From Sporosarcina sp. FSL K6-1522 (GTDB taxonomy: Bacteria; Bacillota; Bacilli; Bacillales_A; Planococcaceae), in assembly GCF_038622445.1 (NCBI RefSeq), contig NZ_CP152019.1, positions 1,896,501 through 1,960,500 of the forward strand: a stretch of 64,000 nucleotides of DNA, written 5' to 3'. The notes below the pieces were generated by a model. It made no database searches. It was not told the origin of the DNA and worked only from the letters and a program-made list of their open reading frames with translations. This document shows positions 1 to 64,000 of this stretch, in pieces; positions within the stretch are counted from its first letter, which is position 1, and each line of letters begins with the position of its first letter. A program made the translations under genes and the position numbers.

Positions 1-780
1 AGTCGAAAGTTCCCTAAAGATCCAGTGGAATTAAAAAAAGCACTGGATCGATATAGCTTACAACTAACAACCCAGTGGAAATCCGTCTTTTTTTCGGATC
101 CTAAACGGCATGATAGTGAACTGGAAGCCTATCGTAAGCATGTGGAATTTTTAAAGAACTTTGGTTGTAAAGTTGTCAGTACAGCTGAAATAGGCGGATC
201 AATGCTTAATCAAGATCCGCGACGCGGGCAAGATGAAACATATGTCCAACGACTGGATAATGATGGTTGGGAATACATGGTGGAAGGGCTGAACAAGGCC
301 GGAGAAATTTGCCGGGAAAATGGTATGCATCTTGTATATCATCACCATGCTGGAACAGTTGTGGAACAACCAGAAGAAATTGACCGCTTAATGGAAATGA
401 GCGACCCTAGCTCTGTCTCCCTGTTATATGATACAGGGCATGGTTACTACGGCGGGAATGATCCTGTTCAATTATTAGAGAAATATCATGACCGAATTAA
501 ATATGTCCATTTAAAAGACATTAGACAGGAAGTATTAGATAAGGCGAGAACAGATGCGTACAGTATTCGACAATGCATTAGTAATGGTCTCTTTACAGTG
601 CCAGGCGATGGGTGTCTAGATTTCACGGCGATTTTTAATAAGCTCGTTGAAAAAGGATATTCAGACTGGGCATTGATTGAAGGAGAACAAGATCCTTTAA
701 AGTGTAATCCATATGAGTACGCTAAAAAATCAAAGGCCTTTATCGAAAATATTGTAGGGGAATTTTCTAATGTTAAATAA
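1..780 (+). CDS. iolE: Inosose dehydratase (IolE-like), 5'-truncated by window edge
   Basis: The reading frame is open from the first base, so the N-terminus (probably about 40 residues; the family is near 298 aa) lies outside the window, and the internal GTG at 25 is not the start. IolE dehydrates 2-keto-myo-inositol (scyllo-inosose) in the cytosol during inositol catabolism. It is a TIM-barrel metalloenzyme of the AP-endonuclease-2 family. Visible family signatures are the HHHAGT stretch, the DTGHGYYGG block, HVHLKD-type VHLKD, the VPGDG loop and the C-terminal EGEQDP. I compared these from memory with Bacillus IolE and they agree throughout the C-terminal two thirds. It is followed by a hairpin and then a new promoter region, so it may be the last gene of an upstream transcription unit. 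An isofunctional dehydratase acting on another keto-cyclitol cannot be excluded. Confidence 0.88.
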   Translation, partial: SRKFPKDPVELKKALDRYSLQLTTQWKSVFFSDPKRHDSELEAYRKHVEFLKNFGCKVVSTAEIGGSMLNQDPRRGQDETYVQRLDNDGWEYMVEGLNKAGEICRENGMHLVYHHHAGTVVEQPEEIDRLMEMSDPSSVSLLYDTGHGYYGGNDPVQLLEKYHDRIKYVHLKDIRQEVLDKARTDAYSIRQCISNGLFTVPGDGCLDFTAIFNKLVEKGYSDWALIEGEQDPLKCNPYEYAKKSKAFIENIVGEFSNVK

Positions 781-800
781 GAGATAATTTAAATCGTGAA

Positions 801-838
801 TTTGCATAAAGAAAGTAAATAAGCTTTCTTTATGCAAA
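801..838 (+). terminator. Intergenic hairpin after iolE-like gene
   Basis: A perfect 15-bp inverted repeat (TTTGCATAAAGAAAG / CTTTCTTTATGCAAA) with an 8-nt loop lies 20 nt after the stop codon. The downstream tract is A/T-rich (TAAAATCAAATTTT) but is not a clean U-run, so it could be a weak terminator or an mRNA-stabilising hairpin. Confidence 0.55.
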
Positions 839-873
839 TAAAATCAAATTTTAGACCGGATTACCTATCATGA

Positions 874-887
874 GGTAAGCGCTTTCA
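874..887. promoter_or_regulatory. Putative CcpA cre site
   Basis: GGTAAGCGCTTTCA, read on the other strand TGAAAGCGCTTACC, fits the cre consensus TGWAARCGYTWNCW except at the last positions. It lies about 90 bp before the first dehydrogenase start and just upstream of a candidate promoter, which fits carbon catabolite control of a sugar operon. CcpA binding is inferred. A LacI-family regulator with a similar half-site is an alternative. Confidence 0.65.
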
Positions 888-899
888 TATATAGGGTTA

Positions 900-928
900 T
901 TGTAGACGATTTTTAAAAGACAATAAAT
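900..928 (+). promoter_or_regulatory. Candidate sigma-A promoter for the catabolic operon
   Basis: A TTGTAG -35-like hexamer (900-905) and an ATAAAT -10-like hexamer (923-928) are separated by 17 bp. They sit between the cre-like palindrome and the ribosome binding site of the next gene. The match is modest. Confidence 0.35.
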
Positions 929-962
929 TTTTACTAACTTATTTTAAAGGAGATGTAAGTAA

Positions 963-1988
963 ATGAAAGAAGTTATTCGCTGTGCTGTATTAGGATTGGG
1001 AAGACTGGGCTATTGGCATGCTGAAAACCTTGCTTCTAAAGTGAAAGGTGCCAAGTTGATTAGTGTTATTGACCCACTTGAAGGAAGGGCGGAGCAAGTT
1101 GCTAGAGAATTAGGGGTAGAAAAATGGTCAAGGAATCCAGATGATGCATTTGAAGACGATAATATTGATGCAGTTATTATTGTAACCCCTACAAGTACGC
1201 ATGCTGATATGATCAAACGCGCTGCGAAAAATGGAAAACAAATCTTTATTGAAAAACCACTTACTCAAGAACTGGTAGAGGCTGACGAGGCAATCAAAGT
1301 TATTCAAGAACATAAAATAACGTGTCAAGTAGGGTTTATGAGAAGATTCGACCCAGCATATGCTGAAGCAAAAAAGAGAATCGAAGCTGGAGATATTGGA
1401 CAACCACTGTACTTTAAAGGTGTAAGTAGAGATGGAAATGTACCACATGAAGAGTTTATTAAACATAGTGGCGGAATTTTTCTTGACGTTGCAATTCATG
1501 ATTATGATATTGCCCGTTTTCTAATGAATCAAGAAGTAACTTCGATTACAACGACTGGGAATGTTCTACTGGAATCAAATAATTTTATGAAAAAATATAA
1601 TGATGTAGATCAGGGACTATCATATATAAACTTTACATCAGGCGCTTCAGGAGATATCGAAACGATGAGGATTGCTCCATATGCATACGATATTCGAGGA
1701 GAAGTTATTGGAACAGAGGGTGCTATTCAGATTGGTTCTATGAGAAATAATGACGTTAAAATACTCACGAATAAAGGGAGTTATAATGATTTGATTCAGG
1801 ATTTTCCTACGCGATTTCAAAATGCCTATTTATTAGAAATGATTCATTTTATTGAAAGTCTACAAAAGGGTGAAAAACCAGCATGTACTGAGATAGATGG
1901 AAAAGCGGCTTTGGAAATAGCTGCTGCTGCGACTAAATCTTTTAATACTGGGGAAACGGTTCATCTAGGGCTTCAAAAAGTAAAGTGA
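963..1988 (+). CDS. iolG: Gfo/Idh/MocA dehydrogenase, inositol 2-dehydrogenase-like
   Basis: This is an NAD(P)-dependent oxidoreductase of 341 aa that probably oxidises a cyclitol or sugar hydroxyl to the keto form. The N-terminal Rossmann fold has the GLGRLG dinucleotide loop at residues 11-16. The EKP motif puts the catalytic lysine at K98, and the FLDVAIHDYD block supplies D175 and H179. This is the K-D-H triad of Bacillus IolG (K97/D172/H176). An AAAGGAGATG ribosome binding site sits 12 nt upstream of the ATG. It follows a cre-like site and starts a run of same-strand genes. Substrate specificity (myo-, scyllo-, D-chiro-inositol or a glycoside) cannot be read from sequence, so the symbol marks the family rather than a proven substrate. 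Confidence 0.75.
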   Translation: MKEVIRCAVLGLGRLGYWHAENLASKVKGAKLISVIDPLEGRAEQVARELGVEKWSRNPDDAFEDDNIDAVIIVTPTSTHADMIKRAAKNGKQIFIEKPLTQELVEADEAIKVIQEHKITCQVGFMRRFDPAYAEAKKRIEAGDIGQPLYFKGVSRDGNVPHEEFIKHSGGIFLDVAIHDYDIARFLMNQEVTSITTTGNVLLESNNFMKKYNDVDQGLSYINFTSGASGDIETMRIAPYAYDIRGEVIGTEGAIQIGSMRNNDVKILTNKGSYNDLIQDFPTRFQNAYLLEMIHFIESLQKGEKPACTEIDGKAALEIAAAATKSFNTGETVHLGLQKVK

Positions 1989-2032
1989 AGGATTGTAGCT
2001 TTTAAAAACTAATCAATAGAGGTGGGAAAATA

Positions 2033-2842
2033 ATGAAGTTTGGTGTTTGCCAATGGTCTCTTCCAATCGATGGACCGTATGCGATACGAATGACCGCGGA
2101 TGTAGGTTTGAAGGGGATTCAATTAGATATCGGCAGTTACAATCGAGGTTTTCCATTATCTTTGCAGGTTGTGCAAGAAGCCTATTTAGAATATGCAGAA
2201 AAATATGGTATTACAATATCTTCTTTGGCAGTCAGAGAACTAGATAATTATGGAATGACGAGAAAGGATGGAACGCCTGAGAAAGAGATTGTATTAAAGG
2301 CAATATCAAAGTCTATTGAGATTGCAAATGCCATGAGAATCCCAATAGTTATGTTAGCTAGTTTTGAGGATGGGGAAATAAAAACTGAGCAGGACTTTAA
2401 TACAGTCGTTGATTGTCTTAAAAAAGCTTGTGAAGAAGCTGAGCAATATAATCTTATTATTGCAACCGAAAACCTATTGTCTATTGAAGAAAACAAAAGG
2501 CTTTTCAAGTTAGTAAATAAACCTAATCTTAAACTTTACTTTGATACTCAAAATTATTATTTAAGAAAAAATTATAATACTGCTAATATGGTGCGAGAAC
2601 TTTTCCCATATATCTGTGAAGTTCATGTTAAAGATGGAGCCAATGGTTATTTAAGTGGGGCTTTACTCGGAGAAGGAGACTCTGGATTTTTTGAGACTAT
2701 GAAGGTCTTAAAAGAGAAGAAATTTGATGGTTGGATTCATTTGGAAAATTACTATGATCAGCAGCCATTATCTTTACAGGGAGAAGATCCAATGGAGCTT
2801 TTGAAAAAGGATATTTTAACTTTGGAAAATACAGTTTCTTAA
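2033..2842 (+). CDS. Sugar phosphate isomerase/epimerase-family TIM barrel protein
   Basis: A 269-aa AP-endonuclease-2-type TIM barrel. Family members are metal-dependent isomerases, epimerases or dehydratases of ketoses and keto-cyclitols. The usual metal-ligand positions are visible as ATENLL (Glu), YFDTQNYY (Asp), EVHVKDG (His) and HLENYY (Glu). A GAGGTGGG ribosome binding site precedes the ATG. It is 44 bp after the dehydrogenase and directly before the ABC transporter genes, so it most likely processes the product of the neighbouring Gfo/Idh enzyme. IolE, IolH, IolI, hydroxypyruvate isomerase and 3-keto-glycoside lyases all belong to this fold. I cannot choose between them from sequence. 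Confidence 0.72.
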   Translation: MKFGVCQWSLPIDGPYAIRMTADVGLKGIQLDIGSYNRGFPLSLQVVQEAYLEYAEKYGITISSLAVRELDNYGMTRKDGTPEKEIVLKAISKSIEIANAMRIPIVMLASFEDGEIKTEQDFNTVVDCLKKACEEAEQYNLIIATENLLSIEENKRLFKLVNKPNLKLYFDTQNYYLRKNYNTANMVRELFPYICEVHVKDGANGYLSGALLGEGDSGFFETMKVLKEKKFDGWIHLENYYDQQPLSLQGEDPMELLKKDILTLENTVS

Positions 2843-2931
2843 CTTGATCTTTTAACGCAGAGGAAATAGCCCAGCTGAATAAGCAAAAAGTTAAAGGAAA
2901 TAGAATACTTTAGAATGAGGAGGGATGAATT

Positions 2932-4416
2932 TTGCTTTTACAAGTAAAGGATGTCAGTAAGTCTTTCTCAGGCGTTCAAGTTTTACATAATATTAATTTA
3001 GACGTTGAAGAAGGTGAAGTACATGTTTTATTGGGAGAAAACGGTGCAGGTAAATCAACGATTATTAAAATCTTGACCGGTGCCTACACAAAAGATACAG
3101 GCGAAGTTTGGTGGGATGGAAAAGTTTTGAATGTAACTAAACCCAAAGATGCGATTGATGCAGGAATAGCAACGATTTACCAAGAGTTAAACCTCATTCC
3201 AGAATTATCGGTGATGGAAAACATCTTTTTAGGACATGAAAAGAAAAAAGGGAATAAGTATTCCCTTTTGGATCGTAGACAAATGAGAAAAGATTCAATG
3301 GTATTAATGGAAAGGCTCGGTCAAAAAGTTGATCCCGATGAACTAATTGGGAGTTTAGGTGTTGGACAACAACAATTAGTCGAAATAGCGAAAGCGCTTT
3401 CCCTTAATGCTAGATTAATTATTATGGATGAGCCAACTTCTAGTCTTAGTGCAAGGGAAGCAGAGGAATTATTATTGACAATTGAAAGACTTCAAAAAGA
3501 AGGAATCACGTTTATCTACATCTCACATCGTCTGGAAGAAATAAAACGGATTGGTAATCGAATTACGGTGTTACGAGATGGTGCAAATGTACAAACAGTA
3601 CCAGTTGAAACAACTTCTATTGATCAAATGATTACATTAATGGTTGGAAGATCGTTAGATAACAAGTTTCCTAAAGTAAAATTTGAAAAAGGGAACGAAG
3701 GATTGAAAGTGGAAAACTTGAAACTTACGCCTGAATCAGAACCTATTAACTTTACCGCATACCAGGGAGAAATTTTAGGTATTTCTGGTCTTGTAGGTGC
3801 AGGACGAACCGAGGTGGTTAGAGCGATATTTGGTGCTGATCCAAAGTTCTCTGGAAATACGTATATATTCGGTGAAAAGACAAATATTCGTCATCCCAAA
3901 GATGCGATTGATGCAGGGATTGCGTTTATTACTGAAGATAGAAAAGAAGAAGGATTATTTTTAGATCAATCGCTTATTTTCAATAAAACAATTGCTAAAT
4001 TGAACCGTGTTAAAAATAAAGGTTTAATTAGCACGAATGCTCAACAAAAGGTTGCAGACAACTATGTACAGGAATTAAAAATTAGACCAAATAATATCCA
4101 TTTGCTCGCACGAAACTTAAGCGGTGGTAATCAGCAAAAAGTCGTTATAGCGAAGTGGTTATTTACTGAAGCGAAAGTATTCATTTTTGATGAACCGACA
4201 AGGGGAATTGATGTAGGTGCAAAAGTCGAGGTATATAACCTAATTAATAAGTTAGTAGAGTCGGGTGTTTGTGTCATTATCATCTCGTCGGAATTACCTG
4301 AAATTTTAGGTATTTCCGACAGGATATTAGTTATGCATGAAGGTGCAATCACGGGTGACTTAATGCGCGATGAAGCAGATCAGGAAAAAATTATGAAAGC
4401 TGCAACGGGAGGATGA
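2932..4416 (+). CDS. Sugar ABC transporter ATP-binding protein (RbsA/MglA type)
   Basis: A 494-aa double-NBD ATPase that energises uptake of a monosaccharide or cyclitol at the inner face of the membrane. The first half carries Walker A GENGAGKST, the signature LGVGQQQ and Walker B LIIMDEPTSS. The second half has the degenerate Walker A GLVGAGRTE, the signature LSGGNQQK and Walker B VFIFDEPTRGID. This arrangement is diagnostic of the CUT2 (ribose/galactose/inositol) class. The start is TTG, chosen because a GAGGAGGG site lies 9 nt upstream and the protein begins in the usual LLQVKDVSKSF way. The permease gene starts 6 bp later, so the two are co-transcribed. The binding proteins are encoded further downstream. 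Confidence 0.93.
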   Translation: MLLQVKDVSKSFSGVQVLHNINLDVEEGEVHVLLGENGAGKSTIIKILTGAYTKDTGEVWWDGKVLNVTKPKDAIDAGIATIYQELNLIPELSVMENIFLGHEKKKGNKYSLLDRRQMRKDSMVLMERLGQKVDPDELIGSLGVGQQQLVEIAKALSLNARLIIMDEPTSSLSAREAEELLLTIERLQKEGITFIYISHRLEEIKRIGNRITVLRDGANVQTVPVETTSIDQMITLMVGRSLDNKFPKVKFEKGNEGLKVENLKLTPESEPINFTAYQGEILGISGLVGAGRTEVVRAIFGADPKFSGNTYIFGEKTNIRHPKDAIDAGIAFITEDRKEEGLFLDQSLIFNKTIAKLNRVKNKGLISTNAQQKVADNYVQELKIRPNNIHLLARNLSGGNQQKVVIAKWLFTEAKVFIFDEPTRGIDVGAKVEVYNLINKLVESGVCVIIISSELPEILGISDRILVMHEGAITGDLMRDEADQEKIMKAATGG

Positions 4417-4422
4417 TTATTT

Positions 4423-5433
4423 GTGGAAAATGTTACGAGTACGGCAGGGGGAAAAGAGATCCCTCAACAAGATAAACAAGTGAGAAAATGGAGTTTGAAA
4501 ACAGCACTTAATAAGTTTGGCCCGTTATTTGGATTACTTGGTCTGTCAGGTATTCTTGCGGTACTCTCGCCAAGTTTTTTACAAATGGATAACCTGATGA
4601 ACATTGCTAGACAATCGTCCATTAATGCACTGTTAGCTCTGGGCATGCTATTGCCTATATTAACAGCAGGAATTGATCTTTCAGTTGGTTCAATTCTTGC
4701 GGTCTCAATTGTTGTTGCTGGTTTGGTATCAGTAACTTGGGGAATGCCACCACTTATCGGTTTGATTGTTTGTTTGGCAGTTGGGGCGATTGCCGGACTT
4801 ATAAACGGGCTTTTACTAACTAAACTACGTTTACCTCATCCGTTTATATCTACACTTGGAACGATGAATGTTTTCCGTGGATTAGCGTTAATCTTAACTG
4901 GTGCTTCACCTATTTTTGGTTTTTCATACTTAATGAACTATGCGGGACAGGAAAGTATTGGTTTGATTCCTATAAGTTTCATATTAGTTCTCATTGTCTA
5001 TGTCATTTTCCATATCTTCCTTACCAGATCGTCTACAGGAAGATATATATATGCGATTGGAGGCAACAAGGAGGCTGCACGTTTATCAGGAATTCCGGTT
5101 GATCGTGTGTTAATTATTGTTTATACATTGAGCGGTTTTATGGCAGCGCTTGGCGGTTTGATATTGATAGGTCGTACAAACTCTGCTTCACCTATTGCCG
5201 GGCTAACATATGAATTGGACGCTATTGCGGCTGTTATTATTGGTGGTGCAAGCTTTCTTGGAGGCGTAGGAACTGTATGGGGAACACTGATTGGTGTATT
5301 GATTATTGCGGTTCTGCGTAATGGATTAAATTTATTGGGTACTACCTCTGATCTACAAACTATTGTAATTGGTGCGGTGATTGTATTAGCAGTATATGTT
5401 GACGTTTTACGTAGGAAGAAAGGTTCGAAGTAG
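4423..5433 (+). CDS. Sugar ABC transporter permease (RbsC type)
   Basis: A 336-aa CUT2 permease. After a polar N-terminus of about 35 residues it shows some 9-10 hydrophobic segments. The cytoplasmic coupling loop GGNKEAARLSGIPV is typical of RbsC/AraH/YtfT. The start is GTG six bases after the ATPase stop, with the GGGAGGATGA ribosome binding site inside the end of that gene, implying translational coupling. It forms the channel for the CUT2 importer with the preceding ATPase and one or more of the four nearby lipoproteins. This is the only permease gene in the locus. Confidence 0.93.
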   Translation: MENVTSTAGGKEIPQQDKQVRKWSLKTALNKFGPLFGLLGLSGILAVLSPSFLQMDNLMNIARQSSINALLALGMLLPILTAGIDLSVGSILAVSIVVAGLVSVTWGMPPLIGLIVCLAVGAIAGLINGLLLTKLRLPHPFISTLGTMNVFRGLALILTGASPIFGFSYLMNYAGQESIGLIPISFILVLIVYVIFHIFLTRSSTGRYIYAIGGNKEAARLSGIPVDRVLIIVYTLSGFMAALGGLILIGRTNSASPIAGLTYELDAIAAVIIGGASFLGGVGTVWGTLIGVLIIAVLRNGLNLLGTTSDLQTIVIGAVIVLAVYVDVLRRKKGSK

Positions 5434-5477
5434 TGTGTGTGCCACACTACTTTATTGAAAAAAATGGAGGCGGAAAA

Positions 5478-6491
5478 ATGAGGGATTATGTTAGATGGGG
5501 AATTTTAAGTACAGCTAGAATTGCGCAAGAAGAGCTTTTACCAGCTTTTTTGGATGCTAAAAACGCAGTTGTAACAGCAATAGCAAGTTCAAATGAGCGA
5601 GTTGGATCAATTGCTGAAAAATTTGGGATTCAAAAAATCTATTCTACTTATGAGGATTTATTGGACGATGAAGAAATTGATGCGGTATATATACCTTTGC
5701 CAAATCACTTACACCGAGAATGGGTAGAAAAGGCAGCAGAAAAAGGCAAGCATATTTTATGTGAAAAGCCGGCGGCATTAACGAAAAAAGAAGTGGAAGA
5801 GATGGTTGAGTTTTGTAATCAACGAAAAGTTATCTTTTTAGAAGCTTTCATGTATCAATTTCATCCACAGCATGAAAGGGTAAAGGAAATCATTGAATCA
5901 GGAGAAATCGGTGAAGTGAAGTTGATGCGGGCAAGTTTTTCATTTTTATTAGAGGGAACTGAAACGGATATCCGGACGCAGCGGGCTTTGGGGGGCGGAA
6001 GTTTATATGATGTAGGTTGTTATTGTCTACATTCAATAGTGAATATTACCGGTTCAGAAATTGATGAAGTTTTCGTATCGGCTCGGATAGATCCTAAATA
6101 CGAAGTTGATATGTCAGTACAAGGAATAGCAAATTTAGACAATGGCATAAAAGCCATGTTTGACGTTTCACTAGAGCAAGTTAGAAGACATCAATATGAA
6201 ATAGTTGGAACGAAAGGAGCAATTGCTGTACCACGTGCCTACGCACCACAATTATTTGGTGATGAAGGATTGATCATCGTTAGCACAGCTAAAGGTGAAG
6301 TCAGACAAGAAAGTATTGTAGGACAACAGTATAAGTTGCAAATAGAAAAAATATCCAAATGGATATTATCTGGTGATGATATAAATGCCGAAAAGCACTA
6401 TGCACAAAAAACAATTTATAACATACAAGCAATTGAAGCTTGTTTTAGATCAATTGAAAAAGGAACATTTGTAAAAGTAGCAGCCGAATAA
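5478..6491 (+). CDS. Gfo/Idh/MocA family oxidoreductase
   Basis: A 337-aa NAD(P)-dependent dehydrogenase. The ATG at 5478 is preferred because a GGAGGCGG site precedes it by 5 nt; a GTG 45 bases upstream would add an unconserved tail. The N-terminus WGILSTARIA is typical of the D-xylose dehydrogenase / dihydrodiol dehydrogenase branch. The catalytic lysine lies in CEKPAA, and the GGGSLYDVGCYCLH block supplies the other active-site residues. This subfamily differs from the two IolG-like enzymes of the locus, suggesting successive oxidations on related intermediates. The last 28 codons of this gene recur downstream as a duplicated remnant ending at 9556. Confidence 0.8.
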   Translation: MRDYVRWGILSTARIAQEELLPAFLDAKNAVVTAIASSNERVGSIAEKFGIQKIYSTYEDLLDDEEIDAVYIPLPNHLHREWVEKAAEKGKHILCEKPAALTKKEVEEMVEFCNQRKVIFLEAFMYQFHPQHERVKEIIESGEIGEVKLMRASFSFLLEGTETDIRTQRALGGGSLYDVGCYCLHSIVNITGSEIDEVFVSARIDPKYEVDMSVQGIANLDNGIKAMFDVSLEQVRRHQYEIVGTKGAIAVPRAYAPQLFGDEGLIIVSTAKGEVRQESIVGQQYKLQIEKISKWILSGDDINAEKHYAQKTIYNIQAIEACFRSIEKGTFVKVAAE

Positions 6492-6551
6492 ATACTTACC
6501 TGTAAACATGACTTTGAAACATTAATAGAGCCAAGAGGGGGAATGTATTTT

Positions 6552-7538
6552 ATGAAGATGATTAGAAAGAAAATATTAGTTTTGACACTTTGTTCTGTAC
6601 TTTTTTTGTTTGCGGCCTGTAATTCTGGTGAAAAAGACAACACTAGTGAAACTAAAAAATCTGACGAATCATATAAGTTCGGAGTCGTATTAATGACGTT
6701 GAACTCGGAGTATTGGAAAATTCAAATGGCTGGAGCGAAAGATGCAGCAGAAGAACTTGGTGTTGAGGTTTCATTTTTAGGACCGCCGGAGGAAACGCAA
6801 TTTGAACAACAAGTAAAAATGGTGGAAGATCATATAGCTACTGGCGCAGATGCACTTATCGTTGCTGCAAGTCAACCTGACGCTATGGTTTCAGTATTAA
6901 AGAATGCGCACACAAAAAAAATACCAGTAGTAATTGCAGATGCAGACGTTAACTTTGATGATAAAGTGACTTTTATTGGCACAGAAAATTATGATGCTGC
7001 AAAATTAGGTGGAGAATATTTAGACGAATTATTAAATGCTGGAGATAAGGTAGCGATTATTAGAGGACAGTCTGGAAGCAAGCTTCATGATGAAAGGACT
7101 AAAGGATTTCAGGATGTTTTGAAAGATAAAAACATTGAATTTATCGTTCAAGATGCCCAAAGTGATCGGGTTAAGGCGGTTAATATTATGGAGAATATAC
7201 TAACATCTAACCCAGATATTAAAGCAGTCTTTGCTACATCGGACGAAATGGCGCTTGGTGCTTACACAGCATTGGAAAATAAAAAAGCAACAGATATTCA
7301 CCTTATTGGATTTGATGGAACACCTGATGGATTACAAGCAGTTCAAGAGGGAAAGATGCTTGCAAACGTAGCGCAGAATCCATACCAAATTGGTTATCAA
7401 TCAGTACAATCAGCATACAAAGCAAAAAAAGGTGAAGAAGTAGAGAAAAGAATTGATTCGGGTGTACTTGTTATAACAAAAGATAATGTTGAAGAAGAAA
7501 TTAAAAAAGTAAACGGTTATTTAAATAACATGCCTTAA
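6552..7538 (+). CDS. Sugar-binding lipoprotein 1 (CUT2 substrate-binding protein)
   Basis: A 328-aa periplasmic-binding-protein-like lipoprotein (RbsB/peripla_BP_4 type). It has a lysine-rich n-region, a hydrophobic core and a lipobox FAAC, so it should be lipid-anchored outside the membrane. Two lobes follow, with the conserved DxDV and FATSDEMALGAYTAL segments and the GFDGTPDGL segment before the last strand. An ATG at 6543 is only 2-3 nt from the AGAGGGGG site; the ATG at 6552 has normal spacing and gives the usual signal peptide, so I use it. It is the closest paralogue of lipoprotein 2, with which it shares long identical stretches such as AAKELGVEVSFLGP-like and TSNPD-KAVFAT segments. 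Ligand unknown. Confidence 0.9.
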   Translation: MKMIRKKILVLTLCSVLFLFAACNSGEKDNTSETKKSDESYKFGVVLMTLNSEYWKIQMAGAKDAAEELGVEVSFLGPPEETQFEQQVKMVEDHIATGADALIVAASQPDAMVSVLKNAHTKKIPVVIADADVNFDDKVTFIGTENYDAAKLGGEYLDELLNAGDKVAIIRGQSGSKLHDERTKGFQDVLKDKNIEFIVQDAQSDRVKAVNIMENILTSNPDIKAVFATSDEMALGAYTALENKKATDIHLIGFDGTPDGLQAVQEGKMLANVAQNPYQIGYQSVQSAYKAKKGEEVEKRIDSGVLVITKDNVEEEIKKVNGYLNNMP

Positions 7539-7562
7539 ACTTATTTTATTGGAGGCAATGAT

Positions 7563-8393
7563 ATGGAGTATTCAATTTGTAGTTGGACGTTTGGGAATGC
7601 GGCTATTGATAAAGTCATGCGTTTTGTAAAAAAGACAGGCTATGATGCTATAGAAATACAAGCTAGTCAAGCGATTCAATATTCGAAACTTATCACTCGA
7701 TTATCCAAGGAATTAGATCTTAAAGTTAGTGGATTAACGGGGGACGCTGATTGGCCAAATGAACACAAAGATTTAGCTAATCGCAATCACTTAGAAAGAA
7801 ATAAGGCTATCGAATATTTTAAGAAACAAATTCAAGCAACTAGTCTAATTCAAGGGAAATATCTGGTTGTTTGCCCTTCTGCAGTAGGAAAATCTGCACA
7901 GATGGGACAGGGATCAGAAGATTGGAATTGGGCAATTGACTCCGTTTGCCAGTTGTCAAAAATGGCAGATCAGGTAGGTATTGAATTGATTATCGAGCCA
8001 CTTAATCGATATGAGAGCTGTATTGTGAATACAGCAGATGATGCAAGGCGTTTTGTAAAGGAAATAAATCATCCTAAAGTTAAAACGTTGATTGATACGT
8101 ACCATATGAACATAGAAGAAGTTGATATGGTTAGTCCAGTTCAGAAAGTAATTGATATATTGTCTATCGTGCATGTGGCTGATAGTAATCGTCGAAGTCT
8201 TGGAAGAGGACAAATTGCATTCGCGCCATTTTTTACAGAGTTACAAAGGTTAAAATTTAAAGGAACTATTGTTGTAGAATGCAGTGCCCCTGGTGCGGAT
8301 CCTTTTTTAGCTGAAAAGGACAATATGGACTGGATATATACTTATGCAGAAGAATCTCTAGCGTTTTTAAAGAAGAGTTTTGAAGATAATTAA
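7563..8393 (+). CDS. Ketose 3-epimerase-like TIM barrel enzyme
   Basis: A 276-aa sugar phosphate isomerase/epimerase. The metal/catalytic pattern of the D-tagatose/D-psicose 3-epimerase branch is visible: IIEPLNRYE (Glu), TLIDTYHMNIEE (Asp, His), IVHVADSNRR (His) and GRGQIAF, then VVECSAPG (Glu). Such enzymes epimerise C3 of free ketoses, and some relatives act on keto-glycosides. A TTGGAGGCAATGAT ribosome binding site precedes the ATG. It lies 24 bp after lipoprotein 1 and 21 bp before the alcohol dehydrogenase, within one operon. This gene and most of the next one appear to have been lost from the duplicated copy downstream. Confidence 0.78.
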   Translation: MEYSICSWTFGNAAIDKVMRFVKKTGYDAIEIQASQAIQYSKLITRLSKELDLKVSGLTGDADWPNEHKDLANRNHLERNKAIEYFKKQIQATSLIQGKYLVVCPSAVGKSAQMGQGSEDWNWAIDSVCQLSKMADQVGIELIIEPLNRYESCIVNTADDARRFVKEINHPKVKTLIDTYHMNIEEVDMVSPVQKVIDILSIVHVADSNRRSLGRGQIAFAPFFTELQRLKFKGTIVVECSAPGADPFLAEKDNMDWIYTYAEESLAFLKKSFEDN

Positions 8394-8414
8394 CCTTTTA
8401 AGGAGGGGGTACAT

Positions 8415-9434
8415 TTGTTAGCAGGTGTATTTGAAGAAATAGGCAGTTTAGTTTTAGAAGAACGAGAAGATCCAACGTTGCAAACAGAGCTAGATGTAAA
8501 GATTAGAGTAGAAGCAGCTAGTATATGCGGTACCGATGTTCATATTTTGGCGGATCCGCCGGGTCATCCAGCAACAGCAGGCGTTGTTCAAGGTCATGAA
8601 TATATCGGAGAAATTGTTGAAATTGGTAAAGACGTAAAAAATGTTGTGATAGGAGATCGAGTAGTAGTTGATCCAACGACAGTATGTGGATTTTGTCATT
8701 ACTGTCAAACTGGACAACAGAATATGTGTGAAAATAGTTCATCGATAGGTATTTTTATTGATGGTGGTTGGACTTCTTATAGTGTTGTCCCAGCAAGAAA
8801 TGTTCATAAGATTTCAAAAGAAGTCCCTGCTGAAATAGCGGTATTGGCTGAACCTTTGTCTTGTGTTATTAATGGAAGTGAAAAAGTAAATGTCCAACCG
8901 GGCGACAGTGTTGTTATTTTAGGTGCTGGTCCAATGGGGCAAATTTTTACCCAGGTGCTTAAAGCAGCGGGTGCCGGAAGGATTATATGTGTAGACTATT
9001 CAGATTACCGATTAGATTATTCACTAAAATCGGGAGCTACTCATACAGTCAATCCGAAAAATCAAGATGTTTTTCAGGTCGTAATCGAAGAAACTGGTAT
9101 TGGTGCAGATGTTGTCATAGATTGCGTAGGATCGTTATTTGATCAAGCAATGACTTTAGTTAGAAAAGGTGGACAGATTTTACTAGTTGGGATGAATGAA
9201 CATGCGCAGCCATTAATTAAACAATACGATATTACAAGAAATGAAATAACAGTTCAGGGTACATTTATTCAAAATAATGATTTCCCAAAGGTTATCAAAA
9301 TTTTAGAAGCAAATTTGCTAAATTTAAAAGAGCTCATTACTCACAAGGTTACATTAAGTAATATACATGAAGGAATTGAGACGATGAAAAAAGGAGAAGC
9401 GATTAAGATAATTGTCTATCCAGAAGAAAAGTAA
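8415..9434 (+). CDS. Zinc-dependent medium-chain alcohol/polyol dehydrogenase
   Basis: A 339-aa MDR enzyme of the sorbitol/threonine dehydrogenase group. Catalytic zinc ligands appear in ICGTDVH and GHEYIGEIVEIG, the structural-zinc lobe has four cysteines in CGFCHYCQTGQQNMC, and the nucleotide fold shows GAGPMG. The start is TTG, supported by the strong AAGGAGGGGG site 6 nt upstream. It probably interconverts a hydroxyl and a keto group of the sugar or polyol substrate using NAD(P). Its 3' end is present a second time as a frameshifted remnant in front of lipoprotein 3, evidence of an old tandem duplication. Confidence 0.85.
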   Translation: MLAGVFEEIGSLVLEEREDPTLQTELDVKIRVEAASICGTDVHILADPPGHPATAGVVQGHEYIGEIVEIGKDVKNVVIGDRVVVDPTTVCGFCHYCQTGQQNMCENSSSIGIFIDGGWTSYSVVPARNVHKISKEVPAEIAVLAEPLSCVINGSEKVNVQPGDSVVILGAGPMGQIFTQVLKAAGAGRIICVDYSDYRLDYSLKSGATHTVNPKNQDVFQVVIEETGIGADVVIDCVGSLFDQAMTLVRKGGQILLVGMNEHAQPLIKQYDITRNEITVQGTFIQNNDFPKVIKILEANLLNLKELITHKVTLSNIHEGIETMKKGEAIKIIVYPEEK

Positions 9435-9464
9435 CATAGAGAATTGATCGGGTGGAAAATAATT

Positions 9465-9539
9465 ATGAGGAAAAAACAATTTATAACATACAAGCAATTG
9501 AAGCTTGTTTTAGATCAATTGAAAAAGGAGAATTTGTAA
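9465..9539 (+). other. Chimeric 24-codon ORF at the duplication junction
   Basis: An ATG preceded by GGTGG at 9 nt begins MRKKQFIT, which matches the start of lipoprotein 3 (MEKKQLIT). At base 9471 the DNA switches to sequence homologous to the 3' end of the upstream dehydrogenase, read out of frame, and stops after 24 codons. It is a by-product of recombination at an AAAAAACAATTTATA microhomology. A function is unlikely. Confidence 0.6.
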
Positions 9540-9556
9540 AAGTAGCAACCGAATAA
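9471..9556 (+). pseudogene. Remnant: duplicated 3' end of the Gfo/Idh gene
   Basis: This stretch is nearly identical to 6406-6491. In the original frame it encodes KTIYNIQAIEACFRSIEKG followed by EFVKVATE and a stop, against TFVKVAAE in the intact gene. The homology continues through the short spacer into the start of lipoprotein 2, so the duplicated block includes the gene end, the leader and the binding-protein gene. Confidence 0.92.
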
Positions 9557-9614
9557 ATGTTTACCAGCAAATACGACGTTGAAACACAATAGAGCCGAGA
9601 AGGGAATGGATTTC

Positions 9615-10604
9615 ATGAAGATGACTAAAAAAAAAATGTTGTTTTTGGCACTGTGTTCTGTACTTTTGTTGTTGGCGGCTTGTAATAATGGTGGTGAGAA
9701 AAATAGTTCAAATGGATCTGGGGAATTAGAGGGAGATGAGTCATATAAATTCGGCTTTATATTAAAGACGATAAATTCAGAGTACTGGAAAGTTCTAATG
9801 GCTGGTGCAAATGATGCAGCAAAAGAACTTGGTGTTGAGGTTTCATTTTTAGGACCACAGGAAGAAACACAATTTGAGCAACAGATAAAAATGGTAGAAG
9901 ATAATGTGGCTAATGGGATCGATGCGATTGTCATTGCGGCAAGTCAACCGGACGCTATGATTACAGCATTAAGTAACGCTCATAAAAAAGACATACCAGT
10001 TGTAATTGCCGATACAGACGTTGACTTTGAGGATAAAGTTACTTTTATCGGAACGAAAAATTTTGATGCTGGAAAACTAGGTGGAGAATATTTAAGTGAA
10101 TTATTAAACGATGGGGATAAAGTAGCGATTATTAGAGGACCATTTGGAAGTGAGACTCATGAAGAACGCACTAAAGGTTTTCAAGAGGCCTTGGAAGGTA
10201 AAAATATTGAATTTATTATCCAAGATGCAGAAAGCGATCGGGTCAAGGCAGTTAACGTTATGGAAAATATACTAACATCTAATCCAGATGTTAAAGCAGT
10301 CTTTGCAACAGCAGATGAGATGGCGCTTGGTGCACACACGACATTGAAGAATAAAAATGCAAAGCATGTTCTTCTCGTTGGGTTTGATGGAACGCCGGAT
10401 GGATTACAAGCAGTTCTAAAAGGTGATATGGCCGCAAACGTATCGCAAAATCCATACCAAATCGGTTATGAATCAGTATACGCAGCATATAAAGCGAAAA
10501 AAGGTGAGGAAGTAGAGAAAAGAATTGACTCTGGTACAGCCGTTATAACGAAAGAAAATGTAGAGGAAGAAATTGGGAGACTGAACAACTATATAAATAA
10601 ATAA
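9615..10604 (+). CDS. Sugar-binding lipoprotein 2 (duplicate of lipoprotein 1)
   Basis: A 329-aa CUT2-type substrate-binding lipoprotein with signal peptide and lipobox LAAC. The ATG at 9615 aligns with the start of lipoprotein 1 and has an AAGGGA site at 10 nt; earlier in-frame ATGs would prepend a hydrophilic tail. It is strongly similar to lipoprotein 1 over its whole length (shared FLGP-EETQFEQQ, RVKAVN-MENILTSNPD and GFDGTPDGLQAV segments), and the homology extends into the upstream gene remnant, so it arose by segmental duplication. Differences cluster in the linker after the lipobox and at scattered surface positions. It may bind the same ligand or a close variant and feed the single permease. 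Confidence 0.9.
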   Translation: MKMTKKKMLFLALCSVLLLLAACNNGGEKNSSNGSGELEGDESYKFGFILKTINSEYWKVLMAGANDAAKELGVEVSFLGPQEETQFEQQIKMVEDNVANGIDAIVIAASQPDAMITALSNAHKKDIPVVIADTDVDFEDKVTFIGTKNFDAGKLGGEYLSELLNDGDKVAIIRGPFGSETHEERTKGFQEALEGKNIEFIIQDAESDRVKAVNVMENILTSNPDVKAVFATADEMALGAHTTLKNKNAKHVLLVGFDGTPDGLQAVLKGDMAANVSQNPYQIGYESVYAAYKAKKGEEVEKRIDSGTAVITKENVEEEIGRLNNYINK

Positions 10605-10624
10605 AAATCCTTAAATCCGATTTA

Positions 10625-10692
10625 GTTGAAGGAAACGAAATGATGAAAAAAGGAAAGCAGTTAAAATAACTGTCTATCCAGAAGAAAAATAA
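10625..10692 (+). pseudogene. Remnant: frameshifted 3' end of the alcohol dehydrogenase
   Basis: GAAGGAAACGAAATGATGAAAAAAGG... matches the last 22 codons of the alcohol dehydrogenase (EGIETMKKG...VYPEEK stop). One base is missing after the MKKG codons, so the frame is broken, while the final TCTATCCAGAAGAAAAATAA is almost unchanged. The following spacer also matches that after the intact gene. It is the right-hand scar of the tandem duplication. Confidence 0.88.
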
Positions 10693-10717
10693 AGAATGGA
10701 TCAAGAGGAGAGTAATT

Positions 10718-11701
10718 ATGGAGAAAAAACAACTTATTACAATGTTAGTTTCCTGTGTGGCCGTTTTATTGTTTTTAGTTGGTTGTAGTAAAGGGGCTGC
10801 TGAAGGAAATAAAAAGGATAACGGTACAGACAATAGTGGGAAACCTAAAGTAGCAGTTGTTTTGAAAGGTATAAATCAAGAATATTTTAAGTTAGCAGAA
10901 GCGGGAGCTAAGCAAGCATTTGAAGACTTTGATGTAGACGGTACATTTTTGGCGGCAGCTTCTGAGGTTGAAGCTGAAAAACTTATTAATATTCTTGAAG
11001 ACCAATTAAATGCTAATCCGGATGCCCTAGTTGTAATGCCAAGTACTGAATCTACAATCCCAGTTTTAAAAAGATATCAAGAGAAAGATATCCCGGTGCT
11101 CCTCATAGATACCGACTTAGATTGGGATGGGAAAACGACTTATATTGGCACAGATAATTATACGGCCGGAAGAGAAGCAGGCAAGTATTTAGCATCTCAA
11201 TTATCAAAAGGAGATGAAATTGCAATTCTTGAAGGAGTATCTGGAACTGCTGTAAGTGAAGATCGAATAAAAGGCGTTAAAGATGTAATGAAAGAGCTTG
11301 GCATTAAGGTGGTTATTTCACAGGCGGCAGACTTTGACCGTGTGAAAGCTGTGACTGTTATGGAGAATATTGTAACAGCGCATCCGAATATAAAAGGTGT
11401 GTTTACAGCAAATGACGAAATGGCAATGGGTGCTTTAAAGACCATAGAATCTAAAAAAAATAATATTGTCATAGTCGGAATTGATGGAACATCGGATGCT
11501 TTAGAGTCAATTAGCAAAGGTGGGGTAACCGGTACTGTAGAACAAAAACCTTATGATATGGGCTATATCGGTGTTGAAACTGCGTTGAAAGCTATTAACA
11601 AAGAGAATGTGGAAAAACGAATTGATAGCGGTGTAGAAATTATCACTATAGAAAATGCTGGCGATAAATCAACTGAAATAAATAAAATATTAGGGAAATA
11701 A
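10718..11701 (+). CDS. Sugar-binding lipoprotein 3
   Basis: A 327-aa CUT2 substrate-binding lipoprotein with MEKKQLIT n-region, hydrophobic core and lipobox LVGC. Conserved elements include the NQEYFKLAEAGAKQAF start of lobe 1, LLIDTDLDWDGK, FTANDEMAMGAL and VGIDGTSDAL. It has an AAGAGGAGAG ribosome binding site. It is more distant from lipoproteins 1 and 2 than they are from each other, and shares QAADFDRVKA with lipoprotein 4 (QAADWDRLKA), so 3 and 4 form a second pair. The leader is homologous to the stretch after the intact alcohol dehydrogenase, showing that lipoprotein 3 originally followed that gene directly. Confidence 0.9.
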   Translation: MEKKQLITMLVSCVAVLLFLVGCSKGAAEGNKKDNGTDNSGKPKVAVVLKGINQEYFKLAEAGAKQAFEDFDVDGTFLAAASEVEAEKLINILEDQLNANPDALVVMPSTESTIPVLKRYQEKDIPVLLIDTDLDWDGKTTYIGTDNYTAGREAGKYLASQLSKGDEIAILEGVSGTAVSEDRIKGVKDVMKELGIKVVISQAADFDRVKAVTVMENIVTAHPNIKGVFTANDEMAMGALKTIESKKNNIVIVGIDGTSDALESISKGGVTGTVEQKPYDMGYIGVETALKAINKENVEKRIDSGVEIITIENAGDKSTEINKILGK

Positions 11702-11754
11702 AATTCCGACATAGTAAAATACGCAACTAAAACATGGTAAAGCGAGTGATAATA

Positions 11755-12765
11755 TTGAAAAAAATAACGATTGGTATTATTGGTGCTGGAAGAATCGGGC
11801 GCTTACATGCTAAAAATATTATTCATATTCCGGAGGTAAGAATTAAAACAATCTCCGATCTATTTGCTGATAGTGCAAGAGAGTGGGCAAGCAAAATTGG
11901 TATTGAAAATGTAGTAGCAGATTATGAAGAAATTTTAATTGACAGTGAAATTGAAGCCATTTTTATTTGTTCACCAACGGATACACATATCCCAATTATT
12001 AAACGAGCCGCTGAGGAAGGAAAACATATTTTTTGCGAAAAACCGATTAGTTTCTCAGTTGAAGATACGGAAATCGCATTAGCAGCAGTAGAAAAGGCAG
12101 GCGTTAAGCTGCAGATTGGATTCAATCGCCGGTTTGATCGTAATTTATTGAAAGTTCGAAATACAGTGGAAGATGGCGTAATTGGTGAACCTCATATCGT
12201 AAAAATTACTTCTCGTGACCCGGCACCACCGTCGATTGAATACATTGAAAAATCTGGTGGATTATTCTTTGATATGTCAATTCATGATTTTGATATGGCT
12301 CGCTATGTGTCAGGAAGCGAAGTTGTAGAGGTTTATGCCAATGGTGGTAATCTAATAGACCCCGAGATAGAGAAGGCAGGAGACATTGATACTGCAGTGA
12401 TTACTTTGAAGTTTGAAAATGGAGCAATAGGAATTATCGATAATAGCCGTAAAGCTGTTTATGGATATGATCAACGCGTTGAAGTTTTCGGGTCAAAAGG
12501 GAGTATAACAGTTGAAAATGATCGTCCAACAAGTGCGGAAATAAGTACAGAAGAAGGTGTGTTTAAAGATAAAGTAAAATACTTCTTCTTAGAACGTTAT
12601 AAAGATGCGTATATTACTGAAACATATGCATTCATTGATTCGATTTTACACAATAAACCACTTCTTTGTACTGGAAATGATGGTCTACAAGCAGAGAAAA
12701 TAGCGAAAGCTGCAAAACAATCATTAGTAGAGAGACGACCAGTAAAAATAACTAGTGAAACTTAA
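11755..12765 (+). CDS. Gfo/Idh/MocA dehydrogenase, inositol 2-dehydrogenase-like
   Basis: A 336-aa IolG-type oxidoreductase with IGIIGAGRIG dinucleotide loop, CEKPISF (catalytic Lys) and FFDMSIHDFDMARY (Asp/His pair). An ATG at 11734 has no ribosome binding site. The in-frame TTG at 11755 has GAGTGA 7 nt upstream and gives the canonical KKITIGIIGAG start, so I prefer it. It is closely related to the first dehydrogenase of the locus, so two inositol-dehydrogenase-like enzymes coexist, perhaps for different stereoisomers. It sits between lipoproteins 3 and 4, consistent with a gene order built by repeated duplication. Confidence 0.8.
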   Translation: MKKITIGIIGAGRIGRLHAKNIIHIPEVRIKTISDLFADSAREWASKIGIENVVADYEEILIDSEIEAIFICSPTDTHIPIIKRAAEEGKHIFCEKPISFSVEDTEIALAAVEKAGVKLQIGFNRRFDRNLLKVRNTVEDGVIGEPHIVKITSRDPAPPSIEYIEKSGGLFFDMSIHDFDMARYVSGSEVVEVYANGGNLIDPEIEKAGDIDTAVITLKFENGAIGIIDNSRKAVYGYDQRVEVFGSKGSITVENDRPTSAEISTEEGVFKDKVKYFFLERYKDAYITETYAFIDSILHNKPLLCTGNDGLQAEKIAKAAKQSLVERRPVKITSET

Positions 12766-12803
12766 TGAGAACTTTGAAATATGATCGACTTCCATACCTA
12801 CCT

Positions 12804-12828
12804 CTTAATAAAGTACTCGTTTATTAAG
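12804..12828. other. Small inverted repeat before lipoprotein 4
   Basis: CTTAATAAA / TTTATTAAG (9 bp arms, 7-nt loop) ends 32 nt before the start of lipoprotein 4. There is no U-run. It may be an operator or an mRNA-stability hairpin of the kind often seen before binding-protein genes. Confidence 0.4.
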
Positions 12829-12860
12829 GGGGAAATAAAAAATGAATAGGAGTAACTAGG

Positions 12861-13841
12861 TTGAAAAAGTTATCCGCATATCTAATTTCGACTATTTTAA
12901 TCGTATTCATGTTAACGGCATGTAGCGAAGGAAGTGATAGGGAATTAGAGAAGAATGGCTCCGATGATACGCTAAAAGAAAAAGAGGTTTATGTTGTCCT
13001 AAAAACTCTAAACACAGAATATTTTAAGTTTATTGAGGCTGGGGCAAAAGCAGCATTTGAGGATTTTAATGTTAAAGGTACAGTTATTGCTCCTTCTGAA
13101 CAAACCAACTTTATGGAACAAATCAATCAACTTGAAGATGTGTTGGGTAAAAATGCAGCAGGACTAGTATTAACGCCGAGTCAGCCGGATACGGTTATTC
13201 CTATACTAGAAAAATTTCAAGAGAAGAACATTCCGGTTGCCCTTTTAGACAGTGATGTTGATTGGGAAGATAAACTCACTTTTATTGGAAATGATGATGA
13301 GAACTCTGGAAAGTTGGCAGGAGAGAAATTGGCCTCGCAATTAGAAGTAGGAGATGAGGTAGCAATACTTGAAGGGATTTCAGGAACGCCAACAAGTGCA
13401 GCGCGAACTAAAGGAGCAAAAGAAGCGCTCGAAGAAGCAGGAATGAAAGTAGTTGCCTCTCAGGCGGCAGACTGGGATCGCTTAAAAGCCACATCTGTTA
13501 TGGAGGATATATTACAAGCTCATCCGGGAATAAAAGGTGTGATTGGTGTTAACGATGAAATGGCGCTTGGAGCACTAAATGCTAGTAATTCTAAAGGAAA
13601 AGAAATTATATCAATAGGGATAGATGGTATTATCGGGGCAGTTGAGTCAATTAGTGAAGGTTCATTGAATGCTTCGGTTGCTGTGAAAACGTATGACATG
13701 GGTTATAAAGGTGTAGAAAGTATTGTTAAAGCAATGAATAATGAATCTGTAGAGAAAGAAATTACGACAGAAATAGATGTAATAACAGAAGAAAATGCGA
13801 GTGAAATTCTAGAAAATTTAAAGCGCATACTAGGCAAATGA
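12861..13841 (+). CDS. Sugar-binding lipoprotein 4
   Basis: A 326-aa CUT2 substrate-binding lipoprotein. The start is TTG with ATAGGAG at 9 nt. The signal peptide ends in lipobox LTAC and is followed by an acidic linker. Core motifs are NTEYFKFIEAGAKAAF, ALLDSDVDWEDK, IGVNDEMALGAL and IGIDGIIGAVESI. The usual DGT in that last motif is DGI here, a change in a ligand-lobe segment that could alter specificity. It is most like lipoprotein 3. It is the fourth binding protein for one ATPase/permease pair. Confidence 0.88.
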   Translation: MKKLSAYLISTILIVFMLTACSEGSDRELEKNGSDDTLKEKEVYVVLKTLNTEYFKFIEAGAKAAFEDFNVKGTVIAPSEQTNFMEQINQLEDVLGKNAAGLVLTPSQPDTVIPILEKFQEKNIPVALLDSDVDWEDKLTFIGNDDENSGKLAGEKLASQLEVGDEVAILEGISGTPTSAARTKGAKEALEEAGMKVVASQAADWDRLKATSVMEDILQAHPGIKGVIGVNDEMALGALNASNSKGKEIISIGIDGIIGAVESISEGSLNASVAVKTYDMGYKGVESIVKAMNNESVEKEITTEIDVITEENASEILENLKRILGK

Positions 13842-13873
13842 TTGTTCAATGAATTATTTAATTATGCATCTAA

Positions 13874-13889
13874 GGTAAAGCGCTTAACC
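13874..13889. promoter_or_regulatory. cre-like palindrome before transketolase genes
   Basis: GGTAAAGCGCTTAACC is a near-perfect 16-bp palindrome with the AAGCGCTT core shared by the site at 874-887. It lies in the 98-bp gap between lipoprotein 4 and the transketolase genes. CcpA or a pathway-specific LacI-family repressor could bind it. As it sits inside the gene run, it may mark a second promoter or a roadblock site. Confidence 0.55.
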
Positions 13890-13939
13890 TATTTTGTGAA
13901 TGATATTAAAAGAAAACTTAAACCGAGGAGGAAGTTAAA

Positions 13940-14797
13940 ATGACTGTATTACTTAACGAAGAAAAATTAACGGATTTAAAGAAAAAAGCATGTGAGGCAA
14001 GGAGTTTAATTATTGAAACGGTTCATCATGCAGGGGCAGGACATATCGGGGGCCCGATGTCGGCGGTCGATGTGCTTATTAATCTATATTTCAATGAAAT
14101 GAATATTGATCCAGCAAATTCACAAGCAGCAGATCGTGATCGCTTTGTATTATCAAAAGGTCATTCTGCGATTGGCCTATACGCTGTTTTAGCATTAAGA
14201 GGATACTGCCCAATAGAAGAGTTGAAAACATTCGACGCACTTAACTCGCGTCTACAAGCACACCCTGATATGAATACATTACCAGGGCTTGATATGTCAA
14301 CAGGATCACTTGGTATGGGAATTTCTGCAGCAGTTGGAATGGCGCTCGGTGCGAAGCTTCAAAATAAAGACTTCCGCACGTATTGCATGATTGGTGACGG
14401 GGAATCGCAAGAAGGGCAAGTGTGGGAAGCGGCTGATGTGGCTTCGAAATATAGGTTGGATAATCTCGTAGCGATTCTTGATTACAATAAACTCCAACAA
14501 TTTGGCTGGAACGGTGAAGGAGAAGCGCGAGAAATTCCGGTACATGCACCTGAAAAACGGTGGGAAGCTTTCGGCTGGAACGTGATCAGCGTTGATGGCC
14601 ATAACCCTGTAGAAATTAGTGCGGCCTTTGCTGAAGCACGTAAAGTAAGTGGAAAACCGACAATTATTATCGCCAATACCATAAAAGGAAAGGGTGTATC
14701 CTTTATGGAAAATGCTTATTTATGGCATTCACGTATTCCGACAGACGAAGAACTAAATACGGCAGTACAAGAACTAGAAATGGGGTTTGTAAAATGA
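13940..14797 (+). CDS. Transketolase, N-terminal (TPP-binding) subunit
   Basis: A 285-aa subunit corresponding to the first half of a classical transketolase. It contains HHAGAGHIGGPMSAVDVL, the SKGHSAIGLYA block and the thiamine diphosphate motif GDGESQEGQVWEAA...LDYNKLQ. A CCGAGGAGGAAG ribosome binding site precedes the ATG. The stop overlaps the start of the C-terminal subunit (ATGA), so both are made together. Split transketolases of this kind often serve dedicated sugar pathways, moving a two-carbon ketol unit from a ketose to an aldose phosphate. Here the substrate is presumably an intermediate of the cyclitol or keto-sugar route. Confidence 0.93.
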   Translation: MTVLLNEEKLTDLKKKACEARSLIIETVHHAGAGHIGGPMSAVDVLINLYFNEMNIDPANSQAADRDRFVLSKGHSAIGLYAVLALRGYCPIEELKTFDALNSRLQAHPDMNTLPGLDMSTGSLGMGISAAVGMALGAKLQNKDFRTYCMIGDGESQEGQVWEAADVASKYRLDNLVAILDYNKLQQFGWNGEGEAREIPVHAPEKRWEAFGWNVISVDGHNPVEISAAFAEARKVSGKPTIIIANTIKGKGVSFMENAYLWHSRIPTDEELNTAVQELEMGFVK

Positions 14798-15753
14798 AAA
14801 GTACACTATTGACGGAGAAAGTATCAATGAGAGATGCATTTGGTGAGACATTACTTCAATTGTCGTTGAAAGACGAAAATGTCTACGCGCTGGATGGGGA
14901 TTTGGCGAATTCTACAAAAGTGGATACGGTTGCTACAAAGAATCCAGAGAAATTTTTACAAATGGGGATTGCAGAACAAAATATGATGAGTGTGGCGGCG
15001 GGACTTGCGTCAACTGGATTACAGCCTTGGGCCGTAACATTTGCAGCATTTCTATCCAAACGTGCGATTGATCAAATACAAGTTCAAATTGCCCAGCCGA
15101 ATTTAAATGTCAAAATGGTTGGGGCCTACAGTGGTCTATTAACTGGATTGACTGGAAAAACACATCAGGCATTAGAAGACTTAGCTATTTTCCGTACCCT
15201 TGCCAATATGACTGTGTTAGCACCGGCAGACAGTGTAGAAGTCGAGAAGATGATGGAGGCTGTCCATCAGCATGAGGGACCAGTCTATATGCGTTTGGCT
15301 CGTGATCCATACCCGGTTATTTTTGGTGATGACTATAAATTTGAAATTGGGAAAGCAGTCACAGTAAAAGAAGGAACAGACGTCACAATTATTTCAACGG
15401 GAACACAAACAAGCCGTTCGCTTGAAGCAGCTGAACAACTCGAAGCGGAAGGCATCTCAGTATCGGTCGTTCACATGCCTACGATTAAACCACTTGATAA
15501 AGCAGCCATTCTTAAAGCCGCGGAAACAACGGGGGTCATCGTTACAGCTGAAGAGCATAGCATTTACGGGGGGCTTGGCAGTGCAGTGGCAGAAGTTCTC
15601 GTTGAGGAAAAACCGGTACCTATGCTGCGTGTAGGTGTAAAAGATCGGAACTCTGAATCAGGCCCGAATGAAGAAATGTTGGAGAAATACGAAATTTCAC
15701 CTCGCCATATTGTGAAAGCTGTCCAAGAAGTATTGAAGAAAAAAGTCCTTTAA
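14794..15753 (+). CDS. Transketolase, C-terminal (pyrimidine-binding) subunit
   Basis: A 319-aa subunit with the Pyr domain (GDLANSTKVD, FLQMGIAEQNMMSVAAGLA with the catalytic Glu that activates thiamine) and the transketolase C-terminal domain (IISTGTQTSRSLEAAEQL). The ATG overlapping the preceding stop is the only start that fits the family; an upstream in-frame ATG lies inside the partner gene. It forms the alpha2-beta2 enzyme with the N-terminal subunit. The pair suggests that the pathway ends in C2 transfer to glyceraldehyde 3-phosphate (giving xylulose 5-phosphate) and release of a shorter aldehyde, which the next gene could oxidise. That last step is inference. Confidence 0.93.
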   Translation: MKSTLLTEKVSMRDAFGETLLQLSLKDENVYALDGDLANSTKVDTVATKNPEKFLQMGIAEQNMMSVAAGLASTGLQPWAVTFAAFLSKRAIDQIQVQIAQPNLNVKMVGAYSGLLTGLTGKTHQALEDLAIFRTLANMTVLAPADSVEVEKMMEAVHQHEGPVYMRLARDPYPVIFGDDYKFEIGKAVTVKEGTDVTIISTGTQTSRSLEAAEQLEAEGISVSVVHMPTIKPLDKAAILKAAETTGVIVTAEEHSIYGGLGSAVAEVLVEEKPVPMLRVGVKDRNSESGPNEEMLEKYEISPRHIVKAVQEVLKKKVL

Positions 15754-15768
15754 GAAAGTTTTTATCTA

Positions 15769-15895
15769 TATAAGATGAACAAAAGAATCCCATGATGAAC
15801 TAAGCGAAGGCAGCGGAGCTACCTAGCTTATAGTGGGAGGCATCCGTAAGCGCAGAAGCGTGCTAAGGAAAATAATTAGTTCAAGCTATATAAAA
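15769..15895 (+). repeat. MITE-like dispersed repeat, copy 1
   Basis: An intergenic element with imperfect terminal inverted repeats: CTATATAAGATGAAC on the left, and on the right GTTCAAGCTATATA, which reads TATATAGCTTGAAC on the other strand. The core CTTATAGTGGGAGGCATCCG...AAGCGC recurs in inverted orientation at 51548-51711. It lies between the transketolase and aldehyde dehydrogenase genes without breaking either. It encodes nothing obvious. Confidence 0.7.
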
Positions 15896-15911
15896 GATTG
15901 GAGAAGAGAAC

Positions 15912-17339
15912 ATGCAGACTAGCCTAGTAAAGGAAAAACTTTTGATTGATGGTGAGTGGGTCAAGACAGATGAAACGCATAAAATCTATAACAAATATAC
16001 GGGTGAACTTTTTTCTGAAATTAGTGTAGCTGGTGAAGAATTAGTGAGTCGGGCTGTTGCCGCCGCGGTGACAGCTTATAAGAAAACAACATTTGCACCT
16101 AATGATCGATATACAGTATTAATGCGTGTAGCACAACTCTTAGATGAGAATAGTGAACGGTTCGCAAAAATGATTGCTGTAGAAGGCGGAAAACCCATTA
16201 CGGACGCAAGAACAGAAGTGAAAAGATCGGTAGCTACATTTCAAATGGCCGCTGATGAAACGAAGAAGCTAGTTGGAGAAATTATTCCAAACTATAATGC
16301 GCAGGGGCGCTTTCTTTATACCGTGAAAAAGCCGATTGGTGTAGTAGCCGCCATTACACCGTTCAACTTTCCATTAAATCTGGTTGTGCATAAAGTTGCA
16401 CCGGCTCTCGCCGCGGGGAACCCTGTTATTATTAAGCCAGCCTCTGACACTGCAACAGTCACAATTAAGTTATGTGAATTGCTAGAAGAGGCGGGAGTGC
16501 CTAAGGGCTATGTTCAATGTGTAGTCGGTAGCGGCAGAACTGTAGGAGAACATCTTTTAAAGGATCAGCGCATTGCCCACTATACGTTTACAGGCTCGCC
16601 AGGTGTCGGGAAGCATATCCAGAAGACAATCGGTTTAAGAAAAGCCACATTAGAACTAGGGTCCAATTCCGCTACAATTGTCCACGGAGACGCTGACGTT
16701 AAAAAGGCGGCTGCTAAACTAGCGAAAATGGCATTTGCTCATGCTGGCCAAATCTGTATTTCTGTTCAACGAATTTATGTGCAAGAATCGATAAAAGATC
16801 AATTTATGGAGAAATTTTTACAGGAAGTTTCGCTATTGAAAGTTGGAGATCCACTAAATCCTACAACCAATGTTGGTCCGATGATTAGTGAAATTGAGGC
16901 GGAACGGGTAGAGGGATGGGTAAATGAGGCACGGCAAGCTGGGGCTGAAATTGTAACAGGCGGCAAGCGATCGGGAAGTATCTTTTATCCGACTGTGATC
17001 ACGAATGTTAAAAAAGGCATGAAAGTAGTCGATGAAGAATTATTTGCACCAGTTGTTACGGTTTCAAGCTATGAAACAATTGAAGAAGCGATAGATCTCG
17101 TCAATGATTCTAAATACGGCTTACAGGCGGGTATCTATACAGCGGACTTGAATTTATCATATCGAATTCCTTATTTACTTGAAGTAGGAGGCGTCGTCAT
17201 TAATGATACTTGTTGTTACCGGACAGATCAGATGCCTTATGGAGGCGTCAAAGACAGTGGAAACGGTAAAGAGGGGCCGGCATATGCCATTCAAGAACTC
17301 GTTGAAACAGTTACAGTCGTCGTCAATATAGAAGAATAA
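15912..17339 (+). CDS. NAD(P)-dependent aldehyde dehydrogenase
   Basis: A 475-aa member of the ALDH superfamily, full length. It has the FNFPLNLVVHKVAPALAAGN cofactor segment, TFTGSPGVGK, the catalytic glutamate in TLELGSNS, the catalytic cysteine in HAGQICISVQ, and the C-terminal MPYGGVKDSGNGKEG. HAGQICIS rather than NAGQVC points to the branch containing glyceraldehyde, lactaldehyde or phosphonoacetaldehyde dehydrogenases. A TTGGAGAAGAG ribosome binding site precedes the ATG. The position after transketolase and before a hydroxyacid decarboxylase suggests oxidation of a short hydroxyaldehyde such as glycolaldehyde or a tetrose to its acid. Confidence 0.9.
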   Translation: MQTSLVKEKLLIDGEWVKTDETHKIYNKYTGELFSEISVAGEELVSRAVAAAVTAYKKTTFAPNDRYTVLMRVAQLLDENSERFAKMIAVEGGKPITDARTEVKRSVATFQMAADETKKLVGEIIPNYNAQGRFLYTVKKPIGVVAAITPFNFPLNLVVHKVAPALAAGNPVIIKPASDTATVTIKLCELLEEAGVPKGYVQCVVGSGRTVGEHLLKDQRIAHYTFTGSPGVGKHIQKTIGLRKATLELGSNSATIVHGDADVKKAAAKLAKMAFAHAGQICISVQRIYVQESIKDQFMEKFLQEVSLLKVGDPLNPTTNVGPMISEIEAERVEGWVNEARQAGAEIVTGGKRSGSIFYPTVITNVKKGMKVVDEELFAPVVTVSSYETIEEAIDLVNDSKYGLQAGIYTADLNLSYRIPYLLEVGGVVINDTCCYRTDQMPYGGVKDSGNGKEGPAYAIQELVETVTVVVNIEE

Positions 17340-17366
17340 CTTAAAATGAAAAAGGGTTGATCATGA

Positions 17367-18455
17367 ATGGATGTATTCAAAATAGCTGTTATTCCAGGTG
17401 ATGGCATCGGACCAGAAGTGATTGAAGAAGGCATCAAAGTGATGAAAACAGCCACTGAATTGGATGGACGTATACGGTTTGAATTTACATACTTTCCGTG
17501 GGGGTGCGAATATTATCTAGCAAATGGAAAGATGATGGCTGATGATGGAATTGATCAGCTAAGATCTTTTGATGCCATTTATCTCGGTGCCGTTGGTTAC
17601 CCTGGTGTGCCTGATCATATATCGCTTTGGGATTTATTGTTGCGGATTCGAAAAGAATTTGATCAATATGTCAATATTCGTCCAATTAAACTATTGAACG
17701 GCGCGCCGTGTCCACTTGTTGATGGAAATAAAGAAAACATTGATATGCTGTTTATCCGTGAAAATAGTGAAGGAGAATACGCGGGTGCAGGCGATTGGCT
17801 TTTTAAAGGAAAGCCGGAAGAGGTTGTTTTACAAACGGGTGTCTTTTCTCGAAAAGGCACAGAACGAATTATTCGCTATGCTTTTGAAGAAGCGGTCCGG
17901 TTGGGGAAATCTGTCACCAGTATCAGCAAAGCGAATGCATTGAATTATTCAATGGTATTCTGGGATCAAGTATTCGAGGAAGTAAGCAAAGAATACCCAC
18001 GCGTTAAGACATACTCCTATCTTGTAGATGCTGCAGCCATGCATATGATTAAAGATCCTAGTCGCTTTGAAGTCGTTGTCACATCGAATTTATTTGGTGA
18101 TATTTTAACAGATATTGGTGCGGCATTGGCTGGGGGAATGGGACTTGCGGCGGGCGCGAATATCAACCCAGAAAAAACCTGCCCATCTATGTTCGAGCCG
18201 ATTCATGGTTCGGCTCCAGATATTGCGAATCAAGGTATTGCAAATCCGCTCGCGGCCATCTGGTCTGCAAGTCAAATTTTTGATTTTTTTGGATATGAGG
18301 ATATTGGTAAGAAGCTACTTAGTGCGGTTGAAAAAGTAGTGGAAGAAAAATCTATAGTTACTCCAGATCTAGGCGGGAATGCGACTACGGCAGAAGTTGG
18401 GGATTGTGTTTCGAAATGGTTAGCAGAAATAAGTGCAACCGCTACTTTAAAATAA
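17367..18455 (+). CDS. Tartrate / D-malate dehydrogenase-type oxidative decarboxylase
   Basis: A 362-aa member of the isopropylmalate/isocitrate dehydrogenase family, TtuC/DmlA branch. Diagnostic parts are IPGDGIGPEV, the LLLRIRKEFDQYVNIRPIKLL substrate arginines, RENSEGEYAGAGDW, SKANALNYSM (catalytic Lys region), VTSNLFGDILTD (metal Asp) and EPIHGSAPDIA. These enzymes oxidise the hydroxyl of tartrate, D-malate or related 2-hydroxyacids with NAD and Mn, and may decarboxylate. The likely start is ATG at 17367, with AAAGGGTTGATC upstream. It sits 27 bp after the aldehyde dehydrogenase, so it probably receives its acid product. The exact substrate is not known. Confidence 0.87.
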   Translation: MDVFKIAVIPGDGIGPEVIEEGIKVMKTATELDGRIRFEFTYFPWGCEYYLANGKMMADDGIDQLRSFDAIYLGAVGYPGVPDHISLWDLLLRIRKEFDQYVNIRPIKLLNGAPCPLVDGNKENIDMLFIRENSEGEYAGAGDWLFKGKPEEVVLQTGVFSRKGTERIIRYAFEEAVRLGKSVTSISKANALNYSMVFWDQVFEEVSKEYPRVKTYSYLVDAAAMHMIKDPSRFEVVVTSNLFGDILTDIGAALAGGMGLAAGANINPEKTCPSMFEPIHGSAPDIANQGIANPLAAIWSASQIFDFFGYEDIGKKLLSAVEKVVEEKSIVTPDLGGNATTAEVGDCVSKWLAEISATATLK

Positions 18456-18554
18456 TACTCACAAAAACATCATGAACTGGCTCGTACTCACATTCGACTG
18501 GTGAACACTTCAGATAATGCACCTATTTTTATTAGTTCAAGGGGGGAATTTCAG

Positions 18555-19412
18555 ATGGCGTTGGTTTCAATGAAAGAAATGATGATTAAAGGAAAAAAAG
18601 AAGGTTATGCAGTCGGTCAATTTAATGTGAACAATTTGGAATATGCCCAAGCCATTTTACAAGCTGCGGAAGAAGAAAAGTCACCTGTGATTCTCGGCGT
18701 ATCGGAAGGAGCAGCGCGTTATATGGGCGGTTTTACAGTTGTTGTGAATATGATAAAGGGGCTTATGCATGACTATGGAACGACAGTACCTGTAGCGATT
18801 CATTTGGATCATGGATCTAGCTTTGAAAAATGTAAAGAAGCAATTGATGCAGGCTTTACCTCTGTCATGATTGATGCTTCTTCTAAGGCGCTCACAGAAA
18901 ATATTGAACTAACAAATGAAGTAGTAACGTATGCGCATACACACGGGGTTTCTGTAGAAGCTGAATTGGGTGTTGTCGGCGGGGAAGAAGATGATGTCAT
19001 TGCAGATGGTATTATTTATGCTGATCCGGCAGAATGTAAAAAGCTAGTGGACAATACGAGCATCGATTGCCTTGCACCCGCACTCGGCTCCGTTCACGGA
19101 CCTTACAAAGGAGAGCCAAATCTTGGTTTCGAAGAAATGGAAATTATCTCGAATCAATCTGACTTACCCCTTGTGTTACATGGGGGAACCGGAATTCCAT
19201 TGAAAGATATTCAGCGGGCGATTTCATTAGGGACCTCCAAAATAAATGTGAATACAGAAAACCAGATTGAGGGAACGAAAGCAGTACGAGAAGTTCTATC
19301 GGAAGATCTTGATGTGTATGATCCCCGAAAATATTTAGGTCCGATGCGTGAAGCGATTAAAGCGACTGTGATTGGGAAAATGCGTGAATTCGGAAGCTCA
19401 CAACGGGCATAA
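18555..19412 (+). CDS. fbaA: Class II fructose-bisphosphate aldolase
   Basis: A 285-aa Zn-dependent aldolase, the same length as Bacillus FbaA. The ATG at 18555 is preceded by AAGGGGGGAATTTC; an in-frame ATG 54 bases upstream gives an unconserved tail. Zinc and active-site segments are visible: [41 protein letters not shown] and KINVNTEN. Closing the sugar locus just before a strong terminator, it may act as an IolJ-like aldolase on a pathway-specific bisphosphate or sugar phosphate, or may be the housekeeping FbaA. Sequence alone does not separate these. Confidence 0.88.
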
Positions 19413-19439
19413 ATTTATCCAGCAAGATGAGATGCATAT

Positions 19440-19500
19440 AAAACACCCTCCTGAGGCTACCCCCTAATCTAAGATAATGAGGTAGTCTTAAGGGTGTTTT
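19440..19500 (+). terminator. Rho-independent terminator of the catabolic locus
   Basis: AAAACACCCT...GGCTACC pairs with GGTAGTC...AGGGTGTTTT around a 19-nt centre. The symmetric A/T flanks allow function in both directions. It lies 28 bp after the aldolase gene. Confidence 0.85.
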
Positions 19501-19600
19501 ATCGTGTTTAAGAAATTTAGGATTATCCAGTCATAATCAACATTTTTTATTATTTGATGAGGAAAGTTAACTTGGGATGCAATTATGGAGGTGTATTGCA

Positions 19601-20785
19601 ATGGGAGCATTAGAAAAAAGTCAGGTCAATGAGATTAGCAAGAAAGACCATTTTAATTTTATCGCGGTGATTTTTTGTTTTTGGTTTGCCATCTATATTT
19701 ATGCGCCTGTCTTCGGCGTGTACATGCAGTCCATTGATTTTTCTTATTCTACGATAGGAATCATTTTAGGGAGTTATGGCATTACACAGGTTTTACTAAG
19801 ATTTCCGCTAGGTATTTTATCTGACCGATTGCAAAATATCCGCAAGCAGTTATTGGTCGGCAGCTTTGTCATGGCACTTGTGAGTAGTTTATTGTTAGTC
19901 TTTTTTGATTCAGCAGTCATGATTTTAATTGCTCGTCTGCTTGCCGGAGTCACGGCATCTATGTGGGTGATGGCGACGGTACTGTATTCATATTATTTTA
20001 GTGCTGATAAATCTGCTAAAGCGATGGGTATTTTACAGTTTGTGACGGTTGCGACTCAATTTATAAGCATGGCAATCAGCGGTTATCTTGTCCATTTATT
20101 TGGCTGGTATTTTCCGTTTTGGGTTGGAGCGGCTGCATCAATACTTGGAATTTATTTTGCTTGGAATATTAAAGCAGTCCACAATGGAAAGGTTGAGGTG
20201 ACGAAATCAAGCATCGGATTACATATTAAAAAAACGATCATAATCCCACAAATAAAAATGCTGACATTCTTATCATTGATCGCCCATGCAATTTTATTCA
20301 TTACCATTTTTGGATTCAGTTTTATTGTAGCTGACACACTTGGCGTGCCGGAAAAATCTTTTATTTGGCTAACGTGTGCCTTTTTTATTCCGCACGCATT
20401 GGCATCATTAGGGCTTGTTTTTTACGAAATGGATAGCCGTTATAACAAGCTTGTACTGTCCACCAGTTTTGGTTTATCTGCCTTGTTTCTTGTACTCGTC
20501 CCGTTAGCGAACTCATTTTTTTTACTTAGTGTTCTTCATGCAGGAAGCGGTTTTACATTAGGAGTAATCTTTCCACTTTTACTTAGCGAAGTCGTCAGAG
20601 TTAGTCCGAACGATTTGAAAATGTCGGCAATGGGATTCTTTCAGTCTTTTTATGCACTTGGTATTTTTCTCGGTCCTTTACTAGCAGGTATGATTGCGGA
20701 AAGTTTCGGATTACATGAGGTATTTATTTTTACTGGCGTGCTTTCTTTAGGGGCAACGGTTGTTGTTATTTTGTTGTTTGAGTGA
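19601..20785 (+). CDS. MFS transporter
   Basis: A 394-aa major facilitator superfamily protein with about 12 hydrophobic segments. The loop between TM2 and TM3 has the LGILSDRLQNIRKQ form of the MFS motif A (G-x-L-x-D-R). The ATG at 19601 is used because GGAGGTG lies 8 nt upstream; an earlier ATG has no site. A hydrophilic N-terminal stretch of about 20 residues precedes TM1. The substrate is not recognisable. It lies alone between a terminator and a decayed gene, so the neighbours give no clue. A drug- or sugar-efflux role is equally possible. Confidence 0.85.
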   Translation: MGALEKSQVNEISKKDHFNFIAVIFCFWFAIYIYAPVFGVYMQSIDFSYSTIGIILGSYGITQVLLRFPLGILSDRLQNIRKQLLVGSFVMALVSSLLLVFFDSAVMILIARLLAGVTASMWVMATVLYSYYFSADKSAKAMGILQFVTVATQFISMAISGYLVHLFGWYFPFWVGAAASILGIYFAWNIKAVHNGKVEVTKSSIGLHIKKTIIIPQIKMLTFLSLIAHAILFITIFGFSFIVADTLGVPEKSFIWLTCAFFIPHALASLGLVFYEMDSRYNKLVLSTSFGLSALFLVLVPLANSFFLLSVLHAGSGFTLGVIFPLLLSEVVRVSPNDLKMSAMGFFQSFYALGIFLGPLLAGMIAESFGLHEVFIFTGVLSLGATVVVILLFE

Positions 20786-20929
20786 CTCAAGCAAACAGCA
20801 TCCGCGACTAGAGCAAACTTTCGTATTTATCCCGCTTAAAAAACGAGTTCATTTCTTTCGCAGTTACGCTAGCGTAAAATTGCGACTATCATCAGTTGGG
20901 CGTCTTGGCTTTAACAAGGCTGCTATGAA

Positions 20930-21232
20930 CCAATCGCAGAAGAATTATGTTCCCGTGTCAATGTCGATGGTTTCTTTTTAGAATTTGACGATAAGCGTGC
21001 GAGAGATTTTTCGCCATTACGTTTCATTAAGAAGCAGAAAGTGATTTTGGGCTGAATTAAGTCCGAGACAGCGGAACTGAAAAGACGTGTGGGAGAAGCG
21101 AAGCAATACGTCCCAATCAATCAATTTTGCCTGAGTCTGCAATGCGAATGTGCCTCGGCGGGAAGTACTATTACAGAACAGGAGCAATAGAGCAAGTTAC
21201 AGCTCGTTGTCAAAACTGCAAAGAAATTCTGA
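20930..21232 (+). pseudogene. Decayed YxjG/YxjH-type (MetE-like) methionine synthase fragment
   Basis: One frame translates to a recognisable C-terminal part of the cobalamin-independent methionine synthase II family (VNVDGFFLEFDDKRARDFSP, LRFIKKQKVILG, then YVPINQFCLSLQC). It is interrupted by in-frame stops at 21053-21055 and 21188-21190. The expected zinc-site motif LSPQCGFAS has decayed to LSLQCECAS, and the N-terminal two thirds of the protein are absent. It is a relic and no longer makes an enzyme. The 145 bp before it and the 180 bp after it contain nothing else I can identify except the promoter region of the next gene. Confidence 0.85.
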
Positions 21233-21416
21233 GGCTTAAAGGCATCACTAGTGAAATAAAACCTTCCTAATCCAAAAGAGACTCACAGCCCCTTTTCTTT
21301 TCAAAAGAAACTTTTTGTTATGGGCAGGAGTCTACTTTAAAGAATAGAATATACAATAAGGTATAGGTGTTTTCGTATAACGTTTCTACAGAACAGAATG
21401 GAGGGAGTTCCTACTA

Positions 21417-21944
21417 ATGGAAAATAACCGGAAGAGCGAGCTGATTTCATGGATTCAATCAATCGCTGTCGCTTTTATCATCGCGCTTATCATGCGCCAG
21501 TTTTTATTTACACCGGTGATTGTATCGGGCGAATCGATGGAGCCGACCTTTGAAGATGAAAATAAAATCGTCATCTCCAAAATTTACAAGATTAATCGTT
21601 TTGATATGATTGTCTTTCATGCACCGGGAGTGGAGAAGGATTATATCAAGCGTGTCATTGGGCTACCAGGGGATGTTGTTGTCATGGAGAATGACAAACT
21701 ATACATAAATGGCAAAGAGTACGAAGAACAGTATGTCGAGGAGAATAAAGAGCGAATTTTCGAGGGGCAAAAACTCACACAAGATTTTGAAGTTGAAGTG
21801 CCAGAGGGACATTTGTTTGTTCTTGGTGATAATCGTAGAAATAGTACAGACAGTAGAGATTTAGGATTTATCGATGAAAAAGCAGTTGTTGGTACAGTGA
21901 AATTCAGGTTTTATCCGTTTAAGGAGATGGGGATACCGAAATAA
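21417..21944 (+). CDS. Signal peptidase I (type I, SipS-like)
   Basis: A 175-aa membrane protease that removes signal peptides from exported proteins. It has one N-terminal transmembrane segment (about residues 13-34). The SGESMEPTF box places the catalytic Ser at 40, and DYIKRVIGLPGD places the catalytic Lys at 78. The GDNRRNSTDSRDLG box C/D follows. Length and the single TM are typical of Bacillus P-type SipS/SipT. A GGAGGGAG ribosome binding site precedes the ATG. It stands alone with the acetyltransferase 21 bp downstream. Confidence 0.95.
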   Translation: MENNRKSELISWIQSIAVAFIIALIMRQFLFTPVIVSGESMEPTFEDENKIVISKIYKINRFDMIVFHAPGVEKDYIKRVIGLPGDVVVMENDKLYINGKEYEEQYVEENKERIFEGQKLTQDFEVEVPEGHLFVLGDNRRNSTDSRDLGFIDEKAVVGTVKFRFYPFKEMGIPK

Positions 21945-21965
21945 GTAAGGGGAGAGGGCACTACG

Positions 21966-22511
21966 GTGTTTCCAACGTTAACGACGGCTCGACTACGATT
22001 GACTGAGGTGCATGCGAACCATGCGCCGACCATCTTTGAGATTTTATCGAATCCGAATGTGGTGAAATATTATGGAATGGACCCATTTCATAGCATGGAG
22101 CAAGAGGAGCAGATTGTTCAGCATTTTAAGAACATATATGAACTAAAAAGGGGCATTCGCTGGGCAATTATTATTGAGAGGGAAAACAAATTTGTTGGCA
22201 CGATTGGCTTAAATAATTTGGCGGTAGGCATGAAGAGAGCGGAAGTCGGGTTTGAAATCCATCCTGATTTTTGGCGAAGTGGGGTTACGTCTGAGGCGCT
22301 TCAAGCCGTTTTAGATTATGCATTTGAGGAGCTCAATCTTCATCGAATGGGAGCGGTGACGTTTCCAGAGAATCGTGCATCGATTGGGCTATTGAAGAAA
22401 TATGGATTCGTGGAAGAAGGTAAGTTGCGCAGCTATCTTTTTCAGAATGGACAATCTCACGATGCGTTGATACATTCACTTTTGCATACAGATTGGGTGT
22501 TAGGTGAATAA
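21966..22511 (+). CDS. GNAT family acetyltransferase (RimJ/RimL-like)
   Basis: A 181-aa N-acetyltransferase of the RimL type. The start is GTG with AAGGGGAGAGG upstream. Typical parts are LTTARLRLTEV near the N-terminus, GTIGLNNL, the GFEIHPDFWRSGVTSEAL acetyl-CoA region, and NLHRMGAVTFPENRASIGLLKKYGFVEEG. Members acetylate N-terminal amines of ribosomal proteins, or small amines. The substrate here is unknown. It may be co-transcribed with signal peptidase. Confidence 0.85.
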   Translation: MFPTLTTARLRLTEVHANHAPTIFEILSNPNVVKYYGMDPFHSMEQEEQIVQHFKNIYELKRGIRWAIIIERENKFVGTIGLNNLAVGMKRAEVGFEIHPDFWRSGVTSEALQAVLDYAFEELNLHRMGAVTFPENRASIGLLKKYGFVEEGKLRSYLFQNGQSHDALIHSLLHTDWVLGE

Positions 22512-22688
22512 GGAAATGAAGTAGAGCCTTTGCACAGTATTTATTTGTGTGGAGGTTTTTTTAATCGTCATGGCGATGATAATCAGTTCGAATATGATGA
22601 CCATATCACTTATAGGCTTGTCGGCTCTACAAAAAAGGGCACGTATGATAAATTAAAGGGAGTGCGAGTAGAAGGGGTTACGAATTAA
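22512..22688 (+). other. Open, start-less coding-like stretch (possible gene remnant)
   Basis: In frame with the preceding acetyltransferase but after its stop, 58 codons stay open and end at TAA one base before the helicase gene. The second half reads like the tail of a charged protein (FEYDDHITYRLVGSTKKG, then a KLKGVRVEGVTN-like end). There is no credible start codon with a ribosome binding site. It could be the surviving 3' end of a lost gene. I do not recognise the family. Confidence 0.3.
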
Positions 22689-24845
22689 ATGAGCGACTTT
22701 TTTGAACGGAAAAAACAACAATTGAATATAGATTTGAATGATGTACAACAGCAGGCAGTGTTGGCAACGGAAGGACCATTGCTATTGTTGGCTTGTCCGG
22801 GTTCTGGGAAAACGACGACGATGATTATGCGCATTGGCTATTTAATCGAGGAAAAGCATGTCAATCCAAGGCGGATCAAGGCGATTACCTTTAGCCGGGC
22901 GTCTGCGCGCGATATGACGGAGCGATTTACCCGCTTTTTCCCTGACAGTGAACAGGTGGATTTTTCAACGATCCATAGTTTGGCGTTTACCATTGCGCGA
23001 AGTTATTTGACGAAAATTGGCACGTCATTTGAATTGATCGAAGGCGGCGGAAAGGGTCGCCCTTCGGTGACGAAGCCCTTTTTGTTGAAAGGTCTTTATA
23101 AGGATATGCTAAAAGAAGATGGCACAGATGATGAGTTGGCGTCCCTTTCAACATTCATTAGTTCCATTAAAAACCGCATGATTCCGCTTGAACAATGGGA
23201 GACACTAAAAGGGCCGGTTGACAAGGCGGGGCGAATTGCGCGTAAATATGAACAATATAAATCACGTAGACAAGGGCATCTCTTGCTCGATTTCGATGAT
23301 ATGTTGACGATTGCAGAACAGGCGCTGAGAGAAGACGAGGAGTTGGGCAACCATTTTCGCAATCTCTATGATTATTTGTTGACGGATGAAAGTCAGGATA
23401 CGTCTCTCGTGCAGCATAAAATTGTTGAGCATTTGGTGGCGCATCATGGCAACCTTTGTGTCGTTGCAGATGATGATCAATCGATTTATACATGGCGAGG
23501 GGCGGAACCGGATTATTTGCTGGATTTTCGGAAGGTGTACCCTGATGCACAAGTGTTGATGATGGAGCGTAATTACCGTTCGTCACAAGACATTGTTGAG
23601 ATGGCATCGAAGTTCATCAAACGCAATGACAAGCGCTATCCAAAAGAGATGCATACAACAAACGGAAAATGTGAGCCGATTACGATTCGGCAACTGGATA
23701 ATCCGAAACAGCAGTTGGAATATGTGACGTACGAATTGCTAGGCGAGACCGATCTGAATGAAGTTGCGATTCTGTTTCGCAATAACTCCTCATCGACGAT
23801 GTATGTCAACGAGCTGCATCGGCGTGGTATTCCCTTTTTCATGAAAGATGCGGACGACAAGTTTTTCTCTCATTGGATTGTTAAAGACATATTGAATTTT
23901 ATGCGACTTAGTTTCAATACGGAGCGCAAAGATATATTTGCGAAAATCGTCATGAAAATGAATCTCTTCATCTCCCGAAGCATGCTGACTAAATTTGAAA
24001 ATGCGGCAACGACGGGCAATGTTTTTGATGCTTTTATTCAAACGGTTGATCTGAAAGATAGTCAGGCGAAAAAGCTGGCAGATTATAAAAAAGGCTATGC
24101 GGTTATTCCAGAAATGCGGCCGGAGCGAGTTATCCAGCTCATTCGGCATGATCTTGGCTATGAGGCGGCATTGAAAAGTAGGGCTGAAAAGTTTGGCTAT
24201 CGCATTGACAATTTGCTTGGCATTCTGGATACACTGGAAGGCATTGCCGCGCAGTTGCGAACGATGGTGGAGTTTGCCAATCGCTTGAAAGAACTTGAAA
24301 AAGCCGTGCAAAATGCCAAGTTCAATCCATCGGATAATGCAGTGACATTATCCACCTTTCACAGTGCAAAAGGTTTGGAATTCCGGCGTGTCTTCATGAT
24401 TGACTTACTGAAAGGTATTATCCCATCGGAAGAAGACGAGCATGAACAGGCAACATTGGAAGAAGCACGACGGCTCTTTTACGTTGGCATGACACGGGCG
24501 AAAGAACGTCTTGAATTGCTTTCTTACGGTCAGGATGAAGGAAAGACAAAGGAAGATTCCCGATTTGTCAATGAAGTGCGGGGATTATTGTTGAGGCCAA
24601 GGCCAGCAAAAGAAGAGCCAAAATCCGTGAAAGTGACAAAGGCATCGATTCCATTGAACCCTGAAGGCATTCAAGATAGCGAGGAGCTTACAGTTGGAAC
24701 CACTGTCAAACATCGCGTGTTTGGACAAGGTGAAATTACTGGGCGTGAAGGTAACGAATTGCATATCCAATTTGGGGATATGGAAAAGCGACTCGACCTG
24801 GAAACGGTGCTGTCCCTTCGGCTTCTCGAAAAGTTGGTCATATGA
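22689..24845 (+). CDS. UvrD/PcrA-like superfamily I DNA helicase
   Basis: A 718-aa 3'-5' SF1A helicase. Motif I is ACPGSGKTTTM and motif II LLTDESQD. Motif III ADDDQSIYTWRGA is followed by motif IV-like ERNYRSS and motif V-like TFHSAKGLEF. The last motif is YVGMTRAKERL. The C-terminal 50 residues (VGTTVKHRVFGQGEITG...) form a Tudor/SH3-like tail like that of PcrA, which contacts RNA polymerase. It is related to Bacillus YjcD/PcrA and is probably an accessory repair helicase. Its stop overlaps the next ATG (ATGA), so it is translationally coupled to the fluoride channel genes. Confidence 0.9.
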   Translation: MSDFFERKKQQLNIDLNDVQQQAVLATEGPLLLLACPGSGKTTTMIMRIGYLIEEKHVNPRRIKAITFSRASARDMTERFTRFFPDSEQVDFSTIHSLAFTIARSYLTKIGTSFELIEGGGKGRPSVTKPFLLKGLYKDMLKEDGTDDELASLSTFISSIKNRMIPLEQWETLKGPVDKAGRIARKYEQYKSRRQGHLLLDFDDMLTIAEQALREDEELGNHFRNLYDYLLTDESQDTSLVQHKIVEHLVAHHGNLCVVADDDQSIYTWRGAEPDYLLDFRKVYPDAQVLMMERNYRSSQDIVEMASKFIKRNDKRYPKEMHTTNGKCEPITIRQLDNPKQQLEYVTYELLGETDLNEVAILFRNNSSSTMYVNELHRRGIPFFMKDADDKFFSHWIVKDILNFMRLSFNTERKDIFAKIVMKMNLFISRSMLTKFENAATTGNVFDAFIQTVDLKDSQAKKLADYKKGYAVIPEMRPERVIQLIRHDLGYEAALKSRAEKFGYRIDNLLGILDTLEGIAAQLRTMVEFANRLKELEKAVQNAKFNPSDNAVTLSTFHSAKGLEFRRVFMIDLLKGIIPSEEDEHEQATLEEARRLFYVGMTRAKERLELLSYGQDEGKTKEDSRFVNEVRGLLLRPRPAKEEPKSVKVTKASIPLNPEGIQDSEELTVGTTVKHRVFGQGEITGREGNELHIQFGDMEKRLDLETVLSLRLLEKLVI

Positions 24846-25219
24846 GGAAGGTCATCTGGATTGGTGTAGCTGGCATGGCGGGGGCAATAGTACGGGTAGG
24901 CATTGGACAATTGGTTCATAGCGAATCAGGATTTCCGATTGCGACATTGCTAGTCAATATTGTCGGGACATTTTTATTATGTTTCATCGTTACAGGTGCT
25001 TGTCGTAAGCTATATGCGAATAAGCAACTACAGGATGCTGTCACGACAGGCTTTCTCGGTTCATTTACAACATTTTCTGCATTGAGCATGGAGTCGGTTT
25101 TGTTGATGGAAAATGGGCAGTTTATGCTAGCCGCACTGTATATGCTTAGTAGTGTTATCGGTGGACTTGCTGCTGGGGCATTTGGGTTTTATCTTGGCAG
25201 GAAGCAGGTGCAACGATGA
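24842..25219 (+). CDS. crcB1: Fluoride channel FluC/CrcB subunit 1
   Basis: A 125-aa membrane protein with four hydrophobic segments. It shows the CrcB signatures GAIVRVGIGQL, TLLVNIVGTFLLCF and TTGFLGSFTTFSALSMES, the last lining the fluoride pore. FluC proteins form dual-topology dimers exporting F-. In Bacillales two different subunits are commonly encoded side by side, as here. The gene starts inside the helicase stop codon and ends in an ATGA overlap with the second subunit. No fluoride riboswitch is visible because the genes follow the helicase directly. Confidence 0.92.
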   Translation: MRKVIWIGVAGMAGAIVRVGIGQLVHSESGFPIATLLVNIVGTFLLCFIVTGACRKLYANKQLQDAVTTGFLGSFTTFSALSMESVLLMENGQFMLAALYMLSSVIGGLAAGAFGFYLGRKQVQR

Positions 25220-25587
25220 CGTTTTGGGATATAGTGATGGTCGGAATGGGTGGCTTTGTAGGAGCCGTGATTCGGTATGGGTTGTCGACAAAGCTGAATC
25301 AACAGCGCAAAATACCAAGAGGCACGTTGCTTGTCAATTTAGCGGGTGCGTTGCTCATTGGTGTTGTGTTTGGGTTGGACTTATCACGCGCGCTAACATT
25401 CCTTTTAGCATCGGGTCTTGCGGGTGCATTGACGACATTTTCGACATTGACGAAAGAGTTGCTAGAGTTGTGGCAAGATGGTGAGAAAAAGCGTGCTGTG
25501 GGGTATTTTTTATTGACGTATGTGGGTGGGATCGGGCTTGTCGTGGTTGGGTATTGGGTTGGTGTAGGTGTAGTTCATTCATTATGA
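25216..25587 (+). CDS. crcB2: Fluoride channel FluC/CrcB subunit 2
   Basis: A 123-aa CrcB protein with four transmembrane segments, MGGFVGAVIRYGL near the N-terminus, GTLLVNLAGALLIGV and ASGLAGALTTFSTLTKE. It overlaps the first subunit by four bases and likely forms a heterodimer with it, in opposite topology. Its last 6 bp overlap the end of the convergent chromate transporter gene on the other strand, a very tight arrangement. Confidence 0.92.
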   Translation: MTFWDIVMVGMGGFVGAVIRYGLSTKLNQQRKIPRGTLLVNLAGALLIGVVFGLDLSRALTFLLASGLAGALTTFSTLTKELLELWQDGEKKRAVGYFLLTYVGGIGLVVVGYWVGVGVVHSL

Positions 25588-26136
25588 ATAAAGAGCAACA
25601 CCCACCAATCCAGAAAGCATAATAACATAAATGGGATGCCAGTTGAGTTTGAATAAGGCGAGTAACGACAGGCCAAAAATCACGAATAAGCTACCTATAT
25701 GCCAGGAAATATTCAGGGTAATGAGGTTATTGGAAAGCGCAAACTTTAATGCCGCATAGACAATTAACCCCGTGACAATCGGCCTGAGTCCATAGAAAAT
25801 CGATGTAACGATAGGATAGTGATTTAATTTGCTGAAAAAGGTAGCTACAAGTAGCACGATGATGACCGAGGGGAGCAAGATTCCGAGAGCAGCCACGATA
25901 GCTCCGGTTATACCCGCCGTTGAATAGCCAACGAGAATCGCGCTATTGGCTGCAATTGGGCCAGGGGCCATCCCTGCAATGGCGATGATATCTGTGAATT
26001 GTTGGATCGTCATCCATTCGTATTTGGAGACTTCGGCTTCAATTACGGGAATCATCGCGTAGCCCCCGCCAAACGATACAGCACCGATAAAAAAGAATGA
26101 CCTAAATAGTTCCCACAGTAGCATGATCTTCCCCAC
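25582..26136 (-). CDS. chrA: Chromate transporter, ChrA half-protein 2
   Basis: A 184-aa single-domain (short-chain) CHR family protein with about six hydrophobic segments and the family motif FFFIGAVSFGGGYAMIP near the N-terminus, followed by MAPGPIAANSA. Short CHR proteins work as pairs encoded in tandem, exporting chromate (possibly also sulfate-like anions). The partner gene ends 6 bp upstream. The 3' end overlaps crcB2 by 6 bp on the opposite strand. Confidence 0.88.
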   Translation of the reverse strand: MGKIMLLWELFRSFFFIGAVSFGGGYAMIPVIEAEVSKYEWMTIQQFTDIIAIAGMAPGPIAANSAILVGYSTAGITGAIVAALGILLPSVIIVLLVATFFSKLNHYPIVTSIFYGLRPIVTGLIVYAALKFALSNNLITLNISWHIGSLFVIFGLSLLALFKLNWHPIYVIMLSGLVGVALYS

Positions 26137-26142
26137 TCCTTT

Positions 26143-26769
26143 TTAGATTCCAGCACCCATGAAATACTCGAATCGATTTTCGTTCTTCTCTTTCTCTTTG
26201 CTTTCCTCCAACTCGATTTTGTAGCCGAGTTTCTTTTTAATAACGACCAAAATACTCCCAACCAAACCACCCAATACAATCACAAATAGTGGATGAATAA
26301 AGAACAGGACAAAGGTTCCTACGAGGAACATCCCAAATGTCGATTTGTCAATAATGGCTGTTTTCCCAACTTTGATAGCGGCATAAATAATTAAAGCGAC
26401 GATAGATGCCCGAATCGCTACGAAGGCGGCCTCTATTTTGGGATTATCCTGAAAGAATAGATAGGCAATCCCTAATGATAGAACGATTAGAAAAGTCGGC
26501 AAGGATATCCCAAGCATCGCTGCAATGGCTCCTTTTACACCGGCTATTCGATGGCCGATAAATGTTGCGGAATTGATGGCAATGGCGCCTGGCACGGATT
26601 GGGCTAATGCGAAGACGTCGGTGACATCGTCTTTCTTTAACCAATTTCTTTTATCAACTACTTCTTTTTCGATTAAAGGAATCATGGCAAAACCTCCCCC
26701 GAATGTGACGGGGCCGATTTTAAAAAAGGTCCAAAATACTTGGATAATTATTTTCCATTGTTCTTTCAT
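26143..26769 (-). CDS. chrA: Chromate transporter, ChrA half-protein 1
   Basis: A 208-aa short-chain CHR family protein with the motif FFKIGPVTFGGGFAMIP, then QSVPGAIAINSATFIG, and a charged C-terminal tail (LEESKEKEKNENRFEY) absent from its partner. The ATG is preceded by AAGGAGATGG on the minus strand. It is the first gene of a two-gene operon and diverges from the LysR gene, which probably controls it. Confidence 0.88.
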   Translation of the reverse strand: MKEQWKIIIQVFWTFFKIGPVTFGGGFAMIPLIEKEVVDKRNWLKKDDVTDVFALAQSVPGAIAINSATFIGHRIAGVKGAIAAMLGISLPTFLIVLSLGIAYLFFQDNPKIEAAFVAIRASIVALIIYAAIKVGKTAIIDKSTFGMFLVGTFVLFFIHPLFVIVLGGLVGSILVVIKKKLGYKIELEESKEKEKNENRFEYFMGAGI

Positions 26770-26876
26770 TATATTCCATCTCCTTGTTTACCTAATTACT
26801 GAGTCCGTTGATTTTGTGTGGGCTAGTAATCATTGTTCCTATCTATTAAGCTAGCAGTAGATGAGGAAAAGGTAAA

Positions 26877-26891
26877 ATGCAACAAATGCAT
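26877..26891. promoter_or_regulatory. Putative LysR-type operator between chrA and lysR
   Basis: ATGCAACAAATGCAT is an inverted repeat (ATGCA/TGCAT, 5-nt spacer) that contains the T-N11-A arrangement typical of LysR binding sites (T26878, A26890). It lies 83 bp upstream of the LysR start and 108 bp upstream of the chrA start. Confidence 0.5.
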
Positions 26892-26973
26892 AAGGTATAA
26901 ACGATTGTCATTCCCTACTATGTAGAGTGTACTATCATATTTTTACTTTTTAAAAGTGTTGGAGGTCGTGCTG

Positions 26974-27855
26974 ATGAATATAACAAGTTTAAAAATGTTT
27001 TGTTTAGTCGTAGATGAAGGGAGTATTAGCCAGGCGGCGAGACTAAGCTTCGTATCGCAGCCAGCTGTCACAAGACAAATCCGTCAAATAGAAAATTTTT
27101 ACGGGGCATTGTTGTTTGACAGAACCGAAGGGAAGTTGACAGTAACCGAAACGGGAAGAATGCTCTATCCCTTTGCCAAGGCCATTATTAACGACTTCAA
27201 CCGTTCTAAAGAAGTCATTCAACAGGCAATAGGTGAGGGAAATGCTAGCCTTCGGGTAGGAGCATCTCCAACGATTGGCGAATATTTTCTACCGAGTTTA
27301 CTAGGAAGGTTTAAAAAACAAACGCCAGAAATAAAAGTAACGTTAACCATTAAAAATACACCGAGCATTTTGGAGGATTTAGAAAACGATGTAATCGATT
27401 TGGCGTTAGTGGAAGGCATGGTAGAATCTAAACATTTTATCGTGAAGAAATTTGCTGAAGATGAATTGGTGCTTGTCTGTCCAACAGATCACGCATGGAG
27501 GGATAGAAAGGAAATTCAGATTGAAGAATTGGCAAACGAACGAATGATTTGGCGTGAATCGATTTCAGGTACAAGGCTGATTGTAGAAGACACACTGAGG
27601 GAATTTGGCGTGTTAGATACCATCGAAAATTATATGGAAATCAGCAGTACACAAGCGATAAAAAGCGCGGTAGAGGCAGGGCTAGGCATTAGTATTTTGC
27701 CGAGGTTAACAGTCGCAAGAGAATTGGAGCAAGGATATTTACAGGAAATAAAATTGCAGGGGATTGTAATGAGAAGGGATTTATGGCTGGTGAAAAAGCA
27801 ACAGCGCTTTACGAGGACGAGCATTTCGAGTTTTGTGGAGTTTATTGCAGAATAA
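26974..27855 (+). CDS. LysR family transcriptional regulator
   Basis: A 293-aa regulator. The N-terminal winged HTH is MNITSLKMFCLVVDEGSISQAARLSFVSQPAVTRQIRQIE in two halves, and the effector-binding domain begins with LRVGASPTIGEYFLPSLLGRF. The ATG at 26974 has GGAGGT at 7 nt; an ATG/TTG further upstream would add residues before the HTH. The effector domain resembles the CysB/CysL/YwqM-like group that senses small anions or sulfur metabolites. Divergent orientation suggests control of the chromate/sulfate-type transporter pair. Confidence 0.88.
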   Translation: MNITSLKMFCLVVDEGSISQAARLSFVSQPAVTRQIRQIENFYGALLFDRTEGKLTVTETGRMLYPFAKAIINDFNRSKEVIQQAIGEGNASLRVGASPTIGEYFLPSLLGRFKKQTPEIKVTLTIKNTPSILEDLENDVIDLALVEGMVESKHFIVKKFAEDELVLVCPTDHAWRDRKEIQIEELANERMIWRESISGTRLIVEDTLREFGVLDTIENYMEISSTQAIKSAVEAGLGISILPRLTVARELEQGYLQEIKLQGIVMRRDLWLVKKQQRFTRTSISSFVEFIAE

Positions 27856-28017
27856 GCGCATGAAAAAGCAAGAAAATCTTAGTAACATGAGGGGGGGCTC
27901 GCTTTTTTATCACCTCTAAAAACCGAACTATTCAGACTACTAACTTCACACATGTAGTTTGAAGTGGTACATTAAGGATGTTTCTATAAATCTTACAATG
28001 ATCTGGGGGAAATGGTG

Positions 28018-30039
28018 ATGAACCTTTTTGAGAAAGAGAATAGCACTGAAGTAATCAAAGAAGGAACGTTTCTTTGGGAAGCCAATCAAAGCTACAAAGA
28101 TAATGCGAATATTACAAAGTATATGAAATGGCTTGCTGATAATAATAAACCTAGTTTTGCAAACTACCAGGCACTTTGGCAATGGTCGGTTGATGAGCTT
28201 GAAGATTTTTGGGAGACGATTTGGGATTACTTTGAAATTGAATCTTCTACGCCTTATACAAGTGTTCTTGAAATTAAGTCTATGCCAGGTGCCAAATGGT
28301 TCATAGGGGCGAAGGTGAACTATACACAGCATATTTTGCGCAACAGTTCACCCGATAAAGTCGCGATTTATTCGGAGTCTGAGACCCGTCCTTCGCTTGA
28401 AATCACATGGGCGGAATTGACGAGAGATGTATTGATTCTGGCAACTGAGTTGAGGCGAATGGGGGTACAATCTGGTGATCGGGTTGGTGCATATATGCCG
28501 AATACTCATGAGGCTGTTATTGCGTTATTAGCAACCGTAAGTATAGGGGCTGTCTGGTCTAGCTGCTCACCTGACTTTGGTACGAAGAGCGTGGTGGACA
28601 GATTCGAGCAAATACAACCGAAAGTATTGATTGCGGTTGATGGTTACACATACGGCGGTAAGAAGTTCGACAGGCGCAATGAAGTGAAAGCGCTTTCGAA
28701 AAAACTGTCAACAGTGGAACAGGTTATCTACGTCCCGTATCTATTCGATGAAAATGAAGGTACTCCTATAGAAGGAGCAGTGATGTGGAAGGATGTCATG
28801 AACCAACCAGCAATCGAACTGGTGGATTTCGTTTTCGAAGATGTCTCTTTTGAACATCCTTTATGGATTTTATATTCATCAGGCACGACTGGTATTCCGA
28901 AAGGCATTGTTCATAGTCATGGTGGGATTGTACTTGAAATGTACAAGGTACACAATTTCCATTTAAACCTTAAAGAAGAGGGGAGCTTATTCTTTTATAC
29001 AACGACTGGATGGGTGATGTTCAATTTACTTGTAAGTGGTTTAATAACGAAATCATCCATTGTTCTTTATGATGGGAATCCCGTCTATCCAGATGCTGGA
29101 AGACTGTGGCAGATAGCGGAGAAAACAGGGACGACAATGTTCGGCTCTAGTCCTTCATTTGTACAAATCATGAATAAGGTAGGCATTTCACCGAAGGAAT
29201 CGTATGATTTATCGAAATTGGAAGGGATCATTTTAAGCGGGTCACCTGCGGGGCCAGAAGTTTTTGAATGGATGTATACACATGTAAAAAAAGATTTGTG
29301 GCTCACATCTCAAAGCGGTGGAACAGATATCGCATCGGGCTTTGTTGGTGCCATTCCAATAGAGTCTGTTCATGCTGGAGAAATGCAAGTTCGGACACTT
29401 GGAGTTGAAGTACAAGCGTTTGATGATGCAGGACAAGCTGTTATGGATGAAGTAGGTGAGCTTGTTGTCACGAAGCCGATGCCCTCTATGCCTATTTACT
29501 TTTGGGGAGATGTGGATAATAAACGCTATTTGGATAGCTATTTCGACATGTATCCTGGAATTTGGCGGCATGGGGACTTTATTAAGATTACGTCGAAAGG
29601 TTCTTGTATTATTTATGGACGCTCAGACTCTACACTGAATCGTTTTGGTGTGAGAATGGGTACAAGTGAAATTTACTCGAGTGTGGAAACCGTGGAAGAC
29701 ATAAAAGATAGCTTGGTTGTGAACTTAGACTTGCCTGACGGGAAATTTTTTATGCCGTTGTTCATCGTATTGAAAGAGGGTATTCAATTGGATGATGCGT
29801 TAAAGAACAAGATTGTAGAAAAAATTAGGGTGGAATGTTCACCGCGGCATGTTCCAGACGATATCGTCCAAGTCGATGAAATACCTTATACATTAACGAA
29901 TAAGAAAATGGAGGTTCCGGTTCGTAGACTTCTGATGAGCGTGGATGAGAAAAGCGTAGCAAACCGCGATGCGATGGCAAATCCATCATCGCTCGATTTC
30001 TTTCAGAACTATCGAGATCAAGTAGTAGCCAAAAAATGA
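28018..30039 (+). CDS. Acetoacetyl-CoA synthetase
   Basis: A 673-aa ANL-superfamily acyl-CoA ligase that activates acetoacetate with ATP and CoA. The N-terminal ACAS_N domain is followed by the AMP-binding domain with YSSGTTGIPKGIVHSHGG, TTTGWVMFN and SQSGGTDIASGF, then RFGVRMGTSEIYS and the C-terminal lysine motif YTLTNKKMEVPVRR. SGGTDIA together with the length near 660 separates it from acetyl-CoA synthetase. The ATG at 28018 has better spacing from TGGGGGAA than the ATG six bases upstream. It stands just before the ketone-body gene cluster, across a convergent TetR gene. Confidence 0.92.
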   Translation: MNLFEKENSTEVIKEGTFLWEANQSYKDNANITKYMKWLADNNKPSFANYQALWQWSVDELEDFWETIWDYFEIESSTPYTSVLEIKSMPGAKWFIGAKVNYTQHILRNSSPDKVAIYSESETRPSLEITWAELTRDVLILATELRRMGVQSGDRVGAYMPNTHEAVIALLATVSIGAVWSSCSPDFGTKSVVDRFEQIQPKVLIAVDGYTYGGKKFDRRNEVKALSKKLSTVEQVIYVPYLFDENEGTPIEGAVMWKDVMNQPAIELVDFVFEDVSFEHPLWILYSSGTTGIPKGIVHSHGGIVLEMYKVHNFHLNLKEEGSLFFYTTTGWVMFNLLVSGLITKSSIVLYDGNPVYPDAGRLWQIAEKTGTTMFGSSPSFVQIMNKVGISPKESYDLSKLEGIILSGSPAGPEVFEWMYTHVKKDLWLTSQSGGTDIASGFVGAIPIESVHAGEMQVRTLGVEVQAFDDAGQAVMDEVGELVVTKPMPSMPIYFWGDVDNKRYLDSYFDMYPGIWRHGDFIKITSKGSCIIYGRSDSTLNRFGVRMGTSEIYSSVETVEDIKDSLVVNLDLPDGKFFMPLFIVLKEGIQLDDALKNKIVEKIRVECSPRHVPDDIVQVDEIPYTLTNKKMEVPVRRLLMSVDEKSVANRDAMANPSSLDFFQNYRDQVVAKK

Positions 30040-30051
30040 TTGTAGGATAGG

Positions 30052-30097
30052 AAAAACCGAGTATACCATACTGTCATGGGAGTACTCGGTTTTTTTG
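30052..30097. terminator. Bidirectional terminator between aacS-like and TetR genes
   Basis: AAAAACCGAGTA and TACTCGGTTTTTTT form the stem around a 20-nt centre. A-run and T-run flanks allow termination of both converging genes. Confidence 0.85.
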
Positions 30098-30112
30098 TGT
30101 AGAGGAGTTTAG

Positions 30113-30739
30113 TTATTGAATAGGCCCCTCGTATTTGTTTTTAGCTTCTAACCCTCTAAGTATTGTTTGGGTAATCGGAATGGAAAAAGACTCTAGGCCT
30201 CGATCAGAGTCTTGTAGTCCCCAATGATAGATTGTTCCCATATAGCTTTGTGTAATGATTGTGATGACCTCATCTACAGAGTACTCTCTATCGATTGCCC
30301 CTTTGTTCATCGCTTCTTCGACCAATGAACGCGTGATTTTAAAGAGTGAGCGATTGGAATTCAAAAAGTATGTATGCTCATTTGACTCCAATGCGGCACT
30401 GTAAATAACCTTCATTAGGCCTTTTCCCATTTCTTCATCAAGAAACCGCATCATTTTTCGACTGAAAATAGATAATTTTTCTAGCGGGTCCATGTCCTTG
30501 GGGAAAGATTGGAAAACTTCAAGGTAGTAATCATCCACTTCGGTGAAACGAACTAAAAAAATATCCGATTTCGTGCGGAAATGTTGATAAAATGACCCTT
30601 TCGATGTACCACTTTTTTTGACGATTTCATCGACAGTTACGTTGTTAAAACCTTTGTCACTAAAAAGTTTTAAGGCTACTTTTAGTATCTTTTTTTTGGT
30701 TTCTTCTCCTCGTCGTTGTTTTTTCACAGGCTCTAGCAA
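30113..30739 (-). CDS. TetR/AcrR family transcriptional regulator
   Basis: A 208-aa regulator with an N-terminal TetR HTH (KILKVALKLFSDKGFNNVTVDEIVKKSGTSKGSFYQHF in two halves, residues about 16-50) and a helical ligand domain. It is encoded between acetoacetyl-CoA synthetase and the CoA-transferase operon and transcribed away from the latter, so it probably represses one or both in response to an acyl-CoA or ketone-body signal. A palindrome in the divergent promoter region is a candidate operator. Confidence 0.9.
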   Translation of the reverse strand: MLEPVKKQRRGEETKKKILKVALKLFSDKGFNNVTVDEIVKKSGTSKGSFYQHFRTKSDIFLVRFTEVDDYYLEVFQSFPKDMDPLEKLSIFSRKMMRFLDEEMGKGLMKVIYSAALESNEHTYFLNSNRSLFKITRSLVEEAMNKGAIDREYSVDEVITIITQSYMGTIYHWGLQDSDRGLESFSIPITQTILRGLEAKNKYEGPIQ

Positions 30740-30790
30740 AAAATAAACCTCCTCCGCTATTGACAGAATAGTTGTGAATCAATTAGAATC

Positions 30791-30802
30791 AGACTACAGT
30801 CT
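30791..30802. promoter_or_regulatory. Candidate TetR operator palindrome
   Basis: AGACTACAGTCT (5-bp arms AGACT/AGTCT, 2-nt centre) lies 52 bp upstream of the TetR start in the divergent intergenic region. It is short and could occur by chance. Confidence 0.35.
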
Positions 30803-30892
30803 AGTTAGGTTATTATAACACCTTATTTCATTTAGCCTAAACTAAGCTATATGACGAATTATACTACAGAATAGCAGTTTACATTTCAGTTC

Positions 30893-30912
30893 AAAAGAAA
30901 GCGCTTTCTTTT
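30893..30912. promoter_or_regulatory. Perfect cre-type palindrome before the ketone-body operon
   Basis: AAAAGAAAGCGCTTTCTTTT is a perfect 20-bp palindrome containing GAAAGCGCTTTC, the typical core of CcpA sites. It ends 27 bp before the first gene, a position expected for repression by roadblock or promoter occlusion. Confidence 0.75.
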
Positions 30913-30939
30913 AGAGGGGTAAATAATGGGGGGATTGTT

Positions 30940-31626
30940 ATGGGGAAAGTCATTGAATCTAGTGAAATGAGAAAGTTGTTCAAAAATGGTGATCAAATCT
31001 TAACAGGTGGTTTTGGATTATCTGGAACGCCTCTTACAATTATTGATGAACTATTAGAGACAGAGGTCTGTGATTTGACAATTGTTAGTAATAATTTGGG
31101 GGATGAGGGACAAGGGCTTCATAAATTATTTATGCAGGGAAAAATTAAGAAGGCAATTGGTTCATTTTTCTCCATAAATAAAGAAGCGGTAGTTGCTTGG
31201 TCAAAAGGAGAGTTAGAAATCGATTTGTTGCCACAGGGTACTTTAGCTGAAGCAATTCGATGTGGGGGCGCTGGTATTGGTGGCTTTTATACGAGAACCG
31301 GTGTTGGAACTGAATTGGCTGAAGGTAAAGAAGAACGAGAGATTGATGGTGAAAGATATATCTTTGAAAAAGCAATTAAAGGTGACGTTGCGATTGTTAA
31401 AGCAGCCAAAGCAGATACAATAGGGAATCTCGTTTACCACACGACTGCGCGTAATTTCAATCCGATGATGGCGACTGCTGGAAAGATTGTCATTGCTGAA
31501 GTAGATGAAATTGTGGAAGTAGGAGAGCTGGATCCGGAATATATCGTTACACCACATGCTTATGTTGATTATGTTATTCAGAGTGCTTATTCAAAGATAG
31601 GGAGTGAGTATGTTGGGGCAAAATAA
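30940..31626 (+). CDS. scoA: 3-oxoacid CoA-transferase subunit A
   Basis: A 228-aa family I CoA-transferase alpha subunit with the N-terminal ILTGGFGLSGTPLTIID glycine-rich CoA-binding segment, GGAGIGGFYTRTGVGT and the C-terminal ITPHAYVD-type end. With the B subunit it transfers CoA between succinyl-CoA (or acetyl-CoA) and acetoacetate. A GGGGGGATT ribosome binding site precedes the ATG. The B gene begins 17 bp before its stop, implying coupled translation. The AtoD/ScoA choice is not certain, but the neighbours (3-hydroxybutyrate dehydrogenase, thiolase) point to ketone-body use. Confidence 0.9.
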   Translation: MGKVIESSEMRKLFKNGDQILTGGFGLSGTPLTIIDELLETEVCDLTIVSNNLGDEGQGLHKLFMQGKIKKAIGSFFSINKEAVVAWSKGELEIDLLPQGTLAEAIRCGGAGIGGFYTRTGVGTELAEGKEEREIDGERYIFEKAIKGDVAIVKAAKADTIGNLVYHTTARNFNPMMATAGKIVIAEVDEIVEVGELDPEYIVTPHAYVDYVIQSAYSKIGSEYVGAK

Positions 31627-32263
31627 AAGACATGTGATTGCGAAAAGAATTGCAGAAGAACTGCAAGACGGTCAAATTGTTAACTTAGGAATTGGGATTC
31701 CGACATTGGTCTCCAACTATTTAACTGATAAAGAAGTGTATTTACAAACGGAGAATGGTTTGTTAGGAATGGGGCCTCTTGCAACGCAAGAAGAAGTCGA
31801 TATTGATTTGCTAAATGCGGGAAAAGAGCCAGTTACTTATTTGAAAGGAGCCTCTTTTTTTAATAGTGCAGATTCTTTTGCATTGATTAGGGGGGGGCAT
31901 GTAGATGTGGCGGTGTTGGGGGTACTACAGGTCGATATTCATGGTGAAATAGCCAACTGGGCTGTTCCGAATCAACCAATTTTAGGTGTTGGGGGCGCAA
32001 TGGATCTGGTGGTTGGTGCTAAGAAAGTGATTATCGCATCTACCTTATTTGCGAAAGATGGAACGTCTAAATTGGTAAAAGAATTAACCTATAAAACTAG
32101 CGGGGTTCGCAAAGTAGATCTATTCGTTTCTGATTACGCTGTTTTTCAGTTTACAGAAGAAGGCCCTAAAGTCGTAGAGATAATTGAAGATATAACGATA
32201 GAAGAACTGAGTGGAAAAGTAGGGTTTGAATTAGAGCTTGTACCTGTTTTATCACGCGCTTAG
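31610..32263 (+). CDS. scoB: 3-oxoacid CoA-transferase subunit B
   Basis: A 217-aa beta subunit with NLGIGIPTLVSNYL and the catalytic glutamate in LQTENGLLGMG, then FDSADSFALIRGGHVDVAVLG-like sequence and GGAMDLVVGAKKV. The ATG at 31610 is chosen because GGGAG is 6 nt upstream; an in-frame GTG at 31604 is too near to that site. It overlaps the end of subunit A. Confidence 0.92.
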   Translation: MLGQNKRHVIAKRIAEELQDGQIVNLGIGIPTLVSNYLTDKEVYLQTENGLLGMGPLATQEEVDIDLLNAGKEPVTYLKGASFFNSADSFALIRGGHVDVAVLGVLQVDIHGEIANWAVPNQPILGVGGAMDLVVGAKKVIIASTLFAKDGTSKLVKELTYKTSGVRKVDLFVSDYAVFQFTEEGPKVVEIIEDITIEELSGKVGFELELVPVLSRA

Positions 32264-32289
32264 TAGTGGAGGGGAAGGGGGAACTTCTT

Positions 32290-33045
32290 ATGAATAAACA
32301 GAGAACGGTACTAGTAACAGGGGCGGCCGGCGGTCTTGGCAGTGTGATTGCCCAGGAGTTTACGAAACAAAATGACTTTGTGTATATTGCTGATTTGAAT
32401 AAGGAGGCTGCAGAAAAGACCGCAAAAGAGCTAGGAGAAAATGCTAAAGGGATTTATCTGGATGTGACGGACGAGGAAGCGGTTCAATCAGCAATTGCAG
32501 AGATTATTCGTGAGAGAGGAACAATAGATGTCTTAGTGAATAATGCTGGACTTCAATATCGTGCACCGTTGGAATCATTTCCATTAGAAAAATGGAACTT
32601 GCTTATCAATGTCATGTTAACAGGTGTTTTCCTGATGACAAAACACGTCTTCCCGCATATGAAGAATGCACAATACGGCAGGATTATTAATATTTCATCG
32701 GTTCATGGGAAGTTAGCAACACCTGAAAAAATTGCCTATGTTGCGGCTAAACACGGTGTGATTGGTGTGACTGGAGTCACTGCATTAGAAGGCGCAGCGC
32801 ATAAAATTACGGCAAACTCTATTTTACCTGGCCCAGTGAAAACAGAATTGTTGATGAATCAGATCAATGGATTAAAAGAAGATGGAAAAACAGAGAAAGA
32901 GGCACTTGAAGCAATTATGTATCCAAAGCAAGCAATGGAACGTTTTATCGAACCAGAGGAGGTTGCTTCAGGCATTATTTATTTAGCGTCAGATGCTGCA
33001 AGTGGAATTACGGGGGAACATATTAAAGTTGCAGGCGGAATGTAA
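32290..33045 (+). CDS. 3-hydroxybutyrate dehydrogenase (SDR family)
   Basis: A 251-aa short-chain dehydrogenase. It has the cofactor motif TGAAGGLGS, NNAG, and the catalytic Ser-Tyr-Lys as ISSVHGKLATPEKIAYVAAKHG. The C-terminal LASDAASGITGEHIKVAGGM with the QAMERFIEPEEVA segment is typical of D-3-hydroxybutyrate dehydrogenase. It converts 3-hydroxybutyrate and acetoacetate with NAD. The ATG at 32290 follows a purine-rich GAGGGGAAGGGGG stretch; an earlier ATG adds nine unconserved residues. Its neighbours supply acetoacetate activation and thiolysis. Confidence 0.88.
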   Translation: MNKQRTVLVTGAAGGLGSVIAQEFTKQNDFVYIADLNKEAAEKTAKELGENAKGIYLDVTDEEAVQSAIAEIIRERGTIDVLVNNAGLQYRAPLESFPLEKWNLLINVMLTGVFLMTKHVFPHMKNAQYGRIINISSVHGKLATPEKIAYVAAKHGVIGVTGVTALEGAAHKITANSILPGPVKTELLMNQINGLKEDGKTEKEALEAIMYPKQAMERFIEPEEVASGIIYLASDAASGITGEHIKVAGGM

Positions 33046-33066
33046 TTTGGGTAGGGGGAAATGTAG

Positions 33067-34251
33067 ATGACAACGTATATTATTGACGGTTCTAGAACAG
33101 CTTTTGGAACTTTTGGCGGTGCGTTAAAAGACGTGAGTGATATTGATTTAGGTGTAGTTGTAACCGAGGAAGCGATTAAGAGAAGCGGGATACCTGTTTC
33201 AGACGTCGAAGAAATTATCTTTGGAAACATTATACAAACAAGTGGTAACTCGGCTTATTTGGCAAGGCATATTGGATTGAAAAGTGGAATGGTGGAGTCA
33301 TCAAGCGCCTTGACATTGAATCGCTTATGCGGTTCTAGTATGCAGTCGATTGTATCGGGCGCACAGGCCATTTCTGTAGGAGATGCTGATGTGATTGTGG
33401 CTGGCGGAACTGAAAATATGAGTCTTGCTCCTCATGTCTTGAGAGGCACACGTTTTGGTTCACCAAACAAAGCGCCTTTAGTAGATGACATGCTATGGGA
33501 TACATTGACAGATCAATATGTCGGTTGTGGAATGGGGATGACAGCTGAGAATCTGGCGGTGCAATATACGATTTCTCGTGAAGAACAAGATGCATTTGCG
33601 GTTCAATCACAGGAAAAAGCGATTCAAGCACGAGACAGCGGCCGATTTGCAGAGGAAATTGTACCCGTGAAGTTAAAAGGAAGAAGAGGCGTGGAAGTCC
33701 TTTTTGATACAGATGAGCATATCCGCGAAGGTGCAACTGTACAAGGCTTAGGGAAACTGAAACCCGCATTTAAGAAGGATGGTACAGTAACACCGGGCAA
33801 TGCAAGTGGCATTAACGATGGTGCAGCGGCTGTTGTACTTGCCTCAGAAAAATATGTGAAAGAACATAGCTTGCAGCCTTTAGCAAAAATCGTTTCGTGG
33901 GGAGTAGCAGGTGTGGATCCTAAAATCATGGGGATTGGACCGGTGCCAGCGAGCAAAAAAGCACTTGAAAAGGCTGGGTTAACACTAGATGATATTGGCC
34001 TGTTTGAATTAAATGAAGCGTTTGCAGCACAATCATTGGCTGTTATTAAAGAGCTAGACCTCGATATGGAAAAGGTAAATGTCAACGGTGGTGCTGTAGC
34101 GCTGGGGCATCCAGTTGGTGCAAGTGGCACAAGAATTACGTATTCGCTAGCAGTTGAAATGAAGAAAAGAAATGTTAAATATGGATTGGCTTCGCTTTGT
34201 ATCGGTGGGGGACAAGGTATTGCAATTATTTTAGAAAACGTTACGAACTAA
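33067..34251 (+). CDS. Acetyl-CoA C-acetyltransferase (thiolase)
   Basis: A 394-aa thiolase II with the acyl-cysteine in LNRLCGSSMQSI, NEAFAAQSLAV, the catalytic histidine in NGGAVALGHPVGASG and the second cysteine in LASLCIGGGQG. It cleaves acetoacetyl-CoA into two acetyl-CoA in the degradative direction expected here. A GTAGGGGGAAATGTAG site precedes the ATG. It is the last enzyme of the ketone-body set, 21 bp after the dehydrogenase and 28 bp before the permease. Confidence 0.94.
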   Translation: MTTYIIDGSRTAFGTFGGALKDVSDIDLGVVVTEEAIKRSGIPVSDVEEIIFGNIIQTSGNSAYLARHIGLKSGMVESSSALTLNRLCGSSMQSIVSGAQAISVGDADVIVAGGTENMSLAPHVLRGTRFGSPNKAPLVDDMLWDTLTDQYVGCGMGMTAENLAVQYTISREEQDAFAVQSQEKAIQARDSGRFAEEIVPVKLKGRRGVEVLFDTDEHIREGATVQGLGKLKPAFKKDGTVTPGNASGINDGAAAVVLASEKYVKEHSLQPLAKIVSWGVAGVDPKIMGIGPVPASKKALEKAGLTLDDIGLFELNEAFAAQSLAVIKELDLDMEKVNVNGGAVALGHPVGASGTRITYSLAVEMKKRNVKYGLASLCIGGGQGIAIILENVTN

Positions 34252-34279
34252 AATTTGGTCGTAAAGGGGAGAGAACCGA

Positions 34280-35593
34280 ATGGAACATACGATTGGCGAT
34301 ATCGAAAAAAGAACGGTAAGGAAAACGATGACACGCATACTTCCATTTATTTTGCTTTTATATGTGATTGCTTATTTAGACAGAGTGAACTTAGGATACG
34401 CAGCCTTACAAATGAATGCAGAATTGGCATTGACTGCTGAAGTTTTCGGTCTATTATCAGGTATTTTCTTTATTGGCTATTTCTTTTTTGAAGTCCCAAG
34501 TAATATGATTATGCACAAAGTGGGCGCACGCATGTGGATTGCACGTATTATGATTACATGGGGAATTGTCGTAGTGTTAACGGGGTTTGTAGAAACAACG
34601 ATGCACTTGTATATTGTTCGCTTTTTATTAGGCGTTGCTGAAGCTGGGTTTTTCCCAGGTATTATTTTGTATTTAACATATTGGTTTAGAGCTAGAGAAA
34701 GAGGGGTAGCGACAGCCGTTTTATTATTGGCTTTACCAATTGGCGGGTTAATTGGTGCCCCGGTATCTACATGGATTCTCGATAATATTGCTTGGTATGG
34801 TATGGCGGGCTGGAGATGGATGTTTATTCTTGAAGGAATACCGGCAATTATATTAGGAGTGATTGTCGTATTTTACCTAACGAATAAACCTGCCAATGCT
34901 AAATGGTTATCTCAGGAAGAAAAAGATTGGTTGGAAGGTGAATTGAACTCCGAACGTTTAATAAGTTCCCAATTGAATAAAGTGTCTAAGAAAGAAATGC
35001 TAAAGGATTCAAAAGTATGGAAATTGGCAGTACTGTATTTTACGGGGTATACGGCTATCTATGGATTATCGTTCTGGATGCCAACGATTATTAAATCTCT
35101 ATCAGCAACAGCCACAACAAACTTAGAAATCGGCTGGCTAGCAATGATACCAGCACTTGTTGGAATTCCTGCAATTCTATTTGTTGGTTGGAATTCAGAT
35201 AGAACGAATGCCCATAAGTCTCATTTACTAGTTTGTTTTGCAATTGGGATTGTAGGCTTTATAGGCTGTGGTTTTTCGGAAAGCGTCTTTATGATGGTGC
35301 TTATGCTGGCAATTACGTCGGCTGGATTATATGGTTTTACGGGATGCTTCTTTGCTTATATGACATTCTTCTTCAGTGAATCTACAGCACCAGTTGGAAT
35401 TGCACTTGTCAATTCATTCGCAGCATTAGGTGGATTTGTTGGCCCGATGATTCTTGGAATGGTGGCCTTCACTACAGGGATGTTTGTGATATCAGCTCTA
35501 CTTGTAGTAGGGATTATCACTCTAATGACATTGAAATTGGTAACGAATAAAAATGAAACGATAGTCCAAAAAGTTCAGGTCAATGCGGGTTAA
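34280..35593 (+). CDS. MFS permease, anion:cation symporter type
   Basis: A 437-aa MFS protein with 12 predicted transmembrane segments. It resembles the ACS group (tartrate, phthalate, hexuronate permeases): LPFILLLYVIAYLDRVNLGYAALQMN in the first segment (split here), RFLLGVAEAGFFPGIILYLTYWF, and the GAPVSTWIL loop. AAGGGGAGAG precedes the ATG. As the last gene of the operon it likely imports acetoacetate, 3-hydroxybutyrate or a precursor. The substrate is inferred only from context. Confidence 0.88.
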   Translation: MEHTIGDIEKRTVRKTMTRILPFILLLYVIAYLDRVNLGYAALQMNAELALTAEVFGLLSGIFFIGYFFFEVPSNMIMHKVGARMWIARIMITWGIVVVLTGFVETTMHLYIVRFLLGVAEAGFFPGIILYLTYWFRARERGVATAVLLLALPIGGLIGAPVSTWILDNIAWYGMAGWRWMFILEGIPAIILGVIVVFYLTNKPANAKWLSQEEKDWLEGELNSERLISSQLNKVSKKEMLKDSKVWKLAVLYFTGYTAIYGLSFWMPTIIKSLSATATTNLEIGWLAMIPALVGIPAILFVGWNSDRTNAHKSHLLVCFAIGIVGFIGCGFSESVFMMVLMLAITSAGLYGFTGCFFAYMTFFFSESTAPVGIALVNSFAALGGFVGPMILGMVAFTTGMFVISALLVVGIITLMTLKLVTNKNETIVQKVQVNAG

Positions 35594-35621
35594 ATATAAT
35601 TAATAGTATTTTCCTTGTTAG

Positions 35622-35652
35622 AAAAAAGAGACACTTCGGTGTTTCTTTTTTT
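35622..35652 (+). terminator. Terminator of the ketone-body operon
   Basis: AAAAAAGAGACAC-TTCG-GTGTTTCTTTTTTT: an A/U-flanked stem with a stable TTCG loop, 28 bp after the permease stop. Confidence 0.9.
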
Positions 35653-35869
35653 GAGGGGGAAGTTATATAAGGGAGGATGATTTCTATGTGACGATTCTAT
35701 TGTTGCTAAATACCTTAGCTATTGTATACAGAAAGTCTGGGTTTCTATATTTTATTCTAGTTGCATGCAAAACGCTAAATCCTGTTACCATCCACAAATT
35801 CTGCTACAATGAAGTATCGATAAGATGGAAGTATGCATCTGATTTTCATTAAAAAAAGGAATGGTAGAG

Positions 35870-36535
35870 ATGGCGAAAAAAAGTAAGCAAAAGAGTCCGG
35901 GAAATTTGATAAAGTCCTTGATAGTCCTTGTTGTTGTGGGGATAGCTGCAATCTATTTCCCAGAGTTCTTTTCGGAAGAATCAGAGAAACCGAGAGAGCA
36001 AGAAGTCATTCAGACGGATGATCAGACGCCGAGTGATGAGGACGTTAGCAAGGAAGAGGAGAAGGATCCGAGTCGAGGAGAGTTAATTCCTGTAGAGTTG
36101 GTCAAGACGATTGATGGGGATACGATTAAAATCAAGTATGATGGCAAGGAACAAAATGTTCGTTATTTGCTCATCGATACGCCTGAAACGAATCACCCGC
36201 AACTTGGCAAACAGCCTTTTGGTCAGCAAGCAAAAGAGCGCAATACTGAGCTGATGAACAGTGGAAAGCTAGAAATTGAGTTTGATATTGGTGGAGAAAC
36301 GGATAAGTATGGTAGATTGCTTGCGTATATTTACATTGACGGTGTGAGTATTCAGGAGAAGTTATTGGAGGAAGGGCTGGCTCGTGTTGGCTATGTTTAT
36401 CCGCCAAATACGCGCCATTTAGATGCTTATGAAAAGGCGCAAGAACGTGCGAAAGAAGCGGGTATTGGGATTTGGACGTTGGAAGATTACGTAACAGATC
36501 GTGGCTTTGATAGCGAGAAGTATCCAGAAGAATAA
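35870..36535 (+). CDS. Membrane-anchored thermonuclease (SNase-like)
   Basis: A 221-aa nuclease. After a basic N-terminus there is one hydrophobic segment (SLIVLVVVGIAAIYF), then an acidic low-complexity linker of about 40 residues and a staphylococcal-nuclease domain. The catalytic pattern is present: GDTIKIKYDG, VRYLLIDTPET (Arg), ETDKYGRLLAYIYIDG (Glu/Arg region) and GLARVGYVYPPN. It should be held on the outer face of the membrane and degrade extracellular DNA/RNA. The ATG at 35870 has AAAAGGA at 9 nt; an ATG nine bases earlier overlaps the site. It resembles Bacillus YncB/YokF. Confidence 0.88.
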   Translation: MAKKSKQKSPGNLIKSLIVLVVVGIAAIYFPEFFSEESEKPREQEVIQTDDQTPSDEDVSKEEEKDPSRGELIPVELVKTIDGDTIKIKYDGKEQNVRYLLIDTPETNHPQLGKQPFGQQAKERNTELMNSGKLEIEFDIGGETDKYGRLLAYIYIDGVSIQEKLLEEGLARVGYVYPPNTRHLDAYEKAQERAKEAGIGIWTLEDYVTDRGFDSEKYPEE

Positions 36536-36544
36536 TAAGATATG

Positions 36545-36580
36545 AAACTGCCGTAGATTCCTGTATTGCGGCAGTTTTAA
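36545..36580 (+). terminator. Terminator after the nuclease gene
   Basis: AAACTGCCG ... CGGCAGTTTTAATT forms a 9-bp stem with a 15-nt loop, 9 bp after the stop codon. Confidence 0.75.
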
Positions 36581-36635
36581 TTGATGCATACTAGTAGACT
36601 GAAAAACTTGATTTTTCTGTGCTTTTGAAAAGTGC

Positions 36636-36663
36636 TTGACATGCCTGTTGAACATGATAAGAT
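36636..36663 (+). promoter_or_regulatory. Sigma-A promoter of T-box operon 1
   Basis: TTGACA (36636-36641), 16-bp spacer, TAAGAT (36658-36663). The second T-box leader has a matching promoter (TTGACT-16-TAAGAT) with identical flanks (TAAGATTCAA), which supports both. Confidence 0.75.
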
Positions 36664-36681
36664 TCAAAATAATTACTTTTA

Positions 36682-36753
36682 CGTGCCGGCAGGATGCGGG
36701 TATGCAGTCGTTGCGACAGGACGTCGCGCATTTAGACTGCTTTCCTATATTTT
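36682..36753 (+). repeat. Double-hairpin repeat (element B), copy 1, inserted in T-box leader 1
   Basis: About 72 nt are present here but absent from the otherwise parallel leader of T-box 2. It forms hairpin 1 (GCCGGC-AGGAT-GCGGGT, one mismatch) and hairpin 2 (GCAGTC outer stem 36704-36709 with 36735-36740; inner stem GCGAC-AGGAC-GTCGC). A second copy lies at 57271-57333, where the stems are kept by paired base changes. Both hairpins present AGGAY in the loop. Confidence 0.75.
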
Positions 36754-36778
36754 TAAAAAGTAAACAATCACATAGATT

Positions 36779-36986
36779 ATGAGAGATGGTCCAGTAGTTC
36801 GATTGTGAGCAGCAACAAGAGACTGAATGGTAGGTGTGAATTCAGGCAGCAATCCGGACAAATTACGCCATCCGTTTTTCTCAGTTTGACATGAAGTGGA
36901 TGGCCGATTTAGCATCGGTTCATCAATTAGGGTGGTAACGCGGAGAACTCCTTCGTCCCTTTCCAAGGGATGGTAGGGGTTTTTTG
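36779..36986 (+). promoter_or_regulatory. T-box riboswitch 1, tyrosine specifier
   Basis: A complete T-box leader. Stem I runs from GAGAGATGG (with the AGTA loop-E element) to the matching CCATCCGTTTTTCTC. The conserved T-box AGGGTGGTAACGCGG is at 36929-36943, and a terminator (GAACTCC...TCCCTTTCCAAGGGA...GGGGTTTTTT) follows. The specifier position, immediately before the closing helix, reads UAC (36864-36866), a tyrosine codon, followed by G. Uncharged tRNA-Tyr would favour the antiterminator and switch on the NhaC-type transporter and PqqB-like gene. The tyrosine assignment is read from alignment of the two leaders by eye. Confidence 0.9.
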
Positions 36987-37120
36987 TGTTTATTTTTTGG
37001 GACTAGCCTTAGTTATCATGATGTGCGAATGCATGCACTCGACTTAGCACTCCCAAAGACTTTAGTTTTGGAAAATTAAAAAATCAAGTTGTCTTGTCAA
37101 TAAAGAAGGAGATGTTATCA

Positions 37121-38539
37121 ATGAAAAAGGAACTAACTTTTGGAGTGTCAATTATCCCAATATTGGCATTAATGGCTGCGGCGGCCTCATCGATTTTTAT
37201 TTGGAAGGCTGGGATGCATATCCCCTTGCTAATTGGGGTAGTTGTGGCTGCTGTTATTGCGAAAATCTGTGGTTGGAGTTGGTATGAAGTAGAGAAAATG
37301 ATGGTCAACGGCGTATCCAGGGCATTGCCTGCTGTTTTTATATTATTTATTATCGGTATCATTGTGGGTACTTGGATTGCCAGTGGCGTTATCCCGACTA
37401 TGATTTACTTTGGGCTATCGATGATTGAACCTTCACTGTTTGTCCCGCTCGTGGCACTTATTACTGGCATTGTTTCGATTACATTGGGAAGTTCATTCAC
37501 TTCGATTGCGACGATTGGGATTGCTTTTATGGCGATTGGCGAAGGATTAGGCTTTGCTCCGGGGCTTGTGGCAGGGGCAGTCATTTCCGGGGCTTATTTT
37601 GGCGATAAATTATCTCCGTTATCCGATACGACAAATATTGCTCCGGCTATGGCCGAAACCGATTTGTTTAGTCATATTAAGCACATGCTCTGGGACACGA
37701 TTCCAGCATTTGTCATTGCATTGATTTTATATTGGTTTGTTGGGAATTCGGGGGCGGCAGGCAATGCTGTTGATACAAATGGCATTGATGTTATTAAAAC
37801 AGGGTTGGAGGGTGTCTTTACGATTCATCCGTTACTTCTACTTATGCCTATCTTCACCATCATTTTGATGATGAAGCGTGTACCCGCGATTCCAGCGTTG
37901 ACCATTGTAGGACTGTTAGGGGCTGTACTTGCAGTGATTGTGCAAGGGGCTTCTGTTACTTCAATTGTTAAAGTAATGACAAGTGGATTTTCGGTAGATT
38001 CGGGTGTAAAAGCGGTGGATTCTTTGTTAAATAATGGCGGTCTGATGTCTATGCTAGGGACTATTGGTCTGTTAGTCATTGCGACTGCTCTTGGTGGGAT
38101 TCTAGAAGAAACAGGATCTTTTGAAGTGGTCACGAGAAAAATGATAGCCGGTGTTCGCTCAACTGGAACGTTAATTAGTACGACCATCTTTTCGGCTTTT
38201 GTCGTGGCATTTGCAAGCGGTGCACAATTTTTGGCAATCATTTTACCTGCAAGAACATTTGTCCAAACGTATAAAGATCGAGGAATCGATACGAAAAACC
38301 TTTCAAGATGTGTCGAGGCGGCAGGTACTGTAGGGATTAACCTCGTGCCATGGAGTGTTCCGGTCGTTTTTGCGGTGAGCATTCTGGGGGTCAGTCCAGG
38401 TGAGTTTATTCCTTATGCTTTCTTCGCATTTCTCGTTCCACTTATTAATATCATTTTTGGTTTCACGGGCTGGACCATTACCAAGAAAAACTATCGTGAT
38501 GACAGTGAAATAAAAGTTAAGGGGGAAATTTCGTTATGA
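37121..38539 (+). CDS. NhaC-family antiporter, putative tyrosine transporter 1
   Basis: A 472-aa membrane protein with about 11-12 hydrophobic segments and NhaC-family sequence (SSFTSIATIGIAFMAIGEGLG, GAYFGDKLSPLSDTTNIAPA, and VGINLVPWSVP near the C-terminus). NhaC proteins include Na+/H+ and malate-lactate antiporters, and YheL-like members with tyrosine T-boxes have been predicted to carry tyrosine. The UAC T-box directly upstream supports that here. AAGGAG precedes the ATG at 37121; an ATG 27 bases upstream has no site. Its stop overlaps the next start (ATGA). Confidence 0.82.
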   Translation: MKKELTFGVSIIPILALMAAAASSIFIWKAGMHIPLLIGVVVAAVIAKICGWSWYEVEKMMVNGVSRALPAVFILFIIGIIVGTWIASGVIPTMIYFGLSMIEPSLFVPLVALITGIVSITLGSSFTSIATIGIAFMAIGEGLGFAPGLVAGAVISGAYFGDKLSPLSDTTNIAPAMAETDLFSHIKHMLWDTIPAFVIALILYWFVGNSGAAGNAVDTNGIDVIKTGLEGVFTIHPLLLLMPIFTIILMMKRVPAIPALTIVGLLGAVLAVIVQGASVTSIVKVMTSGFSVDSGVKAVDSLLNNGGLMSMLGTIGLLVIATALGGILEETGSFEVVTRKMIAGVRSTGTLISTTIFSAFVVAFASGAQFLAIILPARTFVQTYKDRGIDTKNLSRCVEAAGTVGINLVPWSVPVVFAVSILGVSPGEFIPYAFFAFLVPLINIIFGFTGWTITKKNYRDDSEIKVKGEISL

Positions 38540-39402
38540 GTGAAGTTATTCTACATGTATTAGGAACAGCACAAGACGCTGGCCTTCCGCATCCGAATTG
38601 TTTTTGTAAAAACTGTGCGGAGGCAATTAGCAATCCGGCGTATAGGCGTACTGCGGCGTCATTGGCCATTGTGTTGCCTGAAGAAAAGGCTTGGCATTTG
38701 ATAGACGCAACACCAGACTTAAAAGAGCAGATGGCAAGCGTACAAATCAAACATCATATGCAAGGCCAGCTAATGGCGAGTATCTTTTTGACGCATGCGC
38801 ATTTAGGTCATTATCCGGGATTATTGTTTTTAGGAAAAGAAGCGATGGGTGCAAATAAGGTGCCCGTAATGGCAGGTGCGAAAATGAAGAAAATGTTAGA
38901 GGAACAGGCCCCTTGGAGTCAATTAACAAAATTACACAATATTGACCTGCAAGAAATACGTGATGGACAAGCAATGGCTGTTTCACCTCATGCAACAGTC
39001 ACACCTGTTGAGGTTCCACACAGAAATGAATTTTCGGAGACATTTGCTTTTTGGATTACAGGGACGGAGAAAAAAGTTTTGTACATTCCGGATATTGATC
39101 GATGGGAACAATGGGACACTGATATTTATGAAGCGTGCAAAGAAGCGGACATCTGCTTACTTGATGGCACCTTCCATTCTGCTAAAGATCTTGAAAAGAT
39201 TGGCCGAGATTATCGGGAAATCCCTCATCCGCTCATGACAGAAACAATGGACCGATTACAAGATTTAGTTGAACAAACGGAGATTTATTTCATTCATCTC
39301 AATCACTCGAATCCTGTGATTGATAGGGATCAAACGATTCGCAAGGAGATTGAAATGAAGGGCTTTCATATTGCGGAGGAAGGTATGGAATTTGTTTTGT
39401 GA
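38536..39402 (+). CDS. PqqB-like metallo-beta-lactamase-fold protein
   Basis: A 288-aa MBL-fold protein most like PqqB. It starts VILHVLGTAQDAGLPHPNC, has the CFCKNC cysteine cluster (C22, C24, C27, a structural zinc site in PqqB), and a THAHLGH motif (H87, H89, H92) where the usual HxHxDH aspartate is Gly. Later parts include VEVPHRNE and LLDGTFHS. PqqB acts on the tyrosine of the PqqA peptide in PQQ synthesis, but no pqqA, C, D or E is present nearby. It is translationally coupled to a tyrosine-regulated transporter, suggesting a role in tyrosine-related chemistry or hydrolysis of an imported tyrosine derivative. Function unproven. Confidence 0.8.
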   Translation: MSEVILHVLGTAQDAGLPHPNCFCKNCAEAISNPAYRRTAASLAIVLPEEKAWHLIDATPDLKEQMASVQIKHHMQGQLMASIFLTHAHLGHYPGLLFLGKEAMGANKVPVMAGAKMKKMLEEQAPWSQLTKLHNIDLQEIRDGQAMAVSPHATVTPVEVPHRNEFSETFAFWITGTEKKVLYIPDIDRWEQWDTDIYEACKEADICLLDGTFHSAKDLEKIGRDYREIPHPLMTETMDRLQDLVEQTEIYFIHLNHSNPVIDRDQTIRKEIEMKGFHIAEEGMEFVL

Positions 39403-39451
39403 GGAAAGTGTTGAAAATCCTCGCAGGGAATATACCGAATAGATTCAAAAC

Positions 39452-39479
39452 TTGACTTCTCACATGAACATGGTAAGAT
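39452..39479 (+). promoter_or_regulatory. Sigma-A promoter of T-box operon 2
   Basis: TTGACT (39452-39457), 16-bp spacer, TAAGAT (39474-39479), followed by TCAA as in the first T-box operon. Confidence 0.72.
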
Positions 39480-39531
39480 TCAAGCAATTGCTTTTGTGTA
39501 AAAGTAAACGAGTTTTAAAAATTGAATATAT

Positions 39532-39743
39532 ACGAGAGATGGTGCAGTAGTTCGATTGTGGGCAGCAACAAGAGACTGAATGGCAGGTGAGAATTCAGGC
39601 AGCAATCAGGATGAAGTACGCCATTGGTTTTTCTCAGATCATACATGAAGTGGATGGTCGATCTAGCATCGATTCATCAAGTAGGGTGGTAACGCGGAGA
39701 ACTCCTTCGTCCCTTTCCAAGGGATGGATGGAGTTTTTTTGTA
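39532..39743 (+). promoter_or_regulatory. T-box riboswitch 2, tyrosine specifier
   Basis: A T-box leader closely similar to the first one: GAGAGATGG...AGTAG at the base of stem I, AGGGTGGTAACGCGG at 39683-39697, and the terminator stem GAACTCC...GGAGTTTTTTT. The specifier triplet before the closing CCAT strand is UAC (39617-39619), tyrosine. Leader 2 lacks the 72-nt hairpin insertion found in leader 1. It controls the second NhaC-type gene. Confidence 0.9.
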
Positions 39744-39799
39744 TTCATTTTTCCAGACATCTTGCGCTTTTCTTATCAATCATCAAGGAGGAATTCATC

Positions 39800-41194
39800 A
39801 TGTTTCGCATAAAGGCCGTGGTTACGCCCACTTTCATCGAGGCGTTAGTACTAGTAGTTGCAATTGTATCTATGATCAGTGTTAGTATTGTTAAATTTGG
39901 TTCGGTGCCACATTTGCCGATTTTGTTTTCAATTTTGTTATTGATTTGTTATGGGCTTGTGAAAAAAGTGTCGTACCGCCAGCTTGAAGGTGGATTAGTG
40001 GAAGGCGCAGGCGCGGGGATGAGTGCGGTGTTCTTGTTCTTCTTCATCGGTATTTTGGTCAGTAGTTGGATTATGAGCGGTACGATTCCGACGCTCATTT
40101 ATGCAGGGTTTACGATGATTACGCCGTCTTACTTCTTTGCGATTGTGTTTGTTGTAACAGCAATTGTTGGGATTTCCATTGGGAGCTCCTTGACGACGGT
40201 GGCGACGGTAGGGGTTGCCTTTATCGGGATGGCGACTGTTCTTGATTTGTCATTGGCGATAACAGCAGGTGCGGTTGTATCAGGCGCGTTTTTCGGTGAT
40301 AAGATGTCACCGCTATCGGATACGACGAACTTGGCTGCGTCAATTGTTGGGGTCGATTTGTTTGAGCATATTCGTAATATGGGGTGGACAACTTTTCCGG
40401 CGTTTCTGTTATCTTTAGTGTTCTTCGGCTTGTTGTCGCCAAGTGTGACGTTGAGCGAGGTTGATAAAATTACGATGTTCCAAGAGGGATTACTGGCAAC
40501 GGGCATGATTCATTGGTATACGGTGCTTCCACTTGTGTTACTAGCTGTTTTGACGATTATGAAAGTGCCTGCACTGATGACATTGGCAATCAGTTCAGCG
40601 AGTGCAGTGGCAGTTTCTTATTTGCATCACAGTTATAGTGCACCAGAAGTGTTTAGCATTTTATTCAAAGGTTTTGTGTCAACAACTGGCATTGAAGAGA
40701 TTGATGCACTGCTGACACGCGGTGGTATGGAAAGCATGATGTTTACGATTGGTTTGGTTTTGCTGGCGCTTAGTATGGGGGGCTTGTTGTTTACGCTTGG
40801 CATTGTTCAATGCTTATTGGCGAAAATCGAAAGCTTGTTGCGGAAAGTATCTTCGGTTATTGTGGCGTCTGCTTTGACGGCAATTGGTATTAACGTGTTG
40901 ATTGGTGAACAGTATTTATCGATACTATTGACGGGGCAAGCGTTTCAAGGACAATATGAAAAAGTAGGACTTGCAGGTAAAAACTTGAGCCGCGTTATGG
41001 AAGATGCAGGAACAGTAGTCAATCCGCTTGTGCCGTGGAGTGTGTGTGGGATTTTCATTGCAGATATGTTAGGTGTGGGAGTGCTTACGTATTTACCATT
41101 CGCTTTCTTCTGTCTGCTGTCTCCGATTTTGACGGTGCTGTTTGGATTTTTAGGGAAAACATTGACGTATACAGAACAGAAATCAGCAGAGTGA
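39800..41194 (+). CDS. NhaC-family antiporter, putative tyrosine transporter 2
   Basis: A 464-aa NhaC-family membrane protein, paralogous to the first one (GAFFGDKMSPLSDTTNLAAS, VNPLVPWSVCG). The true start is the ATG at 39800 with AAGGAGG 8 nt upstream. An in-frame ATG at 39587 would place the N-terminus inside the T-box RNA and is rejected. The tyrosine T-box upstream suggests induction when charged tRNA-Tyr is scarce. Two separately controlled paralogues may differ in affinity, direction or ligand. Confidence 0.82.
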   Translation: MFRIKAVVTPTFIEALVLVVAIVSMISVSIVKFGSVPHLPILFSILLLICYGLVKKVSYRQLEGGLVEGAGAGMSAVFLFFFIGILVSSWIMSGTIPTLIYAGFTMITPSYFFAIVFVVTAIVGISIGSSLTTVATVGVAFIGMATVLDLSLAITAGAVVSGAFFGDKMSPLSDTTNLAASIVGVDLFEHIRNMGWTTFPAFLLSLVFFGLLSPSVTLSEVDKITMFQEGLLATGMIHWYTVLPLVLLAVLTIMKVPALMTLAISSASAVAVSYLHHSYSAPEVFSILFKGFVSTTGIEEIDALLTRGGMESMMFTIGLVLLALSMGGLLFTLGIVQCLLAKIESLLRKVSSVIVASALTAIGINVLIGEQYLSILLTGQAFQGQYEKVGLAGKNLSRVMEDAGTVVNPLVPWSVCGIFIADMLGVGVLTYLPFAFFCLLSPILTVLFGFLGKTLTYTEQKSAE

Positions 41195-41199
41195 TGATA

Positions 41200-41243
41200 A
41201 AAGAAGAAGCTTCCCCATCTTATGGATGGAGGAGCTTCTTTTT
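41200..41243. terminator. Terminator after NhaC 2
   Basis: AAAGAAGAAGCTTCCCCATC pairs with GGATGGAGGAGCTTCTTTTT around TTAT. It is A/T-flanked on both sides. Confidence 0.88.
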
Positions 41244-41264
41244 ATGGTGAGAAATCATTTGCGC

Positions 41265-41386
41265 TGACAGTTCAGCGCGTTCTGCTTATAGTTAGTCGAT
41301 TTCCCCAGACAGTTCGGCGTCCATCTCTTAGGGGTCGTCGGTTTATCCCGATAGTTTTATTCTTCCTGACAGTCTCGCCTCCCCCC
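41265..41386. repeat. Degenerate 42-nt tandem repeat
   Basis: Units beginning TGACAGTTCAGCG (41265), AGACAGTTCGGCG (41307) and CGATAGTTTTATT (41349) are spaced exactly 42 nt apart. The first two share most positions, including TTA and GTCG-TTT; the third is weak. It is non-coding and ends at the 3' end of the methyltransferase gene. Confidence 0.4.
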
Positions 41387-41917
41387 TCATTTTACCAAGA
41401 ATGTCTCCCGATAATTCGTCGCATCTTTCAAAGCTTTTTCCTCTGCTGGAATGCGCACAGACAGCATCCAAATGTTAAGCAGTGTATAGAGAATAGCGGT
41501 TAAATAGGCACCAAACAGCAGGGGAAGGACGAGCAATTCGATTGTCACAATGACATAGTTTGGATGGCGTAGCCATTGATAAGGACCTTTTCGCACCACT
41601 GTTGCGCCTGGTAAGATGATGATTTTCGTATTCCAAAACTTCCCGAGTGACAGAAGACACCAAATACGTGCTGCTTGGGTCAACAGGAAGATGCCGAAAA
41701 GCACCATCCAAAAAGGAGAAAGATCGCGTTTAAAAACGATGACTTCTAATAGGAAGGAAATGAAAAATGTCGCATGCATCGCGACCATCACGGGATAGTG
41801 GGCAGCACCTGCTTCAAATGCACCTTGACTGCGCATCCATTTTTCATTGCGTTTCGCAATAAGTAGTTCAACCAATCGCTGCAAGATGACGGCTGAAAGG
41901 ATAAGGGGAAAGAGCAT
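41387..41917 (-). CDS. ypbQ: Isoprenylcysteine methyltransferase-family protein (YpbQ/BpsB-like)
   Basis: A 176-aa integral membrane methyltransferase with 4-5 hydrophobic segments, RNEKWMRSQGAFE near the N-terminus and the conserved GPYQWLRHPNYVIVTIELLVLPLLFG region. In Bacillus subtilis the homologue BpsB (YpbQ) O-methylates alkylpyrones made by the neighbouring type III polyketide synthase BpsA. The same gene pair, in the same order and 12 bp apart, is seen here, so the same role is likely. Confidence 0.87.
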   Translation of the reverse strand: MLFPLILSAVILQRLVELLIAKRNEKWMRSQGAFEAGAAHYPVMVAMHATFFISFLLEVIVFKRDLSPFWMVLFGIFLLTQAARIWCLLSLGKFWNTKIIILPGATVVRKGPYQWLRHPNYVIVTIELLVLPLLFGAYLTAILYTLLNIWMLSVRIPAEEKALKDATNYRETFLVK

Positions 41918-41929
41918 CCTCGCTACACC

Positions 41930-43000
41930 TCATTCCCATTTCAACAATAGCAATTCGCCGCAAAAACCTGGTCCCAGTGCCGCCATAAGCCCATACTCAC
42001 CCGCGACAGGCTCATGTTCCATAAATTGTTCAAGCACGTACAAAATCGTTGGGGAGGACATATTACCATTGTTGCGTAGCACATCGCGCGGAATGGCTGT
42101 TTTGGTTTGATCAAACGCTAGTGCTTCTTCATACGCTGTAAGCACTTTTTTGCCTCCAGGATGTGCGACGAAGTGTGTAATATCATCCTTTGTCAGCCCG
42201 TTGTTTTCAAGAAAAGCATGGACGAATGGCCCGAGCCAACTTGTAATAATGGCAGGAATGCTTTTGGAGAAGACGACGTATAGACCGTTGTTTTTTACAT
42301 CCCATCCCATGACATTCTCGGAATCAGGCATGAGCTTCGATGTCGTCGCAACAATTGTCGGCATCGCTTTTTTCGCTTGCATTACAGATTGATCGCCCGC
42401 CACGAGGGCACATGCAATACCATCCGAAAATAGCGATACACCGACCAAATTACTTTTCGAATAATCGTCTTTTTGAAAAGTTAAACTGCATAATTCAACG
42501 GACAGCACGAGGACGTTCGCTTCTGGAAAAGCGAGACAGTATTCATAGGCCCTGCTAATGCCTGCTGCACCGCCTGCGCAGCCAAGTCCCCAGATGGGAA
42601 TACGTTTTGTGTCGTCGCGGAATTCGATTTGATTCATAATGCGGGCTTCAATGCTTGGTGTGGCAATCCCGCTGCTTGAAATGAAGAAAATGGCATCAAT
42701 CATTGACGCTTCAATCGGGGTCTCTGTTTTCGCAAGGCATGCCTGTACAGCTTGCACACCAAAGTCGACAGCTTGTTGAATATATAAATTGTTGCGTTCT
42801 TCAAAGCCATGTGTTTGCCCATACCATTCAAGTGGCATGCAGACGTTTCGTGTTTCAATATCGCCATTGTGAAACACGGTTAAAAGTCGTTCGATGTTCA
42901 GGTATTTTGCGCTAAAAAGGGAGCGCGTGAACGCGGTGGCTTGTTCTTGTTGCACGGCATGAGGCGGTTTGAGTGTACTAACCGAAAGAATTTTTGGCAT
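41930..43000 (-). CDS. bpsA: Type III polyketide synthase (BpsA/BcsA-like)
   Basis: A 356-aa chalcone/stilbene synthase-type enzyme. The catalytic Cys-His-Asn triad is visible: IWGLGCAGGAAG (Cys), HFVAHPGGKKV (His) and RNNGNMSSPT (Asn). In Bacillus BpsA condenses long-chain fatty acyl-CoA with malonyl-CoA into triketide alkylpyrones, which partition into the membrane. The plus-strand neighbours are unrelated. The downstream methyltransferase completes the product. The start is ATG, with the GGAGGGGAC site on the minus strand. Confidence 0.9.
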   Translation of the reverse strand: MPKILSVSTLKPPHAVQQEQATAFTRSLFSAKYLNIERLLTVFHNGDIETRNVCMPLEWYGQTHGFEERNNLYIQQAVDFGVQAVQACLAKTETPIEASMIDAIFFISSSGIATPSIEARIMNQIEFRDDTKRIPIWGLGCAGGAAGISRAYEYCLAFPEANVLVLSVELCSLTFQKDDYSKSNLVGVSLFSDGIACALVAGDQSVMQAKKAMPTIVATTSKLMPDSENVMGWDVKNNGLYVVFSKSIPAIITSWLGPFVHAFLENNGLTKDDITHFVAHPGGKKVLTAYEEALAFDQTKTAIPRDVLRNNGNMSSPTILYVLEQFMEHEPVAGEYGLMAALGPGFCGELLLLKWE

Positions 43001-43103
43001 AAGTCCCCTCCATATTCAAAATTAACGTATTGTGAATACTTCTAACGTACGCGGGACTTGTACAAAAGATGAATAAGAAAAGCGTAAGGCGCCTGAAGCA
43101 TAG

Positions 43104-43140
43104 ACAAAAAAGATGCCAAAGGAATGATTCCCTTGGCATT
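43104..43140 (-). terminator. Terminator of the DUF188 gene
   Basis: On the minus strand, AATGCCAAGGGAATCATTCCTTTGGCATCTTTTTT: a stem with a short loop followed by a T-run. Confidence 0.85.
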
Positions 43141-43150
43141 CTACTATTAT

Positions 43151-43603
43151 TTATTGTTGATCCTGCGCAAGTTGTGCGCATAATTGCTGTAAACTTTCGA
43201 TAAATTTCAAATCGCTTTCCTTCGAACGTTTTTTGGGGCCACGCAATCGTCCGCCGGCCATTCGGACCTTTTGTGCTGTATGGCGTGCGTACAATAGTTG
43301 GTCGATATTGTCTGCTGTGTACAGCCTGCCATTTTGATCAATTGGATGTCCTTTTTTCGCGAGGACCATTGCGGCTAGCCCATAATCTTGCGTTACAACA
43401 ATGTCATCCTTTTGTACACGATTGACGAGTACGAAGTCGACTGCATCGGCACCTTTTGAAACGATAATGGTTTCTGCCCCATCGCGATGCATTTCATGTG
43501 CGGTGTCGCAGATAAGAATACATGGAAACTTGAATTGTTTGGCGATGCGTATCGTTTCACTAACAACTGGACAAGCATCGGCATCGATAAGAATTGTCGC
43601 CAT
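43151..43603 (-). CDS. DUF188 (YaiI/YqxD) family protein
   Basis: A 150-aa protein with the conserved N-terminus TILIDADACPVV, followed by IVSKGADAVDF, DIVVTQDYGLAAMVLAKKG and the C-terminal GGRLRGPKKRSKESD. The conserved acidic residues resemble a PIN/NYN-like nuclease fold, but no activity is established for the family. A single gene with its own terminator. Confidence 0.9.
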   Translation of the reverse strand: MATILIDADACPVVSETIRIAKQFKFPCILICDTAHEMHRDGAETIIVSKGADAVDFVLVNRVQKDDIVVTQDYGLAAMVLAKKGHPIDQNGRLYTADNIDQLLYARHTAQKVRMAGGRLRGPKKRSKESDLKFIESLQQLCAQLAQDQQ

Positions 43604-43778
43604 CTGAGCAACCTCCCTTCATACTCTTTATGTAAAGTGTTGCAAACCTAGAACCTTTTCACTTCGCTCCATGTTTCATTATACCCATTGCAGGGGATAT
43701 TGTATGAATAGAAGCAGGGGATCCGCTAATTATTGGCGAAGTACTAGAAGTAATAACTATGAATATGGAGGTTTTAAG

Positions 43779-44282
43779 ATGTTTAAAACAATTGAAGATT
43801 TTTTGCAAAACTGGGGTCATGAAAGTCAATCGACACAAAAAATACTCGACGCTTTAACGGACGAATCACTTGCACAAGAAGTATCGCCTGAGGATCGGAC
43901 ACTTGGTCGCATTGCTTGGCATATGACAACGACACTGGATGAAATGGTGTCGCAAACTGGACTTGAATTTGAGGCGGCAAGTCATGAGACGCCTGTACCT
44001 GCGAAAGCTACTGAAATTGCCGAAGCTTATCGCGCGTCGAGCGCCGCAATGGTTGCTGCAATCAAAGAACAGTGGACGGATGATACATTGAAAGAACTGA
44101 AGGACATGTATGGTGAACAATGGACAGTCAGTACTATCCTCAGTATATTAACGTCACACCAAACCCATCACCGTGGCCAAATGACAGTTCTTATGCGACA
44201 AGCAGGCTTGCGTGTACCAGGTGTATACGGCCCGTCACGTGAAGAGTGGGCGGAGTTTGGTGGACAAGCACCGGCGCTATAA
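43779..44282 (+). CDS. DinB family protein
   Basis: A 167-aa four-helix DinB/YfiT-type protein. The three metal-binding histidines can be placed at LGRIAWHMTTT and at SHQTHHRGQMTVLMRQAG. Family members are thiol- or metal-dependent transferases (for example bacillithiol transferases). The ATG at 43779 has GGAGG at 9 nt; an earlier in-frame ATG at 43671 would give an unconserved 36-residue tail. The ending GVPGVYGPSREEWAEFG-like sequence is typical. Confidence 0.88.
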   Translation: MFKTIEDFLQNWGHESQSTQKILDALTDESLAQEVSPEDRTLGRIAWHMTTTLDEMVSQTGLEFEAASHETPVPAKATEIAEAYRASSAAMVAAIKEQWTDDTLKELKDMYGEQWTVSTILSILTSHQTHHRGQMTVLMRQAGLRVPGVYGPSREEWAEFGGQAPAL

Positions 44283-44300
44283 TTATGTCTAATTAGAAGG

Positions 44301-44335
44301 AAAGATCAAGCAGAGGGTAGGTGCTTGGTCTTTTT
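44301..44335 (+). terminator. Terminator after dinB-like gene
   Basis: AAAGATCAAGCA pairs with TGCTTGGTCTTTTT, with a 9-nt loop. Confidence 0.82.
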
Positions 44336-44463
44336 ATGTTCAGGAACTTGTGGGCGAGAAGTAAAGGCGCATTGCTATTCGTGCTCAATTCTGCTATATT
44401 TCGAAATTATGCATCTATTAAACTTACGCCGTAATGTAATTGATTGTGAAGGAGTTAGCAAAG

Positions 44464-46128
44464 ATGAACCATTTTCGAAAGAGCGACAGTAAACACCTAC
44501 AACGTAAACCAAACGTAATGTTTAATTTGAAAATGAAAATGATCTTGTTGATTGGTATTCTAATCATTGCGATTGTGACGATTATCGGGCTATTCATCGA
44601 TCAATTGATGTCAGAGGCGCTGGAAACTCAAGTAGGGGAGCGGGCGCTTAGTGTCGCAGAAAGTATCGCGCGTATACCAGAGGTGGCAAAGGCGTTTGAG
44701 CATGAAGATCCAGCGTCCATTATTAATCCAATCGTGACGCCGATTCGTGAGGCGGCGGGAGCGGAATTCATCGTCGTGGGTAATCGAGAGGAAATTCGAT
44801 ACGCGCATCCAAGCGAAGAGCAAATCGGCAAGAAAATGATCGGTGAAGATAATGAAAGAGCATTGAGGCATGGGGATTCCTATGTTTCAAAAGCGGTAGG
44901 CTCATTGGGCAGTTCCTTAAGAGCAAAAGTACCGGTCTATTTAGAAGGACAGATTGTCGGAGTAGTGTCAGTTGGTTTTTTAGCTGACAATATTCAAGAT
45001 GTCGTTAAGTCTTACAATCATCAACTGTGGTTTGTGTTAGTCATCATAGCGATTGTGGCCATTATTGGCGCGATTTTTATCGCATCGTATATTAAAAGGG
45101 TGTTGTTTGGTTTGGAGCCGGAAGAGATTGCTCATTTACTTTTTCAGAAAGAAACGATTCTCCAATCGACGCATGAAGGCATTATCGCCGTGAATCAAAA
45201 TGGCGTTGTAACGATGATCAATGCTGCTGCAGAGCATTTACTCTCCGATCAAACCATTCATCCACAACAGTATTTGGGTAAGAGAATGAATGAACTATCT
45301 TTAGCCTATCAGCTTTCCGAATACTTAGAGGAAGATGATAGTCAGGTAGATAAAGAGATGATGATTGGTAAAACGACTGTGTTTGTCAACAAGGTTCCTC
45401 TTGCTGTGGAAGGCATGTTGATGGGAACGGTTTTTACGTTGCGTAATAAGACGGAAATCGATTTATTAACAAAAGAGTTGGCGAGAGTCCAGCAATATGC
45501 GAATGCGTTACGAGCTCAAACGCATGAATTTACGAATAAATTATACCTTATTCTCGGTCTGCTACAATTGAATCAGAAAGAACAAGCGATTGACTATATT
45601 CAAAAGGAGAGTACGCTACAAAAAAATTGGATTCACTTGTTAATTCGAAAAGTAGCGGATCCATTGGTAAGTGGGCTCTTATTAGGGAAGTTAAATCAGG
45701 CACATGAGCTGGGCATTGATTTGGTGATCCAAGAGGAGAGCGTCTTGACAACATGTTTAAGTGATAAGCAAAGTGAAGCATTGCTAACGGCTATGGGGAA
45801 CCTAATCGATAATGCGATGGATGCGGTAAAAAGTAATTGTTCTTCGAATCAGAAAATCATACTTTTCTTTACGGATATGGGTCATGAGATTCTTTTTGAA
45901 ATCGAGGATTCTGGAGAAGGTATACCAGAAGTGTACATAGACAGGCTTTTTGAACAAGGATTTACATCTAAAGAAGGTACACATCGTGGGTTTGGTTTAG
46001 CATTGACGCAGCAACTGATTACAGAAGTAGGTGGAGCACTTTACTTCGAAGAGGGAGAACTAGGTGGTGCTAGCTTTGTCATTTCTATACCGAAAGAGCC
46101 ACAGGAAAGGGAAGAAGATTATGTGTGA
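44464..46128 (+). CDS. citS: Sensor histidine kinase, CitA/DcuS (CitS) family
   Basis: A 554-aa membrane sensor: TM1 at about residues 24-44, an extracellular PAS/Cache (PhoQ-DcuS-CitA type) ligand domain to about 180 with the FIVVGNREEIRYAHPS pattern, TM2 (LWFVLVIIAIVAIIGAIFIAS), then a cytoplasmic PAS domain (ILQSTHEGIIAVNQNG). In the kinase core the phospho-accepting His is in RAQTHEFTNKL, the N-box is NLIDNAMDAV, and the G-boxes are EDSGEGIPE and GFGLAL. The family senses citrate or C4-dicarboxylates. The ATG at 44464 has GAAGGAG at 8-9 nt. It overlaps the regulator gene by 8 bp and precedes a CitMHS transporter, so citrate is the likely signal. Confidence 0.88.
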   Translation: MNHFRKSDSKHLQRKPNVMFNLKMKMILLIGILIIAIVTIIGLFIDQLMSEALETQVGERALSVAESIARIPEVAKAFEHEDPASIINPIVTPIREAAGAEFIVVGNREEIRYAHPSEEQIGKKMIGEDNERALRHGDSYVSKAVGSLGSSLRAKVPVYLEGQIVGVVSVGFLADNIQDVVKSYNHQLWFVLVIIAIVAIIGAIFIASYIKRVLFGLEPEEIAHLLFQKETILQSTHEGIIAVNQNGVVTMINAAAEHLLSDQTIHPQQYLGKRMNELSLAYQLSEYLEEDDSQVDKEMMIGKTTVFVNKVPLAVEGMLMGTVFTLRNKTEIDLLTKELARVQQYANALRAQTHEFTNKLYLILGLLQLNQKEQAIDYIQKESTLQKNWIHLLIRKVADPLVSGLLLGKLNQAHELGIDLVIQEESVLTTCLSDKQSEALLTAMGNLIDNAMDAVKSNCSSNQKIILFFTDMGHEILFEIEDSGEGIPEVYIDRLFEQGFTSKEGTHRGFGLALTQQLITEVGGALYFEEGELGGASFVISIPKEPQEREEDYV

Positions 46129-46828
46129 AACGATTCAAGTACTAATTGTCGAAGATGACTTTCGAATTGCGGCGATTAATCGGCAGTTTGTGGAGCGGGT
46201 TGAAGGGTTTGCTGTAGTAGAGGTTGTGAAAACGAGCGAGGAAGCATTGGCTTATTTACAGAAGCAGTCTATTTTACCACAGCTAATCTTATTGGATGTG
46301 TATATTCCGGATACTGAAGGATTAAGTTTGTTTTGGGAATTGAGAAAAGCGTTTAACGAGATAGATGTCATTATGGTCACGGCTGCTAAGGAAGTCGTAA
46401 CGATTGCTGAAACGCTACGTGGGGGCGTTTTTGATTATATTGTGAAACCAGCTGATTTTGAGCGTTTTGAGCAAACGTTAACAAGGTATAGGGATCGCCA
46501 ACACCTTCTAGCATCGCAGACGGAGCTCGACCAGTCGGAAATAGATCGTTTGATGGGGGCGCAAATGTTACGTATTCCAGAAAAAGATACGGAAGGAACG
46601 TTGCCCAAAGGAATCGACCAGATTACATTAGATAAAATAAAAGAGGTCTTGCGAATAGGCGATGAAGCCGGGATGACAGCGTTAGAGGCGGGAACTAAAG
46701 TTGGGGTAAGTCGCTCGACTGCAAGACGTTATTTGGAATATTTAGTGTCGATAAAGGAAGCAGATGCTCAACTTAAATACGGTGATATCGGTCGGCCAGA
46801 ACGGAAATATGTTCCGTGGACAAAATGA
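46121..46828 (+). CDS. citT: Response regulator, CitT/DcuR family
   Basis: A 235-aa regulator with an N-terminal receiver domain (VLIVEDDFRI, phospho-Asp in LILLDVYIPD, switch Thr in MVTAAKE, Lys in YIVKPADF) and a C-terminal HTH (ALEAGTKVGVSRSTARRYLEYL) of the CitB/DcuR type. The ATG at 46121 starts within the end of the kinase gene. With the kinase it probably activates the citrate transporter gene 204 bp downstream. Confidence 0.9.
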   Translation: MCETIQVLIVEDDFRIAAINRQFVERVEGFAVVEVVKTSEEALAYLQKQSILPQLILLDVYIPDTEGLSLFWELRKAFNEIDVIMVTAAKEVVTIAETLRGGVFDYIVKPADFERFEQTLTRYRDRQHLLASQTELDQSEIDRLMGAQMLRIPEKDTEGTLPKGIDQITLDKIKEVLRIGDEAGMTALEAGTKVGVSRSTARRYLEYLVSIKEADAQLKYGDIGRPERKYVPWTK

Positions 46829-46964
46829 ACAAAACAGTCAAAAGGCTTATTAGTGTTTTAACGTAAATAAACTTATGTATTGCGCCTCACTATGATAAAT
46901 TTCTGAGTATAGAAAATTTTGAAATAGAGAAGGCTTTGTTATGGTGCAGAGACAGCTTTTGATG

Positions 46965-46978
46965 TGTATCCGCTTACA
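46965..46978. promoter_or_regulatory. Putative cre site before the citrate transporter
   Basis: TGTATCCGCTTACA fits the cre pattern TGWAANCGNTNWCA with one mismatch. It is 55 bp before the transporter start. CcpA repression of citrate uptake is known for Bacillus citM, and the position is consistent with it. Confidence 0.55.
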
Positions 46979-47032
46979 TATGTAACCCTTCCTTTTCATG
47001 CGTGAACGTTTGTTTACGAGAAAGGAGAAATT

Positions 47033-48349
47033 ATGTTAAGTATTATTGGGTTGATCACAATTTTAATTGTTGTGGTGCTGCTTATCAGTGGAAAAGTATC
47101 ACCGTTTGTGGGTCTTTTGTTAGTGCCAATCGGTGGTGCATTTGCTGCTGGTTTCAATTTGGAACAGATTGGCGAATTTTTCACGAGTGGAACGCAATCC
47201 GTTTTTAGTGTCGTAGTGATGTTTATTTTTGCCATTATCTTTTTTGGTATTATGCAAGATGTGGGTGTTTTTGATCCGCTTATCAACAAAATGATTGCGC
47301 TTACACGGGGGAATGTCATTGCAGTAGCTGTTGGAACGGTTATCATTGCCGCGATTGCGCAAATGGATGGCTCAGGAGCTTCGACGTTCCTTATTACGAT
47401 TCCAGCATTGTTACCTTTGTATAAGCGATTAAAGATGAATCCCTATTTATTACTAATGCTCGTTGGTACGAGTGCGAGTATTGTCAATATGGTGCCATGG
47501 GGTGGTCCATTAGGCAGAGTTGCTGCTGTGCTAGAGATGGATGTTACTGAATTGTGGAGGCCTTTGATTCAAATTCAGCTCATTGGACTTGTGTTGCTCG
47601 TTGTATTAGCGGTTGCCTTAGGGTATCGTGAAAAACGATTAATTGCCAAAAGGGTTGGCGAATTTGGAAAGACAGATGACATGGAGTCTGTTGTCAGTGA
47701 TAAAGAGCCTCAAACGAAAAAAGCAGAGGGAAAACCTAAGTTTTATTGGCTAAATGTAGCCTTAGCGATTAGTGTGATTGCTGTGTTAGTATGGGGAATC
47801 ATTCCGGCAGGATTTGCCTTTATGATAGGGGTTAGCATCGCTTTACCGATTAACTATCCGAATATCCAGGATCAAATGGGGCGTATTCAAGCGCATGCGC
47901 CGGGGGCTATTTTGATGGCGACTATTATTTTGGCGGCAGGTTCGTTTTTAGGGATATTAAATGGTACGGAGATGCTAACTTCCATTGCAACAGACCTTGT
48001 CACGATTTTGCCGGCGTTCGTCATTCCTTATTTACACATTATTATCGGAGTATTTGGCGTTCCATTTGATTTACTGTTAAGTACGGATGCTTATTACTTT
48101 GCATTATTTCCGATTGTAGAACAAATTGTCACAGATTTTGGTGTTTCTTCTCTATCTGCGGCATATGCAATGATTATTGGAAACATTATTGGAACGTTTG
48201 TCAGCCCATTGTCACCTGCTTTATGGCTTGCACTCGGATTGGCGGGACTTGAGATGGGGAAACATATCCGTTACTCGTTCATGATGATGTGGGGCTTCAG
48301 TATTGTCCTATTGGCGATTGCAATTGCAATGGGTGTTATTGTACTTTGA
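47033..48349 (+). CDS. CitMHS family metal-citrate/H+ symporter
   Basis: A 438-aa membrane protein with about 11-12 hydrophobic segments. CitMHS signatures are visible: MDGSGASTFLITIPALLPLYKRL, TSASIVNMVPWGGPLGRVA and FGVPFDLLLSTDAYYFALFPI. The family imports citrate complexed to Mg2+ or Ca2+ with protons. A GAAAGGAGAAA ribosome binding site precedes the ATG. The adjacent CitST-like system and cre-like site indicate induction by citrate and repression by good carbon sources. Confidence 0.92.
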   Translation: MLSIIGLITILIVVVLLISGKVSPFVGLLLVPIGGAFAAGFNLEQIGEFFTSGTQSVFSVVVMFIFAIIFFGIMQDVGVFDPLINKMIALTRGNVIAVAVGTVIIAAIAQMDGSGASTFLITIPALLPLYKRLKMNPYLLLMLVGTSASIVNMVPWGGPLGRVAAVLEMDVTELWRPLIQIQLIGLVLLVVLAVALGYREKRLIAKRVGEFGKTDDMESVVSDKEPQTKKAEGKPKFYWLNVALAISVIAVLVWGIIPAGFAFMIGVSIALPINYPNIQDQMGRIQAHAPGAILMATIILAAGSFLGILNGTEMLTSIATDLVTILPAFVIPYLHIIIGVFGVPFDLLLSTDAYYFALFPIVEQIVTDFGVSSLSAAYAMIIGNIIGTFVSPLSPALWLALGLAGLEMGKHIRYSFMMMWGFSIVLLAIAIAMGVIVL

Positions 48350-48355
48350 TGGTTG

Positions 48356-48389
48356 AAACCAATTTCTCTTCGGGGGAATTGGTTTTTTT
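48356..48389 (+). terminator. Terminator after the citrate transporter
   Basis: AAACCAATT ... AATTGGTTTTTTT hairpin, 7 bp after the stop. The remaining 340 bp before the next gene are AT-rich. I see only a TATAAT-like hexamer near 48694 and the GGGAGGGAAAGAGG ribosome binding site. Confidence 0.85.
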
Positions 48390-48730
48390 GTATTTAACCA
48401 GTAGAAGTGATGCCATTTGTGTGAAGTGAAAATGGAATGGTTGGTGACCAGGTTAATGGGGAGAGGTGAACTTATTTATAAAGTTTTCATATTTATAAAT
48501 AGCTACTTGTGATTTGGATGAAATTCTTGTTTTTTAGAGCTGTTCAATGATTCATTTCACTGAATACTTAGATATAGTGGGAGAAACGTTGCTTTAAATT
48601 ATAGCTTTCTCCGTATCGATTGAATGGTTATCTATTCTGAAAAAATAAAATAGTGCTATTTTTATATGTGTGTAGCTTTTCCAGTATCCTATTGCTATAA
48701 TCATCTAATTATCTACGGGAGGGAAAGAGG

Positions 48731-50044
48731 ATGAACAGACTATCACATAAAGAACTTGTTTTCATTAGCTTTATGTTATTTTCAATGTTTTTCGGAGCTG
48801 GAAACCTGATCTTCCCGGCGTTTTTAGGGCGTTCAGCAGGTATAGAAATGTGGTTGGCGCTCGGTGGATTTATCGTGACGGCGGTAGGGTTACCGATTCT
48901 AGGTGTAATTGCTGTTGGGAAGGCGGGCAGTTTACACGTGCTTTCTACGCGTGTACATCCATGGTTTGCACTGTTATTTCCTTTTCTCATTTATGTGTCA
49001 ATTGGGCCTGGGTTAGCGATTCCACGGGCGGGAACGATTGCCTATGAAATGGGGATGAATCCATTTTTACCAGATTCATTAGCGAACCATTCGTTGATGT
49101 TATTATTATATACGATTGTCTTTTTTGCCATGGTGTTATGGCTTAGCTTATCGCCATCTAAGTTAGTCGATCGATTCGGTAAAATCTTGACACCATTATT
49201 ATTGGCTTTGATCGGTATTATTTTCATTAAAGGTATCATTACGCCGATTGGGACATTTACAGCTCCTACGGATGTCTATGCAGGGAATTCGTTCTTTCAA
49301 GGATTTATCGATGGTTATTTAACAATGGATGCACTTGCTGCACTCGTTTATGGGATTGTCGTAGCCAACACGATTCGTTCGAAAGGGCTTGGCGATACGT
49401 CTTTAATTGCCAAATATACGATGTTGGCGGGGCTTGGTGCGGGGATTTTACTCGCCATTATTTACGGGATCTTAGGTTATCTTGGAGCTTCTAGCGCTTC
49501 AATTGGGGTTGCAGAAAATGGCGCGCAAACATTAACGATTGTGATGAGTGTGTTGTTTGGAGAAATTGGCACGGTTTTACTCGGCGTATTATTTACGCTC
49601 GCTTGTCTATGTGTGTCGATTGGTTTGATTATTTCATGCAGTCAATACTTCTCGAATACCTTCCCGATTCTCGCATATAAAGGCTGGGCAGTCGTGCTTT
49701 CTGTTATCAGTTTGACAGTTGCTAACTTAGGATTGAATCAAATTTTAGCGGTATCCGTTCCAATCTTGGGTGCGATTTATCCATTAGCGGTTGTACTGAT
49801 TGTACTTGGTTTACTAAATCGCTATGTTAATCATTCGATTTACCTCTCAACAGTGATTTTTACTGGGGTATTTAGCCTGATTGAAACGATTAATCATACT
49901 TTTTTAGGGGATGTATTAGATAGCGTGTTAGGCTACTTCCCGTTGTATCAAGAAGGGGTAGGCTGGGTGTTACCAGCGATTATAGGTGTGATTGTTGGCG
50001 CGATTGTGCATAAGCTGAAAGCTCCAGTGTTAGCGAAATCATAA
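48731..50044 (+). CDS. brnQ: Branched-chain amino acid transporter BrnQ (LIVCS family)
   Basis: A 437-aa carrier with 12 hydrophobic segments. The family start FISFMLFSMFFGAGNLIFPAFLGR (split here), the LSTRVHPWFALLFPFLIYVSIGPGLAIPRAGTIAYEMG region and KGLGDTSLIAKYTMLAGLGAG are present. It imports Leu, Ile and Val with Na+ or H+. No T-box or leucine leader is visible in the long upstream region, so control is not obvious from sequence. Confidence 0.93.
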   Translation: MNRLSHKELVFISFMLFSMFFGAGNLIFPAFLGRSAGIEMWLALGGFIVTAVGLPILGVIAVGKAGSLHVLSTRVHPWFALLFPFLIYVSIGPGLAIPRAGTIAYEMGMNPFLPDSLANHSLMLLLYTIVFFAMVLWLSLSPSKLVDRFGKILTPLLLALIGIIFIKGIITPIGTFTAPTDVYAGNSFFQGFIDGYLTMDALAALVYGIVVANTIRSKGLGDTSLIAKYTMLAGLGAGILLAIIYGILGYLGASSASIGVAENGAQTLTIVMSVLFGEIGTVLLGVLFTLACLCVSIGLIISCSQYFSNTFPILAYKGWAVVLSVISLTVANLGLNQILAVSVPILGAIYPLAVVLIVLGLLNRYVNHSIYLSTVIFTGVFSLIETINHTFLGDVLDSVLGYFPLYQEGVGWVLPAIIGVIVGAIVHKLKAPVLAKS

Positions 50045-50054
50045 TGAAATGCAT

Positions 50055-50098
50055 AAGGGAGTCGTTTTTGAGAAATATCAAAAACGGCTCCCTTTTTC
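50055..50098. terminator. Terminator after brnQ
   Basis: AAGGGAGTCGTTTTTGA and TCAAAAACGGCTCCCTTTTT form a long stem with a short loop. It separates brnQ from the convergent DUF4097 gene and can serve both strands. Confidence 0.9.
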
Positions 50099-50111
50099 TA
50101 TTCCATAGGGT

Positions 50112-50966
50112 TTAATGCTGACCTACAGTTATTTTCCCATTTTTCGAAGAAAGGGTGATGGGAAGTTCACCTGAGCCAAACACGGTGTGTGATTTTTTTT
50201 CATCGAAAATGGTGCTACTTCCATTAGTAGCCTGTGCAATAATTGTCGCATTTGTAGGAGCGTTAACCGTTTGAAGATCAATGCGTCCATTATCGGTCGT
50301 CATGTCAACTGGGTAATCGAGCGACTCTGCCAATAATTCGATACGCCCGTTATTTGCCTTTGCAGAGAGTTGGCCTTTTATGTCTTCCAGTTCAATTCTT
50401 CCATTATCCGAATCGATCGAGACGGAATCCGCTGTAATTTGTTTAAAATGAATGCGTCCATTATGTGCTTTCGCTTTGACCGTGGTTCCTTCTAAATGAT
50501 CTGCATTTATTTTCCCGTTATCCGATTCCAGCGTCATCAAATCTGCGTTTATATCACTCACGTCAATGATTCCATTATCACTCTGAATGCGTAGAGTGTC
50601 ATAATTTTTTTGTGGTACATGTACTTTCACAATGGTTGGCTTCGCCCCCAAGTTGACGGAAACAAGCTTCTGTTTCTTTTCTTTATGCACAATTGTTAAA
50701 GTGGATTCTTCCACCGTAGCTGATACATCGCCTGTTATATCGTATCCTGAAATTTCGATAAAAGCACCTGATGCATCTGTTGGAATCAGTTCAACATGGC
50801 CATCATTCATAATAATATCAATGCCCGTAAAGTCGTTATCTTCAATGTCGATTTCTTGGGTAACCGATTTTGGTTTTTCAATGAGTTGATAGGTGACAAG
50901 GCTACCAACAATACCAACTAGTAAAAGGAGAGAAGCGACAATTGATAGTCTTTTAATGTTCAGCAT
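50112..50966 (-). CDS. DUF4097 beta-solenoid protein, membrane-anchored
   Basis: A 284-aa protein with one N-terminal hydrophobic segment (LSIVASLLLLVGIVGSLVTYQL) that should anchor it with the body outside the cell, followed by a repeat region in which DNGRI/DNGKI-type turns recur every 18-21 residues (DNGIIDV, DNGKINA, HNGRIHF, DNGRIEL, NNGRIEL, DNGRIDL). This is the left-handed beta-helix-like pattern of the DUF4097/YvlB/LiaG group. It overlaps the upstream HAAS-domain gene by 14 bp, so the two work together, probably in envelope stress sensing. Ligand unknown. Confidence 0.82.
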   Translation of the reverse strand: MLNIKRLSIVASLLLLVGIVGSLVTYQLIEKPKSVTQEIDIEDNDFTGIDIIMNDGHVELIPTDASGAFIEISGYDITGDVSATVEESTLTIVHKEKKQKLVSVNLGAKPTIVKVHVPQKNYDTLRIQSDNGIIDVSDINADLMTLESDNGKINADHLEGTTVKAKAHNGRIHFKQITADSVSIDSDNGRIELEDIKGQLSAKANNGRIELLAESLDYPVDMTTDNGRIDLQTVNAPTNATIIAQATNGSSTIFDEKKSHTVFGSGELPITLSSKNGKITVGQH

Positions 50967-51519
50967 GCGTTAAGCCTCCTTTGACGAGTTTTTGGTTAAA
51001 TTTCATATAGCGAATGAATCCATTCATAGAGGCCTTCGTAGCGTACAACATCCCGATTGTGATAAAGAGACCGAGCCCGCACAAGGCTAATGCGTTAAAT
51101 AAGTCGAACAACTCAAAAGTACCAGGGACTAGTATAGGATTTAGCAAAATAAGAAGTGGCGCAGCAGTGAAGCCGATGCCCATGATCCAACCAGCAACAA
51201 GGATGCCCGCAAATGCGACAAATGGTCCAAGCACAATAATCAGGTTAAAGAATCCTAAGCCGATAACCGCCCATATTGCGCGCATTAGATTCCCTGTAGT
51301 AACAGTTGTTTCCGCCTTTTCAAGATGGTACGCAGCAGATAACTCTTTTCCTATTGTTTTTGGAGAGCCGAGAGAGGCTGCGATTTGCTCCTCGGATTTA
51401 CCGTCTAATTGCCCAATTGTAAAGTACTCTTCATAGTCCTGTAAAATTTCCTGTCGTTCATCATTTGGGAGTTTTGTTAAGGTAGCTTGTAATTGTGTTA
51501 AAAATATTCCTTTATTCAT
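50953..51519 (-). CDS. HAAS-domain (DUF1700) membrane protein
   Basis: A 188-aa protein. The N-terminal 60 residues are the HAAS fold (LPNDERQEILQDYEEYFTIGQLDGKSEEQIAASLGSPKTIGKEL in parts), followed by three to four hydrophobic segments (IWAVIGLGFFNLIIVLG, FVAFAGILVAGWIMGIG, LFNALALCGLGLFITIGML). The HAAS domain is regularly found with PadR regulators and DUF4097 proteins in Firmicutes. Here it overlaps the DUF4097 gene downstream and follows a PadR-HAAS/DUF4097 pair. It likely couples an envelope signal to the PadR system. Confidence 0.85.
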   Translation of the reverse strand: MNKGIFLTQLQATLTKLPNDERQEILQDYEEYFTIGQLDGKSEEQIAASLGSPKTIGKELSAAYHLEKAETTVTTGNLMRAIWAVIGLGFFNLIIVLGPFVAFAGILVAGWIMGIGFTAAPLLILLNPILVPGTFELFDLFNALALCGLGLFITIGMLYATKASMNGFIRYMKFNQKLVKGGLTHAEH

Positions 51520-51547
51520 TTGACTGCTCCTTCCTTGTCGTTTACTA

Positions 51548-51711
51548 CTATATAAACTGAACTAAAGAATCCCACTAACAACGCTCGGCGCTTGCGGATG
51601 CCTCCCGCCATAAGCCAGGCAGAAAATCACTGCCAGTTTTACGGCTTTGGTGACCGCTTGTAAGGCGCCTTCGCTGGAGAGTAGATGGAAATCATAAGTT
51701 CAACTTATATA
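51548..51711 (-). repeat. MITE-like dispersed repeat, copy 2 (inverted)
   Basis: Read on the minus strand it contains GCTTATGGCGGGAGGCATCCGCAAGCGCC (split here), matching copy 1 at 15769-15895 (CTTATAGTGGGAGGCATCCG). The ends are imperfect inverted repeats (TATATAAACTGAACT and AGTTCAACTTATATA). It fills nearly all of the gap between the two HAAS/DUF4097 units, ending at the stop codon of the fused gene. Copy 2 has about 40 bp more interior sequence than copy 1. Confidence 0.7.
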
Positions 51712-51712
51712 A

Positions 51713-52747
51713 TTACGATTGAGTGACTGAAATTCGCCCGTTATCCGATTTCAAGCGAATTGTATGCTCGCCAGTACCAATCATTGTCCGAGAATTTCGT
51801 TCACCAAAGATGTCAATTTTACCATGGTTTGTTTTTGCGTGGATGGTCACGTTTTTTGGAGCGGCGGTAGATTGAATGGCAATGCTACCATTATCTGTCC
51901 GAAAATCAATGTTGCGATCGAGATGATTTGTTTGAAGCGTAATGCGTCCATTATCGGTTACCCCGACAACAGATCCAGTGACATGCTCAAGCTCGATCCG
52001 TCCATTATCCGTTTCAATACCAACGCTTTCCGCATCGATATATCGCATGTTAATACGTCCGTTATCTGTTTTCGCTCGCACGTGATCGGCTTGAATCTTT
52101 TCCGCCTCAATGCGTCCATTATCGGTTTCGACAACGAGTGTTGTCGCTGCGAATTCTTTCAATTGGATGCGCCCGTTATCGGTTTTAACATTGATCTTTT
52201 TTCCGAGCAATTTTTCAGCTGCAATGCGTCCGTTGTCCGTTTTCAGCGCAATCGATTGATACAATTTCTTTGGAATGGCGACATGCAGGATGACCGGTTT
52301 CATATTGAGGTTGAGCATGAATAACCAATGGCGTAAGTTTTTCAATCGAACGAACAGTGTATTTCCAACAACTTCAGCAGTCAGTTGTAATTTGTCATTC
52401 GTACTAACTAGTTCGACGGTCGTTACAGAACTGTTTGAGGGACTGACAACAAGTGCACCATGCTGGACGTTAATTTCCACATTTGAAAAGCTGTTATCTT
52501 GAATGGTAATCAATTCATTTGTCGAAGGTACTTCCACTTTATCTTCGATGAGTAAATACGAAGCGAGCAACTCTTCGGCGATTTTTTTAGGAGATCCTAG
52601 GGAAGTAGCAATCTCATTGTCCGATTTACCATCTTGGCGACCGTCCGTAAAATATTCTCGGATATCTTGAAGGATATCGTCTTTTTCCTCTGCTGGCAGT
52701 CTTTTCAAAGCCGTTTCCAATTCAACGATAAATTGGTTTTCAGTCAT
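51713..52747 (-). CDS. HAAS-DUF4097 fusion protein without a membrane segment
   Basis: A 344-aa protein joining an N-terminal HAAS domain (LPAEEKDDILQDIREYF, SDNEIATSLGSPKKIAEELL) directly to a DUF4097 beta-solenoid with at least seven TDNGRI-type turns at 18-21-residue spacing. No signal peptide or clear transmembrane helix is visible, so it should be cytosolic, unlike the downstream split pair. The start is the ATG overlapping the PadR stop (ATGACTGA), with GAGGAGGG at 8 nt; a GTG nine bases upstream abuts that site. The repeated codons also create a DNA-level repeat. Role unknown; co-regulation with PadR is likely. Confidence 0.83.
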   Translation of the reverse strand: MTENQFIVELETALKRLPAEEKDDILQDIREYFTDGRQDGKSDNEIATSLGSPKKIAEELLASYLLIEDKVEVPSTNELITIQDNSFSNVEINVQHGALVVSPSNSSVTTVELVSTNDKLQLTAEVVGNTLFVRLKNLRHWLFMLNLNMKPVILHVAIPKKLYQSIALKTDNGRIAAEKLLGKKINVKTDNGRIQLKEFAATTLVVETDNGRIEAEKIQADHVRAKTDNGRINMRYIDAESVGIETDNGRIELEHVTGSVVGVTDNGRITLQTNHLDRNIDFRTDNGSIAIQSTAAPKNVTIHAKTNHGKIDIFGERNSRTMIGTGEHTIRLKSDNGRISVTQS

Positions 52748-53063
52748 TTCGTACACCCTCCTCGATTAATGTATCCACGCCATCTGCGAAAGTCCGCCAT
52801 TCTGCCAATTGTTCATGAAGGTAGATACGGCCCGTATCTGTCAGTTTGTAATATTTCCGAGGAGGGCCTTCCGTTGATTCCTGCAAATAGGTCGTAAAGT
52901 ATCCTTCTTTCGTTAAGCGCCGGAGTAGGGGATAAACGGATCCTTCCGAAATGGCAATTTGATCCGAAATTTTCTGCACAAGTTCGTAGCCATAGCGATC
53001 CTGCTTATCAAGTAAGACAAGCACACATAAATTTAGGACACCTTTTTTAAATTGCACATTCAT
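52740..53063 (-). CDS. PadR family transcriptional regulator
   Basis: A 107-aa winged-helix regulator (PadR-s1 type) with LVLLDKQDRYGYELVQKIS, ISEGSVYPLLRRLTKEGYF and GPPRKYYKLTDTGR. The ATG at 53063 has AAAGGAG at about 9 nt and gives the family length; longer upstream forms are unlikely. It is the first gene of a minus-strand operon with the HAAS/DUF4097 genes and is translationally coupled to the fused one. PadR-s1 proteins usually repress their own operon, so it probably responds to the state of the HAAS partners. Confidence 0.9.
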   Translation of the reverse strand: MNVQFKKGVLNLCVLVLLDKQDRYGYELVQKISDQIAISEGSVYPLLRRLTKEGYFTTYLQESTEGPPRKYYKLTDTGRIYLHEQLAEWRTFADGVDTLIEEGVRND

Positions 53064-53321
53064 GTCACGTATGCTCCTTTCACTAGTGTTCAATGGATAG
53101 TACTGCCTCATGACAAGTACTTGATGACAACAATATATCATATGGTATTATTCATTGCAAGGTACTGATTAGGAAGTATATGAGTGACTGTTCCTACAAA
53201 GACTGAACTAACGAAAAAAGGATGAAATGAATTTTGTATGCTATTATTAAGTTTGAAATGAATTGATTAAATAGGGTAAAGCTATTGTGGATATACACAA
53301 TTTCATGGGAGGTTTTTTTGG

Positions 53322-53804
53322 ATGAATAACAATGATTTATTAATTCGCATACGATACGCACTTGATATAAAAAATGCAGTAATGGTGGAGATTTTTCAAC
53401 TTGGTGGCGTTGAAGTGACGGTAGAAGAAGTACGACAACTGCTAACGAAAGTAGAAGATGAGAACAACATGGAATGTAGCAACGAGCTATTGGATGCATT
53501 TTTAAATGGGCTGATTATTTTTAAAAGAGGTAAACAGGAGCCAAAACCGGGGGAGCCTGAAAAACCAGTATCTGTGCTGGAGAACAATGAGCATATGAAC
53601 AATATCATTTTAAAGAAATTGAAAATCGCCTTAACATTAACAGGCGAAGACATGCTGGAAATATTGGAAGAAGCTGGCGTAACTATTACCAAAGGGGAAT
53701 TAGGTGCAGTGTTACGAAAAGCAGGGCATCGAAATTATAAAGAATGTGGCGATCGATACGTTCGCAATTTCTTAAAAGGTTTGGCTTTGAAGTATCGGGC
53801 TTAA
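53322..53804 (+). CDS. DUF1456 (YehS) family protein
   Basis: A 160-aa protein made of two similar halves of about 70 residues each. Both begin with a NN-[DI]-[IL]L-[IK]-[IK][LI]-[RK]-ALxL pattern (NDLLIRIRYALDI; NNIILKKLKIALTL) and contain a GVE/GVT-VT turn and an FLNGL/FLKGL end. This is the DUF1456/YehS arrangement. The two halves are joined by a Pro/Glu-rich linker (KQEPKPGEPEKP). A GGAGGTTTTTTTGG site precedes the ATG. No function is known for the family. Confidence 0.85.
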   Translation: MNNNDLLIRIRYALDIKNAVMVEIFQLGGVEVTVEEVRQLLTKVEDENNMECSNELLDAFLNGLIIFKRGKQEPKPGEPEKPVSVLENNEHMNNIILKKLKIALTLTGEDMLEILEEAGVTITKGELGAVLRKAGHRNYKECGDRYVRNFLKGLALKYRA

Positions 53805-53840
53805 GTCGATGTTCTGATGATTATTCAGTTGCACCGTAAA

Positions 53841-53881
53841 AAGCATCCATTTTGAGTGAGCTTCATTCAAAATGGATGCTT
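53841..53881. terminator. Bidirectional terminator, duplicated elsewhere
   Basis: AAGCATCCATTTTGA and TCAAAATGGATGCTT form a 15-bp stem between the DUF1456 gene and the convergent amidase. A nearly identical hairpin with the same flank is at 56406-56446. Confidence 0.88.
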
Positions 53882-53884
53882 GTT

Positions 53885-53925
53885 ATTTTACATAAAATGT
53901 TTTACAGCCTCTGAATCTGCCTCTT
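53885..53925 (-). pseudogene. Tiny remnant of an AlkD-like gene end
   Basis: Read on the minus strand, the bases next to the duplicated terminator encode EADSEAVKHFM and a stop. This resembles the C-terminus of the AlkD-like protein (KREALKHFV stop), which has the same terminator in the same position. It suggests that a gene end plus terminator was copied here. The match is short, so this is tentative. Confidence 0.4.
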
Positions 53926-53974
53926 GATTGCATTATCTACATTTCATAACTATAAAATTACGCTGTGTTTTCTT

Positions 53975-55441
53975 TTATGCGTAGGAATCTGTTTTTAGAT
54001 TTGACCCATGAATAAAAGGTTTTTTCTCTTTCCATGGCTTAGCTTGTTCTAACTGTGCAGCGAGCTGCAGGAGTGTTGTTTCATCCGCAAATCTACCCGT
54101 AAATTGCATACCAATTGGTAATCCTTTCGTGCTCCAGCCAAGGGGAAGAGAGATGGACGGCTGACCCGTAGCGTTGAACAAATTCGTAAAAGGCGCATAC
54201 GTAAAGATTTGTTCTGTCCATTCGATAGCACTGATTTTGGGATTGTTCGAATTTAACATACCGATTGGTGCTGGTGGTGTAGCAATCGTAGGTGATAAGA
54301 GAACGTCGTAGTCCTGGAAAAATTGGCCCGTTATGCGTGAAACCGCAGCATTTGTATCAATGGCATCTAAGAGTTGAGAAGCGGACATCTCCTTCCCATA
54401 TTGATAGCAAGCCCAAATGGCTGCTTCAATATTTTTTTCACTAGGTGTTCGATTGGAAAGTGTAGCCGCACCGTTAATCATATTATGAATATTGGCTGTC
54501 CAAATGCGAACGGTTGCCATGCTAAATGCCTCTGCATCATATTGGGGTGTAGCTTCAACGACTGTATGGCCAAGTTCCTTACATAAAGCAACAGTTTCGT
54601 GTAAAGCACGGAGACATTCTTCATCGACAGGAGCACCCGAAACTGGTTTGCCTGTCCAAGCAATTTTTAAAGGTTTCGGTGCCTTTTTCATCGCTTCTGC
54701 AAAAGGCATTGTTGGTGGCTCGGCCCAACCGTAACACCCGATATCTGGACCAGCGACTGCATCGAGGAGTGTTGCAGTATCCCGTACTGTTTTGGATACT
54801 GCAAATTCAATAGCAATTCCATTTAATGGTTCGCTATTCAAAGGTCCCGCTGGAATTCGTCCGCGTGTCGGCTTTAAACCAACCAGTCCGTTACAGGAAG
54901 CTGGAATTCTGATGGATCCACCACCGTCATTTGCATGCGCAAGTGGAGAAATACCCGCAGCAACAGCGGCGGCAGAACCACCACTTGAACCACCTGGACT
55001 ATGATTCGTATCCCAAGGGTTTACTGTTGGCTTTCCGTATACGGTTGCTTCGGAAGTCGCATTGTAGCCGAATTCAGGTGTCGTCGTTGTTCCAACTGTG
55101 ACAACTCCAGCTTTACGAAAACGAGCCATTAATTCACTATCCATCGGAAACGTAATGCCTTCGGCGAGTTTGCTTCCCATGCTAACAGGGATTCCTTTCG
55201 CATGTAGAACGAGTTCTTTAATGAGAAATGGAACGCCTTCAAATGGACCTTTCGGCAGTCCATTTTTTATTTCTTCAAGTGCTTTTTCCTCAACAATTGA
55301 AGCGACAGCATTTAACGTTGGATTAAGTTCTTTAATGATGTTTACTGAGGTATTAACCAATTCTTCCGGCGTAACTTCCTTCTTTTTTACGAGTTCAGCC
55401 AAACCTAAGCCATCGTACTTTGTATACTCTGATATATTCAT
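53975..55441 (-). CDS. Amidase (amidase-signature family)
   Basis: A 488-aa amidase-signature enzyme. The Ser-cisSer-Lys triad can be placed: VPFLIKELVLHAKG (Lys), the glycine-rich SPGGSSGGSAAAVAAGISP (cis-Ser region) and NDGGGSIRIPAS (nucleophile Ser). It resembles 6-aminohexanoate-cyclic-dimer hydrolase-like amidases rather than GatA, and no gatB or gatC is near. It likely hydrolyses small amides in the cytosol. A purine-rich AAAAAGGGGGCGG site precedes the ATG on the minus strand. Confidence 0.9.
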   Translation of the reverse strand: MNISEYTKYDGLGLAELVKKKEVTPEELVNTSVNIIKELNPTLNAVASIVEEKALEEIKNGLPKGPFEGVPFLIKELVLHAKGIPVSMGSKLAEGITFPMDSELMARFRKAGVVTVGTTTTPEFGYNATSEATVYGKPTVNPWDTNHSPGGSSGGSAAAVAAGISPLAHANDGGGSIRIPASCNGLVGLKPTRGRIPAGPLNSEPLNGIAIEFAVSKTVRDTATLLDAVAGPDIGCYGWAEPPTMPFAEAMKKAPKPLKIAWTGKPVSGAPVDEECLRALHETVALCKELGHTVVEATPQYDAEAFSMATVRIWTANIHNMINGAATLSNRTPSEKNIEAAIWACYQYGKEMSASQLLDAIDTNAAVSRITGQFFQDYDVLLSPTIATPPAPIGMLNSNNPKISAIEWTEQIFTYAPFTNLFNATGQPSISLPLGWSTKGLPIGMQFTGRFADETTLLQLAAQLEQAKPWKEKKPFIHGSNLKTDSYA

Positions 55442-55575
55442 GGTTCCGCCCCCTTTTTGTCAGTATAGATGAAAAAAGAGGGTAAAACTATTACCCGAAA
55501 GGATAGTATTCGGAAAATTGAATTAATAGTTGTGGAGTGATAAAGTAGAGGAAAAAGATAATAGGGGGAGACGAA

Positions 55576-56325
55576 TTGCAGTTAACGAAGAGAGATTATG
55601 GCGAGATTCTTCATTGCTTAGAACATATTGCTTTTGACCCTGAACTCGATGATCCCAATCTCTATCGTAAGGCCGTATTATCCACTCTTTCTGGCATTTT
55701 GGGCTATCAGAAGTCTATCTTTTGGGTGGCAAATAAACATGGGGATCTAATCAATCCAATCGTAAATAATATTGAAGATAAAGTGTTGTTTGAATACCTT
55801 GAGTTTTTTCGACCATTAGATGTACTAATCCCGAGTAATCTTCCTCCTGGGACAAATACACAGGTCATAAGAATAGAAGATGTCATGTCGATTTCAAGTT
55901 TTAGTGAAACCAATTTCTCCAAAGAATTTTTCAATAAGCATCAATGTATAGATGAAATGGGTGTCTATATTTTCAATAAGGGTCACATTGTTGGCGTAAT
56001 TGGGCTGATAAGAAAAGAAGGCGAGAATCGATTTAGTGAGCAAGATCGAAATCGTTTACGTTTTTTAGCAAAACCGATTGAAAGTTCTTTCAACGCTTAT
56101 GAAGCGCTCTTCTGCGCTAAGGATGAAAAGTCGGAGGAAGAACAGCTGACAAGTAGAGAAAAAGAACTCGTCAAACTTGTAAAACAGGGACTCTCAAATA
56201 AAGAAATTGGTGACAAACTGTTCATTAGCGTAAATACGGTTAAAAAACACTTGCAAAATTTATATCAAAAAACGAACGTCGCGAATCGAACAGAGCTATG
56301 CTATCGCGTTTTTACATTGAAATAG
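55576..56325 (+). CDS. LuxR-type regulator with N-terminal GAF-like domain
   Basis: A 249-aa regulator. The first 170 residues look like a GAF-type sensor (FNKGHIVGVIGLIRKEGENRFSEQDRNRLRFLAKPIE in parts). The C-terminal LuxR HTH is clear: LTSREKELVKLVKQGLSNKEIGDKLFISVNTVKKHLQNLYQKTNVANRTEL (split). The TTG start has GGGGGAGACG at about 6 nt. It diverges from the amidase gene, with 134 bp between the two, so it may control it. No receiver domain is present, so it probably binds a small molecule. Confidence 0.85.
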   Translation: MQLTKRDYGEILHCLEHIAFDPELDDPNLYRKAVLSTLSGILGYQKSIFWVANKHGDLINPIVNNIEDKVLFEYLEFFRPLDVLIPSNLPPGTNTQVIRIEDVMSISSFSETNFSKEFFNKHQCIDEMGVYIFNKGHIVGVIGLIRKEGENRFSEQDRNRLRFLAKPIESSFNAYEALFCAKDEKSEEEQLTSREKELVKLVKQGLSNKEIGDKLFISVNTVKKHLQNLYQKTNVANRTELCYRVFTLK

Positions 56326-56405
56326 TACAGAATTCCAGAAGATAGAATTGTATTGAGCCTGGTCCCAGGTTTTGATGTACGAACTTCATTTAATCCATCG
56401 CAAAC

Positions 56406-56446
56406 AAGCATCTATTTTGAGTGAGTTTCATTCAAAATGGATGCTT
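56406..56446. terminator. Bidirectional terminator, second copy
   Basis: AAGCATCTATTTTGA and TCAAAATGGATGCTT, with the same 11-nt centre as the hairpin at 53841 apart from one base. It separates the LuxR and AlkD-like genes. Confidence 0.88.
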
Positions 56447-56451
56447 TTATT

Positions 56452-57135
56452 TTACACAAAATGCTTCAAAGCTTCGCGTTTACTCAACGGTTTTAATGGA
56501 TGCACCTCCACGAAAGCCTTCACAACTTCTGGATCTGTCTTCGCATACTCCCGCAATACCCAACCAATCGCTTTCTGGATGAAAAACTCTTTGGACTCGC
56601 TATGCTGCTTAATAATTTGGAATAACAGGTCTGTATCGGTTTCCTTTTTGAATTTCAACTGATGCAAAATCGCCGCACGGTTTGTCCACATATTGTCTGA
56701 TTGCGACCATTCCAGCATAATTTTTTCCCCATACTCCCGATCTAATTTCACGATTCGCCCTACAAAATGAGGAGCAATCGTATCGATACTGTCCCACCAT
56801 GATTTTGTTTCAATAAATTGAAGCAAGGTAGGGAAATCATCGATGGTTAAATGTTTCTTCATTTTCTCAATCAACGCAATCGCCGCATACTGATATTCAC
56901 GTTCCGGGAGGTGATAGAGCTTCCAGGCTTCTTCAAAAAGCTGCCCAGGTTCTGGCAAAGTATATGCCGCAAAATGTTCTTTCAATAACTGCTTACGAAG
57001 TGGACTCTTAATGCCGAGAAAAGGGAAATGGTTTTTCAAATACGCTTTCATTGGTCCGGCTAGTTCCTCATTGCGATTTGCTTCAAATTTCTCCATAATG
57101 CCTGTGTAATCCCATGGTTTTTTCAATGGATTCAT
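56452..57135 (-). CDS. DNA alkylation repair protein (AlkD-like)
   Basis: A 227-aa all-helical HEAT-repeat DNA glycosylase-type protein. The AlkD pattern is visible: FLGIKSPLRKQLLKEHF, REYQYAAIALIEKM, WWDSIDTIAPHFVGRIV, DNMWTNRAAILHQL and FFIQKAIGWVLREYAKTDPEVV. The acidic Asp of the WWDSID block is the proposed catalytic residue. It would excise alkylated bases. An ATG abuts the AGGAG site. The in-frame TTG nine bases downstream has better spacing, so the protein may be three residues shorter. Confidence 0.9.
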   Translation of the reverse strand: MNPLKKPWDYTGIMEKFEANRNEELAGPMKAYLKNHFPFLGIKSPLRKQLLKEHFAAYTLPEPGQLFEEAWKLYHLPEREYQYAAIALIEKMKKHLTIDDFPTLLQFIETKSWWDSIDTIAPHFVGRIVKLDREYGEKIMLEWSQSDNMWTNRAAILHQLKFKKETDTDLLFQIIKQHSESKEFFIQKAIGWVLREYAKTDPEVVKAFVEVHPLKPLSKREALKHFV

Positions 57136-57180
57136 CTCCTATAGATGTTGATTATAAAAATTGTAGCATGAAAACATGAA

Positions 57181-57271
57181 TCAATTACGCCTCGGCGTAA
57201 TTGTGTCCAGATTTTTTTCGAGCTCGCTCGAAAAGCTCCTCTAAAAAATCTATGACATCCGCCGGTGGCTT
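57181..57271 (+). repeat. Palindromic dispersed repeat (element A), copy 1
   Basis: Begins with the hairpin TCAATTACGCCTCGGCGTAATT and continues with TTTTTTTCGAGCTCGCTCGAAAA, a second small hairpin, to GACATCCGCCGG. An inverted copy of about 80% identity by eye lies at 63051-63143. It directly precedes the double-hairpin element B. Confidence 0.8.
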
Positions 57272-57333
57272 GGGCCAACAGGATGTTGGTCATGCAGATG
57301 TTGCCACAGGACGTGGCGATCTTAGTCTGCGTA
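57271..57333 (+). repeat. Double-hairpin repeat (element B), copy 2
   Basis: Hairpin 1 GCCAAC-AGGAT-GTTGGT and hairpin 2 with outer stem GCAGAT/GTCTGC and inner stem GCCAC-AGGAC-GTGGC. Compared with the copy at 36682-36753, inner C-G has become G-C, and an outer T-A has become A-T. The loops AGGAT and AGGAC are unchanged. Confidence 0.75.
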
Positions 57334-57395
57334 CCGCTATCGTTCAGCCGATATTTGAACATCCACTGAACAGGAAACAAAACCGCATTCATTTC

Positions 57396-57419
57396 GCCAC
57401 CTTTGAGGTGGGCGTTTTC
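57396..57419 (+). terminator. Small hairpin with T-run
   Basis: CGCCACC-TTTGA-GGTGGGCG followed by TTTTC. It lies after the repeat cluster and 74 bp before the MutS-like gene. It could end a short transcript covering elements A and B. Confidence 0.55.
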
Positions 57420-57492
57420 TGCTGAATGAAGATAAATATGAAACTTCCGTATATTTGAAACGTAGTACATAATAATACATTATAAAGGAGAT

Positions 57493-59190
57493 GTGATTAA
57501 AATAGGAAAGTTACTAGTGATTGGCGTTTCTGTAATCATTATATGGATGGCGTATCATTTCCTAACAAGAAATAAAAAGAAGCTCAAAAGGTTTCGACAA
57601 GAATGGGAAACGGGGCGCTTTTTCGCAGTGAGTGAGGATATCCAATCGGTATCTTCTTATTGGGAGAACAAAAAGCGTAGTCAATTAAATTATGCTGGTA
57701 TCGATCAGTTGACTTGGGATGACTTAGCGATGCAAGAGGTTTTCCAGAAACTAAATTATACACAATCCACTGTCGGGGCGGAATATTTATTCAATCAGCT
57801 TAGAGATATCGATCCATCGTTGACACAGGTACAAAATAATGAGGAGCTCTATACCTTATTGGCCGACAATCAAGAAATAAGAGAAAAACTACTTCTGAAC
57901 CTTTCCAGTTTAGGAAAACGAAATTATACAAATTCATCATCATATTTTTATGAAAATCAAGGCGATAAAATTAAACATCCTTTTGTTTATTTGCTGCTTG
58001 CTATCCTGCCGATTTTGTCAATTATTCTGATGTTTTATAACCTGACATCTGGGATTGTTATGCTTGTCGGTTCATTTTTAGTCAATATCATTATGTACTA
58101 TCGAAACAAATCGGTGTTGGAAAATGAGTTATTCGCGGTTTCGTATGTTGCATCCGTCATTCAAACTGCCAAAAGCTTATCTGCTATTCAGCATCCCGAA
58201 TTCAGTACTTATGCAAATGAGTTGAAAGAACCAGTACAGCCCCTCAAAAGAGTTGTGCTATGGACAAATATTTTTTCGTTTGGCAAAGAAAAAGTTGGGG
58301 ATTTTGATGTGATTTTTGAATACATACGCATTATATTTTTATTGGACTTTATTTCGTATAATAAAATTATTAAAACGGTATCCAATCATAAAGAACAATA
58401 CCGTAAAATATGGGAGCGAATCGGCGAACTTGATGCAGCGATTGCGGTTGCATTTTACCGGAAATCATTGGATACATATTGCACGCCAACTTTTACAGAG
58501 CAAGAAGAAATTGCATTTGAAAATATGGCCCATCCGCTGATTGATAAGTCCGTTACAAATACATCGACGCTTGGCAAAAGTACATTGGTTACGGGTTCTA
58601 ACGCATCTGGCAAGTCGACGTACATTAAAGCCGTCGCAATTAATGCGATTTTGGCGCAGACAATTAACACAGCATTAGCGAAAAAATGGCGGATGAAACC
58701 GAGCTATGTCGCGACATCCATGGCTATCCAAGACAATGTGTTAGATGGGGATAGTTATTTCATTGCCGAAATCAAATCGCTCAAACGGATTACGCGGTTA
58801 ATTGAAGAAGGCAAACCATGTATCTCCTTTGTGGATGAAATATTAAAAGGTACGAATACAATTGAACGAATCGCTGCATCAGCCGCGCTAATGGAGTGGC
58901 TATCTGTCCATAATGGCATCAGTGTCATTGCTTCTCATGATATCGAACTGACTGAGATGTCAAGACATCATTATACAAATTATCATTTCAGAGAATCAAT
59001 TGCCAACGGTGAAATCCACTTTGATTATACGGTTCATCCAGGTCCTTCTACAACGAAAAATGCCATCAAACTTCTTGAAATACTCGGCTACCCTGCAAGT
59101 ATAACGGATACAGCGAATGGGTTAGCAGATCATTTTACGGAACAGCGTGAGTGGGAAGAGATTGGACGAAGAGAAAAAGTGAGTACATGA
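57493..59190 (+). CDS. Membrane-anchored MutS-like ATPase
   Basis: A 565-aa protein whose C-terminal third is a MutS domain V ATPase: Walker A TGSNASGKSTYIKAV, the Walker B region CISFVDEILKGTN, and SVIASHDIELTEM. In contrast to MutS1/MutS2 it has an N-terminal hydrophobic segment (LLVIGVSVIIIWMAYHFL) and a pair near residues 160-205. Helical lever-type sequence lies between. It lacks the mismatch-recognition domain I and the Smr domain. The GTG start is preceded by AAAGGAGAT. The family is widespread in Firmicutes with no established role. DNA repair is not assured. Confidence 0.85.
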   Translation: MIKIGKLLVIGVSVIIIWMAYHFLTRNKKKLKRFRQEWETGRFFAVSEDIQSVSSYWENKKRSQLNYAGIDQLTWDDLAMQEVFQKLNYTQSTVGAEYLFNQLRDIDPSLTQVQNNEELYTLLADNQEIREKLLLNLSSLGKRNYTNSSSYFYENQGDKIKHPFVYLLLAILPILSIILMFYNLTSGIVMLVGSFLVNIIMYYRNKSVLENELFAVSYVASVIQTAKSLSAIQHPEFSTYANELKEPVQPLKRVVLWTNIFSFGKEKVGDFDVIFEYIRIIFLLDFISYNKIIKTVSNHKEQYRKIWERIGELDAAIAVAFYRKSLDTYCTPTFTEQEEIAFENMAHPLIDKSVTNTSTLGKSTLVTGSNASGKSTYIKAVAINAILAQTINTALAKKWRMKPSYVATSMAIQDNVLDGDSYFIAEIKSLKRITRLIEEGKPCISFVDEILKGTNTIERIAASAALMEWLSVHNGISVIASHDIELTEMSRHHYTNYHFRESIANGEIHFDYTVHPGPSTTKNAIKLLEILGYPASITDTANGLADHFTEQREWEEIGRREKVST

Positions 59191-59227
59191 AGCAAACATG
59201 CAATTATTGAAAGGAGAAGCGATGTAA

Positions 59228-59383
59228 ATGGATAACAGTTATTTCGTAGGATGGGGGACGCTTGCGTTGATTAACGCAGGGCTTGCGCAAGGCAAAAACA
59301 GAAGTGGTTTTAATTGGTTTCTTCTTTCATTAGTATTAGGACCGGTTGCAACGTTTTGCCTTTTACTTGTAGATAAAAGATAA
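59228..59383 (+). CDS. Small membrane protein, 51 aa
   Basis: A short ORF with a GAAAGGAG site about 11 nt upstream. It reads MDNSYFVGWGTLALINAG, then LAQGKNRSGFNWFLLSLVLGPVAT..., ending in CLLLVDKR. Its two hydrophobic stretches are separated by a basic KNR turn. The KNRSGFNWFLLSLVLGPVATF-type segment is a common pattern of small membrane proteins in bacteria, probably antiparallel two-helix proteins. It is 37 bp after the MutS-like gene, probably in the same transcript. Function not recognised. Confidence 0.7.
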   Translation: MDNSYFVGWGTLALINAGLAQGKNRSGFNWFLLSLVLGPVATFCLLLVDKR

Positions 59384-59454
59384 TTCGCTCTAATGCGTTT
59401 CTCTATGGTAAACTATTTCTAAAGTCGAAATAAATACGTCTAGGGGGAAAGTAT

Positions 59455-60834
59455 ATGTCTACTGAAGTGAACATTATTTTCGTGAACGATCCAATCATCT
59501 CGGATAATTTGGCGGTTAAGCAATTTGTGGACAGGCAGCAAGCGGGTCATTGTTCTATACTAATTGGCGAAACACAGTATATTGTTGTGAAGGAGTGCAA
59601 GGAAGCGACACTTGAAAAAGTACGCGCTATAGCGGGAAATATTGCCCGTGATGTGAGTGCTCAAAAAGTATACACAGCCATTGTGGCAGAAGGTATATTG
59701 ACCACAGCATTTCCAACGTTGAATAAAGACGCTGTTGTAACGGCATTTGTGGAAGGGTGGCAACTTGGAGCGTATCAGTTTGTTACGTATAAATCCGAGG
59801 TAACGGCCATCCAAACGGAGCTACACATTCAAGGAGATGAAGCGCAAGCTTTTGTGGAAGCCGGTAAAATCCGTGCAGAAGCCACAGCATTTTCCCGCGA
59901 TTTGATGAATGAATTATCGAATGTCTTAAATCCAGCAACGTTCCCAGAAGTATTGAAGAACAACTTTGAAGGGACAGGCGTGGAAGTGACTGTGCTGGAC
60001 AAAGACAAGCTTGAACAAATGGGGATGAATGGTGTTCTCACAGTTGGGCGTGGTAGTGTTTATCAACCTTCATTTGTAGAACTTGCTTATCAAGGAGATG
60101 CATCAAAGCCACTCGTTGCACTCGTTGGAAAAGGTGTGACGTTCGATACGGGTGGTATTAGCTTGAAGAGTGGAAGAGATTTGAGCGAGATGCGCATGGA
60201 CATGGGCGGAGCGGCTGCAGTTTCGGGTGCGCTGACTTTACTGGCTAAATCGAAAGCAAAAGTCAATGTTGTAGCACTGATGCCAATCGTGGAAAATATA
60301 CCGGATAGCACATCTGTACTACCTGGTGAAGTCATTACATACAAAAATGGCTTGACGGTGCAAGTTGGTAATACAGATGCAGAAGGGCGACTTATTTTAG
60401 CGGATGCGCTTATTCGTGCTGGTGAGTGGAAGGCCGAATATATCGTTGACATTGCGACATTAACAGGTGCCATTGCCAATGCGTTAGGTGCGGAACTTGC
60501 GGGTGTCTTTGGAGATGAAGCACTTTCGAGTGAGATGAAAAAAATTGGCGATGAAAACGGAGATTTTGTTTGGCCGATGCCATTGGTCGAAGCGTACGAC
60601 AAGACGTTAGCTAGTGACTATGCGGATATGAACAATATGAGTTCATTAACAAGTGCGGGTTCAATCACAGCAGCGCTGTTCCTCCGTCGCTTTGTGCCAA
60701 AAGACAGTAAGTGGTTGCATATCGATATGGCGGGGATGATGAGTAAAAGTCAGGCAACGGGTTATTATGCAAAATCTGCAACAGGGTATGGCGCGCGTTT
60801 ATTGGCGGATTTCACGACACATATTTCACAATAA
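59455..60834 (+). CDS. pepA: Leucyl aminopeptidase (M17, PepA-like)
   Basis: A 459-aa cytosolic metalloaminopeptidase. The M17 catalytic domain is complete: ALVGKGVTFDTGGISLKSG (metal Lys/Asp), MDMGGAAAVSGAL, and the family signature NTDAEGRLILADAL with the Arg and metal Asp/Glu. The C-terminus is LHIDMAGMMSKS. The N-terminal alpha/beta domain is shorter and less conserved than in E. coli PepA (about 500 aa). TAGGGGGAAAG precedes the ATG. Single gene with a strong terminator. Confidence 0.94.
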   Translation: MSTEVNIIFVNDPIISDNLAVKQFVDRQQAGHCSILIGETQYIVVKECKEATLEKVRAIAGNIARDVSAQKVYTAIVAEGILTTAFPTLNKDAVVTAFVEGWQLGAYQFVTYKSEVTAIQTELHIQGDEAQAFVEAGKIRAEATAFSRDLMNELSNVLNPATFPEVLKNNFEGTGVEVTVLDKDKLEQMGMNGVLTVGRGSVYQPSFVELAYQGDASKPLVALVGKGVTFDTGGISLKSGRDLSEMRMDMGGAAAVSGALTLLAKSKAKVNVVALMPIVENIPDSTSVLPGEVITYKNGLTVQVGNTDAEGRLILADALIRAGEWKAEYIVDIATLTGAIANALGAELAGVFGDEALSSEMKKIGDENGDFVWPMPLVEAYDKTLASDYADMNNMSSLTSAGSITAALFLRRFVPKDSKWLHIDMAGMMSKSQATGYYAKSATGYGARLLADFTTHISQ

Positions 60835-60882
60835 CAACCAAAGTGCTTAGGGAAAATGACTAAGCACTTTGGTTGTTTTTTT
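60833..60882 (+). terminator. Terminator of pepA
   Basis: AACAACCAAAGTGCTTAG pairs perfectly with CTAAGCACTTTGGTTGTT, followed by a T-run; an 18-bp stem with a 9-nt loop. Confidence 0.95.
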
Positions 60883-60932
60883 TATTCACTAGAGCGCCTT
60901 GCGTATTTGTATAAAGATAGTTATTGAAGTTG

Positions 60933-60960
60933 CCACATCCCACTGGGGTGTGGTATTTTT
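60933..60960 (+). terminator. Second terminator-like hairpin
   Basis: CCACATCCC-ACT-GGGGTGTGG followed by TATTTTT. It lies 50 bp after the pepA terminator in a gap with no gene, so it may be a back-up or may end a short RNA. The other 170 bp up to the receptor gene show nothing clear. Confidence 0.6.
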
Positions 60961-61136
60961 AGTGGTTTTTCTAACCCATAAATTACCGCTATTATTTTCT
61001 AAATCTTATAGTACAATGGAGTATTGCGGAATGAAGTAATTTCAAATCTATGAAATTACTAAAAAATACACAGTTTTGCTCTAATTAAATAAGGGTATCG
61101 TCAGACAAAAGAACTAATTTGAAAGGCAGTGATGAG

Positions 61137-62858
61137 ATGTTTAAATTACAATCAATTAAAACAAAAATGCTTACGCTGACGGCATTGATGTTTTTGATCC
61201 CGAGCTTATTTATAGGATTATTTGAATACAAACAAGCAAGTAATTATTTAAACGTCATCGGAGAAGAGGGAATACAAGATAAGGTTCTTATTGCACTTTC
61301 AACAATTGCGCATCTTCAGCAACAAGTAGCAGAGGGAGACCTTTCAGTAGAAACAGCCCAAGAGATGGCGAAAACGCAGTTAGTTGGGACGTTGGGGGCT
61401 GATGGAAAACGACCGCTCACTTCGGCATTTACTTTCGGTGCGGATGGCTATATTACCATTTTAGATGCAGATGGTAATTTGCTTGGACATCCAACATCGG
61501 AAGGGGACAATCTTTATCAGGAAAAGGATCACAACGGCGTTTCTTATATTCAAGATTTTATTGAAAAAGCCAGTCAAGGTGGGGGATACACGCAATATAT
61601 TTGGGAGGGCGATGACAAAATCGCTTTTTCAGTCAAAGATGAAGAGTGGGGCTGGGTGCTGAGTGGCAGTGCTTATTATAAGGATTTTAACCAGCCGGCA
61701 AATGAATTACTTACATCGCTGGCCATCACGATTGCCATTATTGCGGCAATAGGTATCCCGCTTGTGTATATCTTCGTATCTCGTATGGCGCAACCGATTA
61801 TCAACGTTCGAGATGAGATGATGGAACTTTCTGAAGGGAATTTAGCTGTCGATGAAATGGCGAATAAGCGCAAAGATGAGCTTGGTGATTTGGCGAATAG
61901 CTTTAATACGATGTTGCGTAATTTAAGGGGAATTGTTACTAATATCCAAGTTAATGCGGAACAAGTAGCGGCAACAGCTGAGCAATTGAGTGCTAGTTCT
62001 GAAGAATCGAGTGCGGCAAGTGAAGAGGTCGCGGTTTCGATTCAAGTGATTTCGGAAGAAAATGTAGATTCTTTGCAAGGTACACGTGTGGCAAAAGGAA
62101 TTGTACAGGAAATGAATAATAGTATCGACTCGATTACAAGTAGTGTGGTCGATTTATCGGAGACAGCAACGGCTACGGAGAACAATGCAAGTACAGGATT
62201 TGGTGTGTTAAGTCGGGCAAAAGACCAGATGCATCTAATCCAAAGTTCGAGCAACGAGACGTCGAAAATTATTTTATCATTAGGCGAAACATCGCTTGAA
62301 GTGGGGAAAATCATTTCGTTAATCGAGAATATCTCTAACCAAACGAATTTACTGGCGTTAAATGCTGCAATTGAAGCGGCGCGAGCTGGGGAGCATGGAC
62401 TAGGCTTTGCCGTTGTTGCCAATGAAGTGCGGCAGTTGTCTGAGCAGTCCAATCATGCAACGAGTCAGGTCAATCAGCTCATTACAGACATTCAAACTAA
62501 AATAAACCTAACGGTGACAGCGGTACAAGAAGAGGAAAAAGAGATTGATCAGGGAAGAACGCTTGTCGATTCGGCGAGTCAATCATTGTCGGTGATTATC
62601 TCGGATATCGGTAATGTTACGAGTCAAGTGCAAAGCATTAACGTGGCTATACAAGATATTAATGAGAGTAGTGCAGAGCTTCTTCAAACAATTGGGCAAG
62701 CCGAGCAAGGGGCTATTAAAACGGTGGATCAAAGCGCCAATGTCGCAGCTTCTGCCGAGCAGCAGAGTGCAAGTATCGAGGAAATTACGTCTGCCTCTGA
62801 AACCCTCGCGCATATGGCGAGTGAGTTGCAAGATATCGTTGGGAAATTTAAGGTGTAG
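61137..62858 (+). CDS. Methyl-accepting chemotaxis protein
   Basis: A 573-aa transmembrane receptor: TM1 at about residues 10-30, an extracellular single-Cache domain ([39 protein letters not shown]), TM2 near 195-215, HAMP ([19 protein letters not shown]), and the coiled-coil signalling domain. The tip hairpin [42 protein letters not shown] (split) that binds CheA/CheW is intact. The ATG at 61137 has AAAGGCAG upstream; a TTG 18 bases earlier is less likely. It is encoded alone. Small organic acids or amino acids are typical Cache ligands. Confidence 0.92.
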
Positions 62859-62911
62859 CAAATAGTTTGAGCGAAGATGTTTTAGATAACGAGTGATCAA
62901 TCTAGACAAAG

Positions 62912-62952
62912 AATGCCCTTCTACACATTGAGAAATCGTGTAGAAGGGCATT
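62912..62952. terminator. Terminator after the chemotaxis receptor
   Basis: AATGCCCTTCTACAC and GTGTAGAAGGGCATT form a perfect 15-bp stem with an 11-nt loop, flanked by AAAG and TATC. Confidence 0.85.
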
Positions 62953-63054
62953 TATCTGAATTCAGCTGAAGACTCTCACATCTATAAGTCGCGGGATGAA
63001 TGCAAGAAGCCTTTCTTTCAGTGGAAGTTCAAACTCCGGCTGAATTCAGATAAA
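62951..63054 (-). mobile_element. IR-bounded fragment resembling an IS200/IS605-type end
   Basis: Perfect 16-bp inverted repeats (TTTATCTGAATTCAGC at 62951-62966, GCTGAATTCAGATAAA at 63039-63054) bound 72 bp. The interior, TCTATAAGTCGCGGG...GCAAGAAGCC...GGAAGTTCAAAC, recalls the structured right end of IS605/TnpB-type elements. No transposase or TnpB gene is present. It runs directly into element A, forming a composite of about 190 bp. The mobile-element assignment is tentative. Confidence 0.4.
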
Positions 63055-63143
63055 GCCTCCAGCGGATGTCACGGATTTTTAGGGGAGTTTTTCGAGCAAA
63101 CTCGAAAAAAAATCCGGACGCAATTACGCCGAGGTGTAATTGA
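63051..63143 (-). repeat. Palindromic dispersed repeat (element A), copy 2 (inverted)
   Basis: The reverse complement begins TCAATTACACCTCGGCGTAATT and continues CCGGATTTTTTTTCGAG...GTGACATCCGCTGGAGGC, matching 57181-57271 over its whole length. It abuts the stop codon of the methyltransferase gene, so it may act as its terminator. Confidence 0.8.
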
Positions 63144-64000
63144 TTATTCACATACAAGCACTTGTCTAGAAAATGTCCCTTTTTTCGCGATACAGCGATC
63201 GACGATTGTAAAGCCGGCCTCTTCAATCATGTGGTCGATTGTATCAATCGTCACAATGATGGCTTTCTTCGTAAAGCGGCGTGCTTCTTTAATAATGTCC
63301 AGCTGCTCATCCTCTGTAATATGGGTGAATAAATTATACGGCATATCAATAATCGTCACATCGTAGTCATTCGCAACTTCTGCAATGGGGCCGATTGTGA
63401 CATCGCCTTGTAATCCGAAATGGGCGATGTTTTTTCGAGAACCTAGCACGACGAGTGGGTTAATGTCCCGACCGACGATGTCAATGCCCATCGATAACGC
63501 TTCAACTAATACAGTGCCAATGCCGCAGCAAGGATCGATCGCTCGAACGCTTTCAGGATGAGGCACTGCAATATTGGCGACTGCTCGGGCGACACGCGTG
63601 CTTAATGCTGTCGAATACATGTGTGGTTTTTGCTGGTGTTGGAACCACACAGCTTCGCTTTCAACATATTCTCCGAAGTACCATTTTTCGTCTAGTACCA
63701 TAACGCCGAAAACTCTATCAGGTTGCTCTAAATCAGGTTCACCATCAATTCTCAAACCAATCTCACGTTCGATTTTCCGTCGTTTCGAATGGCCAATCTT
63801 TTTCGTCGTATCGAGATCAACCGTATTTAAACAGATGACTCGAAATGTTGATGTACCTAAAGTAAGCTGTTCAACTTGCTGCGCGATGTCTTCCAAGCTT
63901 GTTCCTTTATAGAACACATCCAATCGTTCTTTCATAAAAGGACTCCGACTTGGCGCAATGCCAATCGTACTTATTAATACATTGGCAGACACATCGAATC
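63144..64000 (-). CDS. TRM11-like RNA (guanine-N2) methyltransferase, 5'-truncated
   Basis: The frame is open to the window edge, so at least 285 residues are seen and the true start lies outside; a GTG near the edge is not needed. The SAM-binding part has IDPCCGIGTVLVEALSMGIDIVGRDINP (split) and the catalytic-type motif IDMPYNLF, where DPPY is usual. The middle part with HSKRRKIEREIGLRIDG and WYFGEYVESEAVWFQHQQKPHMYS is typical of TRM11/THUMP-type tRNA m2G10 methyltransferases. The substrate is inferred from family only. Confidence 0.8.
   Translation of the reverse strand, partial: FDVSANVLISTIGIAPSRSPFMKERLDVFYKGTSLEDIAQQVEQLTLGTSTFRVICLNTVDLDTTKKIGHSKRRKIEREIGLRIDGEPDLEQPDRVFGVMVLDEKWYFGEYVESEAVWFQHQQKPHMYSTALSTRVARAVANIAVPHPESVRAIDPCCGIGTVLVEALSMGIDIVGRDINPLVVLGSRKNIAHFGLQGDVTIGPIAEVANDYDVTIIDMPYNLFTHITEDEQLDIIKEARRFTKKAIIVTIDTIDHMIEEAGFTIVDRCIAKKGTFSRQVLVCE

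Follow-up and report, generated by a model that had tools for sequence, protein, structure and literature searches.

NhaC-family genes preceded by a tyrosine T-box have been predicted to encode tyrosine transporters, as exemplified by BA4353 of B. anthracis and by genes of lactobacilli (Wels 2008, PMC2494555), and that report makes no mention of PqqB. Our literature search found nothing on a standalone PqqB-like family, and likewise nothing on the combination of a T-box, an NhaC gene, and a metallo-beta-lactamase-fold (MBL) enzyme. Such a combination is described herein from Sporosarcina sp. FSL K6-1522, within a 64,000-nucleotide stretch of DNA (the window). An earlier note on this window had recognized a tyrosine T-box regulon with NhaC genes, in agreement with the prior prediction in other Firmicutes (PMC2494555). 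The locus is composed of two adjacent units: in unit 1, T-box leader 1 is followed by NhaC1 and then by the PqqB-like MBL gene, and in unit 2, T-box leader 2 is followed by NhaC2.

36636-36663, + strand: promoter-like site of unit 1 (TTGACA-16-TAAGAT; consensus scan, 10/12 matches, with a similar level by chance)
36772-36963, + strand: T-box leader 1 (RF00230, 69.4 bits, E 4e-15), with its T-box motif at 36929-36942
36942-36985, + strand: intrinsic terminator of leader 1, which shares sequence with the antiterminator (fold z -3.1)
37121-38539, + strand: NhaC1, a dedicated NhaC-family transporter (TIGR00931, 432 bits; single-group tree)
38536-39402, + strand: PqqB-like HxHxGH MBL-fold enzyme (Pfam Lactamase_B_2; TIGR02108, 140 bits)
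39452-39479, + strand: promoter-like site of unit 2 (TTGACT-16-TAAGAT; consensus scan, 9/12 matches)
39525-39717, + strand: T-box leader 2 (RF00230, 67.7 bits, E 1e-14)
39696-39739, + strand: intrinsic terminator of leader 2 (terminator scan; fold z -4.3)
39800-41194, + strand: NhaC2, a distant NhaC-family transporter (TIGR00931, 403 bits)

Identification of the tyrosine T-box leaders

Both leaders span model positions 1-219 of RF00230, namely its full length, with scores below the Rfam gathering score of 93, as is likewise the case for the tyrS T-box of the same genome (86 bits). A whole-window Rfam search at the gathering cutoffs misses both T-boxes, and local searches recover both. The covariance-model alignment placed a UAC specifier at 36864-36866 in leader 1 (context AAAU-UAC-G) and at 39617-39619 in leader 2 (context GAAG-UAC-G); the register was calibrated with the T-boxes of the genome's own tyrS (GAAU-UAC-A) and pheS (GAAG-UUC-A), and the UAC specifiers read in the earlier note were thereby retained. 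The two leaders are 90% identical to each other (191/213), and both end in hairpins with U tracts that are far more stable than shuffled sequences, as given by the fold z values above. The folding energy of stem I taken alone was not significant (z 0.1), which was not counted against the covariance match. The assignment of both leaders to the tyrosine class of T-boxes, with a predicted response to uncharged tRNA-Tyr, is well supported.

Conservation of the transporter-enzyme pair

Both transporters exceeded the NhaC equivalog cutoff of TIGR00931 (370 bits). Their description as NhaC paralogues was thus upheld as to family but not as to closeness, given that NhaC1 and NhaC2 share only 35% identity despite the near-identity of their T-boxes. 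A sequence search for a solved NhaC structure returned no match. The overlap of the PqqB-like gene (38536-39402) with the transporter gene noted previously was confirmed, the two reading frames of unit 1 sharing 4 nt (ATGA).

This arrangement was found to be widespread. In all 14 named Bacilli loci, which represent five families, an NhaC gene lies directly upstream of the MBL gene, usually with overlapping frames; in the trees, the NhaC proteins linked to the MBL gene form one group, and so do the MBL proteins linked to NhaC, each with 100/100 support. One NhaC subfamily is exclusively paired with the MBL enzyme in Bacilli. When T-box/NhaC/PqqB-like neighbourhoods were surveyed, the association with tyrosine held in several families: a tyrosine T-box precedes 8 of the 14 named loci, two of them with three tandem copies, and is present in 17 of 26 regions from relatives, the specifier being UAC in every case. 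Regulation of the pair by a tyrosine T-box is well supported. The MBL enzyme tree calls for five or more gains or losses of the T-box, and several genomes keep the pair without any T-box, so that a link of its function to tyrosine may not hold everywhere. Outside Bacilli the enzyme family occurs without NhaC. The G571 and G603 copies have no NhaC alongside. Across 63 loci, no conserved neighbour of the enzyme emerged outside Bacilli, with synteny being lineage-local only, and the neighbours there thus offer no hint of the substrate.

Family and metal site of the PqqB-like enzyme

The MBL fold of the PqqB-like protein was evident from a Pfam match (PF12706), an AlphaFold2 model with a pLDDT of 94.9, and structural Z scores of up to 31.9. 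Its score with the PqqB equivalog model TIGR02108 (140 bits) fell below the cutoff of 245, with six relatives scoring 105-143 bits, and that with the PhnP model TIGR03307 (42 bits) fell below the cutoff of 272. In place of the canonical HxHxDH motif, the enzyme carries HAHxGH, which is invariant in 57 sequences, Gly91 taking the place of the Asp. The remaining ligand positions are occupied (H162, D210, and H254), D14, a possible substitute for the missing Asp, is invariant, and the HxH, third His, Asp, and C-terminal His are conserved in the family. The metal ligands are reciprocal to those of PqqB, which has lost the HxH and keeps the site-2 Asp-His, whereas the present family keeps the HxH and has an invariant Gly for that Asp. 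Having Gly instead of Asp in HxHxDH might lower hydrolytic activity or change it.

The enzyme is assigned to a broad HxHxGH family that extends over multiple phyla. Most of its Gram-negative relatives are apparently exported, which would fit enzymes acting on external compounds. Identity with PqqB was rejected on the basis of the score below the cutoff, the failure of the genome search to show a true pqqE, and the reciprocal metal ligands. The recourse of the earlier note to the chemistry of PqqB was accordingly not supported for this gene, and the proposal that tyrosine itself is modified was weakened.

Proposed function and alternatives

We propose, with a probability of about 0.42, that the locus constitutes a tyrosine-starvation scavenging regulon, in which tyrosine or a tyrosine compound would be imported and the MBL enzyme would act as a hydrolase freeing tyrosine. 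Uncharged tRNA-Tyr would pair with both the specifier (UAC) and the T-box motif, keeping the terminator from forming, whereupon transcription would run into NhaC1 and the MBL gene in unit 1 and into NhaC2 in unit 2. NhaC1 is most likely an importer of tyrosine or a tyrosine-containing compound, either coupling uptake to a cation or exchanging the compound for a product. The cytoplasmic MBL enzyme would then most likely hydrolyze the imported compound, which may be an amide, an ester, a conjugate, or a small peptide, and the freed tyrosine would enter tyrosyl-tRNA synthesis. We infer that tyrosine or a derivative is what is transported, that the reaction is a hydrolysis, and that it yields tyrosine; a hydrolase that frees tyrosine from an imported derivative, the other half of the earlier proposal, is plausible. 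Counted against this reading was that the closest characterized hydrolases, those of the PhnP family, use phosphoesters or diphosphates. The genome also holds a prephenate dehydrogenase-family gene, so that scavenging would not be the sole source of tyrosine.

NhaC1 might instead be a plain tyrosine transporter merely co-transcribed with an enzyme for a non-tyrosine compound, e.g. a phosphodiester as in the PhnP family. After PqqB, the next-nearest folds are PhnP-family and nucleotide-binding MBL structures, the enzyme shows a weak match to the PhnP profile, and its family occurs without NhaC in other phyla; however, the fact that in Bacilli the enzyme pairs exclusively with a single NhaC subfamily, mostly with overlapping frames, points to a substrate shared by NhaC1 and the enzyme, and the Asp of the PhnP-type HxHxDH is missing. 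We regard this account as unlikely. It is still less probable that NhaC1 is an exporter or a precursor/product exchanger of a tyrosine-related pathway, with the enzyme converting an imported precursor into an output that may not be free tyrosine. The tightness of the pair would suit such a role, and the match of NhaC1 to the ArcD arginine/ornithine antiporter model NF052307 (358 bits) indicates that exchangers occur in the NhaC family, but this score is far below the cutoff of 650, and induction by uncharged tRNA-Tyr suggests a system that provides tyrosine, not one that consumes it.

The same regulatory argument bears on a PqqB-type iron-dependent hydroxylase modifying tyrosine or a tyrosine peptide, since a T-box answering tyrosine shortage is not expected to switch on a tyrosine-consuming step. 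PqqB structures are the top PDB matches of the enzyme (Z 31.9, 26% identity), yet the score below the PqqB cutoff and the swapped retention of HxH and Asp-His render this reading very improbable. Participation in PQQ synthesis has next to no likelihood and was rejected: homology-based annotation would probably label the gene pqqB, but, besides the sub-cutoff score, a search of the complete genome yielded no pqqE over the cutoff (top score 53 bits vs 381), and a search for pqqC, run without a positive control, gave no match; the earlier note had likewise seen no other pqq gene at the locus.

Returning to tyrosine scavenging, its broadest form would be that the Bacilli branch of an uncharacterized, multi-phylum HxHxGH MBL family, paired with its own NhaC subfamily, draws under the control of tRNA-Tyr on a source that has not so far been recognized as supplying bacterial tyrosine pools. 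This extension is offered tentatively, with the odds against it. Seldom does a regulator state which metabolite is concerned, as a T-box specifier does. In the present case it indicates the class of substrate for an enzyme family found across many phyla, whose members are likely to receive the PqqB label by homology, a label that is unsafe for standalone PqqB-like genes. The Bacilli cassette of one transporter and one enzyme offers a direct handle on the function of this family.

Comparison with known systems

The locus resembles the tyrosine T-box NhaC systems of Firmicutes (PMC2494555) in having a T-box with a tyrosine specifier before NhaC-family genes with predicted tyrosine transport, and differs in the conserved NhaC-MBL pair and in its two adjacent units with 90% identical T-boxes. 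NhaC1 shares with ArcD (NF052307) the NhaC family, where metabolite exchange is possible, while scoring well under the ArcD cutoff. The enzyme resembles PhnP and the PhnP-family diphosphatase (PDB ID: 3g1p and 6b9v) in the MBL fold, the HxH ligands, and a Cys-rich N-terminus, but the similarity is lower (Z 25-26; 42 bits vs 272) and an invariant Gly replaces the HxHxDH Asp. With PqqB (TIGR02108; PDB ID: 4z7r and 1xto) it shares the whole-length MBL fold, an N-terminal CxC..C motif, and 26% identity, and it is distinguished by its score (140 vs the cutoff of 245), its reciprocal metal ligands, a genome in which searches for pqqE and pqqC found no pqq genes, and its linkage to a transporter.

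Tyrosine T-box leaders and the genes they serve

As listed below, two T-box leaders and three genes were located in the complete, single-contig genome (4.39 Mb), whose closest named relatives at the NhaC/enzyme locus were Sporosarcina species.

Features of the two transcription units
36772-36963 (+), T-box leader 1, serving NhaC1 and the PqqB-like gene
37121-38539 (+), NhaC1, behind leader 1
38536-39402 (+), PqqB-like gene (the enzyme), behind leader 1
39525-39717 (+), T-box leader 2, serving NhaC2
39800-41194 (+), NhaC2, behind leader 2

Both leaders matched the whole RF00230 model (E ~1e-14), although they scored below the Rfam gathering score, as did the tyrS leader of the same genome (86 bits). 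The specifier columns of the model alignment read UAC in each, in agreement with the earlier note, and the register was checked on T-boxes of the same genome preceding tyrS (GAAU-UAC-A), pheS (GAAG-UUC-A), valS (GAAU-GUC-A) and proS (GAAA-CCU-A), genes named by eye from their translations. Another T-box of this genome, whose specifier register reads AUG (Met; L011 1501-1779 (-); C1:2222404-2222682), precedes an ORF that by eye resembles a DUF62-type SAM hydroxide adenosyltransferase.

The leaders were 90% identical over 213 compared positions, and thus one probably arose as a copy of the other. Each is closed by a strong terminator hairpin (z -3.1 in leader 1, -4.3 in leader 2), and a promoter-like site, weak evidence taken alone, lies approximately 50-110 bases 5' of each; position 36636, where the earlier note began the regulon, is the -35 element of that of unit 1. 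Bacillaceae-1 sRNA (RF01690) matches were found at 36686-36751 (-), just 5' of leader 1 on the opposite strand, and at 57275-57341 (-), with 69 and 73 bits.

The reported overlap of the PqqB-like gene with the transporter gene was confirmed, the two reading frames sharing ATGA behind a common leader. Both transporters exceeded the NhaC equivalog cutoff, but they are only 35% identical and are therefore paralogues in a wide sense only.

Relation of the enzyme to PqqB

The AlphaFold2 model of the enzyme (pLDDT 94.9, pTM 0.93) shows a metallo-beta-lactamase (MBL) fold from end to end, and its closest solved structure was PqqB (4z7r; Z 31.9, 26% identity), followed by the PhnP family (Z 25-26). 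On the PqqB model, however, it scored 140 bits, below the equivalog cutoff (245), and six relatives scored 105-143. Across 57 family sequences from many phyla, T86-H87-A88-H89-x-G91-H92, H162-R163-x-E165, D210 and H254-x-N256-H257-x-N259 were invariant. In the profile alignment, the family's T-H-A-H-x-G-H stands opposite T-N-G-D-V-D-H or L-D-S-Q-I-D-H in PqqB. The site-1 HxH has thus been lost from PqqB, which retains the site-2 Asp-His, including H93; the enzyme family shows the reverse, with HxH retained and the Asp lost. The sites were assigned from this alignment and the general pattern of the MBL superfamily. Loss of the Asp may be offset by Q13-D14, also invariant and close to the N-terminus, though this is a guess.

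H93 and H269 line the PqqB cavity (PMC2294125), and PqqB performs Fe-dependent hydroxylase chemistry (PMC10906245). Since the ligands are reciprocal, this chemistry is not justifiably transferred to the enzyme family; identity with PqqB was rejected, and the earlier reading of the gene through PqqB was not supported. A role in PQQ synthesis is very unlikely because, when the genome was searched for pqqE and pqqC, no pqqE passed its cutoff; the pqqC search, run without a positive control, returned nothing.

Conservation of the transporter-enzyme pair and its tyrosine control

A genome-wide scan with the enzyme alignment returned 80 loci. In the neighbourhood survey suggested earlier, NhaC lay directly upstream of the enzyme gene on the same strand in 14 of 14 named Bacilli loci (Sporosarcina, Lederbergia, Neobacillus, Bacillus, Paucisalibacillus, Paenibacillus, Scopulibacillus, Pseudalkalibacillus and Oceanobacillus), the frames usually overlapping by 4-13 nt. 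In trees, the enzyme-linked NhaC proteins formed a single group relative to 33 other NhaC rows, as did the NhaC-linked enzymes within their wider family (support 100/100 each). Of the class-wide NhaC loci, 29 (L204-L232) were read, and an enzyme gene within 1.5 kb was present only at L204, which carries the one NhaC1 orthologue among them. At the remaining 28, whose NhaC proteins share 39-45% identity with NhaC1, both the enzyme and a T-box motif were absent over that distance. Matches occurred in 29 of 261 genomes of the same order, all except one in the same genus, and strong matches in just 6 of 399 genomes of a class-wide sample. The pair is therefore tight yet patchy. Decaying copies were seen in three relatives: an enzyme gene split over two frames (G208; L053/L055), an NhaC without most of its middle (G211; L190) and a C-terminal remnant only (G221; L054).

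A T-box preceded the pair in 8 of the 14 named loci and in 17 of 26 regions from relatives, and every specifier read was UAC; of the 26, one is truncated at a contig end and one has a damaged NhaC. Two of the 8 named loci, in the Paucisalibacillus globulus strains L061 and L062, carry three tyrosine T-boxes in tandem, preceding NhaC approximately 2.0 to 1.5 kb 5' of the enzyme gene; all three have a UAC specifier and a separate T-box motif. Mapped on the enzyme tree, presence of a tyrosine T-box has to change six times, and well supported branches demand no fewer than five of these changes; tyrosine control was thus gained or lost several times. Such recurrence lends a functional link to tyrosine more credibility than one chance event could. 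At other loci (e.g., L057, L067-L069) the pair stands without any T-box, so transporter and enzyme are tied to each other more closely than either is to the T-box.

Enzyme relatives are encoded at more than 580 candidate loci, those kept including Bacteroidota, Gammaproteobacteria, Acidobacteriota, Aminicenantes, Marinimicrobia and others; no conserved neighbour was found in the non-Bacilli loci read. Judged by eye, most non-Bacilli proteins read start with a signal peptide or lipobox, or a Tat-like motif in Aminicenantes, and the family is apparently exported in the first four groups (L070-L135), whereas the NhaC-linked Bacilli enzymes begin directly at the fold.

Proposed function and comparison with known systems

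The RNA elements, specifier, terminators, operon and conservation are established by computation. By established T-box biology, uncharged tRNA-Tyr would induce both units, whose NhaC transporters probably handle tyrosine or a tyrosine compound, as has been predicted for other NhaC genes with tyrosine T-boxes (PMC2494555). With less confidence than for transport, the enzyme may hydrolyse the imported compound to free tyrosine. A family that is extracytoplasmic in some bacteria, and in others cytoplasmic and paired with a dedicated transporter, is consistent with a hydrolase of an external compound. Rival readings are a hydrolase for some other substrate, an exchanger-based system and PqqB-type hydroxylation. 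The last, to which the structural match would point, is opposed by the family's ligands, the reverse of those of PqqB.

Neither the HxHxGH family nor the conserved pairing of transporter and enzyme turned up in the literature searched, which is only part of the published work; tyrosine T-boxes ahead of NhaC genes are already known. The interest lies in a switch that names the metabolite for an uncharacterised enzyme family, the chemistry being inferred. The source genome also carries a Phe (UUC) T-box with an NSS-type transporter ORF downstream (L004 1501-1728 (+); C1:3499324-3499551), like the arrangement reported in the B. cereus group (PMC2494555).
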